From positions 1-47,532 of the IMG/VR virus record IMGVR_UViG_3300020147_000014: a stretch of DNA of 47,532 nt, one strand, 5' to 3'. Below, in pieces: positions 1 through 47,532 of the stretch (positions within the stretch are counted from its first letter, which is position 1; every line of letters begins with the position of its first letter). The stretch comes from a virus. The position numbers were made by a program, and so were the translations under genes. The notes under the pieces are model-generated. The model was not told the origin of the DNA. It did no database searches and saw nothing but the letters and a program-made list of their open reading frames with translations.

Positions 1-64
1 GTACAATTTCGATTTGCGAAAGTTTTAGGGTAAAAAGTATTATACAACTTGAAGGCGTTTTAAA

Positions 65-568
65 TTGGGAAAACGGGGACCGAAAAAGAAGCCAACGCAT
101 TTGCGTTTGCTAGAGGGAAATCCGGGGCGGCTGCCGATAAATGAAGCGGAGCCCGTTTCGGATATGCCGGCGATTAAGCCGAGCATCGTCGCGGCCGATG
201 AAATCGCTTCGCTCGAATGGGATCGCGTTTTAGCTGCTATGCCGCCCGGGCTTTACGGCGCGTTGGATACGACGATGCTAGCCGCTTACGCTCTGGCTTG
301 GTCAATGCTTGTGAAGTCACAAGTGGACGTTGCCGAAAATGGACTAACAATCACTACGCACGTAACTAACAAGGTTACAGGCGAAGTTTATGTTTCGGAC
401 GTAAAGAGTAACCCCGCACTTAGGTCATGGAAAGCAGCGACGGAAACAATCCTCCGGTGCGCCGACAAGCTCGGCCTTCACCCGGGCGCACGCGTAAGTC
501 TAAAGGTGCCGGAGCGGGGGGCAAAGAACACCGTGGGCGGCAAGTACGCGCACCTAATGAACGCGTAA
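65..568 (+). CDS. Terminase small subunit, P27 family
   Basis: The small terminase recognises phage DNA and hands it to the large subunit for packaging. The 167-residue protein opens with MGKRGPKKKPTHLRLLEGNP, the signature N-terminus of P27-type small terminases, and its length is normal for them. The start is TTG at 65, with GAAGG at 51-55 about 9 nt upstream. It is the first gene of the rightward structural operon and lies just after the non-coding repeat region at the other end of the window, as expected if packaging sites lie between. Its last 142 bp overlap the reading frame of the large subunit. Family call is firm; which DNA it binds is inference. Confidence 0.93.
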   Translation: MGKRGPKKKPTHLRLLEGNPGRLPINEAEPVSDMPAIKPSIVAADEIASLEWDRVLAAMPPGLYGALDTTMLAAYALAWSMLVKSQVDVAENGLTITTHVTNKVTGEVYVSDVKSNPALRSWKAATETILRCADKLGLHPGARVSLKVPERGAKNTVGGKYAHLMNA

Positions 569-2124
569 AGCGCTCCGATCGCATCATTGAGTTTATTGAA
601 ATGCTTCGCGTGCCTACGGGCATCGGGCAAGGCGAGCCGCTCAAGCTCGAGGAATTTCAGAAAGAGCTTATCCGCGAGACGTTCGATCCGGTGAACGACA
701 AGGGGCACCGGCTCATTCGGCGTGCGTTGTGGAGCGTCGCGCGTAAGAACGGCAAGACGGCGCTATCCGCGGCGCTCGTGCTTGTGTTCTTGTGCGGCCC
801 GGAAGCGAAGCAGAATAGCAGCATCCTTTCCGCGGCGTCTGACCGCGAACAGGCGGCGCATATCTACCAGCTCGCTAAGCAAATGATTGAGCTAGACCCT
901 GATCTAGCGGCTATGTGCGGGTGCTTCGATAGCGTCAAGCGTATCGTCTGCTACCACAACGGCAGCGTCTATAAGGCGCTCGCGGCGGACGGCCGGCGCC
1001 AGCACGGCGGCAACCCGCGCTTTGTGATCTATGACGAGCTGGCGCAAGCCCTGGACCGCGAGCTATTCGACGTCCTTACGACGTCGTTCGGTGCGCAAGA
1101 GGAAGGTCTATTCCTCGCGATCTCCACGCAAAGCAGCGATCCGCAGCACGTCATGACGGACATGGCGAACGACGCCGACAAGCATCAAGCCGGCGCGCTA
1201 GGCGATCCATATTTTTACGGCAAGGTCTTCGCGGTGCCGGAAGGTATGGACATCTACAACGAAGATAACTGGCGGCTCGCCAATCCGGGCTTAGGCTCAA
1301 TCAAGTCTATCGAGCACATGCGGGCCCTGGCCGTAAAGGCGCGTAAATCGCCGGCGGCGGAAGCGGCTTTCCGCGCGCTCGAGCTGAATCAGCGCGTCGA
1401 TAGCACTCAAGCGCTCGTGAATTCGCGCGACTGGCGCGCGTGCGAGCGCCCATTTGATGCGGAGGCTATGCGCGGGCTGAAGTGTTACGGCGCGCTAGAC
1501 CTCGCTTCGCAGCTCGATTTGGCGGCCTTTACGCTCTCTTGGGTTCAGCCGGACGGCGTTTGCGTCGCTACGAAGTCGTTATTTTGGACACACGAGACGG
1601 AATTAGCTGACAGAGAGGCGAAAGACGGCGCCGCGTATCGCGAGTGGGCTAAAAACAGTTGGCTTATCGTACTCCCCGGCCGATCGATCTCGTATCGCGC
1701 CGTCGTGCGCGGCATCGCGTCGTTTATTGCAGGCCACGCTCTCGAGGCGACGGCCTTCGATCGCTACCACATCAATTTTTTGAAGACCTCAATGGAATAC
1801 GAGGGCATTGAGGAGGAAACTTTCAAGCTCATAGAGCACGGCCAGGGGTTCAAGGACATGGCCGGCGCGGTCAATGCGCTCGAGCACCATGTTGTGGAGC
1901 ACACGTTGCATCACGACGGCAACCCGATCGTGACATGGTGCCTTTCGAACGTTCGCGTGGTCCTAGACCCGGCAGGCAACCGTAAATTTGACAAGAGAGA
2001 GCGGAACCGGAGAATTGACGGCGCGGTAACGCTCGCAATGTCGCTACATGCGGCTGCGAATGCTGAAAAACCGGAGCCAAAGAAGGCTTCAGTGTATCTT
2101 AAGCGGGGAATGCGTGTCCTCTAG
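427..2124 (+). CDS. Terminase large subunit (HK97-like ATPase/nuclease)
   Basis: This is the packaging motor. Visible motifs are a Walker A-like VARKNGKTA at about residues 104-112, Walker B FVIYDE with the D203-E204 pair, and ISTQSSD as the coupling motif. The C-terminal nuclease half has GALDLASQ, DRYHINF and RRIDGA, each with a candidate metal-binding Asp. The start is uncertain: ATG 427 lies deep inside the small-terminase gene and has a weak RBS; GTG 457 is possible. The next start, ATG 601, would remove the RIIEFIE segment that the family normally has, so a long overlap is likely real. The stop overlaps the portal start. Confidence 0.93.
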   Translation: MESSDGNNPPVRRQARPSPGRTRKSKGAGAGGKEHRGRQVRAPNERVKRSDRIIEFIEMLRVPTGIGQGEPLKLEEFQKELIRETFDPVNDKGHRLIRRALWSVARKNGKTALSAALVLVFLCGPEAKQNSSILSAASDREQAAHIYQLAKQMIELDPDLAAMCGCFDSVKRIVCYHNGSVYKALAADGRRQHGGNPRFVIYDELAQALDRELFDVLTTSFGAQEEGLFLAISTQSSDPQHVMTDMANDADKHQAGALGDPYFYGKVFAVPEGMDIYNEDNWRLANPGLGSIKSIEHMRALAVKARKSPAAEAAFRALELNQRVDSTQALVNSRDWRACERPFDAEAMRGLKCYGALDLASQLDLAAFTLSWVQPDGVCVATKSLFWTHETELADREAKDGAAYREWAKNSWLIVLPGRSISYRAVVRGIASFIAGHALEATAFDRYHINFLKTSMEYEGIEEETFKLIEHGQGFKDMAGAVNALEHHVVEHTLHHDGNPIVTWCLSNVRVVLDPAGNRKFDKRERNRRIDGAVTLAMSLHAAANAEKPEPKKASVYLKRGMRVL

Positions 2125-3421
2125 TCGTTCCGATTTGGCGTTTTTGAGCCCGAAAGCCATTCAAAAATTCGTCTTTGGGCACGCTACGCCGGCGGAAGGC
2201 GGGCGCATTTCGAGCACGCCGGAGCAAATTCAAGAGGCGATTATCCGCAAATTTGATGGCGGATCGTCCATTTACGGGGCCGTTTCGGACGGCCAGGCGA
2301 TGCGCGTTGCGGCGGTTTGGGCTTGTGTAAGGCTTTTGGCCACCGCCGTAGCCATGTTGCCGCTGTCGCTCTACCGCAAGGACGGCGAAAAGAACGTTCT
2401 TGACACGAAGCATCCCATTTATCGCTTGCTCGCGCTGCGGCCGAACTACTGGCAATCGCCGTTTGAATTTCTGCAAATGGTGGTGACGCATATTCTCATA
2501 AAAGGTAACTTTTACGCGCAAAAAGTTATCTACCGGGGCGAGATCGCTGATCTTGTGCACCTTGATCCGAGTTGCGTGACGCCCGTTCTTAAGGCTGGCG
2601 GGATTGTGTATCGCTATCAGAACGGCGAAGTCGTTCGGGAATTCAAGCAAAGCGATATTCTGCACATCCGCGGCTTGTCAACGGACGGCGTGCGCGGTCT
2701 TTCTGTGCTTGAGCACGCGCGGAACACTGTCGGCGCAGCCGTCGAAATGGAAAAGCACGGCGCCGGCATGATGCAGAACGGTGCGCGCCCGTCCGGCGTG
2801 CTTTATACCGATCTTGAGCTTAGCGACGAAGCTTTCGAGCGCATCCGCAAGGACTTCGAAAAGAATTTCATGGGTTCGGATGCCGCCGGCCGTCCGCTTA
2901 TTCTCGAAACCGGGCTTAAGTGGGCGCAGCTTTCTATGAACGCGGCCGACGCTCAATTTATCGAGCAACGGAAACTGACGCGTTCCGAAATTGCGATGTT
3001 CTTCGGCGTACCGCCCCACATGATTGGCGATATCGAGCGCGGCACGTCTTGGGGCTCTGGTATCGAGCAACAGAATCTCGGATTTCTCGTGCATACGCTC
3101 ATGCCGTATATCGTGAACATTCAGCAAGCGTGTTTGCGCGATTTGATACCTGAAAATGATCGGCCTAACTTCGTTGTCAAATTCGACACTGACCTTTTGA
3201 CGCGCGCCGACTTTATCGCTCGTCAGAATGGTTTGCAGATTCAGAAGCGCAACGGAGTAATTTCGGCAAATGACTGGCGTAAGATCGAAGGCAAAGACCC
3301 AATCGCGGACCCGGAAGCCGACAAATACGCCGTCTCAGGTCCCGGCGCTTCAGGCCCCGCGGGTGCGAGCGGCGAAGAAGCCGAGCCGCAGCCCTCTAGC
3401 CAAGGTTCAGGCCAGCGTTAA
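2114..3421 (+). CDS. Portal protein, HK97 family
   Basis: It forms the dodecameric portal ring at one capsid vertex, through which DNA enters and leaves. The sequence from YGAVSDGQAMRVAAVWACV through LPLSLYRKDG and the later DGVRGLSVLEHAR and FFGVPPHMIGD segments are characteristic of the HK97-type portal family. I place the start at GTG 2114, preceded by GGGG at 2105-2108 and overlapping the terminase stop by 11 bp; a longer upstream frame exists but has an unlikely Arg-rich start. This gives 435 residues, a usual size. The C-terminus is rich in Gly, Ala, Ser and Glu, where the protease frame overlaps it. Confidence 0.92.
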   Translation: MSSSRSDLAFLSPKAIQKFVFGHATPAEGGRISSTPEQIQEAIIRKFDGGSSIYGAVSDGQAMRVAAVWACVRLLATAVAMLPLSLYRKDGEKNVLDTKHPIYRLLALRPNYWQSPFEFLQMVVTHILIKGNFYAQKVIYRGEIADLVHLDPSCVTPVLKAGGIVYRYQNGEVVREFKQSDILHIRGLSTDGVRGLSVLEHARNTVGAAVEMEKHGAGMMQNGARPSGVLYTDLELSDEAFERIRKDFEKNFMGSDAAGRPLILETGLKWAQLSMNAADAQFIEQRKLTRSEIAMFFGVPPHMIGDIERGTSWGSGIEQQNLGFLVHTLMPYIVNIQQACLRDLIPENDRPNFVVKFDTDLLTRADFIARQNGLQIQKRNGVISANDWRKIEGKDPIADPEADKYAVSGPGASGPAGASGEEAEPQPSSQGSGQR

Positions 3422-4196
3422 GGCACTCTCGCGCAAGCCGCTCTTTAACAGCAGTAACGCACGTTTTGACTGCGTGGCGCGCGGCGACGACACGACCGAG
3501 ATCAATATCTATAAGGAGATCGGCGGTTGGTTCGGCGTCAACGCTGAGGAATTTCGCGAAATGTTAGATGGCATTACGTCGTCTAACATCGTAGTCAACA
3601 TTAACTCGCCCGGCGGCGACGTCTTCGACGGCATCGCAATTTACAACGACCTACTTGCGCATAAAGCATACGTTGTGGTACGGGTGACTGGTCTTGCCGC
3701 TAGCGCAGCTTCGATTATCGCACTGGCGGGTGACAGAGTAGAGATTGCTGAGAACGCATTTTTTATGATCCATAACGCGTGGAGTGTTGCCGTTGGCGAC
3801 GCTCGAGTTATGTCCGCAAGGGCTAATTTGCTTAAGAAGATCGACGCCGGTTTGGCGGATACGTATGCGACCCGCACGGGCGGCGACGTTGACGACATCA
3901 AACAGCAAATGGATGACGAGACTTGGTTGACCGCCGCAGAGGCGATCGAACAAGGCTTTGCGGATGCGACTATCGACACCGACGAGAGCGAGGAAGCCGA
4001 CGCTAGAGCGGCTTTCGATCTCTCGCCGTTCAAGAATGTTCCGAAGGCATTGACGCCGCGGCGCATGGCGAAGTCCAAGGCAAAAGAGGAACCGGAAAAG
4101 CTTCCGCTCCCGAAAGAAGCCGAAGACTTTTCGTCGCTCGTGGCAGCCATCAACGATACAAGCCGGAGTTTGGCTGCCCTTATCAGTAACCCTTAG
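3270..4196 (+). CDS. ClpP-like prohead maturation protease
   Basis: A serine protease of the ClpP/S14 fold that processes scaffold or capsid delta domain. Seen: NINSPGGDVFDGIAIYN, the GLAASAAS segment with the nucleophile Ser, FMIHNAWS with the catalytic His, and a downstream MDDETWLTAAEAIEQGFAD segment expected to give the Asp. The fold covers roughly residues 70-240. A basic N-terminal extension of about 55 residues lies in the overlap with the portal gene, and a Lys/Glu/Pro-rich tail follows. ATG 3270 has GGAG about 12 nt upstream; GTG 3363 is the only other good candidate, so the exact N-terminus is uncertain. Confidence 0.88.
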   Translation: MTGVRSKAKTQSRTRKPTNTPSQVPALQAPRVRAAKKPSRSPLAKVQASVKALSRKPLFNSSNARFDCVARGDDTTEINIYKEIGGWFGVNAEEFREMLDGITSSNIVVNINSPGGDVFDGIAIYNDLLAHKAYVVVRVTGLAASAASIIALAGDRVEIAENAFFMIHNAWSVAVGDARVMSARANLLKKIDAGLADTYATRTGGDVDDIKQQMDDETWLTAAEAIEQGFADATIDTDESEEADARAAFDLSPFKNVPKALTPRRMAKSKAKEEPEKLPLPKEAEDFSSLVAAINDTSRSLAALISNP

Positions 4197-4212
4197 ATTT
4201 AGGACGTTTGTC

Positions 4213-5547
4213 TTGAATAAATTGATTGTGCCGGTTGCCCCCCGCAACCGCAAACCCCTTCTTGTGCCCGGTCTTACGCGTGGCGTTGCAAATAACGACG
4301 CTACCCCCGTGCCGGGGGAAGTGAAGACCGCGCTCGATAACATGCAGCGCACTTTCCAAGCCTTCAAAGATCAGCACGACAAAGAGCTTGCCGAGCTGAA
4401 GAAAGGCAACCCCGACGTCGTTACGAAAGAGACGACGGATCGCATCAACGCCGAGCTTACGGAGCTTGATAAGCAGCTTCGCGACCTCAATACGCAGATG
4501 CAGGTTGCCGCAGCGCTTCGCGGTGCCGGTCAGCAAGGCGCGACGGCTGAGGAAACCGACTACGCCAATAAGTTTGGCGAGTGGTTCCGCGGCGGCGAGC
4601 GCAGCAACGCCATTGGCGCTGAACTGCACCCCCTGGCCATCAAGGCGGCGATGACCACGCAGAGCAAGCCGGACGGTGGATATCTCGTCCCGACTGCGGT
4701 TGAGACGGCGATTACGCGCGTGCTCGAGCTTCGCTCGGCAATGCGTGGCTTGGCGTCCGTTATGTCGATTGGCACCGACTCCTATACGAAGCTCTACAAC
4801 CTTGGCGGCGCTTCAAGCGGTTGGGTTGGGGAAAAGGAAGCGCGGCCGACGACCTCTGGCGTTCGTCTTTCGGAGCGTGAATTCGACACGCACGAGCTGT
4901 ACGCGATGCCGGCGGCAACGCAGAAGCTTTTGGACGACGCCCGTCTTGATATCGGCGCCTGGCTTGCCAGCGAAGTGAATATTAAGTTCGCAGAAGACGA
5001 AGGCTCGGCTTTCGTCAGCGGCTCCGGCGTAAAGAAGCCGAAGGGCTTTCTTTCGCAGACCAAGATCGCAAACGGGTCTTGGGAGTGGGGCAAGCTCGGC
5101 TTTAAGATTTCTGGCGTCGCGAACGCGTTGACCGACACCAACAATAACGGCGTGGATGCGATGATTGATCTCGTCCACAGCTTGCGTCCGGGCTATCGCA
5201 CGAACGGCAAATTCCTTATGAATGACCTTACGATTTCGGTCATTCGTAAGCTGAAGGACGGCGACGATAACTATCTGTGGCAGCCGTCGATTCAGCTTGG
5301 CGAGCCGTCGCAGCTTCTCGGCTATCCGGTCATTCCTGACGACCACATGCCGGACATCGGCGCAAATACGTTCCCGATCGCATTTGCTGATTGGAAGCGC
5401 GGCTATCTTATCGTTGACCGTATCGGTACCCGCATTTTGCAGGACCCGTACTCGCAGAAGCCTTACGTCCTGTTCTACATGACGAAGCGCGTCGGCGGTG
5501 ACGTTGACGATTACGAAGCTATCAAGCTGCTGAAGATCAGCGCCTAA
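4213..5547 (+). CDS. Major capsid protein, HK97 fold
   Basis: This is the shell protein. Residues about 35-105 are charged and heptad-like (DNMQRTFQAFKDQHDKELAE onward), matching the coiled delta/scaffold domain that the upstream protease removes in HK97-type phages. The following DGGYLVPTAVETAI and SGWVGEKEARP segments, and EGSAFVSGSGVKKPKGFL, are typical of the capsid core. Cleavage just before the mature core, around residue 130, is inferred. The start is TTG 4213, with AGGA at 4201-4204. A strong terminator-like hairpin follows immediately, as often happens after capsid genes. Confidence 0.94.
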   Translation: MNKLIVPVAPRNRKPLLVPGLTRGVANNDATPVPGEVKTALDNMQRTFQAFKDQHDKELAELKKGNPDVVTKETTDRINAELTELDKQLRDLNTQMQVAAALRGAGQQGATAEETDYANKFGEWFRGGERSNAIGAELHPLAIKAAMTTQSKPDGGYLVPTAVETAITRVLELRSAMRGLASVMSIGTDSYTKLYNLGGASSGWVGEKEARPTTSGVRLSEREFDTHELYAMPAATQKLLDDARLDIGAWLASEVNIKFAEDEGSAFVSGSGVKKPKGFLSQTKIANGSWEWGKLGFKISGVANALTDTNNNGVDAMIDLVHSLRPGYRTNGKFLMNDLTISVIRKLKDGDDNYLWQPSIQLGEPSQLLGYPVIPDDHMPDIGANTFPIAFADWKRGYLIVDRIGTRILQDPYSQKPYVLFYMTKRVGGDVDDYEAIKLLKISA

Positions 5548-5551
5548 CTTG

Positions 5552-5579
5552 AGCGGGGCCGCTTAGCGGCGGCCCTGCT
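5552..5579 (+). terminator. Hairpin terminator after capsid gene
   Basis: An 11-bp stem, AGCGGGGCCGC paired with GCGGCCCTGCT (one G-T pair), encloses the loop TTAGCG. It begins 4 bases after the capsid stop and is followed by TTCCCGTTCGTTTT. The T-run is broken, so it may be a partial terminator or an mRNA 3' stabiliser that sets capsid level above downstream genes. Confidence 0.7.
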
Positions 5580-5639
5580 TTCCCGTTCGTTTTCATTCGA
5601 GGTTGCTAAACGCAGCTTCAGTTTCAAGGATACTCTTTA

Positions 5640-6086
5640 ATGCGTTTCGACGTTCATTCTGACATTGGCGCCAAGGTGATGATTGGTGCCGCAGCGCTTA
5701 GCGCTGATAACACCCCGCCCGCTGTTGATCTTGACGGCTTCGGCGCCGCCGAAATTTTGCTCAATGTCGGTATCGGTGGCATCACGTTTTCCGGCACGAA
5801 CAAAATCGAGTTCAAGCTTACGCACTCCGATGATGACTCGAGTTATGTCGCCGTCACGGACGACGATATGCTTGGCGTGACGGGCGGCGTTGGTACGGGC
5901 GGCATTATCAAGTCGCTCATTGCCGAGCACGCCGCGGCGGCCGCGTATCGCTTCGGCTACATCGGCGGCAAGCGCTATTTGAAGCTTCTCGCAGACTTCA
6001 GCGGAACGCACGGTTCGGGAACGCCGCTCGCGGCGACTGTCGCGGCGATGCGCCCAGCGCTCGGCCCGGTAGCGGACCAAGCCTAA
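5640..6086 (+). CDS. Hypothetical head protein (decoration or fibre candidate)
   Basis: A 148-residue protein between the capsid gene and the first head-tail connector, a place usually taken by a head decoration or stabilisation protein. It is rich in Ala, Gly and Asp, with predicted beta-type stretches (AAEILLNVGIGGITFSG, NKIEFKLTHSDDD) and no membrane segment. AAGGA lies about 9 nt before ATG 5640. I do not recognise a named family; the role rests on position and composition only. Confidence 0.7.
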   Translation: MRFDVHSDIGAKVMIGAAALSADNTPPAVDLDGFGAAEILLNVGIGGITFSGTNKIEFKLTHSDDDSSYVAVTDDDMLGVTGGVGTGGIIKSLIAEHAAAAAYRFGYIGGKRYLKLLADFSGTHGSGTPLAATVAAMRPALGPVADQA

Positions 6087-6118
6087 CCGCTAGGTCTACA
6101 GGAAAAGGAAATCCGAAG

Positions 6119-6703
6119 ATGCAGCTAACGCTTGTCACACCGCCGGCAGTCCCTTTGCTGTCTGTTGATGAGGCGAAGGCGCATCTTCGGATTGAGCACG
6201 ACGTTGACGACGACTATATCGAATCGCTGATTGAGACGGCGACGGCGCGCATTGACGGCCGCGACGGCTGGCTCCGGCGTGCGCTAGTCAATCAGGTGTG
6301 GAAGCTCGAGCTCCCATGGTTCCCCGTCGCGCGCTGCATCGCCTTGCCGATGCCGCCGCTTCAATTGGTATCAAGCATAAAATATTTCGACCACAACGAC
6401 GCCGAGCAAACGCTTTCGGCCGACACCTACGAAGTCGTGAAAACGACGGACGAAGGCTATGTATATTTGAAGACCGGCGAGAGCTGGCCGGCGACTTGGG
6501 AGCGTCAAGGCGCAGTTGCGATTGAGTTTACGGCGGGCTATGGCGAGACGGCCGACAAGGTGCCCGCGAATATCCGCCATGCGGTAAAAATTGAAATTGC
6601 GGGCCTGTACGGCGCCGATCGCGGCGACGAGGGCAAGGAAGTGAAACCAAGCCCGGCGATTAGACGACTCCTAGGGCCGCACAAGCGGGTGTTGATCCGA
6701 TGA
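6119..6703 (+). CDS. Head-tail connector, gp6/phiE125 gp8-like
   Basis: Forms the connector ring under the portal. The N-terminus LLSVDEAKAHLRIEHDVDDDYIESLIETA is the standard opening of the gp6-like head-tail connector family, and the C-terminal half carries VAIEFTAGYGETADKVPANIRHAV, also typical. At 194 residues it resembles the phiE125 gp8-type subgroup rather than the roughly 100-residue short form. AAGGA sits 9 nt before ATG 6119. The stop overlaps the next gene as ATGA, so translation is probably coupled. Confidence 0.88.
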   Translation: MQLTLVTPPAVPLLSVDEAKAHLRIEHDVDDDYIESLIETATARIDGRDGWLRRALVNQVWKLELPWFPVARCIALPMPPLQLVSSIKYFDHNDAEQTLSADTYEVVKTTDEGYVYLKTGESWPATWERQGAVAIEFTAGYGETADKVPANIRHAVKIEIAGLYGADRGDEGKEVKPSPAIRRLLGPHKRVLIR

Positions 6704-7053
6704 CGATAGGTCAACGCCGCGAACGTATCGAGATCAAGCGCAAGTCGCGCACGAAGCGCGCGGACGGCGGTTACGATACAACTCTAACAACGATTGCGAC
6801 GCGTTGGGCGAAGGTCACGCCGCAGCGGCGCAACGCCAACACTGAAATCGAGCTGGCCGGAAAGCTCCGCGGAACCATTCGCTATGATATCGAAGTCGAT
6901 AGCCGCGGAACCGACGTCAACACGGACGATGTGATTGTGTGGGCGACGAACGGCAACATGGTGCTGAACGTGCGCGACGTGCGCACGCCGCCGACGCGCG
7001 CCTTGCCTCTTGAGATCGTCGCAGAAGCCGGGGCGGTGAATAGTGGCACGTAG
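6700..7053 (+). CDS. Head closure (head-tail adaptor) protein
   Basis: A 117-residue small beta-barrel-type adaptor that joins connector to tail terminator. The opening GQRRERIEIKRKSRTKRADGG and the stretch WAKVTPQRR match the SPP1 gp16-like head-closure family. It starts inside the ATGA overlap with the connector gene and its own end overlaps the next gene by 11 bp, so the four neck genes form a coupled block. Confidence 0.85.
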   Translation: MTIGQRRERIEIKRKSRTKRADGGYDTTLTTIATRWAKVTPQRRNANTEIELAGKLRGTIRYDIEVDSRGTDVNTDDVIVWATNGNMVLNVRDVRTPPTRALPLEIVAEAGAVNSGT

Positions 7054-7453
7054 ACGCGTCTATAACGAAAGCCGGTTGCGCAAAAAGCTACGGCGCTTTC
7101 CCGAAGTGCTGCGCAGCGATCTTCGCATGGTCATGACCATGAACGGCGTGCTTTTGGCGCAAGAGATCGAAAAGCGCGCCCCCAAAGAGAGCGGCATTAT
7201 GGCGGGTAAGGTGCGCTCTGTCGTCTCGCGGGACGGGCTATCCGTGCGCATTGGCTATTCGAGCGAGCCCCGCTTTAAGCAGGCATGGAAAAAAGGCGGC
7301 TTCGTCGCGCTGTTCCAAGAGTACGGGACGCGGTATCACGCTGCGCAACCGTTCATCGGGCCGGCGTTTAGGGCGAAGCTTATGGATGCGCTGCGGCGCA
7401 TTGATAGCGCGGTGAATCGCACACTGAAGCGCGCATCTTCGGGGGCGTTCTAA
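7043..7453 (+). CDS. Neck/tail completion protein, HK97 gp10-like
   Basis: A 136-residue basic protein starting at GTG 7043. The segment GVLLAQEIEKRAPKESGIMA and the later ALFQEYGTRYHAAQPFIGPA are diagnostic of the HK97-gp10 family, a neck or tail-completion component. Ends on TAATG shared with the next start at 7453. Confidence 0.88.
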   Translation: MARRRVYNESRLRKKLRRFPEVLRSDLRMVMTMNGVLLAQEIEKRAPKESGIMAGKVRSVVSRDGLSVRIGYSSEPRFKQAWKKGGFVALFQEYGTRYHAAQPFIGPAFRAKLMDALRRIDSAVNRTLKRASSGAF

Positions 7454-7833
7454 TGCCTGGCGCCGATTTAACGTTTCAAGAGATCGTCAACACCGAACTT
7501 GAGACGGCCTTTCCCGCCGTTCGGCAAGGCGCGGAGCCGCCCGGTGACGGCGGGTTCCCATACATTCAATTTGGCCAGTCTCACGAAGACGACGACTTCG
7601 CGCCGGGCTCGTCCGTGACGATTGAAATCCACACGTGGTCAACCGCGGAGGGCCCTCACGAAGTCAAGAACATGCAGCACGAAATCAAAAGCCGGTTGCA
7701 GAAGTGCAAGCATGTGCGTGGCGATTATCAATTTACGGCGGTACGTCAGAAATTATCTGACGTCTTTTTAGACGAAGATGGCGAGACGTGGCATGGTGTT
7801 CAACGATTTAGGGCACTAGCTAGTCCTATTTAG
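7453..7833 (+). CDS. Tail terminator/completion protein, DUF3168-like
   Basis: A 126-residue protein whose position after the gp10-like gene and segments FPYIQFGQSHEDDDF and VTIEIHTWS fit the DUF3168 tail-completion family. These proteins cap the tail tube and stop its polymerisation. It shares the TAATG junction with the upstream gene. Family assignment is from pattern recognition and gene order. Confidence 0.85.
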   Translation: MPGADLTFQEIVNTELETAFPAVRQGAEPPGDGGFPYIQFGQSHEDDDFAPGSSVTIEIHTWSTAEGPHEVKNMQHEIKSRLQKCKHVRGDYQFTAVRQKLSDVFLDEDGETWHGVQRFRALASPI

Positions 7834-7845
7834 GAGTTTTGATTT

Positions 7846-8259
7846 ATGTCTGAGGTTTGCGGTTCTGCGGTTGTTATTTCTCTCAAAGACGGGACCGATA
7901 CTTACCGCGTTGTCGGCGGTCTTCGGACCAAAAACTTTTCGATCAACGCGGAAGGCGTTGACGTCACGAATTCTGACAGTGCCGGCCGCTGGCGCCACTA
8001 TCTTGACGAGTGTGGCATTCGCTCGGCGTCAATCAGCGGCGAAGGCCCGTTCAACGATAGCGACTTGGGCCAAGGCGCCGCGGTTGCAGCCGTCATGAGC
8101 AATCAAATCCGTGACGCGAAGCTTCTCATCCCGGGGTTCGGCACGTTCGAAGGCCCCTTCAAGATCACACAGATCGAACTTTCCGGCGAGTACAACGACG
8201 CCGTGATGTTCAATCAGACTTACGAGTCTGCCGGCGAAATCGTGTTTACGGGCGAGTAA
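7846..8259 (+). CDS. Major tail tube protein, TP901-1-like
   Basis: The tube subunit, 137 residues. It carries the GGLRTKNFSINAEGVDVTN and GRWRHYLDECGIRSASISGE segments that mark the TP901-1/phi13-type major tail proteins, with the terminal YNDAVMFNQTYESAGEIVF strand. GGAG lies at 7832-7835, about 10 nt before ATG 7846. The stop overlaps the chaperone start. Confidence 0.9.
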   Translation: MSEVCGSAVVISLKDGTDTYRVVGGLRTKNFSINAEGVDVTNSDSAGRWRHYLDECGIRSASISGEGPFNDSDLGQGAAVAAVMSNQIRDAKLLIPGFGTFEGPFKITQIELSGEYNDAVMFNQTYESAGEIVFTGE

Positions 8260-8618
8260 TGGCGGTAAAATTCACCTTTGGAGGGGTTAAGCGCGAAGTT
8301 CGCGTAGAGCTTGCGCTTGCCCCGAAATTCGAAGACGCGACCGGGCTCGGATTTCTCGCGCTTACGAAAGCTGTAGTCGATAAGACGGCGCGCCTTGCCG
8401 CGGTTGTGGACGTGATCCGCATCGCGCTTGACGCCAACGGCACGAAGCTTTCGCATGATGAAGTTTTCGAGCAAATGCAGCATGACGCCGCCAGCGTTGT
8501 GAATGCGTTTGGCGCGGCAACGGCGATCCTTATGGAGCTTTGTTTGCGCCCCGAAGGTGCAGATAAGGGAAAAAAATCGCTTCCCGCGACGCGCGGGAAC
8601 CGGAGCGCTTCCCACTAG
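8259..8618 (+). CDS. Tail assembly chaperone, GTA gp10-like, short form
   Basis: A 119-residue protein located between tail tube and tape measure, where the G-type assembly chaperone is expected. The N-terminus VKFTFGGVKREVRVEL and the helical LTHD-type middle fit the GTA-gp10/TAC_11 type. Codons 104-105 (GGA AAA at 8568-8573) form a -1 slippery site, so some ribosomes should continue into the frame ending at 8836. The stop-terminated form is the analogue of lambda gpG. Confidence 0.8.
   Translation: MAVKFTFGGVKREVRVELALAPKFEDATGLGFLALTKAVVDKTARLAAVVDVIRIALDANGTKLSHDEVFEQMQHDAASVVNAFGAATAILMELCLRPEGADKGKKSLPATRGNRSASH
8567..8573 (+). other. -1 programmed ribosomal frameshift site
   Basis: The heptamer GGGAAAA is in the correct phase (G GGA AAA) in the chaperone frame and continues into a run of seven A. 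It closely resembles lambda's GGGAAAG at the G/T junction. The -1 frame after the slip is open from 8573 to the stop at 8834-8836, with no stop in between. A GC-rich stretch, CGCGACGCGCGGG, lies 10-20 nt downstream and could act as a stimulatory hairpin. Confidence 0.75.
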
Positions 8619-8836
8619 AGTTTTTTATAGGGGCTGGCGCGGTTATGGGCTGGCTCCCCTACAAAACTGTTAGATGCACAAGTTGGGAATTTTGGTCCGC
8701 GTGGCTAGGATGGGAGCGCTTTAATTGCGCACCGTCTAAACCCGCACCGATTACGCACGCCGAAATCGATGCCATAGTTCGAAAGTACGGCGACCCGAAT
8801 GGCTGGGGAACTGGAAAGACTTCTAATCCGTCTTGA
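8573..8836 (+). CDS. Tail assembly chaperone, frameshift extension
   Basis: The -1 frame continues as K-I-A-S-R-D-A-R-E-P-E-R-F-P-L-E-F-F-I-G-A-G-A-V-M, then MGWLPYKTVRCTSWEFWSAW and a GDPNGW-containing end. Joined to the upstream 105 residues it makes a product of about 192 residues, the analogue of lambda gpGT. An ATG at 8645 exists but has no convincing RBS, and the region upstream of it in this frame already reads like protein, so fusion by frameshift is the better explanation. Its end overlaps the tape-measure start by 38 bp. Confidence 0.65.
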   Translation, partial: KIASRDAREPERFPLEFFIGAGAVMGWLPYKTVRCTSWEFWSAWLGWERFNCAPSKPAPITHAEIDAIVRKYGDPNGWGTGKTSNPS

Positions 8837-10529
8837 AGCTGATACGACACAGCTTCGTCGCGCGCTTTCTAGTAGCGAAAAAGACGTCTCGAAATTTGCC
8901 GACAATACGGAGCGCCACGCGACGCGCGTTGCGGGCAGTTTTAAGGCGATGCTTGCCGCCGCCGGCACGGGCTACGCCGTTCGGGAATTCGCACGCCTGG
9001 CCGATCAATATTCGAACATGGAAAATCGTCTTAAGGCGATTACCAAATCAGCGGCCGAATTCGAGTATGTGCAAAAGGGCGTTTATGCCGCTGCGCAAGA
9101 GACGCGTATCGGTGTTGCGGAAGTCAACGAGCTTTATGCGCGTCTCGCGTTCTCGCTTAAGGACGTTGGCGTAAGTACGAATGAAGTGCTCGAGCTGACA
9201 GAGACGCTTTCTAAGGCAACGGTTGTGTCCGGCGCGAGCCAGGCGGAAGCCGCCGGCGCGCTTCGTCAGTTGTCGCAGGCTATGGCGTCTGGCGTGCTTC
9301 GCGGACAAGAGTTGAATTCCGTTATGGAACAGCTCCCCGTCGTCGCGGACATGATCGCGAAGCATATGGGCATCACTATCGGCCAGCTTCGCAAGATGGC
9401 AGAGGAAGGCCGCCTTACTTCGAAAGTCGTGCGCGATTCGATCTTGGCGAGCCAGGATGAAATCGCGGAGAAGTTCGCAAAGACTAACCCGACGATCGCG
9501 CAAAGCTTCGACAAGATGAACAACGCGCTCGTGTTCTTCGCGGGCGCGTTAGACGACAGCGTAGGCTTTTCGAATGCGCTCGCCGCGGCCTTGACGAAGG
9601 TTGCCGGCTCGCTTGAGCTTGCCACAAAACACATGCGCGAGGCGCGGTCAGTTTGGTCGGACGCTAGCGGTGGCGGTTCGTTGTGGGAAGGGCTTGCCAG
9701 CGGTGAATCCATTTGGGCAGGCGCCGCAACACAGAGGCGCACCGGGCAATTTGCGTCTGGAGGATTGAACGGCGCTTTTGGAGCCGGCCGCTTTGCACAG
9801 CCGGGAATCGGAAGTGCTAGCTTTGACCCTAACGCTAAGGGGCAAGACCGGACGCCGGCTGCGCTTGATCCGTGGGCAGCTTCGATTATCCCGCCGACGT
9901 ATCAAGAACAAATGGCCGAAATGAAAGAGGCTTGGGATCAGTTGCACGAAGCGCAGCTTATGACCCTTGACGATCTCATAGGCGACAAGACGGAGACGGC
10001 CGCAGCGAAGATGGCGGCGCTTACGGCTGCCGTGAAAGAAGGCTCGATTACGTGGAGTGACTTTGGCAGCGGCGTGAAAGACGTCCAGGCGACGACAGAG
10101 CGCGCTAACGAGTCAATGCTTTCGTCTACGGCCAACTTCCTGGATACGATGTTCGCCAACAACAAGACGGCGGCAACAGCTTCGGCCTTGATCAATACCT
10201 ATCAGGGCATCACGAAGGCGCTCGCTTCGTATCCACCGCCCTACAGCTACGCCATGGCAGCAATGCAGGCGGCTATGGGCTTCGCGCAAGTCCGTTCCAT
10301 CCAAAGCACAAGCAAGAACAGCTCCGGCGGCGGTGCATCCGTTGCGGGCGGTGCGTCGTCGGCCGCTGGCGCGGCGGGCGGGGGCGGCGGATTGGGCAAC
10401 GTGCCGTCTAACCAAACGCTTACGGTGCGCGGGCTCGAGGTTGGCGAGCTTCTAGATCATCGCTCGTTGCGCAATCTACTTGAGCGCATTCGCGATATGC
10501 AGTCTGACGGCTATCGGTTGGTGGTTTGA
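8799..10529 (+). CDS. Tape measure protein
   Basis: Sets tail length and probably leaves with the DNA at injection. The N-terminal LIRLEADTTQLRRALSSSEK and the conserved block around VSGASQAEAAGALRQLSQA, MASGVLRGQELNSVMEQLP and GITIGQLRKMAEEG are classic tape-measure N-terminal domain motifs. The C-terminal third (ALINTYQGITKALASYPPP, then a Gly/Ser/Ala-rich linker) is equally typical. At 576 residues it is short; with the usual rule of about 0.15 nm per residue it implies a tail somewhat under 100 nm (inference). Start ATG 8799 has no strong RBS, consistent with coupling to the chaperone. Confidence 0.9.
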   Translation: MAGELERLLIRLEADTTQLRRALSSSEKDVSKFADNTERHATRVAGSFKAMLAAAGTGYAVREFARLADQYSNMENRLKAITKSAAEFEYVQKGVYAAAQETRIGVAEVNELYARLAFSLKDVGVSTNEVLELTETLSKATVVSGASQAEAAGALRQLSQAMASGVLRGQELNSVMEQLPVVADMIAKHMGITIGQLRKMAEEGRLTSKVVRDSILASQDEIAEKFAKTNPTIAQSFDKMNNALVFFAGALDDSVGFSNALAAALTKVAGSLELATKHMREARSVWSDASGGGSLWEGLASGESIWAGAATQRRTGQFASGGLNGAFGAGRFAQPGIGSASFDPNAKGQDRTPAALDPWAASIIPPTYQEQMAEMKEAWDQLHEAQLMTLDDLIGDKTETAAAKMAALTAAVKEGSITWSDFGSGVKDVQATTERANESMLSSTANFLDTMFANNKTAATASALINTYQGITKALASYPPPYSYAMAAMQAAMGFAQVRSIQSTSKNSSGGGASVAGGASSAAGAAGGGGGLGNVPSNQTLTVRGLEVGELLDHRSLRNLLERIRDMQSDGYRLVV

Positions 10530-11347
10530 TGCCCGTTATTTCATCGTCACTTGTTCTGCAATCGGAAGGCGATACTCGCAAAAATCCGATTATCGGTTAC
10601 GAGCAACTCGTGACGATTGCGAACGTTGTGGCTGATAGCGAAGACCCGAACAATCCCGTTACCAACCTTGCCAATCCGGCGACGAATTTGATTTGGGCTT
10701 CGCTGAGTACCGACGTCCAGTACGTGACGGTTGATATCTCGCGCGCTGACCCGGTGGATTATGTCGGCATTGCCGAGCACAATTTCGGTACGGCGCGCAT
10801 AATCGTTTCGGTCGAAGGCTACGCGGAGCTAGACGAGGAAGGCGCGCCGATTTGGTTTGAACTAGCGGCCGGCGCCCTTGCGACGGATCAACCCGCGCTG
10901 TTCCGCTTCGCGCCTCAATCGCTCATTGGACTTCGGCTGAAGCTTACGCCGCTCGCGGTTGCGCCGACGCTCGCCGTTCTCTACGTCGGCAAGCTTCTCG
11001 TGCTGCCCCGGCCGATCTACGGCGGGCACACGCCGATTAATCTTGGCAAGCAAACGCGCGTATCGAGCAACAGAAGTGAAAGCGGAAAGTTCTTAGGCCG
11101 CGTCGTGCTGCAACAGTCGGCGGCGAGCGGCGCGCAGCTCACGCAACTGCCGCCCGGTTGGGTGCGCGAGCACTTAGAGCCGTTTTTGAGCTTCGCTGAA
11201 GAAAACTGCTTTTTCTTCGCGTGGCGCTCGCAAGAGTACCCTACGGAAGTCGGTTATGTGTGGCTGACGAATGACCCGAAGCCGGTCAATTCGCAGCCGA
11301 ATGGTTTTATGGAAGTTGAGTTGAGTTTCGGCGGTATTGTCTCTTGA
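10529..11347 (+). CDS. Minor tail / distal tail-like protein
   Basis: A 272-residue protein lying between the tape measure and the tail hub, the position of a distal-tail component. ATG 10529 overlaps the tape-measure stop as TGATG. Stretches such as VQYVTVDISRADPVDYVGIA and LFRFAPQSLIGLRLKLTP suggest a beta-sandwich, and GYVWLTNDPKP near the end recalls distal-tail tube domains. I do not recognise a specific family; the assignment is by position. Confidence 0.75.
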   Translation: MPVISSSLVLQSEGDTRKNPIIGYEQLVTIANVVADSEDPNNPVTNLANPATNLIWASLSTDVQYVTVDISRADPVDYVGIAEHNFGTARIIVSVEGYAELDEEGAPIWFELAAGALATDQPALFRFAPQSLIGLRLKLTPLAVAPTLAVLYVGKLLVLPRPIYGGHTPINLGKQTRVSSNRSESGKFLGRVVLQQSAASGAQLTQLPPGWVREHLEPFLSFAEENCFFFAWRSQEYPTEVGYVWLTNDPKPVNSQPNGFMEVELSFGGIVS

Positions 11348-13701
11348 AGCTACTCACGTTTGTTGAAATTGATATTGACTATTGCTCGTTGACCTACGGG
11401 GCCGCGCCTTGCACCGCGTCTATTCCGACGACGGGCGCTATCAAGTGCTTCAACTCTCTCAAGACGTGCCAGGATCAAGAGAACTTCGCCAACTCGCCGG
11501 CGACGCTGCGCTTTGCCGAAGCGACTGATTATCTCCCGAAGACAATCCGCGCGATACCGAGCATTAGTAGCGTCTCGTTCCGGCCGTCGATTGTCAGCCT
11601 TGGGCAAGACCTAGGGCAGCGCGCTTCTGTGACGGTCAAGTTCAAGGATCATCCACACAGCGACACGGGCGAAGGCTTCGACAAGTACCTAGCCGATCGG
11701 CCTTACGATCCATTCAAGCGCGGCACGTTCTGGGGCAAGTTTCGCGCTCGCCAGCCGTACCTAACCGGGCGCCCGATGCGCCTCATTCGCGGCGTGCTCG
11801 GCCAGGCGCTAGAGGATATGGACGTCCGGCACTATATCATTGAGAGCTTTGACGGCCCGACGACAGACGGCAGCTTTACGATTACGGCGAAAGACGTGCT
11901 GAAGCTGGCCGACGAAGATCGCGCGCAAGCCCCGCGGCCCTCGAATGGTTTTCTCGCAGCCGGCATCAACAGCTCTACAACTTCCGCAACGCTTAGCCCT
12001 ACGGGCATCGGTAACGCCGAGTACCCTGCGTCCGGCTTCGTCAATATTGGTGGCAAGGAAGTTTGCGCGTTCACGCGGTCGGGCAACACCTTAACGTTGA
12101 CGCGTGCGCAGAAGAACACGACCGCGGCGGCGCATGATGCGAACGAGCGCGTGCAATTGTGCCTTGTGTATTCGGCGCAAACACCGGCAGAGATCATTGA
12201 AGACCTGCTAGTGAATTACGCCGAAGTGGATGGCGACTATATCGATTCAACCGCGTGGGCGGACGAAGTCGATAGCTATCTTGATCTCGTCTACACGACG
12301 ACGATCGCGGAGCCGACGCCGGTTGAAAAGTTGTGCTCCGAATTGATTGAGCAAGCGGCGCTCGCGCTATGGTGGGATGACGTCGCGCAACAATTGCGAT
12401 TGCGTGTTATCCGCGCGGTGCCGGCGGCGGCTGAAGTCTTCACGCGCGATAACGTGTGCGAAGGAAGCCTCACGTCGAATGAGCAGCCCGACCGGCGCAT
12501 TTCGTCGGTGCTGACATTCTTCGGAATGCGGAGCCCGCTCGAGGGCGTTGACGATACGTCTAATTACTTGTCGTCTGCGCTGACGACCAACACGGACGCC
12601 ATAGCGGAATACGGCTCCGACAAGATCAAGATTATCTATTCGCGTTGGATTCCGTTCGGCGGTCTCACGGTTGCCGAGCGCTTGAATGGCTTTCAGCTTG
12701 GGCGCTTCCGCGATCCGCCGCGCCGCTTCAATTTGGACGTGTTCAAGTATGGCAATCTGACGCCGATTTTAGGCGCCGGATATCAGTTGAGTGCGAACAA
12801 TCTTCAAGACGCTACGGGCGCGCAAGAGATCGTCCCTATTCAGGTGACGAGCCTTAACCCCGGCGCCGATCTGTACGAAGTCGAAGCCGAAGAAATGCGC
12901 TTCGATGACACGTTCTTGGGAGAGAATGACGTAAACAACCGCGTCATTACGATTGACGTTAATGCGACGAACGTCAATCTCCGCACGCTTCACGATACGC
13001 TTTACCCGGCGCCGACTGAAAGCGACGCGGCGACAGTCACAGTCACTTGCATCATTCAAAGCGGCGTAATTGTAAGCGCGTCGTCGGCCACGGCGAAAGC
13101 GTTTGACGTCGGAAGCTGGCCTGCGGGTTGGGATCAAGACAACCTTATCATTATCAACAACGGCTCTATCCGGGGTGCCGGCGGTAAGGGCGGCAATCGG
13201 GTTTCTGGCTACACGAACGTAGGCCTGGCCGGACAAAAGGGCGGCACGGCGTTCTATACGCGCGAGAACGTCACGCTCGATAACAACGGCTCCATTCTAG
13301 CCGGCGGCGGTGGCGGCGGTTCCGGCGGTGGCGCGACTTGGGGATACGGGTTTCCTTCAAATCAACGCGACGAACTCAGTAGCGGAGCGGGCGGCGGCGG
13401 CGCTGGTATCGCCGGGGGACCTGGCGGCTCGCCGAATGGCGCAACTGGCGGTTCCGCGAGCGGTGCTTCGGGACGCAACGGCGAAACTAGAGAAAATTCA
13501 TACGGCGGTGACGGCGGCGATGGCGGCGACGTAGGTCAGGCAGGCCACGCCGGCGAATCTGGCCGATCGCAAGCGCATGGGCCCTTCCCGGCGGTGAACA
13601 CCTCTGGCGCTGCTGGCGGCGCGGCGGGCAACGCCGTGGATGGCAACAGTTTCATCACGTATCAGTCCACCGGTACGCGTACAGGTTTGATTGTGAATTA
13701 G
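11344..13701 (+). CDS. Tail hub/tip protein with glycine-rich receptor-binding end
   Basis: A 785-residue tail-tip protein, TTG start at 11344 overlapping the previous stop. Residues 1-540 form the hub-like part (VKFKDHPHSDTGEGFD, YIIESFDGPTTDGSFTITAK, EDLLVNYAEV). Residues about 540-605 hold a beta-type domain beginning LRTLHDTLYP and ending SWPAGWDQDNLIIINNGSI. From about 608 to 775 the chain is extremely Gly-rich (GAGGKGGN, AGGGGGGSGGGA, GGDGGDGGDVG), as in J-like tip proteins and polyglycine-sandwich adhesins. The tip likely contacts the receptor. The 540-605 domain has a second, Tat-exported copy at 26141-26494. Confidence 0.82.
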   Translation: MKLLTFVEIDIDYCSLTYGAAPCTASIPTTGAIKCFNSLKTCQDQENFANSPATLRFAEATDYLPKTIRAIPSISSVSFRPSIVSLGQDLGQRASVTVKFKDHPHSDTGEGFDKYLADRPYDPFKRGTFWGKFRARQPYLTGRPMRLIRGVLGQALEDMDVRHYIIESFDGPTTDGSFTITAKDVLKLADEDRAQAPRPSNGFLAAGINSSTTSATLSPTGIGNAEYPASGFVNIGGKEVCAFTRSGNTLTLTRAQKNTTAAAHDANERVQLCLVYSAQTPAEIIEDLLVNYAEVDGDYIDSTAWADEVDSYLDLVYTTTIAEPTPVEKLCSELIEQAALALWWDDVAQQLRLRVIRAVPAAAEVFTRDNVCEGSLTSNEQPDRRISSVLTFFGMRSPLEGVDDTSNYLSSALTTNTDAIAEYGSDKIKIIYSRWIPFGGLTVAERLNGFQLGRFRDPPRRFNLDVFKYGNLTPILGAGYQLSANNLQDATGAQEIVPIQVTSLNPGADLYEVEAEEMRFDDTFLGENDVNNRVITIDVNATNVNLRTLHDTLYPAPTESDAATVTVTCIIQSGVIVSASSATAKAFDVGSWPAGWDQDNLIIINNGSIRGAGGKGGNRVSGYTNVGLAGQKGGTAFYTRENVTLDNNGSILAGGGGGGSGGGATWGYGFPSNQRDELSSGAGGGGAGIAGGPGGSPNGATGGSASGASGRNGETRENSYGGDGGDGGDVGQAGHAGESGRSQAHGPFPAVNTSGAAGGAAGNAVDGNSFITYQSTGTRTGLIVN

Positions 13702-13712
13702 GAGTTTGTTTT

Positions 13713-15239
13713 ATGACTTTGGCACGATGGCAGGCGACGATTGTCGATGACGCCGGCAATGTAATTGACCAACCGACGATTACGGTTCGCCGCGATATCC
13801 CCGGCCAGCCATTGGCGCTAATCTACTCCGATCGTGACGGGCTCGTGCCGCTTACAAATCCATTCACGGCAGCGCCCGGCAGCGCTGGCCACGTGTATTT
13901 TCACGCGTCGGGCGGCGCTTATCAGATTACGGCAGAGTCGGCCAGTTTTACCAAGACGCTGCGATACGTCGGCGTTGGTCGCGGTTCTGAAACTGATTTT
14001 TCGGTCTTCACGCCGCGCGGCGCTTGGGAGAATGATATCGGGTATGCCGTAGGCGATTACGTCTCGCACGAAGGCACATCGGGCGTCGAATCGTTCGTGT
14101 CGAAAGTCGATGACAACTTGAACCACGAGCCCGATGCCGACACGCCCGGCGACACCGAATTTTGGATGCATCTTGCAACGCTTACAGTGTCTCAGGCGCA
14201 AGACATCCTAGACGACACGATAGAGGCGAAGAACGCCGCGGAAGCTGCACAAGCTGCTGCCGAAACTGCCGAGACGAACGCAGAGACGGCGGAAACGAAT
14301 GCCGAAGCTGCGGCCGCGCTCGCGATTGCCGCGCAAGGTGCCGCCCAAACAGCAGAGACGAACGCAGAGACGGCGGAAACGAATGCCGAAGCTGCACAAG
14401 CAGCGGCCGAAGCAGCTCGAGACGCCGCGCTGACCGCCGAGACGAATGCAGAGACGGCAGAGACGAACGCGGAAACTGCGCAAGCGGCGGCCGAAGCGGC
14501 ACAAGCTGCGGCTGAAGCCGCGCAAGCCGCCGCAGAGTTTGCCGCCGATAACTTTGACGACAAGTATCTAGGTCCGCACGCGTCGGACCCGACGCTAGAC
14601 AATGACGGCGGGCCTCTTGCGGTTGGAAATCTCTATTGGAACACTAGTAGTAGCGCGTTGAAGGTCTACGACGGTTCGGCGTGGCAGTCGTATAGCGCGG
14701 CGAGCGGCTTGACGGCGCTCGTGGATGATCCGGCGCCGGCGCTCGGTGGCGATCTCAGCTTGAATGGTAACGTCATTACCGGGCTTGAGATTGGCGAAGA
14801 CGTTCAAGCGTACAGCCTGAACCTAGACGCGTGGTCGGCTGAAGATCCGGCCGATTACTCGGATACGGCGGCGATAACGGCGGCTTTGGCTAATCGACTA
14901 CAAACAGACGTGGAGAACCAAGGGCCCATTACTGGCGGCGCAGGTATTACCTCAAAATCTCTTGGCACAATTACTGTGGGGATGACTGTTGTAGTGAACC
15001 CAGCCGCCCGACTCACACAGCACTACACAAACGGTGGCGCGCACACGCTGGACGAAATTGGTGCGGATGGCGTTGCTATTGTCCTGATCACGAATAATGC
15101 CTCGGCCGGCGCGATCTCTCTGACGAATTGGGACCGCACGGATGGCGATCCGTTTACCACGACCAACGGGCACAGGTTCTCGTGCTCAATGGTTCGCTGG
15201 GCGAATTATTCACATCTCAGCGTTACGGCTCTGCAATGA
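13713..15239 (+). CDS. Tail fibre protein with Ala-rich coiled coil
   Basis: A 508-residue trimeric-fibre candidate. The N-terminal domain (MTLARWQATIVDDAGNVIDQ) resembles fibre attachment domains. Residues about 105-150 (RGAWENDIGYAVGDYVSHEG) resemble a carbohydrate-binding CBM5/12 module. Residues about 170-275 are a near-perfect Ala/Glu heptad array of AAQAAAE and AETNAET units, a long coiled coil. The C-terminal part (LYWNTSSSALKVYDGSAWQ, then a beta-rich end) would be the knob. GGAG at 13701-13704 precedes ATG 13713. Confidence 0.85.
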   Translation: MTLARWQATIVDDAGNVIDQPTITVRRDIPGQPLALIYSDRDGLVPLTNPFTAAPGSAGHVYFHASGGAYQITAESASFTKTLRYVGVGRGSETDFSVFTPRGAWENDIGYAVGDYVSHEGTSGVESFVSKVDDNLNHEPDADTPGDTEFWMHLATLTVSQAQDILDDTIEAKNAAEAAQAAAETAETNAETAETNAEAAAALAIAAQGAAQTAETNAETAETNAEAAQAAAEAARDAALTAETNAETAETNAETAQAAAEAAQAAAEAAQAAAEFAADNFDDKYLGPHASDPTLDNDGGPLAVGNLYWNTSSSALKVYDGSAWQSYSAASGLTALVDDPAPALGGDLSLNGNVITGLEIGEDVQAYSLNLDAWSAEDPADYSDTAAITAALANRLQTDVENQGPITGGAGITSKSLGTITVGMTVVVNPAARLTQHYTNGGAHTLDEIGADGVAIVLITNNASAGAISLTNWDRTDGDPFTTTNGHRFSCSMVRWANYSHLSVTALQ

Positions 15240-16042
15240 GTACACTTCTTGCGCCGGGAATTTTTCGCGGCAACTCGATGCGCTTCCAAGGCGCAATCGA
15301 GCAGCTTAGCCTCAAAAGTGGATTGCAGGTTTGCCTCGACGCGTCAGATGTCCGTTCGTATGCAGGCAGCGGCCAAACATGGGCCGACACTAGCGGCAAT
15401 GGCCGCGACTTCTTTGTGGGAGCTACCGTAAGCGCCGAAGCGTCAGACCCGACTTTCACTGGGACGGCCGGAGAGGTTACCGCTTATTGGCAGGGCGATG
15501 GCGGTGATTACTTCCGCAAGGCGAGCGCCAATGACACATTCATCAACTCGCTTCACAAGAACAATGCGATCTTCTCGTGTGCCGCATGGATCTATTTGTC
15601 AGACAATACGACATCCAATTATCCAATTTTTGGAACGAATGGAACGGCTGGATCAAGCGTAGGCGCAACATTTCGCTGGGCAGCGGCAGATTCGCTAACC
15701 TTGCAGGCATCGTCGGGCAGCGGCAATATCATGGCGTTGTCGCACGGGTCCCCCGTCCCCCAAGGCGTATGGTCATTTGTCGCCGCATCAATAAATGAAG
15801 CTACCGGGGCGGGCGGCTTATTGATTGCGATCAACGACGATATCGACACGTTCACGTCAACCTACTCAAGCCCATCCGCAAGCAATGCGACTTACACTAT
15901 GGAGGTTGGTGCGGGCGGAAACGCAGTAGTGCCGATGGTGAGTGGTAGTCGAATGGCTTGCTTTGCTATGTGGGACGTTGCATTGACCAGTACACAGCTC
16001 GGTAGGTTGTTTAACCGAACCCGAGGAAGGTTTGGGGTGTAG
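15236..16042 (+). CDS. Tail appendage with LamG/concanavalin-like lectin fold
   Basis: A 268-residue protein. I choose ATG 15236, which overlaps the fibre stop as ATGA. The pattern LDASDVRSYAGSGQTWADTS, GRDFFVGAT, NAIFSCAAWIYL, PQGVWSFVAASIN and the closing ALTSTQLGRLFNRTRGRFGV is the standard LamG/concanavalin-A-like jelly roll found in phage appendages. A carbohydrate-binding role is likely. It is the last tail gene; its stop lies 1 bp from the stop of the convergent GNAT gene. Confidence 0.83.
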   Translation: MSTLLAPGIFRGNSMRFQGAIEQLSLKSGLQVCLDASDVRSYAGSGQTWADTSGNGRDFFVGATVSAEASDPTFTGTAGEVTAYWQGDGGDYFRKASANDTFINSLHKNNAIFSCAAWIYLSDNTTSNYPIFGTNGTAGSSVGATFRWAAADSLTLQASSGSGNIMALSHGSPVPQGVWSFVAASINEATGAGGLLIAINDDIDTFTSTYSSPSASNATYTMEVGAGGNAVVPMVSGSRMACFAMWDVALTSTQLGRLFNRTRGRFGV

Positions 16043-16043
16043 G

Positions 16044-16439
16044 TCAAGCGTCTTCTAGTATGAGTACGTGATGCCCGGCTGCCCGTGCGGCTTTTTCGGA
16101 CGCAATGTTACCAGATTTGATTTCGGCTTTGAGGCTTCCAAATTGCACCCTAATCGCCGCAAGCATAGCCTTGGCGACGCCGCGCCGCCTGAATGCCGGG
16201 GCGACCATATAAGACAGCGTACCGTCGTCAATGCGCACCGAGCCGACAGGGACGCCATTTAACTTCGCTATGAATAAGTTTGGGCAAGGCATATTCATTC
16301 GTGTGACAAACCATTTTTCATGGCTAGTCGGGTCAAGAGGCGCCAACGATTTAGAAGCCGCGCGGGTAGCCTCATCGTTGCGCCAATCGAATATGTGCCA
16401 GCAGTCTTCAAATGTTGCCGGCTCTAATAAGAAATGCAT
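16044..16439 (-). CDS. GNAT-family N-acetyltransferase (moron)
   Basis: A 131-residue acetyltransferase of the RimI/RimJ type. Start ATG 16439 has GGAGG 5 nt upstream. The acetyl-CoA binding motif is VAPAFRRRGVAKAMLAAIR, with RRRGVA matching the Q/R-x-x-G-x-G/A pattern. It is the only reverse-strand gene inside the late region, between the tail and lysis genes with almost no gap on the 3' side, and so is probably expressed in the lysogen. Substrate is unknown; host surface or protein modification affecting phage attachment is possible but unproven. Confidence 0.85.
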   Translation of the reverse strand: MHFLLEPATFEDCWHIFDWRNDEATRAASKSLAPLDPTSHEKWFVTRMNMPCPNLFIAKLNGVPVGSVRIDDGTLSYMVAPAFRRRGVAKAMLAAIRVQFGSLKAEIKSGNIASEKAARAAGHHVLILEDA

Positions 16440-16552
16440 GTGAACCTCCGCCAATAGTGAATACATGATTCATTAATTTTGAGGAACATCAATCCAGAAG
16501 AAAAGTTTTAAACAGAATTTTGAGCGAGTGAACCTAGCTGGCATAAAAGGCT

Positions 16553-17749
16553 ATGCCTCTTGTGCCTGCATCCATTCGACATAATAACCCCGGCGCCATG
16601 TGGCCGGGGCCTAGCTCGCGTAAATTCGGTGCGATTGGCGCCGAGACGCTCAAGGACGGCCAGGCCAATCAAATCGCGACTTTCCCGGACAAAGTATCCG
16701 GCGCCGCCGCGCTCTTTGATCTTCTCTACAACTCATATACCGGCATGTCGCTGCGGGCTGCAATCGCAAAGTGGAGCGGCGGCAACAGCGTTGACAGCTA
16801 TCTGAACGTGCTCACGCGCGACGGCCTCATAGGGCCGGCGGACACGCTTACTGAAGCGTTCCTAGAGAATCCCCGAACCGCAATCGCATTCGCAAAGGCT
16901 ATGGCGCGGCATGAGGCCGGCGAAGCCTATCCGATGACAGATGCCGAGTGGCAGAAGGCGCACAGCATGGTTTTCAAGATTCCGGCGGCGGACGATGACA
17001 GCTCGAGCGTTGACGCGCCTTGGGTAGATGCGGCGATCGCGGCGCTTGGGCGAAAAGAGTTCGCCGGCACTCAGAGCAATAACCCGGACATTATCCGCGA
17101 CTTCGCGCTGTGCGGTCGCACCGATGTCACGACAGACGAAACGCCTTGGTGCGCGGCGTTCGCCGGCGCCCGGCTCCGCGAATGCAACATCAACATTCCG
17201 GCGCCTAAAGACGCGTTGCTCGCCAAGAAATATCTCGGCATCGGCTCGGCCGTGTCGTGGCGTAAAGTCCGCCGCGGCGATATCCGCGTGGAGAACCGCA
17301 CGAGCGATCCGAGCTTAGGGCACGTCGAATTCGTCGTGTCCGTCGATAAGGCTGCCGGCACGTGCCAGACGATCGCGGGCAACGTTCTCAATTCCGTCGC
17401 TTATGCAACGAAGCCGCTCAAGAACGCGGCCGGCTATCGCCGCGTCACGCCCGGCCCGAAGCCCGTCCATAAAGTCGTCTACTCGAGCCCGTTCCGCGCG
17501 ATCCTAGCCGCAGCCCTGGCCGTGTGGGCGTTTATCGAAGGCGCTGCGGATTGGGCGGCGAACAATGCGCTTTGGCTGTTCGGCATCTTGCCCGACGCGG
17601 TTGATAAGGCCGGGCGCTCCGTCACGGCTACGCAGCAAGTCGCCGGTTGGTTCAATCTCACTCTAGCTCAAGGCATTGTCGGAACCGTCGTCGCCGGCGC
17701 GATCTCGATTGCGATCTATGAGCTGTGGAAAGCGGAGCGCGCGAAATGA
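16553..17749 (+). CDS. Endolysin, two catalytic-type domains plus C-terminal membrane segments
   Basis: A 398-residue lysis enzyme. Residues 8-140 begin IRHNNPGAMWPGPSSRKFG, a domain seen in phage wall-degrading proteins. Residues about 155-300 form a CHAP/NlpC-like cysteine hydrolase with C200 in TPWCAAF, H257 in SLGHVEFVVSV and N277 in AGN. Two hydrophobic segments follow, about 314-334 and 370-391, with charged KAERAK at the end. There is no N-terminal signal, so the membrane segments are C-terminal, which is unusual. ATG 16553 has only AAGG 2 nt upstream. The start of the next gene overlaps its stop. Confidence 0.78.
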   Translation: MPLVPASIRHNNPGAMWPGPSSRKFGAIGAETLKDGQANQIATFPDKVSGAAALFDLLYNSYTGMSLRAAIAKWSGGNSVDSYLNVLTRDGLIGPADTLTEAFLENPRTAIAFAKAMARHEAGEAYPMTDAEWQKAHSMVFKIPAADDDSSSVDAPWVDAAIAALGRKEFAGTQSNNPDIIRDFALCGRTDVTTDETPWCAAFAGARLRECNINIPAPKDALLAKKYLGIGSAVSWRKVRRGDIRVENRTSDPSLGHVEFVVSVDKAAGTCQTIAGNVLNSVAYATKPLKNAAGYRRVTPGPKPVHKVVYSSPFRAILAAALAVWAFIEGAADWAANNALWLFGILPDAVDKAGRSVTATQQVAGWFNLTLAQGIVGTVVAGAISIAIYELWKAERAK

Positions 17750-18135
17750 TGGAGTGGCTTAGCTACTGGCCGGTACTTCTCGCCGCGTTGCCTTGGGTAA
17801 CGCGTATCGCCGCCGTCGTCCGCTTGCTCGATACGTTTGGCCCGTTCGGCGGCATCGTTAAAGTCGTCTTCGAATTCCTCGCCAACGCGATTTCGACGGT
17901 GCTCGGATGGATACTCCGCAGCATCTACCGCGTAACGTTCGAACCGGCCACGTGGGGCGCGCTCGTAGCCGTCTACCTCGGCGGCAGCTTCTTTCCGGTG
18001 CAGGATTTGCGAGTGCACGTCTCTAAGGTGAAAAGAGAGCGAGCCGCGATCGTGCGCACAGTCAAGCCGTCAAAGGCAAAGACGATTGACGACGATGCGC
18101 GGTCTATTTTCAACCGCAGCTTTTTGCCCGATTAG
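17746..18135 (+). CDS. Membrane protein, holin candidate
   Basis: A 129-residue protein with three hydrophobic stretches at roughly residues 6-25 (WPVLLAALPWVTRIAAVV), 31-57 (GGIVKVVFEFLANAISTVLG) and 67-85 (WGALVAVYLGGSFF), then a basic tail of about 40 residues. That layout and its place directly after the endolysin suit a class I holin, though no family motif is recognised. GGAG is 8 nt before ATG 17746; the start overlaps the endolysin stop (ATGATG). Confidence 0.7.
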   Translation: MMEWLSYWPVLLAALPWVTRIAAVVRLLDTFGPFGGIVKVVFEFLANAISTVLGWILRSIYRVTFEPATWGALVAVYLGGSFFPVQDLRVHVSKVKRERAAIVRTVKPSKAKTIDDDARSIFNRSFLPD

Positions 18136-18143
18136 AGGTATTC

Positions 18144-18440
18144 ATGGATTGGTTCGTTAAGGCACTCTACGCCGTTCGCGATTGGTGGAACAGCGACAAG
18201 CTTTCTAGCGCTGCTATCCGCGTCCCTACGAAGCTCGCCGCTGTCGGCGCCCTGGCCGTTATCGTGCTCGCCGCTGGCTTGTACGGCGCCGGCAAGGTCA
18301 GTGCCTACATGGGCGACAGTAAGCCCGCCACGTCTGCGCAGCTTACAGAGTTCCGCTCTCAGATTCTGACTGCCGTTGGCGAGTGCAAAGCGCCGGCCGC
18401 GAAAGCCCCCGCTAAGAAGACCGTCTCTAAGCGCAAGTAA
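18144..18440 (+). CDS. Single-span membrane protein in lysis cluster
   Basis: A 98-residue protein with one hydrophobic span around residues 31-52 (KLAAVGALAVIVLAAGLYGA) and a Lys/Ala/Pro tail ending KKTVSKRK. AGAGG precedes ATG 18144. It could be a holin partner, an antiholin or a spanin-like component; nothing in the sequence decides this. Confidence 0.65.
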   Translation: MDWFVKALYAVRDWWNSDKLSSAAIRVPTKLAAVGALAVIVLAAGLYGAGKVSAYMGDSKPATSAQLTEFRSQILTAVGECKAPAAKAPAKKTVSKRK

Positions 18441-18485
18441 GTGAGTTTCGGGCCATGTCCCAAATACTGTTAAGAGAGTTTGAGC

Positions 18486-18725
18486 ATGGCTCGAAAATCA
18501 AAGGCGCCAACGGAGCTATCAACGGGCATAGCGTTGGGGGAAAGGCTCGCAAACCTCGAGGCGGGGTTTCGCGAGCTAAGCCAGTTTGTGCAGACGCGCG
18601 TAAGGTGGATCGTCGTAATAGCCGCAAGCGCCCTAATGCAAACAACGGGCGTACCGCTCCTAGAAAAGCTTGGCGTTTTCCTACGCGAGGTTGGCTCTCT
18701 GGCGAGGCACGCGATCGGCTTCTAA
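18486..18725 (+). CDS. Small membrane protein, lysis cluster
   Basis: A 79-residue protein, start ATG 18486 (a TTG lies two codons earlier). Residues 15-40 form an amphipathic helix (GERLANLEAGFRELSQFV) followed by one hydrophobic span, about 44-64 (WIVVIAASALMQTTGVPLLE). Coiled helix plus one span resembles XhlA-type lysis helpers. A second reading frame is open across the same DNA (18455-18793), but its first two-thirds are strongly Arg/Lys/Gly-biased and I take it as a shadow. Confidence 0.6.
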   Translation: MARKSKAPTELSTGIALGERLANLEAGFRELSQFVQTRVRWIVVIAASALMQTTGVPLLEKLGVFLREVGSLARHAIGF

Positions 18726-18792
18726 TCGTCGCGATCTTCGCAGTGCCGGCGATCGAAGGCGGCGTAGCCTTTATGCGGGGGCTTGTCGGCTA

Positions 18793-18996
18793 ATGGCTCG
18801 CAAGATTACCGCATATTACGATCCGAAAAGCTTCGATCCGCCGCTGTTCGATCCGAACAACTATCGATCTTGCCTGATACTAGTTGACGTAAACGCAACC
18901 GACGATATCGAACTTACATTTTTCTCGTCGGGCTCGGCGGCGCCATCGATCGCGGAGCTTGAGACGATCTTTAAGCGTGAGTTCGAACAGAGCTAG
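18793..18996 (+). CDS. Small hypothetical protein
   Basis: A 67-residue protein from ATG 18793 (MARKITAYYDPKSFDPPLFD). It is acidic and aromatic with no membrane span, and no family is recognised. The start shares TAATG with the stop of an overlapping frame ending at 18793. It is probably the last gene of the lysis-side cluster. Confidence 0.55.
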   Translation: MARKITAYYDPKSFDPPLFDPNNYRSCLILVDVNATDDIELTFFSSGSAAPSIAELETIFKREFEQS

Positions 18997-19129
18997 CGCT
19001 ACGCGGCGGTGACACGGTGCAAACCTTCCTGCCGTAGCACTTGGCGTCGTTCTCCAGGGCGCGCAATGTAGGGTGAATGTGGAAGGCCCTATCCGCCGCG
19101 TAGTGCTTCCTAATTTTCTCAATCGTCAC
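18971..19129 (-). CDS. Possible small reverse-strand gene
   Basis: A 52-codon frame from GTG 19129 reading MTIEKIRKHYAADRAFHIHP and ending TVSPPRSASSVRTHA. It occupies the otherwise empty stretch 18997-19172 and overlaps the end of the rightward gene by 26 bp. The residue mix is protein-like, but the only RBS candidate is GGCGGG close to the start. I see no family. If it is not a gene, 18997-19172 holds nothing else I can support beyond the leader of the next gene. Confidence 0.28.
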   Translation of the reverse strand: MTIEKIRKHYAADRAFHIHPTLRALENDAKCYGRKVCTVSPPRSASSVRTHA

Positions 19130-19172
19130 AACCCGCCGTATTCTCGCTTCTGCAACAGTAGAGGAAACGAGA

Positions 19173-20393
19173 ATGCAGACACCCATGGCCGATCTGGTCA
19201 AACAGCACGGCAGCATTGCAGCAGCGGCACGCGCCGTTGGTATCTCCCGCCCATCCATGCGCGGCCGTCTAGATAGCGAGCGCAACCGCGCCGCCAAGGC
19301 ATTTAGCGTCGCAGCCGTTCCCGACGACACGGAACCGACAGAGACGATTATCGAGCGCCGCTGTGCGTCCTTTACGCGCCAGAAAGCTAAGCGCGACGCC
19401 GAGCGGTGGATTCCGATTACCGTCAATGAGACGGAGCCGTTCGGGCTACTCGTGTTTGGAGACGAGCACGCCGACGATAACAATTGCGATTGGCCGGAGC
19501 TTCGCCGCGACCTCGAGCTGTGCCGCAATACCCCCGGCCTTTACGCGTGCGCCATGGGCGATGCGTCTAACAATTGGGTTGGGCGTCTCGTCCGCGAATA
19601 TGCCGATCAAAGCGTCACGCGCAAGGAAAGCCGCCAGCTCTTAAAGTGGCTGCTATCGGCCGACGCGGCGCCGTGGTTGTTCCGCCTTATAGGCAACCAT
19701 GACAAGTGGAACGAAGGCGACGTCATCGTGGGGCTGTTCGCAGATAGCGCCTACCACGTCGCGGATTGGGAGGCCCGGATAGAGCTTCGCACCGCCGGCG
19801 GCCAGGCGTTCCGCATTCACGCCAGCCACAACTTTAAGGGCTCGAGCATCTATAACAAGACGCACGGCCCTAGCCGCGCTGCGATGTTCTCCGGCGGCGC
19901 CGCGGACTTATATCTCTGCGGCCATCTGCACACGCTCGGCACGCAGTCTTTCGAGCTCGAAGAAACCGGCAAGCTGATTCATGTCGTGCGCGCCCGCGGC
20001 TACAAGAAACACGACATGTACGCCGTAACGAACGGCTACGTGCAAGGCGAGGCGGGTGCGTCGGTCTTCGTGCTCTTTAACCCGAACGCCGACACGGCAG
20101 CTGGCCGTATCGCAATTTTCAATGACCCGGTTTTAGGCGCTAAAGTTCTCACAGCATTGCGAGCCGATATGAGTAAGCGGAACGCACGTCGTAGAGCATC
20201 GGCGTCGAAAAGCGGAGAAACTACCCATGATCATCGGACTGTGCGGGCCGGAAGGGGCCGGCAAAAGCACCGCGGCAAAGATCATTCAAAAGCGCTACGG
20301 GGCAAAGGTGCTCCCGTTCGCCGCGCCGTTAAAGCGGATGCTCGCAAGTCTCGGCGTGGACGATCGGCATCTGTACGGCGCCCCGGCCGATAA
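19173..20393 (+). CDS. Calcineurin-like metallophosphoesterase with N-terminal HTH
   Basis: A 406-residue protein. Residues 11-34 (HGSIAAAARAVGISRPSMRG) form a Fis-type helix-turn-helix. The metallophosphatase core shows FGDEHADDN (D97, H99), MGD (129-130), IGNHDKW (174-177), HASHNF and CGHLHTLGT (250-253), giving the full set of metal-binding motifs. SbcD-like or Ser/Thr phosphatase-like activity on DNA or nucleotides is possible; the HTH suggests a nucleic-acid substrate. The last 55 residues are very basic and overlap the dNMP kinase by 167 bp. Start ATG 19173 has GAGGAAACG upstream. Confidence 0.83.
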   Translation: MQTPMADLVKQHGSIAAAARAVGISRPSMRGRLDSERNRAAKAFSVAAVPDDTEPTETIIERRCASFTRQKAKRDAERWIPITVNETEPFGLLVFGDEHADDNNCDWPELRRDLELCRNTPGLYACAMGDASNNWVGRLVREYADQSVTRKESRQLLKWLLSADAAPWLFRLIGNHDKWNEGDVIVGLFADSAYHVADWEARIELRTAGGQAFRIHASHNFKGSSIYNKTHGPSRAAMFSGGAADLYLCGHLHTLGTQSFELEETGKLIHVVRARGYKKHDMYAVTNGYVQGEAGASVFVLFNPNADTAAGRIAIFNDPVLGAKVLTALRADMSKRNARRRASASKSGETTHDHRTVRAGRGRQKHRGKDHSKALRGKGAPVRRAVKADARKSRRGRSASVRRPGR

Positions 20394-20787
20394 GGAACAG
20401 CCTCTAGACCTTCTTTGCGGCCGTAGCGCCCGGACGGCGCTTCAACGGCTCGGCACCGAATGGGGCCGCAACCTTATTGGCGAAGACCTCTGGCTTAGAG
20501 CGTGGGCGCACGCACTCGATGGCGAGTGCGACGCGGACGATATTGTGATTGCCGACGACGTGCGTTTTACGAATGAGGCCGAAGCGATCGAGGCGCGCGG
20601 CGGCCTCTTGCTGTGCATCGTCCGCAGCCGTGAAGACTTCAACCGCGTCCCGCGGCACGCAAGCGAAGACTTCGCCGCGCTCGCACCGTTCAACGAGATT
20701 ATCGTGAACGACGGCAGCCTGTTTAATTTCGAGCGGCGTTTAGTTATCGCGATCGATCGGGCTATGCCGGCGCGCTGTCGCGCTTAG
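20227..20787 (+). CDS. Deoxynucleoside monophosphate kinase
   Basis: A 186-residue P-loop kinase that should raise dNTP supply during replication. It opens MIIGLCGPEGAGKSTAAKII, with the P-loop at residues 7-14, followed by FAAPLKRMLASLG and an internal RLGTEWGRNLIGEDLW segment typical of phage dNMP kinases. DDVRFTNEAEAI is the acidic/basic substrate loop. GGAG is 9 nt before ATG 20227. It starts 167 bp inside the preceding frame and ends 26 bp inside the convergent reverse-strand gene. Confidence 0.88.
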   Translation: MIIGLCGPEGAGKSTAAKIIQKRYGAKVLPFAAPLKRMLASLGVDDRHLYGAPADKEQPLDLLCGRSARTALQRLGTEWGRNLIGEDLWLRAWAHALDGECDADDIVIADDVRFTNEAEAIEARGGLLLCIVRSREDFNRVPRHASEDFAALAPFNEIIVNDGSLFNFERRLVIAIDRAMPARCRA

Positions 20788-20938
20788 GTTGCTGCATCCC
20801 GATCGCGGCGACGAACAGCACGGCGAACGAGAGCAAGATAACGCCTATGCCAACGTCAAAGACAGTGCGTGCGAGCACGACCGAATGCACGCCAAACGCT
20901 GCCCACAAAAGCGCAGCTAGTCCGAGAAAGAATTTCAT
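20762..20938 (-). CDS. Small two-span membrane protein
   Basis: A 58-residue protein from ATG 20938, preceded by GGGGG 8 nt upstream. Two hydrophobic segments, FFLGLAALLWAAFGVHSVVL and VGIGVILLSFAVLFVAAIGM, fill nearly the whole chain. It is the last gene of the integrase transcript and converges with the dNMP kinase. No family recognised; small hydrophobic lysogeny-side proteins can serve in exclusion, but that is only a possibility here. Confidence 0.6.
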   Translation of the reverse strand: MKFFLGLAALLWAAFGVHSVVLARTVFDVGIGVILLSFAVLFVAAIGMQQPKRDSAPA

Positions 20939-20954
20939 AGTCTTACCCCCTATA

Positions 20955-21044
20955 TTAGTTCCGAGTGTTAGCCGCAGTCGCGATCCAAGCCCCGACTGCG
21001 AAACCGATAGTAAGTCCGGCGACATAGACTGCTAGAAGCTCCAT
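20955..21044 (-). CDS. 29-residue membrane peptide (low confidence)
   Basis: A frame from ATG 21044 reads MELLAVYVAGLTIGFAVGAW and ends IATAANTRN. It is one hydrophobic span and much more protein-like than the Arg-rich end of the overlapping gene at 20968-21219. No strong RBS is visible. It lies 16 bp before the next small membrane gene, in the same direction. Confidence 0.3.
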   Translation of the reverse strand: MELLAVYVAGLTIGFAVGAWIATAANTRN

Positions 21045-21219
21045 TAGCCGCGCGCCCCGCGGACAAGGGTGCTCCGAATCGCTTAAGCACTTCAGCAGCA
21101 GACAGTTTGACGATGGGCCTTAGAAATGGCCGCGTTTCGCGGGGTTGGCACAAAGGACAATCAGGCGCTTCTAGCAATGTGCGTCGGCCGTGGAGTTCAC
21201 ACAGATATTCTTTAGCCAT
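20968..21219 (-). CDS. Small zinc-ribbon-like protein coupled to integrase
   Basis: An 83-residue protein whose ATG (21219) lies inside the last codons of the integrase gene, so it should be translationally coupled to it. The N-terminal part MAKEYLCELHGRRTLLEAPD followed by CPLC gives a C-x2-H...C-x2-C pattern suited to binding zinc. The C-terminal 25 residues are Arg/Ser-rich and share DNA with the 29-residue membrane frame. Possibly a small DNA-binding accessory of recombination; family unknown. Confidence 0.5.
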   Translation of the reverse strand: MAKEYLCELHGRRTLLEAPDCPLCQPRETRPFLRPIVKLSAAEVLKRFGAPLSAGRAANGASSSLCRRTYYRFRSRGLDRDCG

Positions 21220-22435
21220 TGCCGCGCATCCTCTTTTCAAGCTCGTCGGCCGTATCTTGTGCCGCCTTTTCGGCCGCCTCGTTAAAGAGCCACGTGTAAG
21301 CATCCGTGGTCTTAGAATCCTTATGCCCTAGCAGCTCGCCAATGGCGCCAGAGCTTCGGCCGGCGCTGAACGCGGCGCTTGCGAACGTCCGGCGGAAGTC
21401 TTGCACCCTCAAGTCCGGGCAGCCGGCGCGCTCGCGTGCCTTCTCCCAAACGGTGCGTATAAGCTGCCGCGCCCGGTCCTTGCCGTCTAGGTTCGCCAGC
21501 TCTTTTCCGAACAGATATCCGCTGCCGTCGTCCGGGAGCTTTTCGAGAATGGCGAGAGCCTGGCCGGGAAGCACTATCACGCGCTCATCGCCCGTGGCGT
21601 CCGTCTTGTGCTCGCTCAGCACAATCGATTTCCCGTTCAGCATACTGCGCTTAGCCGTTACCAGCTCCGTGACGCGCGTGCCGGCTAATAGAATGATCCA
21701 CAACGCCGCAACGCGCTGGGGGTACTCGTCGGCCAGCTTGTCTAGCTCAATCGCGACCTTGGGCGCTTCGTCGCCTCGTAGGTGCCGCCGGCGCTTCGGC
21801 TTTTTGAACGTCTGTGCGTCGCGCACCGGGTTCGTATCGCGCGGCCGCCACTTATAGTCATCGTGCTCGGCAAAGCGGAACATGCCGGAGAGATCGGAGC
21901 GAACGTGGCGGGCAACCGTCGTGCCGCCCATGGGGATTTCTATTTCCTCGTCGCCCTTCATCTCTCGGCGGATGATTTGGCTCGCGGCGATCTTATCGAG
22001 CGCCTCGTTTATATCCTTTAGTTTCACGTCAACGACTTTGAGCTTGCCGAGCAACGGCTTGATATAGAGCCGGGCGCGCCGCTTCTTTTCGTCAAGCGTT
22101 CGGGGCTTGTCATCGCGCGTAGCCTTTACGCGTATGTACTCGTCGGAAAGATCGGCAACGGTCGGGCTCGCGCGGTACGTCTGGCGATCCTGGCTAGGGT
22201 CTTCGCCGGCGGCGATGCGCTCGTTAAGTGCCCGGGCGACACGCCGCGCCGCCTCGAGCGTGAGGGCCTTCAAGGAGCCTAGCCGCGGCCGCCGGCGGAC
22301 GCCCGCCCGATTCCGGTAGTAGAGGAACCAACTAGCGCCCGACGTCTTGGCGTGAAGCTCTAGGCCCTCAACAACGTGATCCTTGAGCACGTCGCCGGGG
22401 CGCATGTTGCGGATAGCTTCGGCGCTGATTGTCAC
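21212..22435 (-). CDS. int: Tyrosine integrase
   Basis: A 407-residue site-specific recombinase that should join attP to a host tRNA-Pro gene. It has an N-terminal arm-binding part, a core-binding domain about 92-200, and the catalytic domain with R254 (AGTRVTEL), K277 (SEHKTDA), R348 (QDFRRT), H371 (LLGHKD) and Tyr380 (DAYTWL). The position usually held by His in the H-x-x-R box is Gln345. The start is GTG 22435, overlapping the previous stop as GTGA. It is the third gene of an operon reading from a promoter at 23040-23073, beside attP. Confidence 0.93.
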   Translation of the reverse strand: MTISAEAIRNMRPGDVLKDHVVEGLELHAKTSGASWFLYYRNRAGVRRRPRLGSLKALTLEAARRVARALNERIAAGEDPSQDRQTYRASPTVADLSDEYIRVKATRDDKPRTLDEKKRRARLYIKPLLGKLKVVDVKLKDINEALDKIAASQIIRREMKGDEEIEIPMGGTTVARHVRSDLSGMFRFAEHDDYKWRPRDTNPVRDAQTFKKPKRRRHLRGDEAPKVAIELDKLADEYPQRVAALWIILLAGTRVTELVTAKRSMLNGKSIVLSEHKTDATGDERVIVLPGQALAILEKLPDDGSGYLFGKELANLDGKDRARQLIRTVWEKARERAGCPDLRVQDFRRTFASAAFSAGRSSGAIGELLGHKDSKTTDAYTWLFNEAAEKAAQDTADELEKRMRGNG

Positions 22436-22653
22436 CGCAACGCCGCCTCAAATTCGCGAAGGTCCGCTTCGGTTAAGAAGTGCCAGACGGCATGATCGTC
22501 ATACGGGATGTATCCAAGATCATTCCTGCTGGAAGGCTTGTAGCCATCTGGCCGGAGCCCCTTGACGCGCTTCGGCACCACGACAGCATAAGGGTAGCGG
22601 GATTCTATTCGCGCCACGGCATCTAAAAATGGTCGGGTATAGCGTGGCTTCAT
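22432..22653 (-). CDS. Small hypothetical protein upstream of integrase
   Basis: A 73-residue protein from ATG 22653, sharing ATGA with the gene before and GTGA with the integrase after. The sequence MKPRYTRPFLDAVARIESRY is basic, then HAVWHFLTEADLREFEAAL at the end. No known family. Co-translation with the integrase makes a role in recombination directionality or expression control conceivable. Confidence 0.6.
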   Translation of the reverse strand: MKPRYTRPFLDAVARIESRYPYAVVVPKRVKGLRPDGYKPSSRNDLGYIPYDDHAVWHFLTEADLREFEAALR

Positions 22654-22913
22654 TCGGCGGCCTCTAATCTTGGCGCCTTCGCTCCGGCTAGGAGCTTCAG
22701 CGTCTCCCAATCATCAAAACGAACCTGGCCGATCGTGTTTAAGCAGGCGGCCAGCTCGCGCGTATATGCGCACGCCATGGGCGCCGCGCCGCGGAAGTCC
22801 TTAAGCTCGAGATACATGGAAGCGAGACGCGCACCCGGCGCACTAGCCGCACTCCGAATCAGATTAGTTGTATTGGTCTGGCTGGTAGCGAGAACTTGGG
22901 CGCGCGTGGTCAT
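22650..22913 (-). CDS. Hypothetical protein, first gene of integrase operon
   Basis: An 87-residue protein from ATG 22913 with AAAGG about 9 nt upstream. The middle is helical (LIRSAASAPGARLASMYLEL) and the end reads FDDWETLKLLAGAKAPRLE. The family is not recognised. It is the first gene after the promoter at 23040-23073, with a 130-nt leader that includes the left flank of attP. Confidence 0.6.
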   Translation of the reverse strand: MTTRAQVLATSQTNTTNLIRSAASAPGARLASMYLELKDFRGAAPMACAYTRELAACLNTIGQVRFDDWETLKLLAGAKAPRLEAAE

Positions 22914-23039
22914 GGGAATGCCTTTTGAGGGTTAGCGGTCGGAAACTCGAATGCTACCCTCGCGTTGCGGGACTACGCTAACTTCGGTTCTAGGTGCCGT
23001 ATGGGTGCTGCAACGCGGCGCCGAGTGCCGATTGAGTGA

Positions 23040-23073
23040 CGCATATTATATGCGCATATGGTTTGGATGTGAA
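23040..23073 (-). promoter_or_regulatory. Integrase-operon promoter with palindromic operator
   Basis: On the reverse strand TTCACA (23073-23068) and TATAAT (23050-23045) are separated by exactly 17 bp, a near-consensus sigma70 pair. The -10 lies inside CGCATA-TTA-TATGCG (23040-23054), a perfect 15-bp palindrome of the same form as eight other sites in this window. Binding there would block RNA polymerase directly. Confidence 0.7.
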
Positions 23074-23136
23074 GTGGTTTTGTCGTGAAATATATGCGTT
23101 TACGTGGTCGCGTTTATATCACATATAATGTGTGAT

Positions 23137-23186
23137 CCAGTCTGGGGGACTGGGGGTCGGGAGTTCAAATCTCCCCGCTCCGACCA
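23137..23186 (+). other. attP core: 3' half of a tRNA-Pro(GGG) gene
   Basis: The 50 bp read as anticodon stem CCAGT/ACTGG with loop CTGGGGG (anticodon GGG at 23144-23146), variable loop GGGTC, T-stem GGGAG/CTCCC with loop TTCAAAT, acceptor strand CGCTCCG, discriminator A and encoded CCA. The 5' half of a tRNA is absent, so this is not a gene. It is the phage copy of the host tRNA end, which restores the tRNA after integration. It sits just upstream of the integrase operon, with palindromic AT-rich elements on its left (23100-23135) that could be integrase or accessory sites. Confidence 0.9.
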
Positions 23187-23284
23187 ATAAAATCAAGGTT
23201 TTAGAGCGATTGCTAAGTCGCCGGCGGTGCGGCTGGGTGTCAAGCGAGTGCCGGTTAAGGCTTTTTAGTTGGGAAAGTAACAGC

Positions 23285-23638
23285 CTAAATCTCTTTAACA
23301 GGCACGCCGGCCAGTTTAGCGCGGCGAACCATATCCGCCGTTCCGCGCCCGCCCGGAAAGGCTAGCACGAGATCGGGCCGACCTTCATCTATCATGCGTT
23401 GATTGCGCATCGGGCCGGCGGCGCGGCCGTACTTTGACCATTCAGCAAAGAACGTCTGACACGGCCTTGGGGCGTCGGGCAACCAACGGGCGCACCAACC
23501 CATTGCCATGCGATCCGCGCCTGTAGCGCCGCCCTGTAAAACGAATAGCGGCCCGTGCAACTTATCGAGCGCGTCTAGCTCGTCGTTGAGCCGCTCGCGA
23601 TCGTTATAGTTCCGGCCGCCGCATACAAGCACTCTCAC
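23285..23638 (-). CDS. SLOG-family protein (DUF2493/YspA-like), copy 1
   Basis: A 117-residue Rossmann-type protein, start GTG 23638 with GGGAG 8 nt upstream and GTGA overlap. Motifs are [40 protein letters not shown] and [17 protein letters not shown], the standard DUF2493 set. SLOG proteins bind nucleotide ligands, and several act in phage/host conflict. A close paralogue lies at 30256-30612. Function here is unknown. Confidence 0.85.
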   Translation of the reverse strand: MRVLVCGGRNYNDRERLNDELDALDKLHGPLFVLQGGATGADRMAMGWCARWLPDAPRPCQTFFAEWSKYGRAAGPMRNQRMIDEGRPDLVLAFPGGRGTADMVRRAKLAGVPVKEI

Positions 23639-23853
23639 TTCTCGCGCTCCCGGAATATCTCCGCCAGGCGGTCCCACGCAGCTACAACCTCTTTAACCGC
23701 ACTTCCGGGGTAAGCGATCATTGCGACGCCATTAAACTCCGTCTCCACCGAGACCCCGAGCTTGTTCGCTAAAAGGCACATGTCGCTGGCGACCTCATTG
23801 ACATGCGGGCAGCCGAGAATATCGACCTTGATTGCGATCGTCGGGATTCTCAT
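23635..23853 (-). CDS. Small hypothetical protein
   Basis: A 72-residue protein from ATG 23853, which overlaps the preceding stop as ATGA. It reads MRIPTIAIKVDILGCPHVNE, then VSVETEFNGVAMIAYPG and a helical C-terminus ending FREREK. No family recognised. Tightly coupled to the SLOG gene on its 3' side. Confidence 0.6.
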   Translation of the reverse strand: MRIPTIAIKVDILGCPHVNEVASDMCLLANKLGVSVETEFNGVAMIAYPGSAVKEVVAAWDRLAEIFREREK

Positions 23854-24089
23854 TCCACAGCCTCGAGCATCGGCCACGGCGTCCAAGAGAAGGTGCGCCC
23901 GCAACTATCGTCAGCCGCCTTGCGCACGTCGTCCGGCAGTTCGTCGGCGTTTACAACGCCTTGCCGAATGTCGTAGCGGCGATCGGCGCCAACTTCGCAA
24001 AACTGATACCCGCCCGACACGCAGCGGCGGACGTAGCGCGCCGTGACGTGCTCCGGCGCATAGGTGCGAGACGTGTAGGTAGCGCGCAT
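23850..24089 (-). CDS. Small hypothetical protein
   Basis: A 79-residue protein, ATG 24089 with AGGGGG immediately upstream. It contains CVSGGYQFCEVGADRRYDIR and is rich in Arg and Asp. First gene downstream of the operator copy at 24141-24155, and coupled to the next gene by ATGA. Confidence 0.55.
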   Translation of the reverse strand: MRATYTSRTYAPEHVTARYVRRCVSGGYQFCEVGADRRYDIRQGVVNADELPDDVRKAADDSCGRTFSWTPWPMLEAVE

Positions 24090-24140
24090 GGCCCCCTCAA
24101 AAGAAAATCGCCCGCCGTGAATCAGCGGACGATTTATTAT

Positions 24141-24155
24141 CGCATAAAATATACG
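24141..24155. promoter_or_regulatory. Operator copy, CGCATA-AAA-TATACG
   Basis: One of nine copies of the phage-wide palindrome. It lies in the gap 24090-24164, upstream of the reverse-strand gene starting at 24089. The reverse strand carries TATATT inside it, but I see no good -35, so it may be a promoter operator or a downstream roadblock site. Confidence 0.6.
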
Positions 24156-24164
24156 TAGATAAAA

Positions 24165-24524
24165 TTAATCGACCTTGGCGCAGCGCAGAACGCGAACACT
24201 CACGGAAGCGTGCGCGCTGTAGGCGATCGAAACAACGTTAGCCGACGTGCGGTACGCGCCGGGGAAGGGTCCGATAAGCTTGCGGGCGCCGGCGGCGACA
24301 GCAACAACCATATCCGGCACCGTCACCGGGCCGATGCCGGAGACGCGCTGCGACGACGGGATGCCATTGACCGTGACGTTGATAGAGCTGCCAGAACCGT
24401 TATCCACTTCGATAAAGGTATTCTGCTTACCGTCGTCAACGAACGTGTCGCCATTCTCCGCAGCGCTCGTGAAGCTCTCCGCGAGCCCCGCCTGCACAAT
24501 GTCTTGAACCGTCAAAACAGCCAT
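24165..24524 (-). CDS. Virion-type small protein (head decoration-like), outside head cluster
   Basis: A 119-residue protein from ATG 24524 with AGGAG 8 nt upstream. The opening MAVLTVQDIVQAGLAESFTS, then NGDTFVDDGKQNTFIEVDNG and INVTVNG, follows the pattern of small phage head-decoration or fibre proteins that begin similarly. Here it lies on the reverse strand, 18 kb from the head genes, after a membrane protein and an HTH gene. Family likeness is from memory only; a role in the lysogen cannot be excluded. Confidence 0.55.
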   Translation of the reverse strand: MAVLTVQDIVQAGLAESFTSAAENGDTFVDDGKQNTFIEVDNGSGSSINVTVNGIPSSQRVSGIGPVTVPDMVVAVAAGARKLIGPFPGAYRTSANVVSIAYSAHASVSVRVLRCAKVD

Positions 24525-24527
24525 AAA

Positions 24528-25595
24528 TTAAACTCCTAGGACTATAATTTCCGTGCCCTCTGGCACGGTGCGCGTACTAATCGTGCCCGCGTCCCGAAGC
24601 GCCTTCAAATGCTGATTCACCTTCGACCCGGATATTCCAAGCGCCTTACCGAGGGTGCGCTGGGGGCAGACAATCCGATTGCCCGTGGCCGTCACGCCCG
24701 GATAGCTCATAGAGCCCGCCAGCAACGCCCGGAACGCCGTCAGCACGCCGTCAGAAGTCGTCGGCGCGCCGTTCGTCCGCCGCGATCGCGCGCCTTTAGC
24801 GGGCGTCGACGCCGCGTCGACCCGGTTCGAATTAGGCTTAGCGCCGGCTTGCCCATGCAATGCTGCGAACATTGCGGCAGGCCCTACAACCTCAAAGAAG
24901 ATAAAGATCAGTATACTGATTATAGGGGCAACAAAATCAGCAAGCCAGTCAGCACCAATCCGGCTCCCAATACGCGAGATAACCGCGGCTTGAGGGTCCG
25001 CGGTTACAGCCGGCTTTTTCATGGCGTCAAATTCTGTTTTCGCTTTTCGCCAGTTAGCTTCGCGCTTATCGCGCTCGTCGGCGCTCGCCAATTCGGTTTT
25101 TAAGTCTGAGACCTTTACGCAGACGTCTAGATGCGCTCGCCGCTTTGTACACGTGCCGGCAAGCGCTTCCGCGGCGCTCAACTCCGAATCGATAACGCCC
25201 GTGGGGCGCGTCGCGGCATAAGCTTGATAGTCCGCCTCGAGCTTCGTGACGGTCGCGCTTGCCTTCTTATAATCGTCTGCGTAGCGCGTCGCCTCGCCGG
25301 ACTTGCTGCCATAAGTCATTTCAACGTAGCCGGCGACGCCGAAGCTATCGAAGATGACGGCGGCCCCGAAGCCAATCCAAAGGGCAGCTTGCACGAGACG
25401 GAAGCCGCGGACGCTCGCAGCGGCGGCCGGCGCCAGCAACTTAATGGCCATGCTCACGATGGCGAGCGCGATAAACGTGCGCTGCGTGCCGTCGCTCGTG
25501 CCGTAAGAGCTATAAAATTCGATCGTGACGATTAGAGCCAGGGCGGCGATAGCGATTCCAAGTAAGCCACACAGCACGCGAACAACGGTTTGCAT
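24528..25595 (-). CDS. Membrane protein with cytoplasmic winged-helix domain
   Basis: A 355-residue protein. Hydrophobic segments at about 3-28, 41-62 and 68-92 are followed by a helical, charged stretch about 95-210. A fourth span lies at about 222-248 (DFVAPIISILIFIFFEVVGP). The C-terminal 70 residues read as a winged helix (RTLGKALGISGSKVNQHLKA, then TISTRTVPEGTEIIVLG). This is the layout of a membrane-anchored transcription regulator or a replication-tethering factor. The start ATG 25595 overlaps the previous stop as TAATG. Confidence 0.65.
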   Translation of the reverse strand: MQTVVRVLCGLLGIAIAALALIVTIEFYSSYGTSDGTQRTFIALAIVSMAIKLLAPAAAASVRGFRLVQAALWIGFGAAVIFDSFGVAGYVEMTYGSKSGEATRYADDYKKASATVTKLEADYQAYAATRPTGVIDSELSAAEALAGTCTKRRAHLDVCVKVSDLKTELASADERDKREANWRKAKTEFDAMKKPAVTADPQAAVISRIGSRIGADWLADFVAPIISILIFIFFEVVGPAAMFAALHGQAGAKPNSNRVDAASTPAKGARSRRTNGAPTTSDGVLTAFRALLAGSMSYPGVTATGNRIVCPQRTLGKALGISGSKVNQHLKALRDAGTISTRTVPEGTEIIVLGV

Positions 25596-25945
25596 TATCT
25601 TCTTTCACATAAAACGGATTTTAAGTGGTCTTCGATCTTCTGCCGCAGCTCCGGCTTAAGGCCGGGGCACGTTGCGAGCGCCACGGCCACGCGGTCTAAG
25701 GTCAATCCGCAGCCGTGGCCGTAAAGTTCGTAAGCGAGAATTTCGGAGTGCCGGTAGCGAATCGCGCCGCCTGGCAGCCTCACGTAAGCCGGCCCAGTTC
25801 CGAGCTGCCGCATATTATGCAGAGATTGCTTTTCGTAGCGAAGATGGCGCGCGACGTCTTCGGTTTTCAGCAACAGCCCGTCCGTGAGCCGTAGGAAAGG
25901 CTCATAGCTCGGATCGATCGTGAGGCTGTGCGGGACGGGGAGCAC
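25595..25945 (-). CDS. Excisionase/AlpA-like HTH protein
   Basis: A 116-residue protein with a MerR-type helix-turn-helix: LLKTEDVARHLRYEKQSLHN, then RQLGTGPAYVRLPGGAIRYR. This is the usual pattern of HTH_17 proteins such as excisionases and AlpA-like activators. A longer frame begins at GTG 25981, but it would translate through the palindromic operator. GTG 25945 has AAAGG 7 nt upstream, directly after the operator, and is preferred. It is first in the operon with the membrane winged-helix protein. Control of excision or of lysogeny genes is likely (inference). Confidence 0.72.
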   Translation of the reverse strand: MLPVPHSLTIDPSYEPFLRLTDGLLLKTEDVARHLRYEKQSLHNMRQLGTGPAYVRLPGGAIRYRHSEILAYELYGHGCGLTLDRVAVALATCPGLKPELRQKIEDHLKSVLCERR

Positions 25946-25955
25946 GGAGCGCCTT

Positions 25956-26007
25956 TGTTCGTATAAAATATACGAACACACTTACTCTCCGATAATCGGA
26001 GTGTCAA
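25956..26007 (-). promoter_or_regulatory. Promoter region with two different palindromic operators
   Basis: At 25956-25978 a 23-bp perfect palindrome (10-bp arms around AAA) contains the common operator CGTATA-AAA-TATACG (25960-25974). Upstream, reverse-strand TTGACA (26007-26002) is followed by CTCCGAT-T-ATCGGAG (25987-26001), a second unrelated palindrome that fits in the promoter spacer. The -10 may be TAAGTG at 17 bp from TTGACA, or TATATT inside the first palindrome with TTATCG as -35. Confidence 0.6.
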
Positions 26008-26132
26008 GAGGCCGGGCGCAAATGCCAAGCGAGCCACTTCGCAACGGCGCGGTGCATCGCTTCAAGCAATGCCGGCGACGTGATGCTGCGGCGATACCAG
26101 ACGAAGCCGGCGTGTGGCGGGATTGGGAACAA
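26004..26132 (-). CDS. 42-residue hypothetical protein
   Basis: TTG 26132 has AGGAG 5 nt upstream, formed across the stop of the preceding gene, so this small frame (MFPIPPHAGFVWYRRSITSP onward) is probably translated. It ends at the upstream edge of the TTGACA promoter for the HTH operon. No known family. Confidence 0.45.
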   Translation of the reverse strand: MFPIPPHAGFVWYRRSITSPALLEAMHRAVAKWLAWHLRPAS

Positions 26133-26140
26133 GGGCGCTC

Positions 26141-26494
26141 CTAGGTGCGGGCTACGGCGAAACGCCCGTTCATATCTATCTCGATGTTGACGCCTTCCGG
26201 CCAATCGCCAATGTCGATGCAGGCTTGCCCGGCTTCAGGCGGGCCAACCGTTACGCCGCAAGGAACGATTAGCCGAACCGTGTCGCCCTTTTCGGCAAAG
26301 GGATATAGCTCGTCATGAATCTTGCGGAGATCGATGTGGGCGAAGTGCTTCATCACATGAATCTCGCGCCAGTGCATCGGCGCCGGTCTGGTAAGCGTGT
26401 CTACGGGCGGGTCCTGTAGGCTATCCACCGGCATGAACTTCGCGGCCACGGCTCCGCCGAGCAAAGACACAAGATCGCGCCGAGAGAGGTTCAT
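26141..26494 (-). CDS. Tat-exported protein sharing a domain with the phage tail tip
   Basis: A 117-residue protein from ATG 26494, with GGAAAGG 7 nt upstream. The N-terminus MNLSRRDLVSLLGGAVAAKF is a twin-arginine signal (SRRDLV at 4-9). The rest, from HIDLRKIHDELYP (53-65) to IDIGDWPEGVNIEIDMNG (93-110), lines up with residues about 543-605 of the tail tip protein (VNLRTLHDTLYP to SWPAGWDQDNLIIINNG), the domain just before the glycine-rich adhesin. So a copy of a tail-tip domain is sent to the periplasm. A decoy, receptor-blocking or exclusion role is inference; structural use is also possible. Confidence 0.62.
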   Translation of the reverse strand: MNLSRRDLVSLLGGAVAAKFMPVDSLQDPPVDTLTRPAPMHWREIHVMKHFAHIDLRKIHDELYPFAEKGDTVRLIVPCGVTVGPPEAGQACIDIGDWPEGVNIEIDMNGRFAVART

Positions 26495-26508
26495 AGCGGG
26501 CCTTTCCT

Positions 26509-26703
26509 TTAGCTCTGAGGCACTACGTCAAAGCCGCTTCGGCGCGGCTTGCCGTCTGTGTAAATCCGATTGACGCTGACATAGACCTGCCTCTTGCCAC
26601 GCTGACAGAGCACGCGGTCGCCGTCGCTCCGAAGGACCGTTAGTAGCGTACCTTCCGGAACACGCGGATCGTTGTCCTTCAGTATCGTTCCAGTTGCGAG
26701 CAC
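26509..26703 (-). CDS. Small hypothetical protein (SH3-like barrel?)
   Basis: A 64-residue protein from GTG 26703, led by AAGGATAAGGCCCGACC. It reads MLATGTILKDNDPRVPEGTL, then VLCQRGKRQVYVSVNRIY, a short beta-rich chain that could be a small barrel. No family recognised. One of five neighbours sharing the same purine-rich leader. Confidence 0.55.
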   Translation of the reverse strand: MLATGTILKDNDPRVPEGTLLTVLRSDGDRVLCQRGKRQVYVSVNRIYTDGKPRRSGFDVVPQS

Positions 26704-26712
26704 GGTCGGGCC

Positions 26713-26982
26713 TTATCCTTGCGTTTCGAGTGAAGTCACAAGATCGTCGAATTTCATGGTGCTGAAGCCCATGTCCTTTGCCACCGCCTCGATAGCGGCG
26801 CGGCCAATTTCGCCACGTCCGCAAGGCTCGCCGTAAACCGAGCCGTCCGACGCAGCGCGGAAGTACAGCCCGTCAGCCGCACGTGCGGCCGAACCACGGT
26901 GCGCGAAGCGGCCCTGCACATAGACGCGTGTTTCGGTCTTGCCGCGCCAGACTTTGAACCGGGTTTTGCTGCACGTGGTCAT
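26713..26982 (-). CDS. Small hypothetical protein
   Basis: An 89-residue protein; the start is ATG 26982, preceded by GGAAAGGCCAGTC. It contains TRVYVQGRFAHRGSAARAAD and an acidic helical end (AIEAVAKDMGFSTMKFDDLV). Upstream in-frame codons are Arg-rich and lie in the next gene, so the shorter form is preferred. No family recognised. Confidence 0.55.
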   Translation of the reverse strand: MTTCSKTRFKVWRGKTETRVYVQGRFAHRGSAARAADGLYFRAASDGSVYGEPCGRGEIGRAAIEAVAKDMGFSTMKFDDLVTSLETQG

Positions 26983-26995
26983 GACTGGCCTTTCC

Positions 26996-27139
26996 TTAAT
27001 CGTCCGCAAGCGTGTCCAAGAGGCAAACCAAAGCGGACTGAACCGCCTCTGCCTTTGCCTCCGCACTGGCTGCGTTGTCCAAGTCATCCTGAAGAGATTT
27101 CAGGACTCTGCGAATTTCAAATTTCTGGTCAGGCGTCAT
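26996..27139 (-). CDS. 47-residue helical protein
   Basis: ATG 27139 is preceded by AGAAAGGCCCGTC. The protein, MTPDQKFEIRRVLKSLQDDL then DNAASAEAKAEAVQSALVCL, is almost entirely helical and amphipathic. Its stop runs into the RBS of the next gene. Function unknown. Confidence 0.55.
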   Translation of the reverse strand: MTPDQKFEIRRVLKSLQDDLDNAASAEAKAEAVQSALVCLLDTLADD

Positions 27140-27151
27140 GACGGGCCTTTC

Positions 27152-27388
27152 TTAGCTATTCGCGGCGAGCTTGGCCCGCGCGATGAAGTGTGCGGCTTTT
27201 TCGCTATCCCGCTTTTCGAGCGCAGCGTTCGCTTCGCATACGCGGTCGAACATGCGTTTGATCCTATCGCGCAATTTTTCGTTCTCGCGCTTTAGGGCGT
27301 CCTGACTGAGGCTGAGAGCAAGATTGCGCTGAAGTGCATCAGCCAAACGCGCCTCGCCTTCCTCGTATGCCTGCTTCCACTTCGTCAC
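27152..27388 (-). CDS. Small coiled-coil protein
   Basis: A 78-residue protein from GTG 27388 with AAGG 6 nt upstream, starting 8 bp after the stop of the previous gene. Residues about 8-60 (EEGEARLADALQRNLALSLS, DALKRENEKLRDRIKRMF) have clear heptads, indicating a coiled coil. An upstream in-frame extension exists but falls in the previous gene. Confidence 0.55.
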   Translation of the reverse strand: MTKWKQAYEEGEARLADALQRNLALSLSQDALKRENEKLRDRIKRMFDRVCEANAALEKRDSEKAAHFIARAKLAANS

Positions 27389-27395
27389 GGCGGCC

Positions 27396-27554
27396 TTACT
27401 TTCTCTTTTGCATCCGCTCGACAAGGTGCGTCTCACATGGGCACCCTGGCATGTGGTGGCTAAGGTCTTTAGCACCCGTGCCAATGCGCCCTTCAGCGCA
27501 ATGCACGGCTAGCTCGTAGAGGCGTTCTCCTACCGTCTTCGGCTTATCGTCCAC
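27396..27554 (-). CDS. 52-residue Cys/His-containing protein
   Basis: GTG 27554 follows AAGGAAAAGGCCCGCC, the shared leader type. The protein MDDKPKTVGERLYELAVHCA continues to DLSHHMPGCPCETHLVERMQ, giving C-x19-C-x-C with several His, so metal binding is possible. Function unknown. Confidence 0.5.
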   Translation of the reverse strand: MDDKPKTVGERLYELAVHCAEGRIGTGAKDLSHHMPGCPCETHLVERMQKRK

Positions 27555-27568
27555 GGCGGGCCTTTTCC

Positions 27569-27745
27569 TTAGCGCTTCCTGCGGCGCGGCTCTGGCGCCT
27601 CTAATGTGTATCCTAGGGGTTCCGGTTTGTGGAACCTACGCGAAGCATTGAACACGCGCTCCGCATCTTCGGGACTATCGACAACAGCCATGACATACGG
27701 CTTGGAGCCGTCTGCTGGTATTGCCATGACGTTGAGGCGGCTCAT
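27569..27745 (-). CDS. 58-residue hypothetical protein
   Basis: ATG 27745 lies at the edge of a hairpin (27735-27758) that also holds its candidate RBS. The protein reads MSRLNVMAIPADGSKPYVMA, VVDSPEDAERVFNASRRFH and ends in a basic EPRRRKR. A second ATG at 27727 is possible. The stop merges with the next leader (TAAGGAAAAGG). Confidence 0.45.
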   Translation of the reverse strand: MSRLNVMAIPADGSKPYVMAVVDSPEDAERVFNASRRFHKPEPLGYTLEAPEPRRRKR

Positions 27746-27758
27746 TGAAGAGCCGCCT
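27735..27758 (-). other. Hairpin over a translation start
   Basis: Perfect 9-bp arms AGGCGGCTC and GAGCCGCCT surround a 6-nt loop. On the reverse strand the 5' arm contains the only AGG-type RBS for the gene starting at 27745 and the ATG straddles loop and 3' arm. The stop TAG of the upstream gene overlaps the 5' arm, so ribosomes finishing that gene would open the hairpin. Confidence 0.55.
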
Positions 27759-27933
27759 ATTCGATGCTGTCGCGGATCAGTCGCTTGATCCGGTCTGATG
27801 GCTTCTCGAAATCATCTTCGATGCCAAGCGCGTGAACAACCTCATCCATCTCCCGGATCATGTCCATAATCTCGGTGGCTCGACCGTTCTTAATGGCGTT
27901 CTCAAGGTAGGCGATGTCGTCGGGGTTCTGCAT
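27757..27933 (-). CDS. 58-residue acidic protein
   Basis: ATG 27933 has GGAGG 7 nt upstream, a strong site. The chain MQNPDDIAYLENAIKNGRAT, EIMDMIREMDEVVHALGIED is acidic and helical. The TAG stop lies in the hairpin that controls access to the next start. No family recognised. Confidence 0.55.
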   Translation of the reverse strand: MQNPDDIAYLENAIKNGRATEIMDMIREMDEVVHALGIEDDFEKPSDRIKRLIRDSIE

Positions 27934-27945
27934 TTGACGCCCTCC

Positions 27946-28200
27946 TCAGCTTGCGAAACGTGCCCGGCGCTCGGCCTGAATTTGCTTACGGAACGTGGCA
28001 ACGAACTTGCCGTTGAATGCCCGCTGAGCTGCAAAAGCCGTGTCGAATGCGGCCTTGGCAGCGCGGTACTCAGGGCTGAACTTCACCGCGTCCGGGGTGA
28101 GCCCGTTGGCAAGTTTCGGGAAGGCACTGAGAGCCGCGCCGGCTTGAGCCGTCTTTGCATCGAGGCTGTCCCGGATTTGCTTGGCGGCTGCGTAGTCCAT
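27946..28200 (-). CDS. Hypothetical protein, first gene of small-gene cluster
   Basis: An 84-residue helical, Ala-rich protein (MDYAAAKQIRDSLDAKTAQA) from ATG 28200, with GGAG 7 nt upstream and a near-consensus promoter 28-56 bp upstream. No family recognised. Leads the reverse-strand cluster 28200-26004. Confidence 0.65.
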   Translation of the reverse strand: MDYAAAKQIRDSLDAKTAQAGAALSAFPKLANGLTPDAVKFSPEYRAAKAAFDTAFAAQRAFNGKFVATFRKQIQAERRARFAS

Positions 28201-28227
28201 TGTCCGTCTCCGTTGTTCGATGAAAAC

Positions 28228-28256
28228 AACATAGCATCGCGAATCTGTCTTGACAA
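28228..28256 (-). promoter_or_regulatory. Leftward promoter of small-gene cluster
   Basis: TTGTCA (28256-28251), 17-bp spacer, TATGTT (28233-28228) on the reverse strand. The -35 overlaps the -35 of a rightward promoter on the other strand. The downstream leader is short, with a start at 28200. Confidence 0.7.
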
Positions 28257-28278
28257 GGACTAATCCAGGTATTAGACC
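28250..28278 (+). promoter_or_regulatory. Rightward promoter of recombinase cluster
   Basis: TTGACA (28250-28255) and, 17 bp on, TAGACC (28273-28278), a consensus -35 with a weak -10. The TTGACAA block is shared, on opposite strands, with the leftward promoter. Transcription would start about 30 bp before the recombinase ATG. Confidence 0.5.
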
Positions 28279-28316
28279 AGAAATTATTCAAATTCGGCTT
28301 TGCGGAATAGGGCTGT

Positions 28317-28928
28317 ATGTCAAAGAAATCACCCGTTGGCCCCCGCTTGGTCGGGTATGCGCGCGTTTCAACCGAAGAACAAAATCTGGACATGCAGATT
28401 GCCGCTCTCGTCAATGCCGGCGTGCTCCCCGACAATATCTGGTCGGAACACAAGTCTGCCGTCGCAAAGACCCGGCCGCAGCTCAATAAAGCACTGGCCG
28501 ATGCACGAGACGGCGATACGTTCGTTGTGTGGAAGCTGGACCGGCTCGCTAGAGACATGGCGGACCTGCTTCGGCTGATGAAGCATTTCGAGGACACGGG
28601 CGTCTCGTTCAAAAGCCTCACGGAAGGCATAGATACGGGCACGCCGGTCGGGAAGTTGTTGCTTCACGTCATCGGTGCGCTAGCCCAATTCGAGCGCGAT
28701 CTAATCGTTGAGCGCACGAAGGCCGGCGTTAAGGCGCACCGGGAACGCGGGGGCAAGGTTGGCCAGCCGGCGAAGATCGTAGGCACTAAGCGAACCCGCG
28801 CCGAGCGCATGCTTGAACAGGGGAAGTCGGTAATCCAAGTGGCCGCAGCGATTGGGACCACGCCGACGACGGTATACACTACGTTCGGAATGGACGAGAT
28901 AAACCGCCTTCGGGGAAAGGCCAGATAA
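28317..28928 (+). CDS. Serine recombinase (resolvase/invertase family)
   Basis: A 203-residue small serine recombinase. The catalytic region is VGYARVSTEEQNLDMQIAAL with Ser18; WKLDRLARDMADLLRLM carries the conserved Arg residues and FKSLTEGIDTGTPVGKLLLH is typical. A C-terminal HTH (SVIQVAAAIGTTPTTVYTTF) completes the usual length. Its target is unknown: no obvious invertible fibre segment was found. It could resolve multimers or be a cargo gene. The stop shares TAATG with the next gene. Confidence 0.88.
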   Translation: MSKKSPVGPRLVGYARVSTEEQNLDMQIAALVNAGVLPDNIWSEHKSAVAKTRPQLNKALADARDGDTFVVWKLDRLARDMADLLRLMKHFEDTGVSFKSLTEGIDTGTPVGKLLLHVIGALAQFERDLIVERTKAGVKAHRERGGKVGQPAKIVGTKRTRAERMLEQGKSVIQVAAAIGTTPTTVYTTFGMDEINRLRGKAR

Positions 28929-29302
28929 TGGCGAGCTTCGCGGTTTACGAACTGATCGTGAATGGCGTGCCTGTGTACATCGGCTGCACAGCAAACCCCG
29001 AGCGCCGTCGTTACGCTCACATGGCACACCGACCGCTTGAAGGTTGGCCCTCAATCAACGTGCTTACTCGCCACCGCACGCGCACGGCAGCGCTGCGGGC
29101 TGAAGCGAAGTTGATCAAAGATCGCCAACCGCCGCTTAACCTACAGCATACCGGGCGGAAGCGTTCAGGGCGGATGCCCGAAGAAACTGCACGCAAGATA
29201 TGGCACAGCTCTAAGCGGAAAACTAACGCTCAGCTCTTAGCGCTCATGCCGGGTTGGACAATTTGGACAGCGCGGGCCCGTCTTGGGCAACGCAAAAGAT
29301 AA
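28928..29302 (+). CDS. GIY-YIG domain protein
   Basis: A 124-residue protein. The N-terminal FAVYELIVNGVPVYIGCTAN is a GIY-YIG-like motif (VYEL...VYIG), followed by the conserved Arg (ERRRYAH) and E98-like acidic helix (AALRAEAKLIKD). The C-terminal part is basic with KRSGRMPEETARKI, probably DNA binding. A single-domain nuclease or homing-type protein, coupled to the recombinase by TAATG. Confidence 0.75.
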   Translation: MASFAVYELIVNGVPVYIGCTANPERRRYAHMAHRPLEGWPSINVLTRHRTRTAALRAEAKLIKDRQPPLNLQHTGRKRSGRMPEETARKIWHSSKRKTNAQLLALMPGWTIWTARARLGQRKR

Positions 29303-29311
29303 GGAGCCGTC

Positions 29312-29509
29312 ATGCTGTTAGCGCCGAAAGTCGAAGACGCGACCCGCCGCATCATGGCGGTGTTTGACGAGTTCCATCCGTATGACCAAGTGATCTTAAT
29401 GCAGTCCCTCGCCAAGCATCCTGATTTTGCGCGGGTCACGGACAAGGTGAAACGCCGCGAGGCATTGGCCGAGATGGCAAAAGAAGCGCAACGTTTGGAC
29501 TTAGATTAA
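29312..29509 (+). CDS. Small hypothetical protein
   Basis: A 65-residue protein, ATG 29312 with AAGGAG 6 nt upstream. Helical and charged (DEFHPYDQVILMQSLAKHPD, KRREALAEMAKEAQRL). Family not recognised. Confidence 0.55.
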   Translation: MLLAPKVEDATRRIMAVFDEFHPYDQVILMQSLAKHPDFARVTDKVKRREALAEMAKEAQRLDLD

Positions 29510-29521
29510 GAGGCAGAGCCC

Positions 29522-29731
29522 ATGCTAACCGCACACCAGATAGCGAACGACGAATTGGAGAAGGCTTTAGCCCGCAACCTCGAACTTGAGGCAGCGCTAC
29601 GTCCGTTCGCCAATGCGTATCGCTACACTCAGCAGATGGGGGCGATGCAGCGCGAGTACCTTTCATCAATGTGCTGCACCGGCAAGGTCACTCCTCAAGA
29701 CCTTCACCGGGCCGCAGAACTGATCAAATAA
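29522..29731 (+). CDS. Small hypothetical protein
   Basis: A 69-residue protein from ATG 29522, GAGG about 11 nt upstream. Reads MLTAHQIANDELEKALARNL, then YRYTQQMGAMQREYLSSMCC. Helical; no family recognised. Confidence 0.55.
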   Translation: MLTAHQIANDELEKALARNLELEAALRPFANAYRYTQQMGAMQREYLSSMCCTGKVTPQDLHRAAELIK

Positions 29732-29743
29732 AGGAGCGCTTCA

Positions 29744-30004
29744 ATGATCCACGTCACATCGGACGGAAAGACTGTTGAACTTTCGGCGGACGATTGGAAG
29801 CGGTTCTCCGAGCAAAGCGACCGGCTGTCGTTAGCCTTGATGCGTGCAGCCGGAGCGATTCAGTCGATGCACATCGGGCACGGGTACAAAGGCGTGAACG
29901 GTGAAGCGGTGCTAGCACGAGCTACCGTCATCCAAAACCACGGTGAAGCGTGGGACGCGGCTTGCGACCGTGCCCGCGCGGAACTTCAGCCACGTCAAGA
30001 ATAG
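29744..30004 (+). CDS. Hypothetical protein
   Basis: An 86-residue protein from ATG 29744, AAAGGAG upstream. MIHVTSDGKTVELSADDWKR begins with a short beta-hairpin, then helices. No recognised family. Same compact stop-RBS-start layout as its neighbours. Confidence 0.55.
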   Translation: MIHVTSDGKTVELSADDWKRFSEQSDRLSLALMRAAGAIQSMHIGHGYKGVNGEAVLARATVIQNHGEAWDAACDRARAELQPRQE

Positions 30005-30015
30005 GAGCCGAATAG

Positions 30016-30243
30016 ATGCCTCAGTCTTTCCCTCGCGGCGAGATGCCGCCAGCGCCTAAGCTCAATCCGCGCCTGCCAGAGGCAAAGATCACCATTGAAG
30101 TAGGCCGGCGGGACTTTGCGTCTCTAGTCTGGAACGGCTTCCAGGCGGAGCTGCTAAAGTTCGCACACGCAAATCATTGCAACGTAGCGGTGGACGCGAC
30201 CGACCCAGAGCGCTTCGTCGTTACATTCACCCCAGCCAATTAA
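30016..30243 (+). CDS. Hypothetical protein
   Basis: A 75-residue protein from ATG 30016 with AGGAG upstream. Contains ITIEVGRRDFASLVWNGFQA and a terminal beta strand FVVTFTPAN. Unknown function. Confidence 0.55.
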   Translation: MPQSFPRGEMPPAPKLNPRLPEAKITIEVGRRDFASLVWNGFQAELLKFAHANHCNVAVDATDPERFVVTFTPAN

Positions 30244-30255
30244 GGAGACTTTCAA

Positions 30256-30612
30256 ATGCGAGTGCTGGTATGCGGCGGTCGCGACTACTCAGACGCTAAG
30301 GCCCTGTTCGCTGTGCTCGACAACATCCGGCGCGAGTACGGCCCGATTACAGTCATTCAAGGCGGTGCGACTGGCGCTGATGCTCTGGCCCGGAAGTGGT
30401 GCGGGATGGAGCGCAACGTCCACATGATCAACGTGCCCGCCGATTGGAAAGCACACGGCCGCGCGGCTGGGCCTATCCGCAATCAGCGGATGCTAACCGA
30501 GCACAAGCCGGACATGGTTCTTGCGTTCCCTGGCGGACGCGGAACCGCCGACATGGTGCGCCGAGCTAAAGCGGCTGGCGTGAGGATTTGCCAAATTCAA
30601 CCGAGTCAATGA
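30256..30612 (+). CDS. SLOG-family protein (DUF2493/YspA-like), copy 2
   Basis: A 118-residue paralogue of the protein at 23285-23638. Shared blocks: [44 protein letters not shown] and [24 protein letters not shown] precedes ATG 30256. Two diverged copies in one small genome, on opposite strands and in different operons, suggest separate jobs or a recent capture of a second copy. Confidence 0.85.
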
Positions 30613-30622
30613 GGGAGCCGAC

Positions 30623-30835
30623 TTGCTCAAAGTGCGCAGACGCCCTTGGTCAGAAACCGAACCCGGCAGTTGGGCACTCTCCAATGAGCACGGCCAGATA
30701 TTAGGCCGCGTCCGCCTAAGCGTCGTGCGAGGTTGGTTCGCGTGGTACGTTCTGGCAGACGGCAAAGATTTAATAGAGCTTGGCAACGAAAAGACCTTAG
30801 CCGCTGCCAAGCTCAAAGTTGAAAGCTTAATTTAA
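30623..30835 (+). CDS. Small hypothetical protein
   Basis: A 70-residue protein from TTG 30623 with GGGAG 5 nt upstream. Reads MLKVRRRPWSETEPGSWALS, then GRVRLSVVRGWFAWYVLADG; beta-rich. Its stop overlaps the stop of the convergent exported-hydrolase gene by 4 bp. Confidence 0.55.
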   Translation: MLKVRRRPWSETEPGSWALSNEHGQILGRVRLSVVRGWFAWYVLADGKDLIELGNEKTLAAAKLKVESLI

Positions 30836-31293
30836 AGCGCCCGAAACACCGCGCCGGAAACTGACCTAACCCGCGAGCGAACCGCGCCGCCGTCGTTGCC
30901 GCTCTTGACGATCCAACGCCCATTCGCCGCGCGGCCGACGATAACGCCCACATGATTGCGCCAAACGACAACGGCGCCGACGTGCGGGCTAGCAGCAACG
31001 CCACGACGCGACCAATTCCAAGCAACGTTATATTCCGGGCCGCCGCCGAACTGCGTGCGCATCCACCAACCGCACCACTTGCCCGGCCGGCGCGTGTTGC
31101 CCGTCATGCGGCCGTGCGCAAAGTACGTATCCGGGGCAACGGCTCGACTGCGGCGCAGCTTACGCACGACCCCTGGCCGCTTCGTCTCTACGATCGAGCC
31201 GACGCTGCGCAGAAAGATTTCATTGGCAGAGACGGCGCGGGCCTCGGAGCATGCGACAACACACAGCGCCATAGCGATAAGAATAGCTTTCAT
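30832..31293 (-). CDS. Exported CHAP/NlpC-like cysteine hydrolase, possible lipoprotein
   Basis: A 153-residue protein from ATG 31293, GGGGAG 5 nt upstream. The signal MKAILIAMALCVVACSEARA could be cut as a lipoprotein before C15 (VVAC) or after ARA. The body has C74 in GKWCGWWMR and H114 in VVVWRNHVGVIVG, the arrangement of CHAP-type amidases and endopeptidases. It is made from an operator-controlled early operon, not the lysis cluster, so wall remodelling in the lysogen or exclusion of other phages is as plausible as lysis. Confidence 0.72.
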   Translation of the reverse strand: MKAILIAMALCVVACSEARAVSANEIFLRSVGSIVETKRPGVVRKLRRSRAVAPDTYFAHGRMTGNTRRPGKWCGWWMRTQFGGGPEYNVAWNWSRRGVAASPHVGAVVVWRNHVGVIVGRAANGRWIVKSGNDGGAVRSRVRSVSGAVFRAL

Positions 31294-31317
31294 AGTATCT
31301 CCCCGTTGAAAATGCGC

Positions 31318-31494
31318 CTAGGCGGCGTCTCTAAAATCTTCAATTGCATAGAGCTTGCCGCCGTCAAGCGGCTCGGCGTAGCGAATGCGGAGGTGCTCAC
31401 GCGGCTCTACGTGCGGAGCGCCGGCGATCCAAAGCGCCGCTGCAATCGCCAGTAACGCGAACAGAACGGCAAGAAAGCCCGCTACTTCCGTCAT
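31318..31494 (-). CDS. 58-residue single-span membrane protein
   Basis: ATG 31494 overlaps the preceding stop as ATGA. One span (AGFLAVLFALLAIAAALWIA) is followed by a soluble tail of about 33 residues, HVEPREHLRIRYAEPLDG. Unknown function; between a Cys-rich protein and the exported hydrolase. Confidence 0.55.
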   Translation of the reverse strand: MTEVAGFLAVLFALLAIAAALWIAGAPHVEPREHLRIRYAEPLDGGKLYAIEDFRDAA

Positions 31495-31703
31495 CGCGCT
31501 TGCTCCACGTAATGAGCCACGCGGCGGTCACTCGTCACAAAATCAAACGGGTTCGTGCACCCGCGACGGACGCACCACTTGTAGAGTTTGACGGAGCCCA
31601 TAGCGAAGCTATCCGCCAACCCGCACCGGACGCCCTTCTCAAGCAATTTCCCGCGCATCGTCCGAAACACGCGCATCGTGTCGTTTCGATTTACTGTGGC
31701 CAC
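31491..31703 (-). CDS. Small hypothetical protein
   Basis: A 70-residue basic protein; GTG 31703 has GGGAG about 10 nt upstream, inside the end of the preceding gene. It has MRGKLLEKGVRCGLADSFAM and KWCVRRGCTNPFDF with three Cys. No family recognised. Confidence 0.5.
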   Translation of the reverse strand: MATVNRNDTMRVFRTMRGKLLEKGVRCGLADSFAMGSVKLYKWCVRRGCTNPFDFVTSDRRVAHYVEQAR

Positions 31704-31936
31704 GTCGTTTCTCTCCCGCACGCATATTTGTTGAGCGAACTATGAATGTCCCTCATGCGAGCGTGGACGGTTTCCCATTCGGAGCGTTGTTCCTCGAGCC
31801 GCGCTGTGGCTTCCGCCGCAGCTTCCCGAAGACGATCGCGGAGCGTCTTGATTTCACGCGTCCAAGTCCAAAGGCACCAAAGGTAGTAGGAGCCAGCGGC
31901 CAAACCGAGAATGAGAACCACGCCAATAACTTGCAT
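31691..31936 (-). CDS. Rz-like membrane-anchored coiled-coil protein
   Basis: An 81-residue protein. ATG 31936 is chosen because GAGG lies 7 nt upstream; an earlier GTG would place the RBS inside the gene. One N-terminal span (VIGVVLILGLAAGSYYLWCL) precedes a heptad-rich segment (REIKTLRDRLREAAAEATAR, LEEQRSEWETVHARM). This is the architecture of inner-membrane spanins, though the gene lies in an early operon right after a paired operator. Function uncertain. Confidence 0.6.
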   Translation of the reverse strand: MQVIGVVLILGLAAGSYYLWCLWTWTREIKTLRDRLREAAAEATARLEEQRSEWETVHARMRDIHSSLNKYACGRETTWPQ

Positions 31937-31955
31937 AACGAACCTCACGCCTACA

Positions 31956-32011
31956 CGTATAAAATATACGCTAAAGCATTGATAGCAAGTTAAATACGCA
32001 TAAAATATACG
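31956..32011 (-). promoter_or_regulatory. Paired operators and promoter, copy A
   Basis: CGTATA-AAA-TATACG at 31956-31970 and CGCATA-AAA-TATACG at 31997-32011, 41 bp apart. On the reverse strand TTGCTA lies 16 bp before TATTTT in the downstream site. The same pair, spacing and TTAACTTGC spacer recur at 41372-41427. It drives the operon 31936-30832; the ATG lies 20 bp away. Confidence 0.65.
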
Positions 32012-32014
32012 CGA

Positions 32015-33817
32015 TTAATTCGGGGGTGTGGCGGGCGGCCAGTCTTCGGAGCGGCCGTCTGGCAGGTGCATCACGGCTTTGTCTTTCTTCGACGGCTGCG
32101 CAACGGCAGTGAGCTTCACGGGCTCGAGCGCGCACATGGCTTCGCCCTCGCCGGCGCCAACGCGCACAGTCTTCTTTTCGAACCAACGCGGTTCGGGGCC
32201 GTTTAGCGTGAGGTTCTCTTTCGCGCCGTCGAATCGGACGTAGCGATGCCGGACGTGTTCCGCGATGCCGTAGCGCTCGCCGTCTTTCTGCGACATACCG
32301 AACGCCGTAATCGTGATGCGCGAGGCGTCCTTGATCGCGCTGGCACCACGCACGGCGTTGACGTTGCCGGCGTAGCCGTCGCTCGCGGCCTTGTCCGGCT
32401 TCGACGTGTGGTGGATTGCGAGGCCGGCAGCTTTCGTTTCGGCTACAACGGAAACGAGGATATCCATAACCCTCTGCATTTCCGTGTTGTCGTTTTCATT
32501 GCTCTCATGCACCGAAACGAGCGGATCGAAGCCGGCAACGCCGATGTTATTTGCGAGGATATATTTTACGAGGAACGGCTTTAGCTCGCCTTCGACAATC
32601 TGCGCACGCGCGTTGCCGCGCCGCGCCAGCTTGAACTTATTGCCATGGCCGCTAAACAGATGAATTCGACCTTCGATCGCCGCGAAGTCCACCTTGAAGT
32701 GCTTGCACGCTGCGGCCAGGCGGCGGCGCATTTCGTCTAGTGGGTCTTCGTTGTTGATGATCAGAACATCCGTGCGCTCCACGACGTCAGCCCCGATCAA
32801 GTCACCGCGGCCCGTCGCGATGGCGATAGCGAGTTGTAGGGACCAAGTGCTCTTAGCCGTCGCGCCGGGCGCCGCGAGCACCGTGATATTTTCCCGAATG
32901 GCGATGCCTGGCACGATCCACGCGCGAAGCGGGATAGCGTCAACGCTTTCCGCCGTGTCGTTGTAGCGCCAGACACGCGCGGCGAACGGGTCTTTGATGT
33001 GGTCGGGCAGCTCGATCGGCACGAAGCCGGCGGCGGGATTGTCGCGGCCGATCGCGGCTTGTCGGTGCTCGGCGGCGTTGCGCACTTTGCGCTCGAGATC
33101 GTCGTATTCCCATGGCGGCGCGCAGCGTTCGTTCCAATGCTCAAGCATTAGCTCGAGTGCGGTTTCAGGTGAAACGCCGCGGTCTAGGACGGTGCACGCA
33201 ACCTTATAAGTTGTATTGTCCCCGCCACAGCCTTCGACGGCTTCCGGCGCCGCGCTCTCAAGGTAGCTTCGGGCGCTTGCAATCGCGGCGGGGGTGTCTA
33301 GCTCGCCAACGGCCTTCGGGGCGTCTGCGCTACGCTGGCGGGCGGCGGTAAGGCGTTCTACGAGCCACGCCGGGGCGGGTGCGATCGGCGCGTCATCCTT
33401 GATCGTGTAAAAGCGGTCTTCGAAGATTGAGCCGGGGCCGACGACGTAATTGTGGTGCGCCCGGATATCGATTCCCTTGGCGAGCTTTTCGACGTTACCG
33501 CTCAGCTCGAGGCCCGCCGGCGCCTTGAAATATATGTGCTCGCCGTCGCGGGGTGTCGCGACCGTAAACGTCCGCGGCAGAGTGGCCGCAAAACTCTGTA
33601 AGCTCTCATAGCCGCCCTTATGGGCGTCTACGTCGATAACGATATGCCCGTCTGTAAGGACGCCAATGTTGTAATCGCCGGAATGAATATCGGCTAGGTT
33701 GCAGCTAGCAGACGTCACCCAATCCGTATCAATGAAATGGTTCTTCGTCCCGCGCTTAAGGCGGAACACGCGAAGACCGCGGCGCGCGAGATAGCAGGCG
33801 GATTCAAACGGCGTCAT
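32015..33817 (-). CDS. Bifunctional primase-polymerase/helicase replication protein
   Basis: A 600-residue replication protein. The N-terminal prim-pol domain (FESACYLARRGLRVFRLKRG, HIVIDVDAHKGG with D62 and D64) would make primers. A linker with a PriCT-type helical segment precedes a RecA-like AAA_25/RepA helicase with VLAAPGATAKSTWSLQLAIA as Walker A near 318-326 and IINNEDPLDEM after it; the AIHHTSKP segment is typical. It most likely starts and drives phage DNA replication. It begins inside the stop region of the preceding small gene. Confidence 0.9.
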   Translation of the reverse strand: MTPFESACYLARRGLRVFRLKRGTKNHFIDTDWVTSASCNLADIHSGDYNIGVLTDGHIVIDVDAHKGGYESLQSFAATLPRTFTVATPRDGEHIYFKAPAGLELSGNVEKLAKGIDIRAHHNYVVGPGSIFEDRFYTIKDDAPIAPAPAWLVERLTAARQRSADAPKAVGELDTPAAIASARSYLESAAPEAVEGCGGDNTTYKVACTVLDRGVSPETALELMLEHWNERCAPPWEYDDLERKVRNAAEHRQAAIGRDNPAAGFVPIELPDHIKDPFAARVWRYNDTAESVDAIPLRAWIVPGIAIRENITVLAAPGATAKSTWSLQLAIAIATGRGDLIGADVVERTDVLIINNEDPLDEMRRRLAAACKHFKVDFAAIEGRIHLFSGHGNKFKLARRGNARAQIVEGELKPFLVKYILANNIGVAGFDPLVSVHESNENDNTEMQRVMDILVSVVAETKAAGLAIHHTSKPDKAASDGYAGNVNAVRGASAIKDASRITITAFGMSQKDGERYGIAEHVRHRYVRFDGAKENLTLNGPEPRWFEKKTVRVGAGEGEAMCALEPVKLTAVAQPSKKDKAVMHLPDGRSEDWPPATPPN

Positions 33818-34079
33818 GCGCGCCTCTGAAGTATCTCCGTAGCGCGAGCGTCAACGCGCGCCGCGCCACAGCATCCGAACGCGTGGAGCGCTTCGCGTTG
33901 GTCCGGGACGTGATGCCGAGCACATATGCCTTTGCGCCGACTGCGCTCGTGGAGCGCTTCAGGTCTAAGGCGACCTCTACATTCAAGGCGTGCCCATAGA
34001 TATTTTTGAGGTACTCGATTTCGCAATCCGCCCACGGCTCGCCACTAAACAGGTTGTCGTCGTCCGAAGCTTTCAACAA
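33804..34079 (-). CDS. Small Myb/SANT-like HTH protein
   Basis: A 91-residue protein from TTG 34079, GAGG 7 nt upstream. PWADCEIEYLKNIYGHALNV, then LDLKRSTSAVGAKAYVLGI, follows the W...E...L...R-S-x-x-A-V...K...LG pattern of small Myb/SANT-type DNA-binding proteins in alphaproteobacterial phages. Coupled to the primase by a 14-bp overlap; may help at the origin (inference). Confidence 0.6.
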   Translation of the reverse strand: MLKASDDDNLFSGEPWADCEIEYLKNIYGHALNVEVALDLKRSTSAVGAKAYVLGITSRTNAKRSTRSDAVARRALTLALRRYFRGAHDAV

Positions 34080-34141
34080 GACAAACCTCTAGCGTTCTCA
34101 GAAATGAGCACAATCAGCCCGACAATGGCGGAAAGCCTATC

Positions 34142-34339
34142 CTAGCCCTTCGGCGGGGGAATCGTGAAATCAAGTGCCAGCGTATCGCGCCCGATTTTCT
34201 CGAGCTGTTCGGCCAGGGGTTTGTTTCCCGCTTCCGATGCGAGCTGCGCTGCGTAAGCGAGATACGAAAACGCTTCGATCGCGACGTTGCGCGCCGTGTC
34301 TATTTTACAGTGCGCGACTTTGAGCATTGAAAAGTCCAT
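34142..34339 (-). CDS. Small hypothetical protein downstream of DNA polymerase
   Basis: A 65-residue protein from ATG 34339, with GGAAA about 7 nt upstream and the polymerase stop at 34341. Helical (ARNVAIEAFSYLAYAAQLAS, LAEQLEKIGRDTLAL). No family recognised. 34080-34141 after it holds nothing I can identify. Confidence 0.55.
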   Translation of the reverse strand: MDFSMLKVAHCKIDTARNVAIEAFSYLAYAAQLASEAGNKPLAEQLEKIGRDTLALDFTIPPPKG

Positions 34340-34340
34340 A

Positions 34341-36602
34341 TCATTTCCGATATCGAAATGCCTCATACCCCGCGGCAACAATTGGGAGCCCTTCGGCCCA
34401 TTCGCCAACGTCGCACATTTTATACGAAAAGTCGGTTAGCGAGCCGTAACTAATCGGCGTGTCAGCTACGATTTCGTCGTGAGAATGCATGACCACTGGA
34501 TAGCCGGCGGCCTCTACGTTTTTCATGCCTTGTCGCTGGCAGCACGCCGCCGCGCCTTGCACTGTGTTCTCAACAAGAATGGATTTCGTGAGCTGGCGGC
34601 AGCGCCAAACCTTCTTACCCTTGGCGTCTAGGCTCTCACTCCACGCGGTTAGCTGCGCTTGCCACTTGATATTTTCTTCGCGGCAATGGAATTCGAGGCG
34701 TTCTTGCAGCGCGCCTAGCTCGAGCAACTCCGGGTCTTTGTCTGCGCCGGCGTAGTTTGCGATTCGATATTTCAACTCGTCGCGTGTCGCTTCCCAATCC
34801 ATAGACGGATAGCGCTTAAATTCGGGGTAGACGTAGCTGATAACCCGGCTAGACGGCAATCGGCACTGCAAGAAATCGCCTGCTATGCGGTATTTGATCT
34901 TGCCCGCCGATGCGACAGTGCCGGGATACATAACCGCTTCGGCCGCAGCGTCTTCGACGGCCGCCCAATAGGCGAGCGTCGCGGGATGCCCCGCGCGCCA
35001 ATTATCGACAACAATGCGGAGCCCCGTCCAAACGTCTTCATCTACAAGCCCGCAACGCATCTTCGTTCCGAGCTTCGGGCAGCGCTTTCTAGCTGCCGCC
35101 CAAACTTCAGCGGGCGTAATCGCCTTAACGGCCGCCGCGATCTTAGCCGGGTCAACGAAGTACGTCGCGCACATTTTTAGAAGCGCGCCGATGCCGCCAG
35201 CGAAGCCTAAGCCCAATTCCTGGCACTTGCCCGTCTGTCGCTCTAGGCCGTCGTCGTCCACGTCTTCGACGGCTACGCCGAACGACTTGGAATAGGCGAG
35301 CTTATAGAGATCAGGCCCGGCTCGGAGCGGCTCGCCCCGAGCGTCAACGCCCGGCAAGATCGTATCGAACTTACGGAACGCCTCTAGTTTCCACGTCTCG
35401 TCGGCCAGCCAGGCGAGCATACGGCCTTCAATGTTCGAATAGTCAGACGCAACGAACCGCCGCCCTGGCCGAGCCTTTATGAAGCCTCGCAGCGATAGAG
35501 ACAGCGGCTCCATAACGCCGCCGTACTCAAATTTTATGCATTGGGCAGCGCTGGGGTACTTCAGATAGGTTATGACGGCTTCGGCGTCTTTAGCTTTGAA
35601 ATTCTTAGTCTGTCGCGGAAGGTTCTGAAGCTGAATGTTCTTGCCGGCCCATCGGCCCGGCCCGGCGCCGTGATATACGTACTGGCCTTTCGCCGTGCCG
35701 TCGTCGCAAGCACACTTCAGCATGCGATCGAACTTTGCAGTGCTCCCCTTGCTGATTTGCTGGCGGAGACCAAGGATCGTTTTCACGCTTTCTTTTAGGC
35801 CGGGGTTGGCGAGCGCCTTAGCCACGTCGCCCTTTTGGAGCGTCTCGAGGTCTACGCCTTCAGCACGTATCCAATCTAATAGCTTGTCGCGCTGTGTCGG
35901 GCTCAAGCCCGACAGCTCATGGCCGCGGGCGCGGAGGTCTTCTTTCTCTTGCTTAATAACTTCGATCGCTCGCGCCACGCTCGGCACGTCTAACAGCACG
36001 CCGCGAAGGTTTATGAGCTGGTCTAGAAGCCACGTCTCCCGCTCTGAGTCCGATAGCGGTGGCAGCATTAAGTGCAAGTCGCGCTCAACTTTGCCGTCTT
36101 GCCTAGCGTAGCGATACATTCGCTCGTAAACATCGGGCGCCGTCTCTGGCGTCCAGAACTCTAGTGGTTCGTAACGCCGCGGCCGCATAAGTTTGCGCAA
36201 CGCTTGGGCGCCGTCTTTGTCTTTATTGTCGCCAAGCCGAACCGCTTCGCAAAGCTTCTCTACGGAACCGGGAAGTCCAATCGCTCGCGCACGCGCAAGC
36301 AAACAATCCATTTGATCAAGGCGAAGCTCCGGCCACCTGGGGTCGCGGCGGCGCTCCGCTTGCCAGCCGCAAAATTCGAAGCCGCTATTCGCAGATATGA
36401 GGCGCCCGCCGCGGCGCACGTGATCCACAAGGCGTTCGCGCGGCGGCTCGCCGGCTATCCATAAATCAATCTCGTCGGGCCACGCGATAGCGAGGCACAT
36501 TGCACGCGTAGACGAGTCCTCCCAATAGCGTTCTTGCCCAACCGTTAGCAGCTCGGCGGCGCTTTGGCTTTCCCAATCTACTACGCACCATTCGGTAGAC
36601 AT
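34341..36602 (-). CDS. Family A DNA polymerase with proofreading exonuclease
   Basis: A 753-residue replicative polymerase. The exonuclease part shows VVDWES (Exo I), a NSGFEFCGW region and YARQDGKVERD (Exo III). The polymerase part shows motif A FVASDYSNIEGRMLAWL, motif B RQTGKCQELGLGFAGG and motif C VVMHSHDEIVAD, all intact. I choose ATG 36602; an in-frame TTG at 36647 lies inside a terminator hairpin, so the extension is unlikely. No strong RBS is seen. The adjoining terminator suggests lower expression than the upstream ssDNA-binding protein. Confidence 0.92.
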   Translation of the reverse strand: MSTEWCVVDWESQSAAELLTVGQERYWEDSSTRAMCLAIAWPDEIDLWIAGEPPRERLVDHVRRGGRLISANSGFEFCGWQAERRRDPRWPELRLDQMDCLLARARAIGLPGSVEKLCEAVRLGDNKDKDGAQALRKLMRPRRYEPLEFWTPETAPDVYERMYRYARQDGKVERDLHLMLPPLSDSERETWLLDQLINLRGVLLDVPSVARAIEVIKQEKEDLRARGHELSGLSPTQRDKLLDWIRAEGVDLETLQKGDVAKALANPGLKESVKTILGLRQQISKGSTAKFDRMLKCACDDGTAKGQYVYHGAGPGRWAGKNIQLQNLPRQTKNFKAKDAEAVITYLKYPSAAQCIKFEYGGVMEPLSLSLRGFIKARPGRRFVASDYSNIEGRMLAWLADETWKLEAFRKFDTILPGVDARGEPLRAGPDLYKLAYSKSFGVAVEDVDDDGLERQTGKCQELGLGFAGGIGALLKMCATYFVDPAKIAAAVKAITPAEVWAAARKRCPKLGTKMRCGLVDEDVWTGLRIVVDNWRAGHPATLAYWAAVEDAAAEAVMYPGTVASAGKIKYRIAGDFLQCRLPSSRVISYVYPEFKRYPSMDWEATRDELKYRIANYAGADKDPELLELGALQERLEFHCREENIKWQAQLTAWSESLDAKGKKVWRCRQLTKSILVENTVQGAAACCQRQGMKNVEAAGYPVVMHSHDEIVADTPISYGSLTDFSYKMCDVGEWAEGLPIVAAGYEAFRYRK

Positions 36603-36625
36603 TTCGCGAGCCCGAAATTCAGAGA

Positions 36626-36665
36626 CAAAAAGGCCCGCCCGAATCAAAGAACAATCGGGCGGGCC
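36626..36665 (-). terminator. Intrinsic terminator between ssDNA-binding gene and DNA polymerase
   Basis: Perfect 11-bp arms GGCCCGCCCGA (36632-36642) and TCGGGCGGGCC (36655-36665) with a 12-nt loop. On the reverse strand the stem is followed by TTTTTGTCT, the classic form. It lies 37 bp after the DUF2815 gene stop and 24 bp before the polymerase ATG. Confidence 0.85.
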
Positions 36666-36701
36666 ACAACGGCGCGTCGGCCGGAGCCGTCCACTACGCG
36701 A

Positions 36702-37346
36702 TTACCAGAATGTGGAAGCGCCGTTAGACTGTGCGGGCATCTGTGCCGGGCCGTTGCCCTTGGGCGCGTTCATGGCTTCGAAGCCGTCAGACGCGCGGCC
36801 GGAGTTGCTGACTGCGAACACTTCGCTCGTATCGACAAGCTGCAAGCTCTGAAGGCCGAAGCTCACGCCCCAATTGCCGTTCTTATCGAACGAATAGGCG
36901 CGAATCTTGATGCGTGCATAGTGACCGGGCTTAACCTGATCTGCCGGAACCTTCTGCATATTGGCGTCGTAGATTTCGACGGCGTTGATTGTCGCCGCGT
37001 CGAAATAAACGCCGTCGTTGCCGAAGCCTTCATACTTCTCTGCGTTCTGCGACTGCGGCTTAAGTGGCTTGCTCTTTGGCTTGCCACGCTTGCTGACGTG
37101 CGGGCCGTTGACCCAAGCCTTCTGTGCGATCTGATCGAGCGCCGACGTATCAGCGAACGACGGAATGATGCCGGCCAGCGTATAGCGCGGCTTAGCGTTC
37201 GGATCGTCCTTGTTCGTGCGCATCTTCTCGAGCCACACAAACTGAAGCTGTACGGGGCACGTAATGGCCGTGCGCCCTTCGTCGTCTTCGGGGAGCACGA
37301 AGCAAGGATACTTCCTTACGAGGTCTTCAAGTGTCTTCTGATCCAT
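36702..37346 (-). CDS. DUF2815-type ssDNA-binding protein
   Basis: A 214-residue protein. The segments RTNKDDPNAKPRYTLAGIIP, and GHYARIKIRAYSFDKNGNWG then VSFGLQSLQLV, follow the DUF2815 pattern, a phage family with a gp2.5-like ssDNA-binding fold. The C-terminal tail is Gly/Asn/Ala-rich and ends in STFW, an aromatic tip like those used to recruit partners. Expected to coat ssDNA for the adjacent polymerase. It is followed by a strong terminator. Confidence 0.82.
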   Translation of the reverse strand: MDQKTLEDLVRKYPCFVLPEDDEGRTAITCPVQLQFVWLEKMRTNKDDPNAKPRYTLAGIIPSFADTSALDQIAQKAWVNGPHVSKRGKPKSKPLKPQSQNAEKYEGFGNDGVYFDAATINAVEIYDANMQKVPADQVKPGHYARIKIRAYSFDKNGNWGVSFGLQSLQLVDTSEVFAVSNSGRASDGFEAMNAPKGNGPAQMPAQSNGASTFW

Positions 37347-37353
37347 GGAAAAA

Positions 37354-37365
37354 CTCTAGCTAGAG
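37354..37365. promoter_or_regulatory. 12-bp palindrome before ssDNA-binding gene
   Basis: CTCTAG/CTAGAG, a perfect palindrome 7 bp upstream of the ATG at 37346, in the 68-bp gap before the gene. It overlaps where the RBS should be (reverse strand reads CTAGAGTTTTTCC). It could be a protein site or a small mRNA hairpin. Confidence 0.3.
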
Positions 37366-37414
37366 GTTGCTGATATGTGCCCCTGTTATGCGCTTCTTTT
37401 TATGTGTCGTGAAA

Positions 37415-37819
37415 TTACGGCTTCACGATAATTCGAACACCTTCCTCTTGCGCCTGCATCAAGCATTCGCAAAGTCGCCGCGCCGTAACGGAATCAAAAA
37501 CGCCCGGCCCAAAACCCGAAACCGTTAGAGTTTTCTCAGGGTCAAAAGCTGTAGTCCCGGCGAGGAAAACCGGCAGAACAGAACTGTCAATGAGCAACGG
37601 GCCGGGCAAGACACCCCGAAGCCAATCGGAGGCGTCAATGCTAACAACCGTGACGCCGTTCCTATCCTTTGCCGCCAGCCTTCCGCGGAGGTCCGCTGCG
37701 AGCACCCGATTGCCGACGAGAATTACCGAGCCAATAGGCGCGCTATCGACAAGAAAGGTTGTCGCGCCTTGGCCGCGGCACCGCTCGTAAACCTGTTTGA
37801 TCAATTCAAGGGTCTTCAT
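37415..37819 (-). CDS. Hypothetical protein
   Basis: A 134-residue protein starting at ATG 37819 within the ATGA overlap with the nuclease gene. Alternating beta/alpha pattern (TTFLVDSAPIGSVILVGNRV, GVTVVSIDASDWLRGVLPG). No family recognised. In the operon between recombination nuclease and ssDNA-binding protein, so a DNA metabolism role is likely but unproven. Confidence 0.65.
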   Translation of the reverse strand: MKTLELIKQVYERCRGQGATTFLVDSAPIGSVILVGNRVLAADLRGRLAAKDRNGVTVVSIDASDWLRGVLPGPLLIDSSVLPVFLAGTTAFDPEKTLTVSGFGPGVFDSVTARRLCECLMQAQEEGVRIIVKP

Positions 37820-39111
37820 GTGATTGCCTCAAAGCCTTCTGCCGCGCGGCCGTACTCAACCGCCGGCCGCCTATCGTCTTCGTCTGCAAGTGAGAAGCCG
37901 CCAGCCGTCTTCGTAACGAGCGACGTAAGCCGCTCAATTTCAGTTTTCGAAAGCTTTCCAAACGCTACCGCGGGAGTTTGCAGCTTCAGTTGCTCTAACA
38001 TCAACTGCGCGAAGGACTCTTGAAGCTCTTTAAAATCGGCCTTCCCTAGCTCTTTTTCCAAGGCCGGCGCGGTGCGCAGCGTCTTTTCCCAGACGGCGAG
38101 CGTTGGCGCGACCGTTCGAATTGCTTTTGCTACGTCTTCATCCGACCCTAGTTCGGGATTCCAGATGCGGCGGCCGGGCGTCGCTACCCATTTCTTGCCG
38201 GCGGGGATGCGGCCAGCTCGCGCCTCGCTCTCTGCAAGCTCGTCAAGCGCTTTGAGATAGACGCGGATTGCTTCGGCGCGCTTCAGCATGTCGCCAAGGT
38301 CTTGCGGCGTTAGAAATCCGCTCTCGGCGCCCGCGCCTGCATCGGCTTTAATCGCTTCAAATCCTATGGCCGCCTCACGCTCGGAGTGCTCACGCAGCGC
38401 CGCGCACTTGCCGAAGATATTTGCCTTGCAAAAGCGGCAGTGCTTGCCCGGCACGAAAGGCTGGCCGGGAAGCTTCGTCTTGGCGTAATCGTCTTTAAGG
38501 TCTTCGCCGTGGTCAAAAATATCGGCGGCGCTAATCGACCACTTCTTAGGCGGGCCGCACTTCGGCTGCACGATCCATATCGTGATTTTCTGCACGCCGC
38601 GCGACTTGAAGATTTCCCACGCGCCAAGTGCGTATTGAATGGCTTGCGTGTTGCCCTCAACCTCAACAACGCCGTAGCCGTTCTTATAATCGATGACGTG
38701 AAGGTGCTTCGTCGCCGGCTTATAGATCACGCAATCCGCCGTGCCGTCGCCGTCCGGCGTGCCGCCAAAATACTTCGCGAGCGAGAAGCGCGTCTCGATG
38801 AATAGCTCGTCTTCGGGTGCTAGGATTTTTTCGATTAGCCCAAGATGCGCGTTGACGTTTTCCGCCATGTCGCGCGTAAGCGCTTCTGAATGCCCTTCAA
38901 GCTTATCCCCGACGTGTTCCGTTGCATCCCATTCGCCGTTACGCAAGCAGTGCTCACCCCATTCATGGGCGCGCGTACCGTCTAGCGAGGCTTGCGTCGG
39001 CGGCGGTTCGGGAAGGGAAGCGCACAGCGCTATCGACGGGATGCACGGGCGCCAGCGATGCGATTGCGACGGGCCCAGCTCGTGATGCTTGCGTTCGGCG
39101 TGTGCGGTCAT
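37816..39111 (-). CDS. DUF2800 RecB/Cas4-like exonuclease
   Basis: A 431-residue nuclease. PD-(D/E)XK motifs: GTRAHEWGEHCL (motif I His), GDGTADCVIY (Asp), IDYKNGYGVVEVEG (D-x-K) and NTQAIQYALGAWE (Q-x3-Y). The later GKHCRFCKANIFGKCAAL gives clustered Cys for a 4Fe-4S site as in Cas4/AddB. This is the DUF2800 pattern. Together with the SNF2-type helicase and RuvC-like resolvase it forms a recombination set. ATG 39111 overlaps the stop of the small membrane gene as TGATG. Confidence 0.85.
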   Translation of the reverse strand: MTAHAERKHHELGPSQSHRWRPCIPSIALCASLPEPPPTQASLDGTRAHEWGEHCLRNGEWDATEHVGDKLEGHSEALTRDMAENVNAHLGLIEKILAPEDELFIETRFSLAKYFGGTPDGDGTADCVIYKPATKHLHVIDYKNGYGVVEVEGNTQAIQYALGAWEIFKSRGVQKITIWIVQPKCGPPKKWSISAADIFDHGEDLKDDYAKTKLPGQPFVPGKHCRFCKANIFGKCAALREHSEREAAIGFEAIKADAGAGAESGFLTPQDLGDMLKRAEAIRVYLKALDELAESEARAGRIPAGKKWVATPGRRIWNPELGSDEDVAKAIRTVAPTLAVWEKTLRTAPALEKELGKADFKELQESFAQLMLEQLKLQTPAVAFGKLSKTEIERLTSLVTKTAGGFSLADEDDRRPAVEYGRAAEGFEAIT

Positions 39112-39275
39112 CACTCACGATCCATAATGACTTTAACAGCCGCGATCGGGGCGAACACCGGCCAAAGAATAATAGCTCCTACAATGACGGGTAGCGAAGG
39201 CTTAGGCCCGTCAGCCTTTGCCAAGGTGAAGAGCGCGCCAGCGAAATAAAACCAGACTGCTAGGAACGTGATCAT
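39111..39275 (-). CDS. 54-residue two-span membrane protein
   Basis: ATG 39275 overlaps the previous stop (ATGA) and its own stop overlaps the nuclease start (TGATG), so coupling is tight on both sides. Spans: TFLAVWFYFAGALFTLA and LPVIVGAIILWPVFAPIAAV. A membrane protein embedded in a recombination operon is unexpected; function unknown. Confidence 0.6.
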   Translation of the reverse strand: MITFLAVWFYFAGALFTLAKADGPKPSLPVIVGAIILWPVFAPIAAVKVIMDRE

Positions 39276-39433
39276 TGTTTCGCCACCGTCAAACCTTCAT
39301 CGGCCAGCTTGCGCCAGTAATTCCGTTGCCGCTCGAATAGAGCTTCCCAACTCTTAGGATCGTCCGCGCCGAGAAAGCGCATATAGAGCCACTTCGCGAA
39401 GCGCTCGCGCTTCTCACTCCGAACAGTCGCCAT
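39272..39433 (-). CDS. 53-residue basic protein
   Basis: ATG 39433, reading MATVRSEKRERFAKWLYMRF then SWEALFERQRNYWRKLADEG. Aromatic and basic. The longer in-frame extension upstream is Arg-rich and lies within the neighbouring gene, so the short form is preferred. RBS weak; coupling to the previous gene likely. Confidence 0.5.
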   Translation of the reverse strand: MATVRSEKRERFAKWLYMRFLGADDPKSWEALFERQRNYWRKLADEGLTVAKQ

Positions 39434-39824
39434 CGGTTTTGCCCATCGCTTGATGCACCGCGATGACCGCCGCCCATGCAATCTTGCTCGCAACCGTATG
39501 CGTTGCTTCGATGGCATTTTCAGTAAGCACGCGCTGCACCGCCGTGAGCGTCGGTTCTAAGATCGGATCGGCATCTGCGGGCGGCTCACCGACACTCAGC
39601 CCAACAACCGGATGCGACGTTCCGTAGATGTGAAGATACAGAGGGCTGCCACAAGCGAGCGAAGCGATCTCGTCTCGGTTCAACAGCCACGCCGAGACCA
39701 TCGCGTTACCGATATCGGTTGGCATGTCGCGAATAGGTAGTGTCCCGCAATGCCCCTTGGATTTGTCCCAATCTTTCGGAGCGCCGAGAAAGCGCGTTGC
39801 CCCTTGAATGCACCCGATTTCCAT
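39414..39824 (-). CDS. Hypothetical protein
   Basis: A 136-residue protein; ATG 39824 has AAGG about 10 nt upstream. Contains FLGAPKDWDKSKGHCGTLPI and NAMVSAWLLNRDEIASLACG, a recurring phage hypothetical type, with a helical end ATHTVASKIAWAAVIAVHQ. No function assigned. Confidence 0.6.
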   Translation of the reverse strand: MEIGCIQGATRFLGAPKDWDKSKGHCGTLPIRDMPTDIGNAMVSAWLLNRDEIASLACGSPLYLHIYGTSHPVVGLSVGEPPADADPILEPTLTAVQRVLTENAIEATHTVASKIAWAAVIAVHQAMGKTDGDCSE

Positions 39825-39828
39825 CGCC

Positions 39829-40038
39829 CTATGCCTTCGAATAAACCCGCGCCGGACGACACTTGCGCCGCGTCGCAAACCACTTCGGATTAGCCGCGCA
39901 CCATTCAGCAATGCGCGCTTCGCTGCCGATCGTGCATTGCATCGGCGTCAAGCCCTCGCCGGAATACGTAAGCGAGACGGGCTTGCAGATGTTCGGATGG
40001 GCGAGAAGGCACGCCGTAAAGACAAGCTCGATAAGCAT
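39829..40038 (-). CDS. Small Cys-containing, possibly exported protein
   Basis: A 69-residue protein, ATG 40038 sharing TGATG with the previous stop. A short hydrophobic start (MLIELVFTACLLAHPNIC) may be a signal, followed by a Cys-rich body (GLTPMQCTIGSEARIAEWCA). Unknown function. Confidence 0.55.
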   Translation of the reverse strand: MLIELVFTACLLAHPNICKPVSLTYSGEGLTPMQCTIGSEARIAEWCAANPKWFATRRKCRPARVYSKA

Positions 40039-40373
40039 CAGCGCGGCACCACAATCGGCATTGGCATCACGACGGTGTTGCGCTCGCCGGCGCGCCACAG
40101 CGCGACGCACTCATATTCCTTTTTCTCCGAGAGACATTGCGTCATGAACTGATCGCGCTCGGACGCGCTATCGCGGAACGCTTGCGGGATGACTAGGAGC
40201 AATCCGAACATCGCCATACAGGCGCCGCCCATAATCGCGCCCATCGCTAAATCGGGAGCGCTCGGGCCAAGCCCCACAAAGATATCAAGCGGTATGAAAA
40301 GGAACGCGAAGACGATCGCGAACAGCCCGACGATGATAAGCAGCTCGCCGGCGTTTCCGAGAAAATCAATCAT
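40038..40373 (-). CDS. Two-span membrane protein
   Basis: A 111-residue protein with hydrophobic segments at about 10-34 (LLIIVGLFAIVFAFLFIPLD) and 43-63 (MGAIMGGACMAMFGLLLVIP), then a soluble tail with one Cys pair. ATG 40373 overlaps the previous stop as ATGA. Unknown function. Confidence 0.6.
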   Translation of the reverse strand: MIDFLGNAGELLIIVGLFAIVFAFLFIPLDIFVGLGPSAPDLAMGAIMGGACMAMFGLLLVIPQAFRDSASERDQFMTQCLSEKKEYECVALWRAGERNTVVMPMPIVVPR

Positions 40374-41068
40374 GACCGCCCCCTAGACAGGCGCACCATG
40401 CCTTCGCACAGCGTGCGGTAGTGCTCCGGCTTCGCGTCTCTCATGCGCCCAAGCTGAAGCGGCGAAAGAAGCTGCGACGAGACTTCCGGGCCGACGTCCG
40501 GGCGAAGCATGAATAGCCGCGCGAGCATGTCGGCAACGTCTTGTGCGCCGATCTCACCTTCCGGCATCTGAAGCTCGCTCTTATCGTTCAACGCGTCGGG
40601 CGTCGGAACGGGAAGCGTCACGGGAAGGGGCGGCGTCGTGCCGGTGTTGCTGCCGCCATGCGGCTTCGGAAGGTTCGGCTCGCCGGCAGCTTCTGCCGCG
40701 CGCCGCGCTGCCATTTCGGCTTTAGTGGCGCGGGGACGCCGTTGCTTTACGGCGACTGCCGGCGCCGCTGCTTCAGTCGTCTCCGCGCCACACGGCACCC
40801 CTGCCGGGTCTAGCGCGGCAGTAGCCGCCTCTTGAGGCGTGGGCGCCGGAAACATGACGCGATCCGCGCCCATGTCTTCGCTAGTAGAAGGGGCAGGCGG
40901 CGCCGGCCGGGGGGCCGCCGGTGAAAGTGTTGCCGCCTGCGTCTGCCGCGGGGGAGCGTCGGCAGAAAAGAAATCGCCATAGAGCTTTTCGAATGCCGCC
41001 GCGAACGCCGCGAATTTTGCGGGGTCATTGAATTTCACATCAACGTTGAAAGTCGCGACGAATTGCAT
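40370..41068 (-). CDS. Hypothetical protein with Pro/Ala-rich linker
   Basis: A 232-residue protein. N-terminal 40 residues (VDVKFNDPAKFAAFAAAFEK) and the C-terminal 65 (IGAQDVADMLARLFMLRPDV) look folded; the middle is a disordered Pro/Ala/Thr stretch including a basic patch KQRRPRATKAEMAARR. First protein-coding gene after the structured leader at 41069-41371. No recognised family. Confidence 0.65.
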   Translation of the reverse strand: MQFVATFNVDVKFNDPAKFAAFAAAFEKLYGDFFSADAPPRQTQAATLSPAAPRPAPPAPSTSEDMGADRVMFPAPTPQEAATAALDPAGVPCGAETTEAAAPAVAVKQRRPRATKAEMAARRAAEAAGEPNLPKPHGGSNTGTTPPLPVTLPVPTPDALNDKSELQMPEGEIGAQDVADMLARLFMLRPDVGPEVSSQLLSPLQLGRMRDAKPEHYRTLCEGMVRLSRGRS

Positions 41069-41371
41069 ATCGTATCTCTATAAGGTTGCATTTCAAAGCG
41101 TCTTGAAAACCCTAGCCCCCGCGAAGCCTACGCATCGGCCGAAACGGGCGTAGGCACCGCTCGGATATGGAACTAGGGCGTCCAAAACGCCTTCGTGCTG
41201 CTGCCGCGCCCCGCCATGGCTCACCCGTTGGAAGCACGGGATTTGCTGGGGCTGTAGCTCTATCCGGCCGCCACTAGCGGCAGCATTACGAAGGCGTCTC
41301 AGACGGCGACGGCCGGGCTCAATCGACCGTCGCCTTTGGGAGAAGCACCGGGACTTAACACCAACCCGGTA
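41069..41371 (-). ncRNA. Structured non-coding RNA or leader
   Basis: Read on the reverse strand from the operator edge (41371), this gap forms consecutive perfect stems. S1: ACCGGG/CCCGGT (41370-41347). S2: GGCGACGG/CCGTCGCC (41334-41305). S3: ACGCCTTCGT/ACGAAGGCGT (41297-41288 with 41196-41187), continued by GCTGCCGC/GCGGCAGC, GCCCC/GGGGC and CCCGT/ACGGG inside. S4: GCCTACGC/GCGTAGGC (41155-41126). A frame spanning 41404-41093 is open but would start inside the operator and has no RBS or family, so I read this as RNA. It is either a trans-acting RNA or the 5' leader of the gene at 41068. Confidence 0.55.
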
Positions 41372-41427
41372 CGCATAAAATATACGTACATTTGTAAATG
41401 GCAAGTTAAGTACGCATAAAATATGCG
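41372..41427 (-). promoter_or_regulatory. Paired operators and promoter, copy B
   Basis: CGCATA-AAA-TATACG at 41372-41386 and CGCATA-AAA-TATGCG at 41413-41427, again 41 bp apart. On the reverse strand TTGCCA lies 16 bp before TATTTT of the downstream site, the same geometry as copy A. Transcription would begin at about 41370, exactly at stem S1 of the structured RNA. Confidence 0.65.
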
Positions 41428-41434
41428 CGCCAAA

Positions 41435-42709
41435 TCAAATAATTCTAGCGACGTCTTCAGATTTGCGATGCAAGGCGGCGGTTATGCGCTGGTCAAGGCT
41501 GCCTTTTAGCGCCACGAACGACGCGAGCACGGGTGACGCCTGGCCTTTACGCCACGCTCGAGCTATCGCTTGATCGTTGACGTCGGGCGTCCACGCCGGC
41601 TCTGCGATCACAACGCGCGCATGATTCGTCCACGTGTAGCCGACGCCGGCGGCGGCGAGCTGCGCAATCACGACGGGCGGACCGTCGTCGCTCTTTATCG
41701 CAGCGTCTATTGCATCTTTGCGCGTCTGCGACGTGCGGCCGTCGAAGATGACGCTATCCGGGATAAGCTTTTGCAGCCGGTCAATGACGTCCGTGTGCCA
41801 CGCGAAAATAAGGTGCCGCTTAAAGCCGCCGTCGCGCTCGGCGTTCACAAGCTCCGCAACGCCGTCAGCCTTCGCCAAGCCAACGGCGCGCCGCACCGTC
41901 GCGACGGCCGGGATATCCGCCAGCGACCAGTTGCCCGTCTCAATCGCAAGCTTCACGCTCTCGAGATCGGCCGGCAAAAGCTTTTCGTATGGATCGATTG
42001 AAGACGACGCTTCGACATAGCGCGTATCGACCGTCAAAGGCGGGCGGCCTTCAACTTTATCCCGTCGCATATAGTACGGAGCGAGCAACGCCTTTAGCTC
42101 GGCATGGTTCTTTGAGCCAATAATCTGAATGCCGAAAGCGTTCTCATTCGTGATGCAGAAGCGGTCTACGAACGCGCCGTAGCTATGCGGCCAGGCTCCC
42201 GTGATCTTCGCGAAGACGTAAAGCTCGCCGGCATGGTTCGGAGCGGGCGTCCCGGTGAGCAACCACGTCTGCCGTGCGTTGCCGAATATCCCCGTCTTGC
42301 GAAGCGCGGTCTTTGTGCGCTGGGAAGCCCGCTCTTTGAGCATGTGCGCCTCATCGCATATGAGCACACAAGCCCTTCTTTTAATCAGCTGTCTTGCAAC
42401 CTCAGAGCGAGACGCCAAGGCATATGTTACAAACAGAATTCCTTTGCTCGGCACTTCATCCGTGCCGCGTCGCAATATATGAAGGTCATGACCTAGAAGC
42501 GACCACTTCTGAAACTCCGCTGCGAAGTTGGCGGCGAGCGTTTGATTAGGGACAAGCACCGTGGCCGATCGCACATTGAGAATGTCACACGCACGGACGA
42601 CTTGCGCCGTCTTTCCCAAGCCCGGCACGTCCGCCAGCATGGCAACGTTAGAGCGTGCCAAGAAAGACGCACCGGATATCTGATCTGACGTCAGACTGAT
42701 TTGCTGCAT
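41435..42709 (-). CDS. SNF2-type DEAH-box helicase
   Basis: A 424-residue ATPase. Motif I is DVPGLGKTAQVVRA, motif Ia LVPNQTLAANF, motif II CDEAHMLKERAS, motif III LLTGTPAPN; the second domain has LIFAWHTDVIDRL, AAGVGYTWTNH and motif VI QAIARAWRKGQ. It is a compact SNF2/SMARCAL1-like annealing helicase as in many phages, likely acting on forks or recombination intermediates. Its start overlaps the RuvC-like gene by 19 bp. Confidence 0.88.
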   Translation of the reverse strand: MQQISLTSDQISGASFLARSNVAMLADVPGLGKTAQVVRACDILNVRSATVLVPNQTLAANFAAEFQKWSLLGHDLHILRRGTDEVPSKGILFVTYALASRSEVARQLIKRRACVLICDEAHMLKERASQRTKTALRKTGIFGNARQTWLLTGTPAPNHAGELYVFAKITGAWPHSYGAFVDRFCITNENAFGIQIIGSKNHAELKALLAPYYMRRDKVEGRPPLTVDTRYVEASSSIDPYEKLLPADLESVKLAIETGNWSLADIPAVATVRRAVGLAKADGVAELVNAERDGGFKRHLIFAWHTDVIDRLQKLIPDSVIFDGRTSQTRKDAIDAAIKSDDGPPVVIAQLAAAGVGYTWTNHARVVIAEPAWTPDVNDQAIARAWRKGQASPVLASFVALKGSLDQRITAALHRKSEDVARII

Positions 42710-43191
42710 TGCTGAAAAGCGTAAAGTGCGAGCAATGCTGATTCGGCGCGCCCGTCGTCACCCTTTCGGACGAACATGGCGCGAGCGTTGGGTAGTAAGT
42801 CAGATGCTTTTCTGCGGGCTAAATCCTTGCGCGCTTTGTCATCCGAGACGCCGCTGATTCGAAAATGGTCTTTCCACGTCTTCGGCGGGACCATGAGAAT
42901 CGGTATGCGATTACCGATGACCGCCATTTCGCAGTACCCGCCCGATTTACCAAACTCGCAGGCCGCGTGCGCGCTTTGCCGTCTCACTCCGCTAATCTGT
43001 TCCACGGCGCAGAGGGTCGGGGCGGTGTCGGCCAGGTTCGTGACGAGATCGAATAAGGCGCCGCGGTCTACAATGCGCTTCCCGCCAGTGCCGGCGTTCA
43101 GCGTTGGCATATCCCAAACGCTTACGTTCGCGCCGTCGTAGAGCGCAATGGCGCCGTCTAATCCGGGGTCAATCCCAATCGTTCTTATCAT
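42691..43191 (-). CDS. RuvC-like Holliday junction resolvase
   Basis: A 166-residue RNase H-fold nuclease. ATG 43191 starts MIRTIGIDPGLDGAIALYDG (first catalytic Asp), followed by CAVEQISGVRRQSAHA (Glu), VPPKTWKDHF and KGDDGRAESALLALYA (acidic end). This is the RuvC pattern of phage resolvases. It should cut branched DNA before packaging. The start lies only 21 bp from the divergent repressor-like gene. Confidence 0.85.
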   Translation of the reverse strand: MIRTIGIDPGLDGAIALYDGANVSVWDMPTLNAGTGGKRIVDRGALFDLVTNLADTAPTLCAVEQISGVRRQSAHAACEFGKSGGYCEMAVIGNRIPILMVPPKTWKDHFRISGVSDDKARKDLARRKASDLLPNARAMFVRKGDDGRAESALLALYAFQQCSKSV

Positions 43192-43212
43192 GAGCCGGAA
43201 AGTAACAGCGAC

Positions 43213-43845
43213 ATGCCGCGACACAAAAAAGATTACAAGGACGACGAGCTGCCGCCGGCGCCAGACTATCAATGGTTTGAAGAAATGGCGGTGCGCCGCG
43301 GCTTCGGCTCCATCGTCGGGCTTTCGGAACTGGTCATCACGGGCGGGGATAGAAACCTGCTAGGGCGCTCGCTCAACCGTAAGCGGCGACTGAAAACGGC
43401 AGAGCTAGTACGCTTGGCCGAATGCCTTCGAACGCCCGTCCGCGTCGTCTTGCACCGCCTAGGCTACGATATCGAAGACCCTCGAGCAGAGGTCGTCGGG
43501 CGGCTAAACGGCGAGGGTATGATCGTAAAGGCATCGCGCCACTTGGGCAGCGTGCCGGCGCCCGATTATATCGACAAGCTATCCGCGGTCATTGCAGATA
43601 CAGACGGCTCGCCGCTTTCCATGTGGCACGACTGCATATTTTATTTCGTGGACACTAAGGAGGTTGTGCCCGACACCGAAGGGCAGCTCTCAATCATCCA
43701 AATAAAGGAGCGCTCGGCGCGAATCGTCGGCTATGTCCGCGCGACGGCCGACGCTAAATTTGTCGAGCCGCTTGGCTTGGACGAAAAGATACCGACGAAG
43801 CAGGTTGTAGCGTCATCACCTATTCGGTGGATCGCCTACCCGTAA
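43213..43845 (+). CDS. XRE-type repressor-like protein
   Basis: A 210-residue protein with an HTH-like N-terminus (NLLGRSLNRKRRLKTAELVR, LAECLRTPVRVVLHRLGYDI) and a C-terminal beta-rich domain ending QVVASSPIRWIAYP, the closing pattern of phage S24-type repressors. I cannot identify the catalytic Ser/Lys of self-cleaving repressors: the SMWHDCIFYFV region lacks the usual G-D after S-M. It may therefore be a non-cleavable repressor. It is the best candidate for the protein that reads the dispersed operators, but no operator lies next to it. Confidence 0.7.
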   Translation: MPRHKKDYKDDELPPAPDYQWFEEMAVRRGFGSIVGLSELVITGGDRNLLGRSLNRKRRLKTAELVRLAECLRTPVRVVLHRLGYDIEDPRAEVVGRLNGEGMIVKASRHLGSVPAPDYIDKLSAVIADTDGSPLSMWHDCIFYFVDTKEVVPDTEGQLSIIQIKERSARIVGYVRATADAKFVEPLGLDEKIPTKQVVASSPIRWIAYP

Positions 43846-43876
43846 ACAAAACCCCCGGCGCATAGGACGCCGGGGG
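43844..43876 (-). terminator. Terminator between repressor-like gene and reverse-strand unit
   Basis: Arms CCCCCGGCG (43852-43860) and CGCCGGGGG (43868-43876) with a 7-nt loop. On the reverse strand the stem is followed by TTTTGTTT, so it mainly stops leftward transcripts from 44517; for the rightward gene, which ends 6 bp before, it gives a hairpin without a T-run. Confidence 0.75.
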
Positions 43877-43949
43877 CTAGTCAAGATCGGGAGGAAACAA
43901 CACTAGGTCATCGAAACGGCATCATAAACAGAAGGTCGATGCACGCCGA

Positions 43950-44190
43950 AGATAAACGCGCTCCGAACGCGTGGCAAATCGCGCTTCCGAAACGCTCGGC
44001 GGGTGCGTTTAGTGAACAGCTATAAAAACGCGTAAACACGTCGCGTAAATTTAGCGAACATACGCTAACCGGCCATTGGCGGGCGTTTCCGCGTGTTCTC
44101 ATAAAGCGCCTAGGGCGTTTAGCCAGCTATAAGCCGGCCCCCAAATAAACGCCCGGCGGCTTGTTCGGAAACGCCCGCCGTGAACGCTTA
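43950..44190. repeat. AAACGC repeat region, candidate origin or control region
   Basis: A non-coding stretch of over 300 bp (43877-44199) with about ten copies of (G/T)AAACGC or its complement GCGTTT(A/C): for example TAAACGC at 43953, GAAACGC at 43989, GCGTTTAG at 44005 and 44115, TAAACGC at 44147 and GAAACGC at 44168. Two copies are longer: GCGTTTAG, a few bases, then AGCTATAA (near 44005-44023 and 44115-44132). Spacing is irregular. It could be the replication origin or a regulator-binding region. Confidence 0.45.
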
Positions 44191-44199
44191 CGCGACTGT

Positions 44200-44517
44200 T
44201 TAGGAAACAGGGTAGACGGAGCCGTAGCGCCCCGACGTAAAACGCAAGCCCAGGACCATGCCGTTTACGTCATCGTTCACGACGACGCGGGCCTCATAGC
44301 GCTCAGCAACCTTCTGTGCCTTGGCATAGGCAACTCGAGGCGAGCGGCCCTTAGCGATCGCAAAGCGGGCATTCAAAGCGGCTGAGTGAAGGGCGAACGC
44401 ATCATCTATAAGTTCGTCCATCTTCTTACAGCGGCCTTCGTCTTCTAAGCTTAGGCGCACCGCCAAGCCGACTAACGAGCGCGTCTGGCGGGTCACTACT
44501 GAGTGTCTCGCGGACAT
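44200..44517 (-). CDS. Hypothetical protein under operator control
   Basis: A 105-residue protein. ATG 44517 has GAAGGGG 5 nt upstream, immediately after an operator copy (44532-44546); a longer frame would be translated through the operator and is rejected. The chain MSARHSVVTRQTRSLVGLAV, then AYAKAQKVAERYEARVVVN is helical and basic with a beta end. Position suggests a Cro- or immunity-type early gene, but no DNA-binding motif is recognised. Confidence 0.6.
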   Translation of the reverse strand: MSARHSVVTRQTRSLVGLAVRLSLEDEGRCKKMDELIDDAFALHSAALNARFAIAKGRSPRVAYAKAQKVAERYEARVVVNDDVNGMVLGLRFTSGRYGSVYPVS

Positions 44518-44531
44518 CACAACCCCTTCTG

Positions 44532-44546
44532 CGTATAAAATATGCG
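44532..44546. promoter_or_regulatory. Operator copy, CGTATA-AAA-TATGCG
   Basis: Lies 15 bp upstream of the ATG at 44517, so it must overlap the promoter or transcription start of that gene. Same palindrome as at eight other places. Confidence 0.65.
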
Positions 44547-44733
44547 ACGACGCTACCAGACGTTTGAATCGCAGTGAAGTTGTAACATCGGTTGCCCGAC
44601 AGGCAACGGCTGTAGCGTCACTAAAGCGCCACACTCCACAGAATGTAGGCTGCTGAACGGAACAAATTTGAACGGCTATGCGTTTGCGCGGGCCTAGAAA
44701 TTTAGCGGTGCGCTTGATCAGTTGTCGGACGGG

Positions 44734-45108
44734 CTAGCCGCCGCGGTAGCCGTACTTAGCGCCGAGACGTCGGCCGGCCTCAAGCGCTTCGTCTTTAAGC
44801 TCCATCTTGAGGCGCCAGCTTAGATTCTCACGCCGGCAATCGAGCGTGTCGCCGTTGGTAGCGACGCAAGCCCAATCCGTGTTCGGGCGGGGGCCGTAGG
44901 CGCGCGTGCAGACTGCATGGTGCATGTAGAAAACTTGGCGGCCCTGTTCGCCTTTATAGAGAAATTGTGCGTACAGGCGGCCGTTAGCGGCCTTGCGCAG
45001 CTCCCATTTCCACTGCCGGATATAATTATAGTCCGCATGATCTAAGAGCGCGACGCAACGACCTACGCCCACTAAAGGGTAGGCCGCAAGCAATGTCTTG
45101 CGATCCAT
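44734..45108 (-). CDS. HNH-type endonuclease (homing-like)
   Basis: A 124-residue protein; ATG 45108 with GGAAAAA upstream is preferred to GTG 45156. The pattern GRCVALLDHADYNYIRQWKW, RQVFYMHHAVCTRAYG and TLDCRRENLSWR is that of free-standing HNH_3 homing-type nucleases, with the HH pair and N-(L) end. Such genes often move independently between phages. 45109-45343 upstream holds no gene I can support. Confidence 0.75.
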   Translation of the reverse strand: MDRKTLLAAYPLVGVGRCVALLDHADYNYIRQWKWELRKAANGRLYAQFLYKGEQGRQVFYMHHAVCTRAYGPRPNTDWACVATNGDTLDCRRENLSWRLKMELKDEALEAGRRLGAKYGYRGG

Positions 45109-45343
45109 CTTGAGTTTTTCCGGGTTTCGACTGGGGGTATGGTAAAGTACGTCCACTGCTTGAGGCAGCGGGAGCCTTTTACCAGAATACCCACATGATC
45201 GTCAAAACCTGGAACCGCGAAAACAAAAATCAGAATCCAGATTTATAGGCGGACTTACTTTCACAACTTAAACCTGGCCTAAGAGATAAATATAAATTCG
45301 CCCGCTGCTTGCCTGCCGGCGCTCATACAACAAATAAACCGGC

Positions 45344-45379
45344 TTGTCCTAGTCGTTGAATGAGCGTATAAAATATGCG
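45344..45379 (+). promoter_or_regulatory. Rightward promoter with operator over the -10
   Basis: TTGTCC (45344-45349), 17-bp spacer, TATAAA (45367-45372). The -10 lies inside CGTATA-AAA-TATGCG (45365-45379). The gene starts at 45404 with AGGAGG at 45391-45396. This is the clearest case of the operator occluding a promoter. Confidence 0.75.
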
Positions 45380-45403
45380 CACACAGCATTAGGAGGATTT
45401 TGC

Positions 45404-45862
45404 GTGTCTACGCCGGGTATCGGTCACAATTCGGGTTGCGCCGAAATTGTAAATGAAACTGAAGTCGCGAACCTGCTTCGCGTGGCTAAGGCCGAGTACA
45501 ACAGTGCGGCGGCCGACAAGCGCGAAGCTACGGGCGTTATGCGCGACGAGAAGCGCGCCTTTCAGAAGGCGAACGCTGCCGAATACGAAGCAATCACGGC
45601 CATCATGGAAGCCGCCCGCGAGCGAATGAAAGGCAAGCTCCGGACCCTGCCGACCTACAGCGACGCTGAGGAACAGAAGCGTGACGCGTCGATACGTATG
45701 AAAGCCGTCGTCAAGAAACTCAAGGACGCCGGCGTTGACGTCGCTGCTTTCAAGCAGGCGCTTCGCATGGGTGACATGGATATCTACGAGCGGCAGGAAT
45801 ATTTCGACGCGATCGATATCTATTGCAAGGCGCTGAAGCTTTGGAATGGCGCGGACATTTAG
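45404..45862 (+). CDS. IGHNSG-motif early protein
   Basis: A 152-residue protein from GTG 45404, with a perfect AGGAGG 7 nt upstream. MSTPGIGHNSG is an N-terminal signature found in many alphaproteobacterial phage and GapR-like proteins. The rest is helical (REATGVMRDEKRAFQKANAA) with a C-terminal segment GVDVAAFKQALRMGDMDIYE. The earlier in-frame codons lie in the operator and are not translated. Strong RBS and promoter suggest high expression when derepressed. Possibly DNA binding. Confidence 0.7.
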   Translation: MSTPGIGHNSGCAEIVNETEVANLLRVAKAEYNSAAADKREATGVMRDEKRAFQKANAAEYEAITAIMEAARERMKGKLRTLPTYSDAEEQKRDASIRMKAVVKKLKDAGVDVAAFKQALRMGDMDIYERQEYFDAIDIYCKALKLWNGADI

Positions 45863-45931
45863 TCCGATATTTTGCGCGACAATCTGTGCGTGATAATACC
45901 TCTGCACTTTTGAAGTGTGGAGCTATTACAC

Positions 45932-46132
45932 GTGGCTAAGTCCAAAAAGAAGGTGCCGGAGATTCTTGTTTGCGAGCGCTCCGGCCGCGAATTCCCTTAC
46001 CGCGGCCACGGCCGCCCGCCGAAGTACCATCCCGACGTCAAGAAGGAAATGGACCGGGAGCGCCGGGCCGCCGCCTATGCCGCTAAGCAGGCTGCGAAGG
46101 GCAAGACCGTTAAGAGCCGCCTCGCGGCTTAG
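45932..46132 (+). CDS. Small basic protein
   Basis: A 66-residue, Lys/Arg-rich protein; GTG 45932 has GGAG about 11 nt upstream (GTG 45917 is an alternative). Contains ILVCERSGREFPYRGHGRPP, resembling an AT-hook/HTH-type RGHGRPPKY patch, and a charged helical end. It is directly upstream of the HNH gene at the packaging end, so it may be a DNA-binding partner. Confidence 0.55.
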   Translation: MAKSKKKVPEILVCERSGREFPYRGHGRPPKYHPDVKKEMDRERRAAAYAAKQAAKGKTVKSRLAA

Positions 46133-46134
46133 TC

Positions 46135-46434
46135 GTGCCAGGCTACGACGCTAACCGGCCGTGGCGGCATCTGTACGGCCGGCGCTGGGATAAGGCCCGA
46201 CTGAAGCATCTGGACAAGCACCCGCTATGCGTTCGCTGCCAGGCTCAAGGGCGCATTGAGCCCGCTACAGTCGTTGACCACAAGACGCCGCATAAGGGCT
46301 GCTTAAAGCTGTTTTGGGATCGCCTCAACTGGCAGAGCCTATGCAAGTCATGCCACGACGGATGGAAACAGCGCCTTGAGAACGCCCCGCCGTCGTGCGG
46401 AGCTGACGGCTATCCTATCGATAGTAGTTGGTAG
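46135..46434 (+). CDS. HNH endonuclease next to the terminase end
   Basis: A 99-residue HNH nuclease from GTG 46135. The domain is PLCVRCQAQGRIEPATVVDH, then KTPHKG and WQSLCKSCHDGWKQ, with two Cys pairs for structural zinc and the D-H catalytic pair. HNH genes beside terminase genes are required for cos cleavage in HK97-type phages, and this one lies about 1 kb before the small terminase if the genome is joined end to end. Confidence 0.88.
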   Translation: MPGYDANRPWRHLYGRRWDKARLKHLDKHPLCVRCQAQGRIEPATVVDHKTPHKGCLKLFWDRLNWQSLCKSCHDGWKQRLENAPPSCGADGYPIDSSW

Positions 46435-46615
46435 CGAACGATACGGTTCGGGCTCGCACCATAGTTTTTGCTCGCCAACGATACGGTGCGGCGCCTCACC
46501 ATATTTTTAGTCGCTCAACGATACGGAGTCGGTGCGCACCATATTTTTGTGCGGGCAACGATACGAGGTGGTGCCGAACGATACGGTGCGCCGGCCCACG
46601 AAACGAGTTAGGGGG

Positions 46616-46649
46616 CTCAGAAAAGCCCGTATTTATTGGGTTTTTTGAG
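46616..46649. other. Hairpin spacer 1 of the repeat array
   Basis: CTCAGAAAAGCCC and GGGTTTTTTGAG pair around GTATTTATT. The stretch CCCGTATTTATTGGGTTTTT is identical in spacer 3. Looks like an intrinsic terminator read rightward. Confidence 0.6.
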
Positions 46650-46860
46650 GGCCATTTTCAACGATACGAGGCGGTGCCGAACGATACGGTGCGCCAGCTC
46701 ACCATAGTTTTGTCCGGCCAACGATACGGATGTGGTCCGCACCATAGTTTTCGCTCGCCAACGATATGGTGTGCCGATCAACGATATTTTTGTCTGGCGA
46801 ACCATACGAGTCGGGCTTGAACGATACGAGCGGCAGGCCGTTGAAACGGTCGAAAAGGGG

Positions 46861-46890
46861 CTAAAAATGACGGTTTTCGGGTCATTTTAG
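46861..46890. other. Hairpin spacer 2 of the repeat array
   Basis: CTAAAAATGAC pairs with GTCATTTTAG (one bulged A). The bases differ from the other two spacers but the position between blocks and the trailing GGGGGTATTTTTGA are kept, so structure rather than sequence seems conserved. Confidence 0.55.
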
Positions 46891-47081
46891 GGGGTATTTT
46901 TGATCGAAACGCGCTCGGTTTGAACGATACAAAGGGCGGCCCGATGATACGGATGCGCCTCGCACCATAGTTTTGCCCGGCGAACGATACGGTGCCCCGG
47001 CCAACGATATTTTTGCTCGGTCAACGATACGGATGCGCCTCGCACCATAGTTTTATCCGGTCAACGATGGACCCAGGCACT

Positions 47082-47111
47082 CTAAAACCCCCGTATTTAT
47101 TGGGTTTTTAG
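47082..47111. other. Hairpin spacer 3 of the repeat array
   Basis: CTAAAACCC pairs with GGGTTTTTAG around CCGTATTTATT, followed by GGGGTGTTTTTGA as after spacer 2. Same loop as spacer 1. Confidence 0.6.
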
Positions 47112-47290
47112 GGGGTGTTTTTGAACGATAATTTGGCTTGGCGAACGATACGGTACTGAATGCCACGATAATTATAGGGGGCCAACGATACGGTGTGCCT
47201 TCTCACCATAGTTTGTGCTGACCAACGATACGGATAGCGAGTGAACGATATGGATGTGGGCCCCACGGTACGGATGCCAGGTGCACCGCA

Positions 47291-47532
47291 TGAATGGGCG
47301 CTGTTGGTGGGGTGTGGTGCAGCTCGAGGCTAGGTTAGTAGGTGCTGAGTACGGGCAGCACGCTTAGGCTGTAGGTATATTCAATACGAATCAGTTAGTT
47401 GAGGGCTCAACTAAACATGATATATTAGCAACATATACGAATAAAATACACAGTGGTATAAATATGACATGTGGCTAGAATATCACGTGACATAAAAGCA
47501 ACAAAATCTTTTTTGGGTTTTCGCCCGGGGAC
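47291..47532. other. Non-coding right end, cos-proximal region
   Basis: No gene is seen from the end of the repeat array to the window end. The stretch turns AT-rich after 47370, then ends in a T-run and the GC-rich CGCCCGGGGAC. If the window ends are true virion ends, this terminal GC-rich block is a candidate 3' cohesive end. Positions 1-64 would continue it as the leader of the small terminase gene. Confidence 0.35.
47395..47426 (+). promoter_or_regulatory. Candidate late promoter with palindromic operator
   Basis: TTGAGG (47399-47404), 16-bp spacer, TATATT (47421-47426), reading toward the terminase genes if the ends are joined. The -35 is inside a palindrome with 9-bp arms TTAGTTGAG/CTCAACTAA (47395-47414), different from the dispersed operator. 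The following AT-rich 100 bp contain a degenerate operator-like CGAATAAAATACACA at 47438. Confidence 0.5.

Follow-up and report, generated by a model that had tools for sequence, protein, structure and literature searches.

A four-block array of 37 repeats at a 20-bp pitch near the right cohesive end of an uncultivated phage genome

The uncultivated phage record IMGVR_UViG_3300020147_000014, the whole of which (47,532 nt) is the window analysed here, carries near one chromosome end an array of 37 units of 20 bp (46437-47303). The units form four blocks of 9, 10, 9 and 9, which start at 46437, 46660, 46903 and 47124 and are separated by hairpin-forming linkers of 43, 43 and 41 bp. The array is a lineage-specific addition and not a conserved element of the phage group. 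We give about even odds (probability roughly 0.5) to the reading, drawn from sequence features, that it is an iteron- or centromere-like nucleoprotein platform of this lineage, which would act in cis and carry many copies of one dimeric protein. If its sites are bound, the array would be a nucleoprotein platform of unusual size and regularity at a phage cohesive end, and a test bed both for how phages gain cis elements beside cos and for whether replication start and packaging start are coupled at a chromosome end.

Block 1 (46437-46616; all blocks and linkers are given on the + strand) holds nine units in the order A B A B A B A A C and is called by TRF at a period of 40. Linker 1 (46617-46659, 43 bp) is a hairpin with an A-tract/CCC stem and the loop GTATTTATT, followed by a T-run, and its + strand folding energy is -19.9 kcal/mol (z = -3.5). 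Block 2 (46660-46859) has ten units and is followed by linker 2 (46860-46902, 43 bp), a hairpin of CTAAAAATGAC and GTCATTTTAG (z = -2.4, + strand). Block 3 (46903-47082) has nine units, the final one truncated (AACGATGG), and linker 3 (47083-47123, 41 bp) contains an inverted repeat and shares the loop GTATTTATT with linker 1, at a folding energy that is not significant (z = -0.4). Block 4 (47124-47303) has nine units, the final two degenerate. Self-identity of the array is 0.437, 0.468 and 0.399 at lags of 20, 40 and 60 bp, set against a lag-20 mean of 0.253 (sd 0.015) in 1000 first-order Markov simulations of the array sequence, in which identity reached at most 0.310 at these three lags. 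An earlier note on this DNA had described about 37 repeats at a 20-bp period in four blocks, with two alternating flavours and a third at block edges, and this description is borne out (z = 12.2 at lag 20). Self-identity is strongest at lag 40, and the period is better described as 40 bp, composed of two alternating 20-bp slots, of which slot A begins AACGATACGG and slot B begins CACCATAGTTTT. At block edges the B slots are filled by A-like repeats, and the third flavour, a GAAACG variant, occurs there as well. The pitch is exact within each block, and spacer pairs recur between blocks, which points to segmental duplication in the history of the array.

Conservation within the units is sharply focused. 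Columns 2, 3, 5 and 7 of the 37-unit alignment read A in 35, C in 35, A in 35 and A in 36 units (95-97%), and columns 13 and 16 are close to random. Constrained cores next to drifting spacers argue for selection on putative binding sites, with the constraint read from the units of a single array in one genome, where duplication explains part of the unit similarity. A neutral or selfish satellite, in which a functionless 40-bp unit was amplified through unequal recombination, would account for the clear segmental duplications, the degenerate units at the end of block 4 and the array-free relatives described below. Without selection, however, decay should be uniform, whereas the pitch is exact within blocks and the four core columns stand out against near-random adjacent spacer columns, and we hold a satellite to be rather unlikely.

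The 867-bp array contains the half-site (A/C)AC(G/C)ATA 30 times on its + strand and once on its - strand; the other 46 kb contain it 17 times (8 +, 9 -). The claim that all copies point the same way thus holds for the strong half-site but not for the units as wholes, which are pseudo-palindromic, B resembling the reverse complement of A. Slot A and reverse-complemented slot B agree at 14 of 18 positions (GGCCAACGATACGGTGCG vs GGCCAAAACTATGGTGCG, p = 0.0002); direct A-B similarity is weaker (p = 0.011), and slot A is weakly palindromic in itself (p = 0.009). These p-values, from 22-column profiles and 5000 column shuffles, use the better-preserved units only (12 A, 9 B) and are indicative. Our reading is that each unit is probably a pseudo-palindromic site in which one half stays constant.

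In the proposed platform, 37 putative pseudo-palindromic sites of about 12-18 bp, built on the core AACGATACGGTG or on CACCATAGTTTT, nearly its reverse complement, would each present one nearly invariant half-site, 20 bp from the next, to a dimeric DNA-binding protein, many copies of which may bind cooperatively. It had been proposed that the cores fall nearly on one DNA face; since 20 bp is 1.9 turns, simple arithmetic gives a drift of about 34 degrees per site in place of a constant face. Such a pitch could give the protein-DNA fibre a slow superhelical twist, roughly one turn for each block, the hairpin linkers serving as block separators. The array may have arisen within this lineage, in the variable HNH-cosN gap, and grown through segmental duplication.

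In the rest of the phage record no site exceeds the shuffled maxima, and the array is therefore a dedicated locus. The idea of a nucleoprotein array, already put forward in the earlier note, fits the pseudo-palindromic cores, the free spacers and the single dedicated locus; the specific roles proposed with it are not established. Isolated sites near a repressor-like gene do not rise above chance, and operators of an immunity repressor were rejected. Numerous operator-like pseudo-palindromes would suit a decoy or regulatory function, the array titrating a transcription factor of the host or the phage, but the phage has no isolated above-chance site elsewhere, and we find this improbable; a role of the platform as host-factor decoy or regulator is given the same low weight.

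The array is likely non-coding, as had been claimed. All reading frames over 46437-47532 are interrupted, with 9-17 stops per frame, and neither a 20-bp nor a 40-bp pitch preserves a reading frame; a translated region was rejected. A structured RNA was rejected too, because an Rfam search of the array gave no match and folding of the whole array on the + strand shows no excess (z = -0.2; z = -1.8 on the - strand). Neighbouring slots do not maintain RNA pairing with each other: at 46760/46780 the A unit retains GGTG and its partner starts AACG.

One look-alike is the TIGR guide-RNA array, characterised by alternating 8-12-nt repeats, independent spacers of 9 (up to 12) nt, an adjacent Nop-domain Tas protein, box D/box C repeat ends and 36-nt RNAs. 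As a TIGR-type array, the phage locus would yield a + strand precursor with terminator-like hairpins ending its blocks, and its two alternating repeats with 8-10-nt spacers would give dual-spacer guides for a Nop-domain protein. The phage array does have two distinct alternating repeats of 10-12 nt at a 40-bp period (its block-edge B slots being A-like), a fixed pitch, blocks of about five 40-nt units, spacers some 8-10 nt long and, in block 3, a truncated final repeat followed by a hairpin, all like the published description (PMC12045711). It differs in three respects. The record, which appears full length, encodes no Tas, IS110-C-terminal or Nop protein: PF02371 and PF01798 gave no match, and the best E value was 0.9 for a Tas HMM built from 19 Tas-like proteins beside TIGR arrays, with which left-out members score E <= 1e-35. 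The spacers, although of fitting length, are not independent, since B-slot spacers have GG(C/T)C in common at columns 17-20 and a mean identity of 0.48 vs 0.36 expected, in contrast to 0.25-0.34 vs 0.25-0.27 in TIGR controls. Finally, the A and B repeats have (A/C)AC(G/C)ATA in common but differ in their 3' parts, so they lack a common box D start and box C end and are related by inversion. Such an array is thus quite improbable here, and so, a shade more, is an orphan or divergent RNA-guide array related to dual-repeat TIGR that would depend on a host-borne or unrecognised effector. Phage arrays of the present kind and TIGR guide arrays are easily confused, and the comparison indicates which features separate them.

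A periodicity scan of related loci supplied an instance of the latter. Contig L013 contains arrays at 1812-2143 and 2997-3391 with repeats TGAAACCCA/TGCGAGCCA at an 18-bp pitch and random 9-nt spacers, and the same pattern occurs in 55 IMG/VR stretches, mostly alternating at 18 bp and occupying the gaps beside genes of about 245-350 residues. With TG at the start and CCA at the end, the repeats agree with the published TIGR description (PMC12045711), and we take these to be TIGR-Tas loci, their proteins being judged Tas-like from sequence and context. TIGR-type arrays with Tas-like proteins were seen in about 45 IMG/VR contigs (stretches L258-L312), often with several arrays per contig, which fill intergenic gaps and lie mostly in gene orientation. 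In L013 a 60-aa ribbon-helix-helix-like protein (3401-3583) begins about 10-30 nt after one of these arrays. That gene had suggested a ribbon-helix-helix binder for the phage array, a candidate that was dropped, as the L013 array is of TIGR type and stands beside a Tas-like gene.

Between the HNH gene and cos, the phage array reaches to within about 230 bp of the right cohesive end. The right end AAAATCTTTTTTGGGTTTTCGCCCGGGGAC (47503-47532, + strand) agrees with the sequence left of cosN in the related contig L167, where it corresponds to the stretch immediately before CGCCGCCGGGGGTCAC; contig L164 begins at GGGGAC there. The phage record begins at the GTACAATTTC box, next after GGGGAC, and its left end (1-29, + strand) holds a cos-proximal box, GTACAATTTCGATTTGCGAAAGTTTTAGG, that alignment suggests is the equivalent of the HK97 TerS site (+15 to +29). 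The HK97 chromosome ends with GACCGCCGCCAAA and starts with GTTTGAATTT. Because both ends fit cos, we take the record to be the mature chromosome minus about 10-12 cohesive-end bases. The array was said to lie between an HNH nuclease and the small terminase. The HNH gene (46135-46434, +), a packaging-type, HK97 gp74-like endonuclease (PHROG 2323, E 1e-33; PF01844) that matches HNH genes of HK97-group phages, does adjoin it; the small terminase (P27/Terminase_4; 65-568, +; PHROG 83, PF05119) is at the opposite end of the linear record, as is an HK97-type large terminase (427-2124, +; PHROG 9, E 2e-122). The operon that precedes HNH encodes a protein with a GapR-like DNA-binding domain (45356-45862, +), a weak match below cut-off (PF10073, E 0.0025), whose gene is also kept in relatives without the array. 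HNH is preceded, in relatives too, by a 71-aa basic protein (45917-46132) with a GRPPKYHP motif and no known family.

The earlier note had named absence from the same locus in close relatives as an argument against a conserved cis element. The array is missing from the HNH-cos gap in four relatives that share the HNH-cos-TerS order (L002, L003, L166 and L167), and it is therefore not conserved in the group, in which the nearest TerL matches found are 61-65% identical and closer kin could exist. In these relatives TerS is 53-60% and HNH 62-71% identical. The array-free gap measures about 144 bp in L002, 359 bp in L003 and 123 bp in L166, and the gap of about 386 bp in L167 holds a different, AT-rich 52-bp tandem repeat (about 2.6-3 copies, 4826-4960) directly left of cosN. 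The array thus occupies a gap where relatives have nothing or unrelated repeats. Scans of the entire L002 (44.3 kb) and L166 (41.8 kb) contigs revealed no comparable array. Wider searches were equally negative: the exact A-B pattern had no match in viral and genome contigs, a four-unit ACSATA pattern had eight matches that are all unrelated simple repeats, and a relaxed pattern had 38 matches in viral contigs, none periodic, with one isolated match in 385 genomes of a class sample and none in 398 of an order sample, about chance level. A plasmid search for the array gave no match. Elsewhere in the set, L006 carries, about 2 kb upstream of a terminase gene, a 23-bp tandem repeat (2800-2925) whose core, TTGTCCCTAGGGACAA, is palindromic.

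These comparisons bear on a role in packaging, in which the small terminase, HNH or a partner protein would bind the array and terminase would collect at the chromosome end, as at an enlarged cosB/cosQ. Its place between HNH and cosN, its neighbourhood of packaging proteins (HNH, TerS, TerL) and the tandem repeat of about three 52-bp copies just before cosN in L167 are all consistent with this. The phage shares with HK97-type cos regions the HNH-cosN-TerS order, a related end sequence (GACCGCCGCC in HK97 and L167) and the TerS-site box, which is common to the record and its relatives; it differs in that the HNH-cos gap is array-free in HK97 and the relatives examined. A cosB or TerS site should be conserved along with TerS in related phages, and this array is not, despite the similar TerS and HNH proteins. 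Moreover, the site recognised by HK97 TerS (+15 to +29; PMC11331095) is separated from the array location by cosN, and the equivalent box is kept at 1-29. Since the relatives lack the array and the HK97 TerS site lies across cosN, an essential packaging signal is disfavoured. We consider an enlarged cosB/cosQ unlikely, and would allow slightly more for an aid to packaging or end handling.

Partition was another role suggested. The array would then be a sopC- or parC-like centromere for an extrachromosomal prophage. The architecture does recall the F plasmid sopC, bound by ParB/SopB and made of twelve 43-bp repeats with a 16-bp inverted repeat in each (PMC9178275), and the pSK41 type II parC, in which ParR binds 20-bp repeats (PMC9426499). 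Like sopC, the array consists of tandem units of about 40 bp with an inverted repeat at one dedicated locus, and like parC it sets many, here putative, binding sites in a row at a 20-bp pitch. It departs from sopC in its alternating sites 20 bp apart, four blocks and hairpin linkers, and from parC in its pseudo-palindromic, far more numerous sites and variable spacers. The linked ParB- or ParR-type and motor genes of such a centromere were not found: a search of the record with PF02195 (ParB) gave nothing at E <= 10, and no ParA/ParM/ParR-type match came up when most of the larger proteins were scanned against Pfam/PHROG. The phage also encodes a tyrosine integrase, and a partition centromere is accordingly very improbable. 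Another recombinase gene, of the serine resolvase/invertase family (28317-28925), lies beside a GIY-YIG-like gene at 28928 and is missing from the relatives compared.

For the nucleoprotein platform itself, a replication-associated iteron role beside the AT-rich pre-cos stretch is the role we put first, tentatively and at well below even odds; the probability left after this, packaging and decoy falls to other roles. Some 70 bp separate the end of the array from the genome's most GC-poor 150 bp (31%; 47372-47521), which lie between the array and the cos end. Repeated sites about two helical turns apart with an adjoining AT-rich stretch are also the mark of plasmid iterons. Plasmid iterons typically number a handful, however, against 37 sites here, and there is neither an adjoining initiator gene nor a DnaA box in the array/cos region. 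The prim-pol gene (32015-33817) is a candidate initiator that might bind the putative iterons. A replication start gains weakly from the AT-rich neighbour and from a detrended GC-skew minimum at 44,640, 1.8 kb from the array, but the skew also follows gene direction, and array-free relatives likewise have an AT-rich gap with a skew minimum close by; in G005 and L167, too, the lowest GC falls in the HNH-cos gap. The number of sites, above ordinary iteron counts, also tells against the platform, and a cognate protein was not identified.

Two further features of the record were noted. A 91-aa protein at 33804-34079 is weakly GcrA-like, a hint of an alphaproteobacterial host. In-frame 21/42-bp repeats occupy 14207-14542 within a 508-aa open reading frame (13713-15239).
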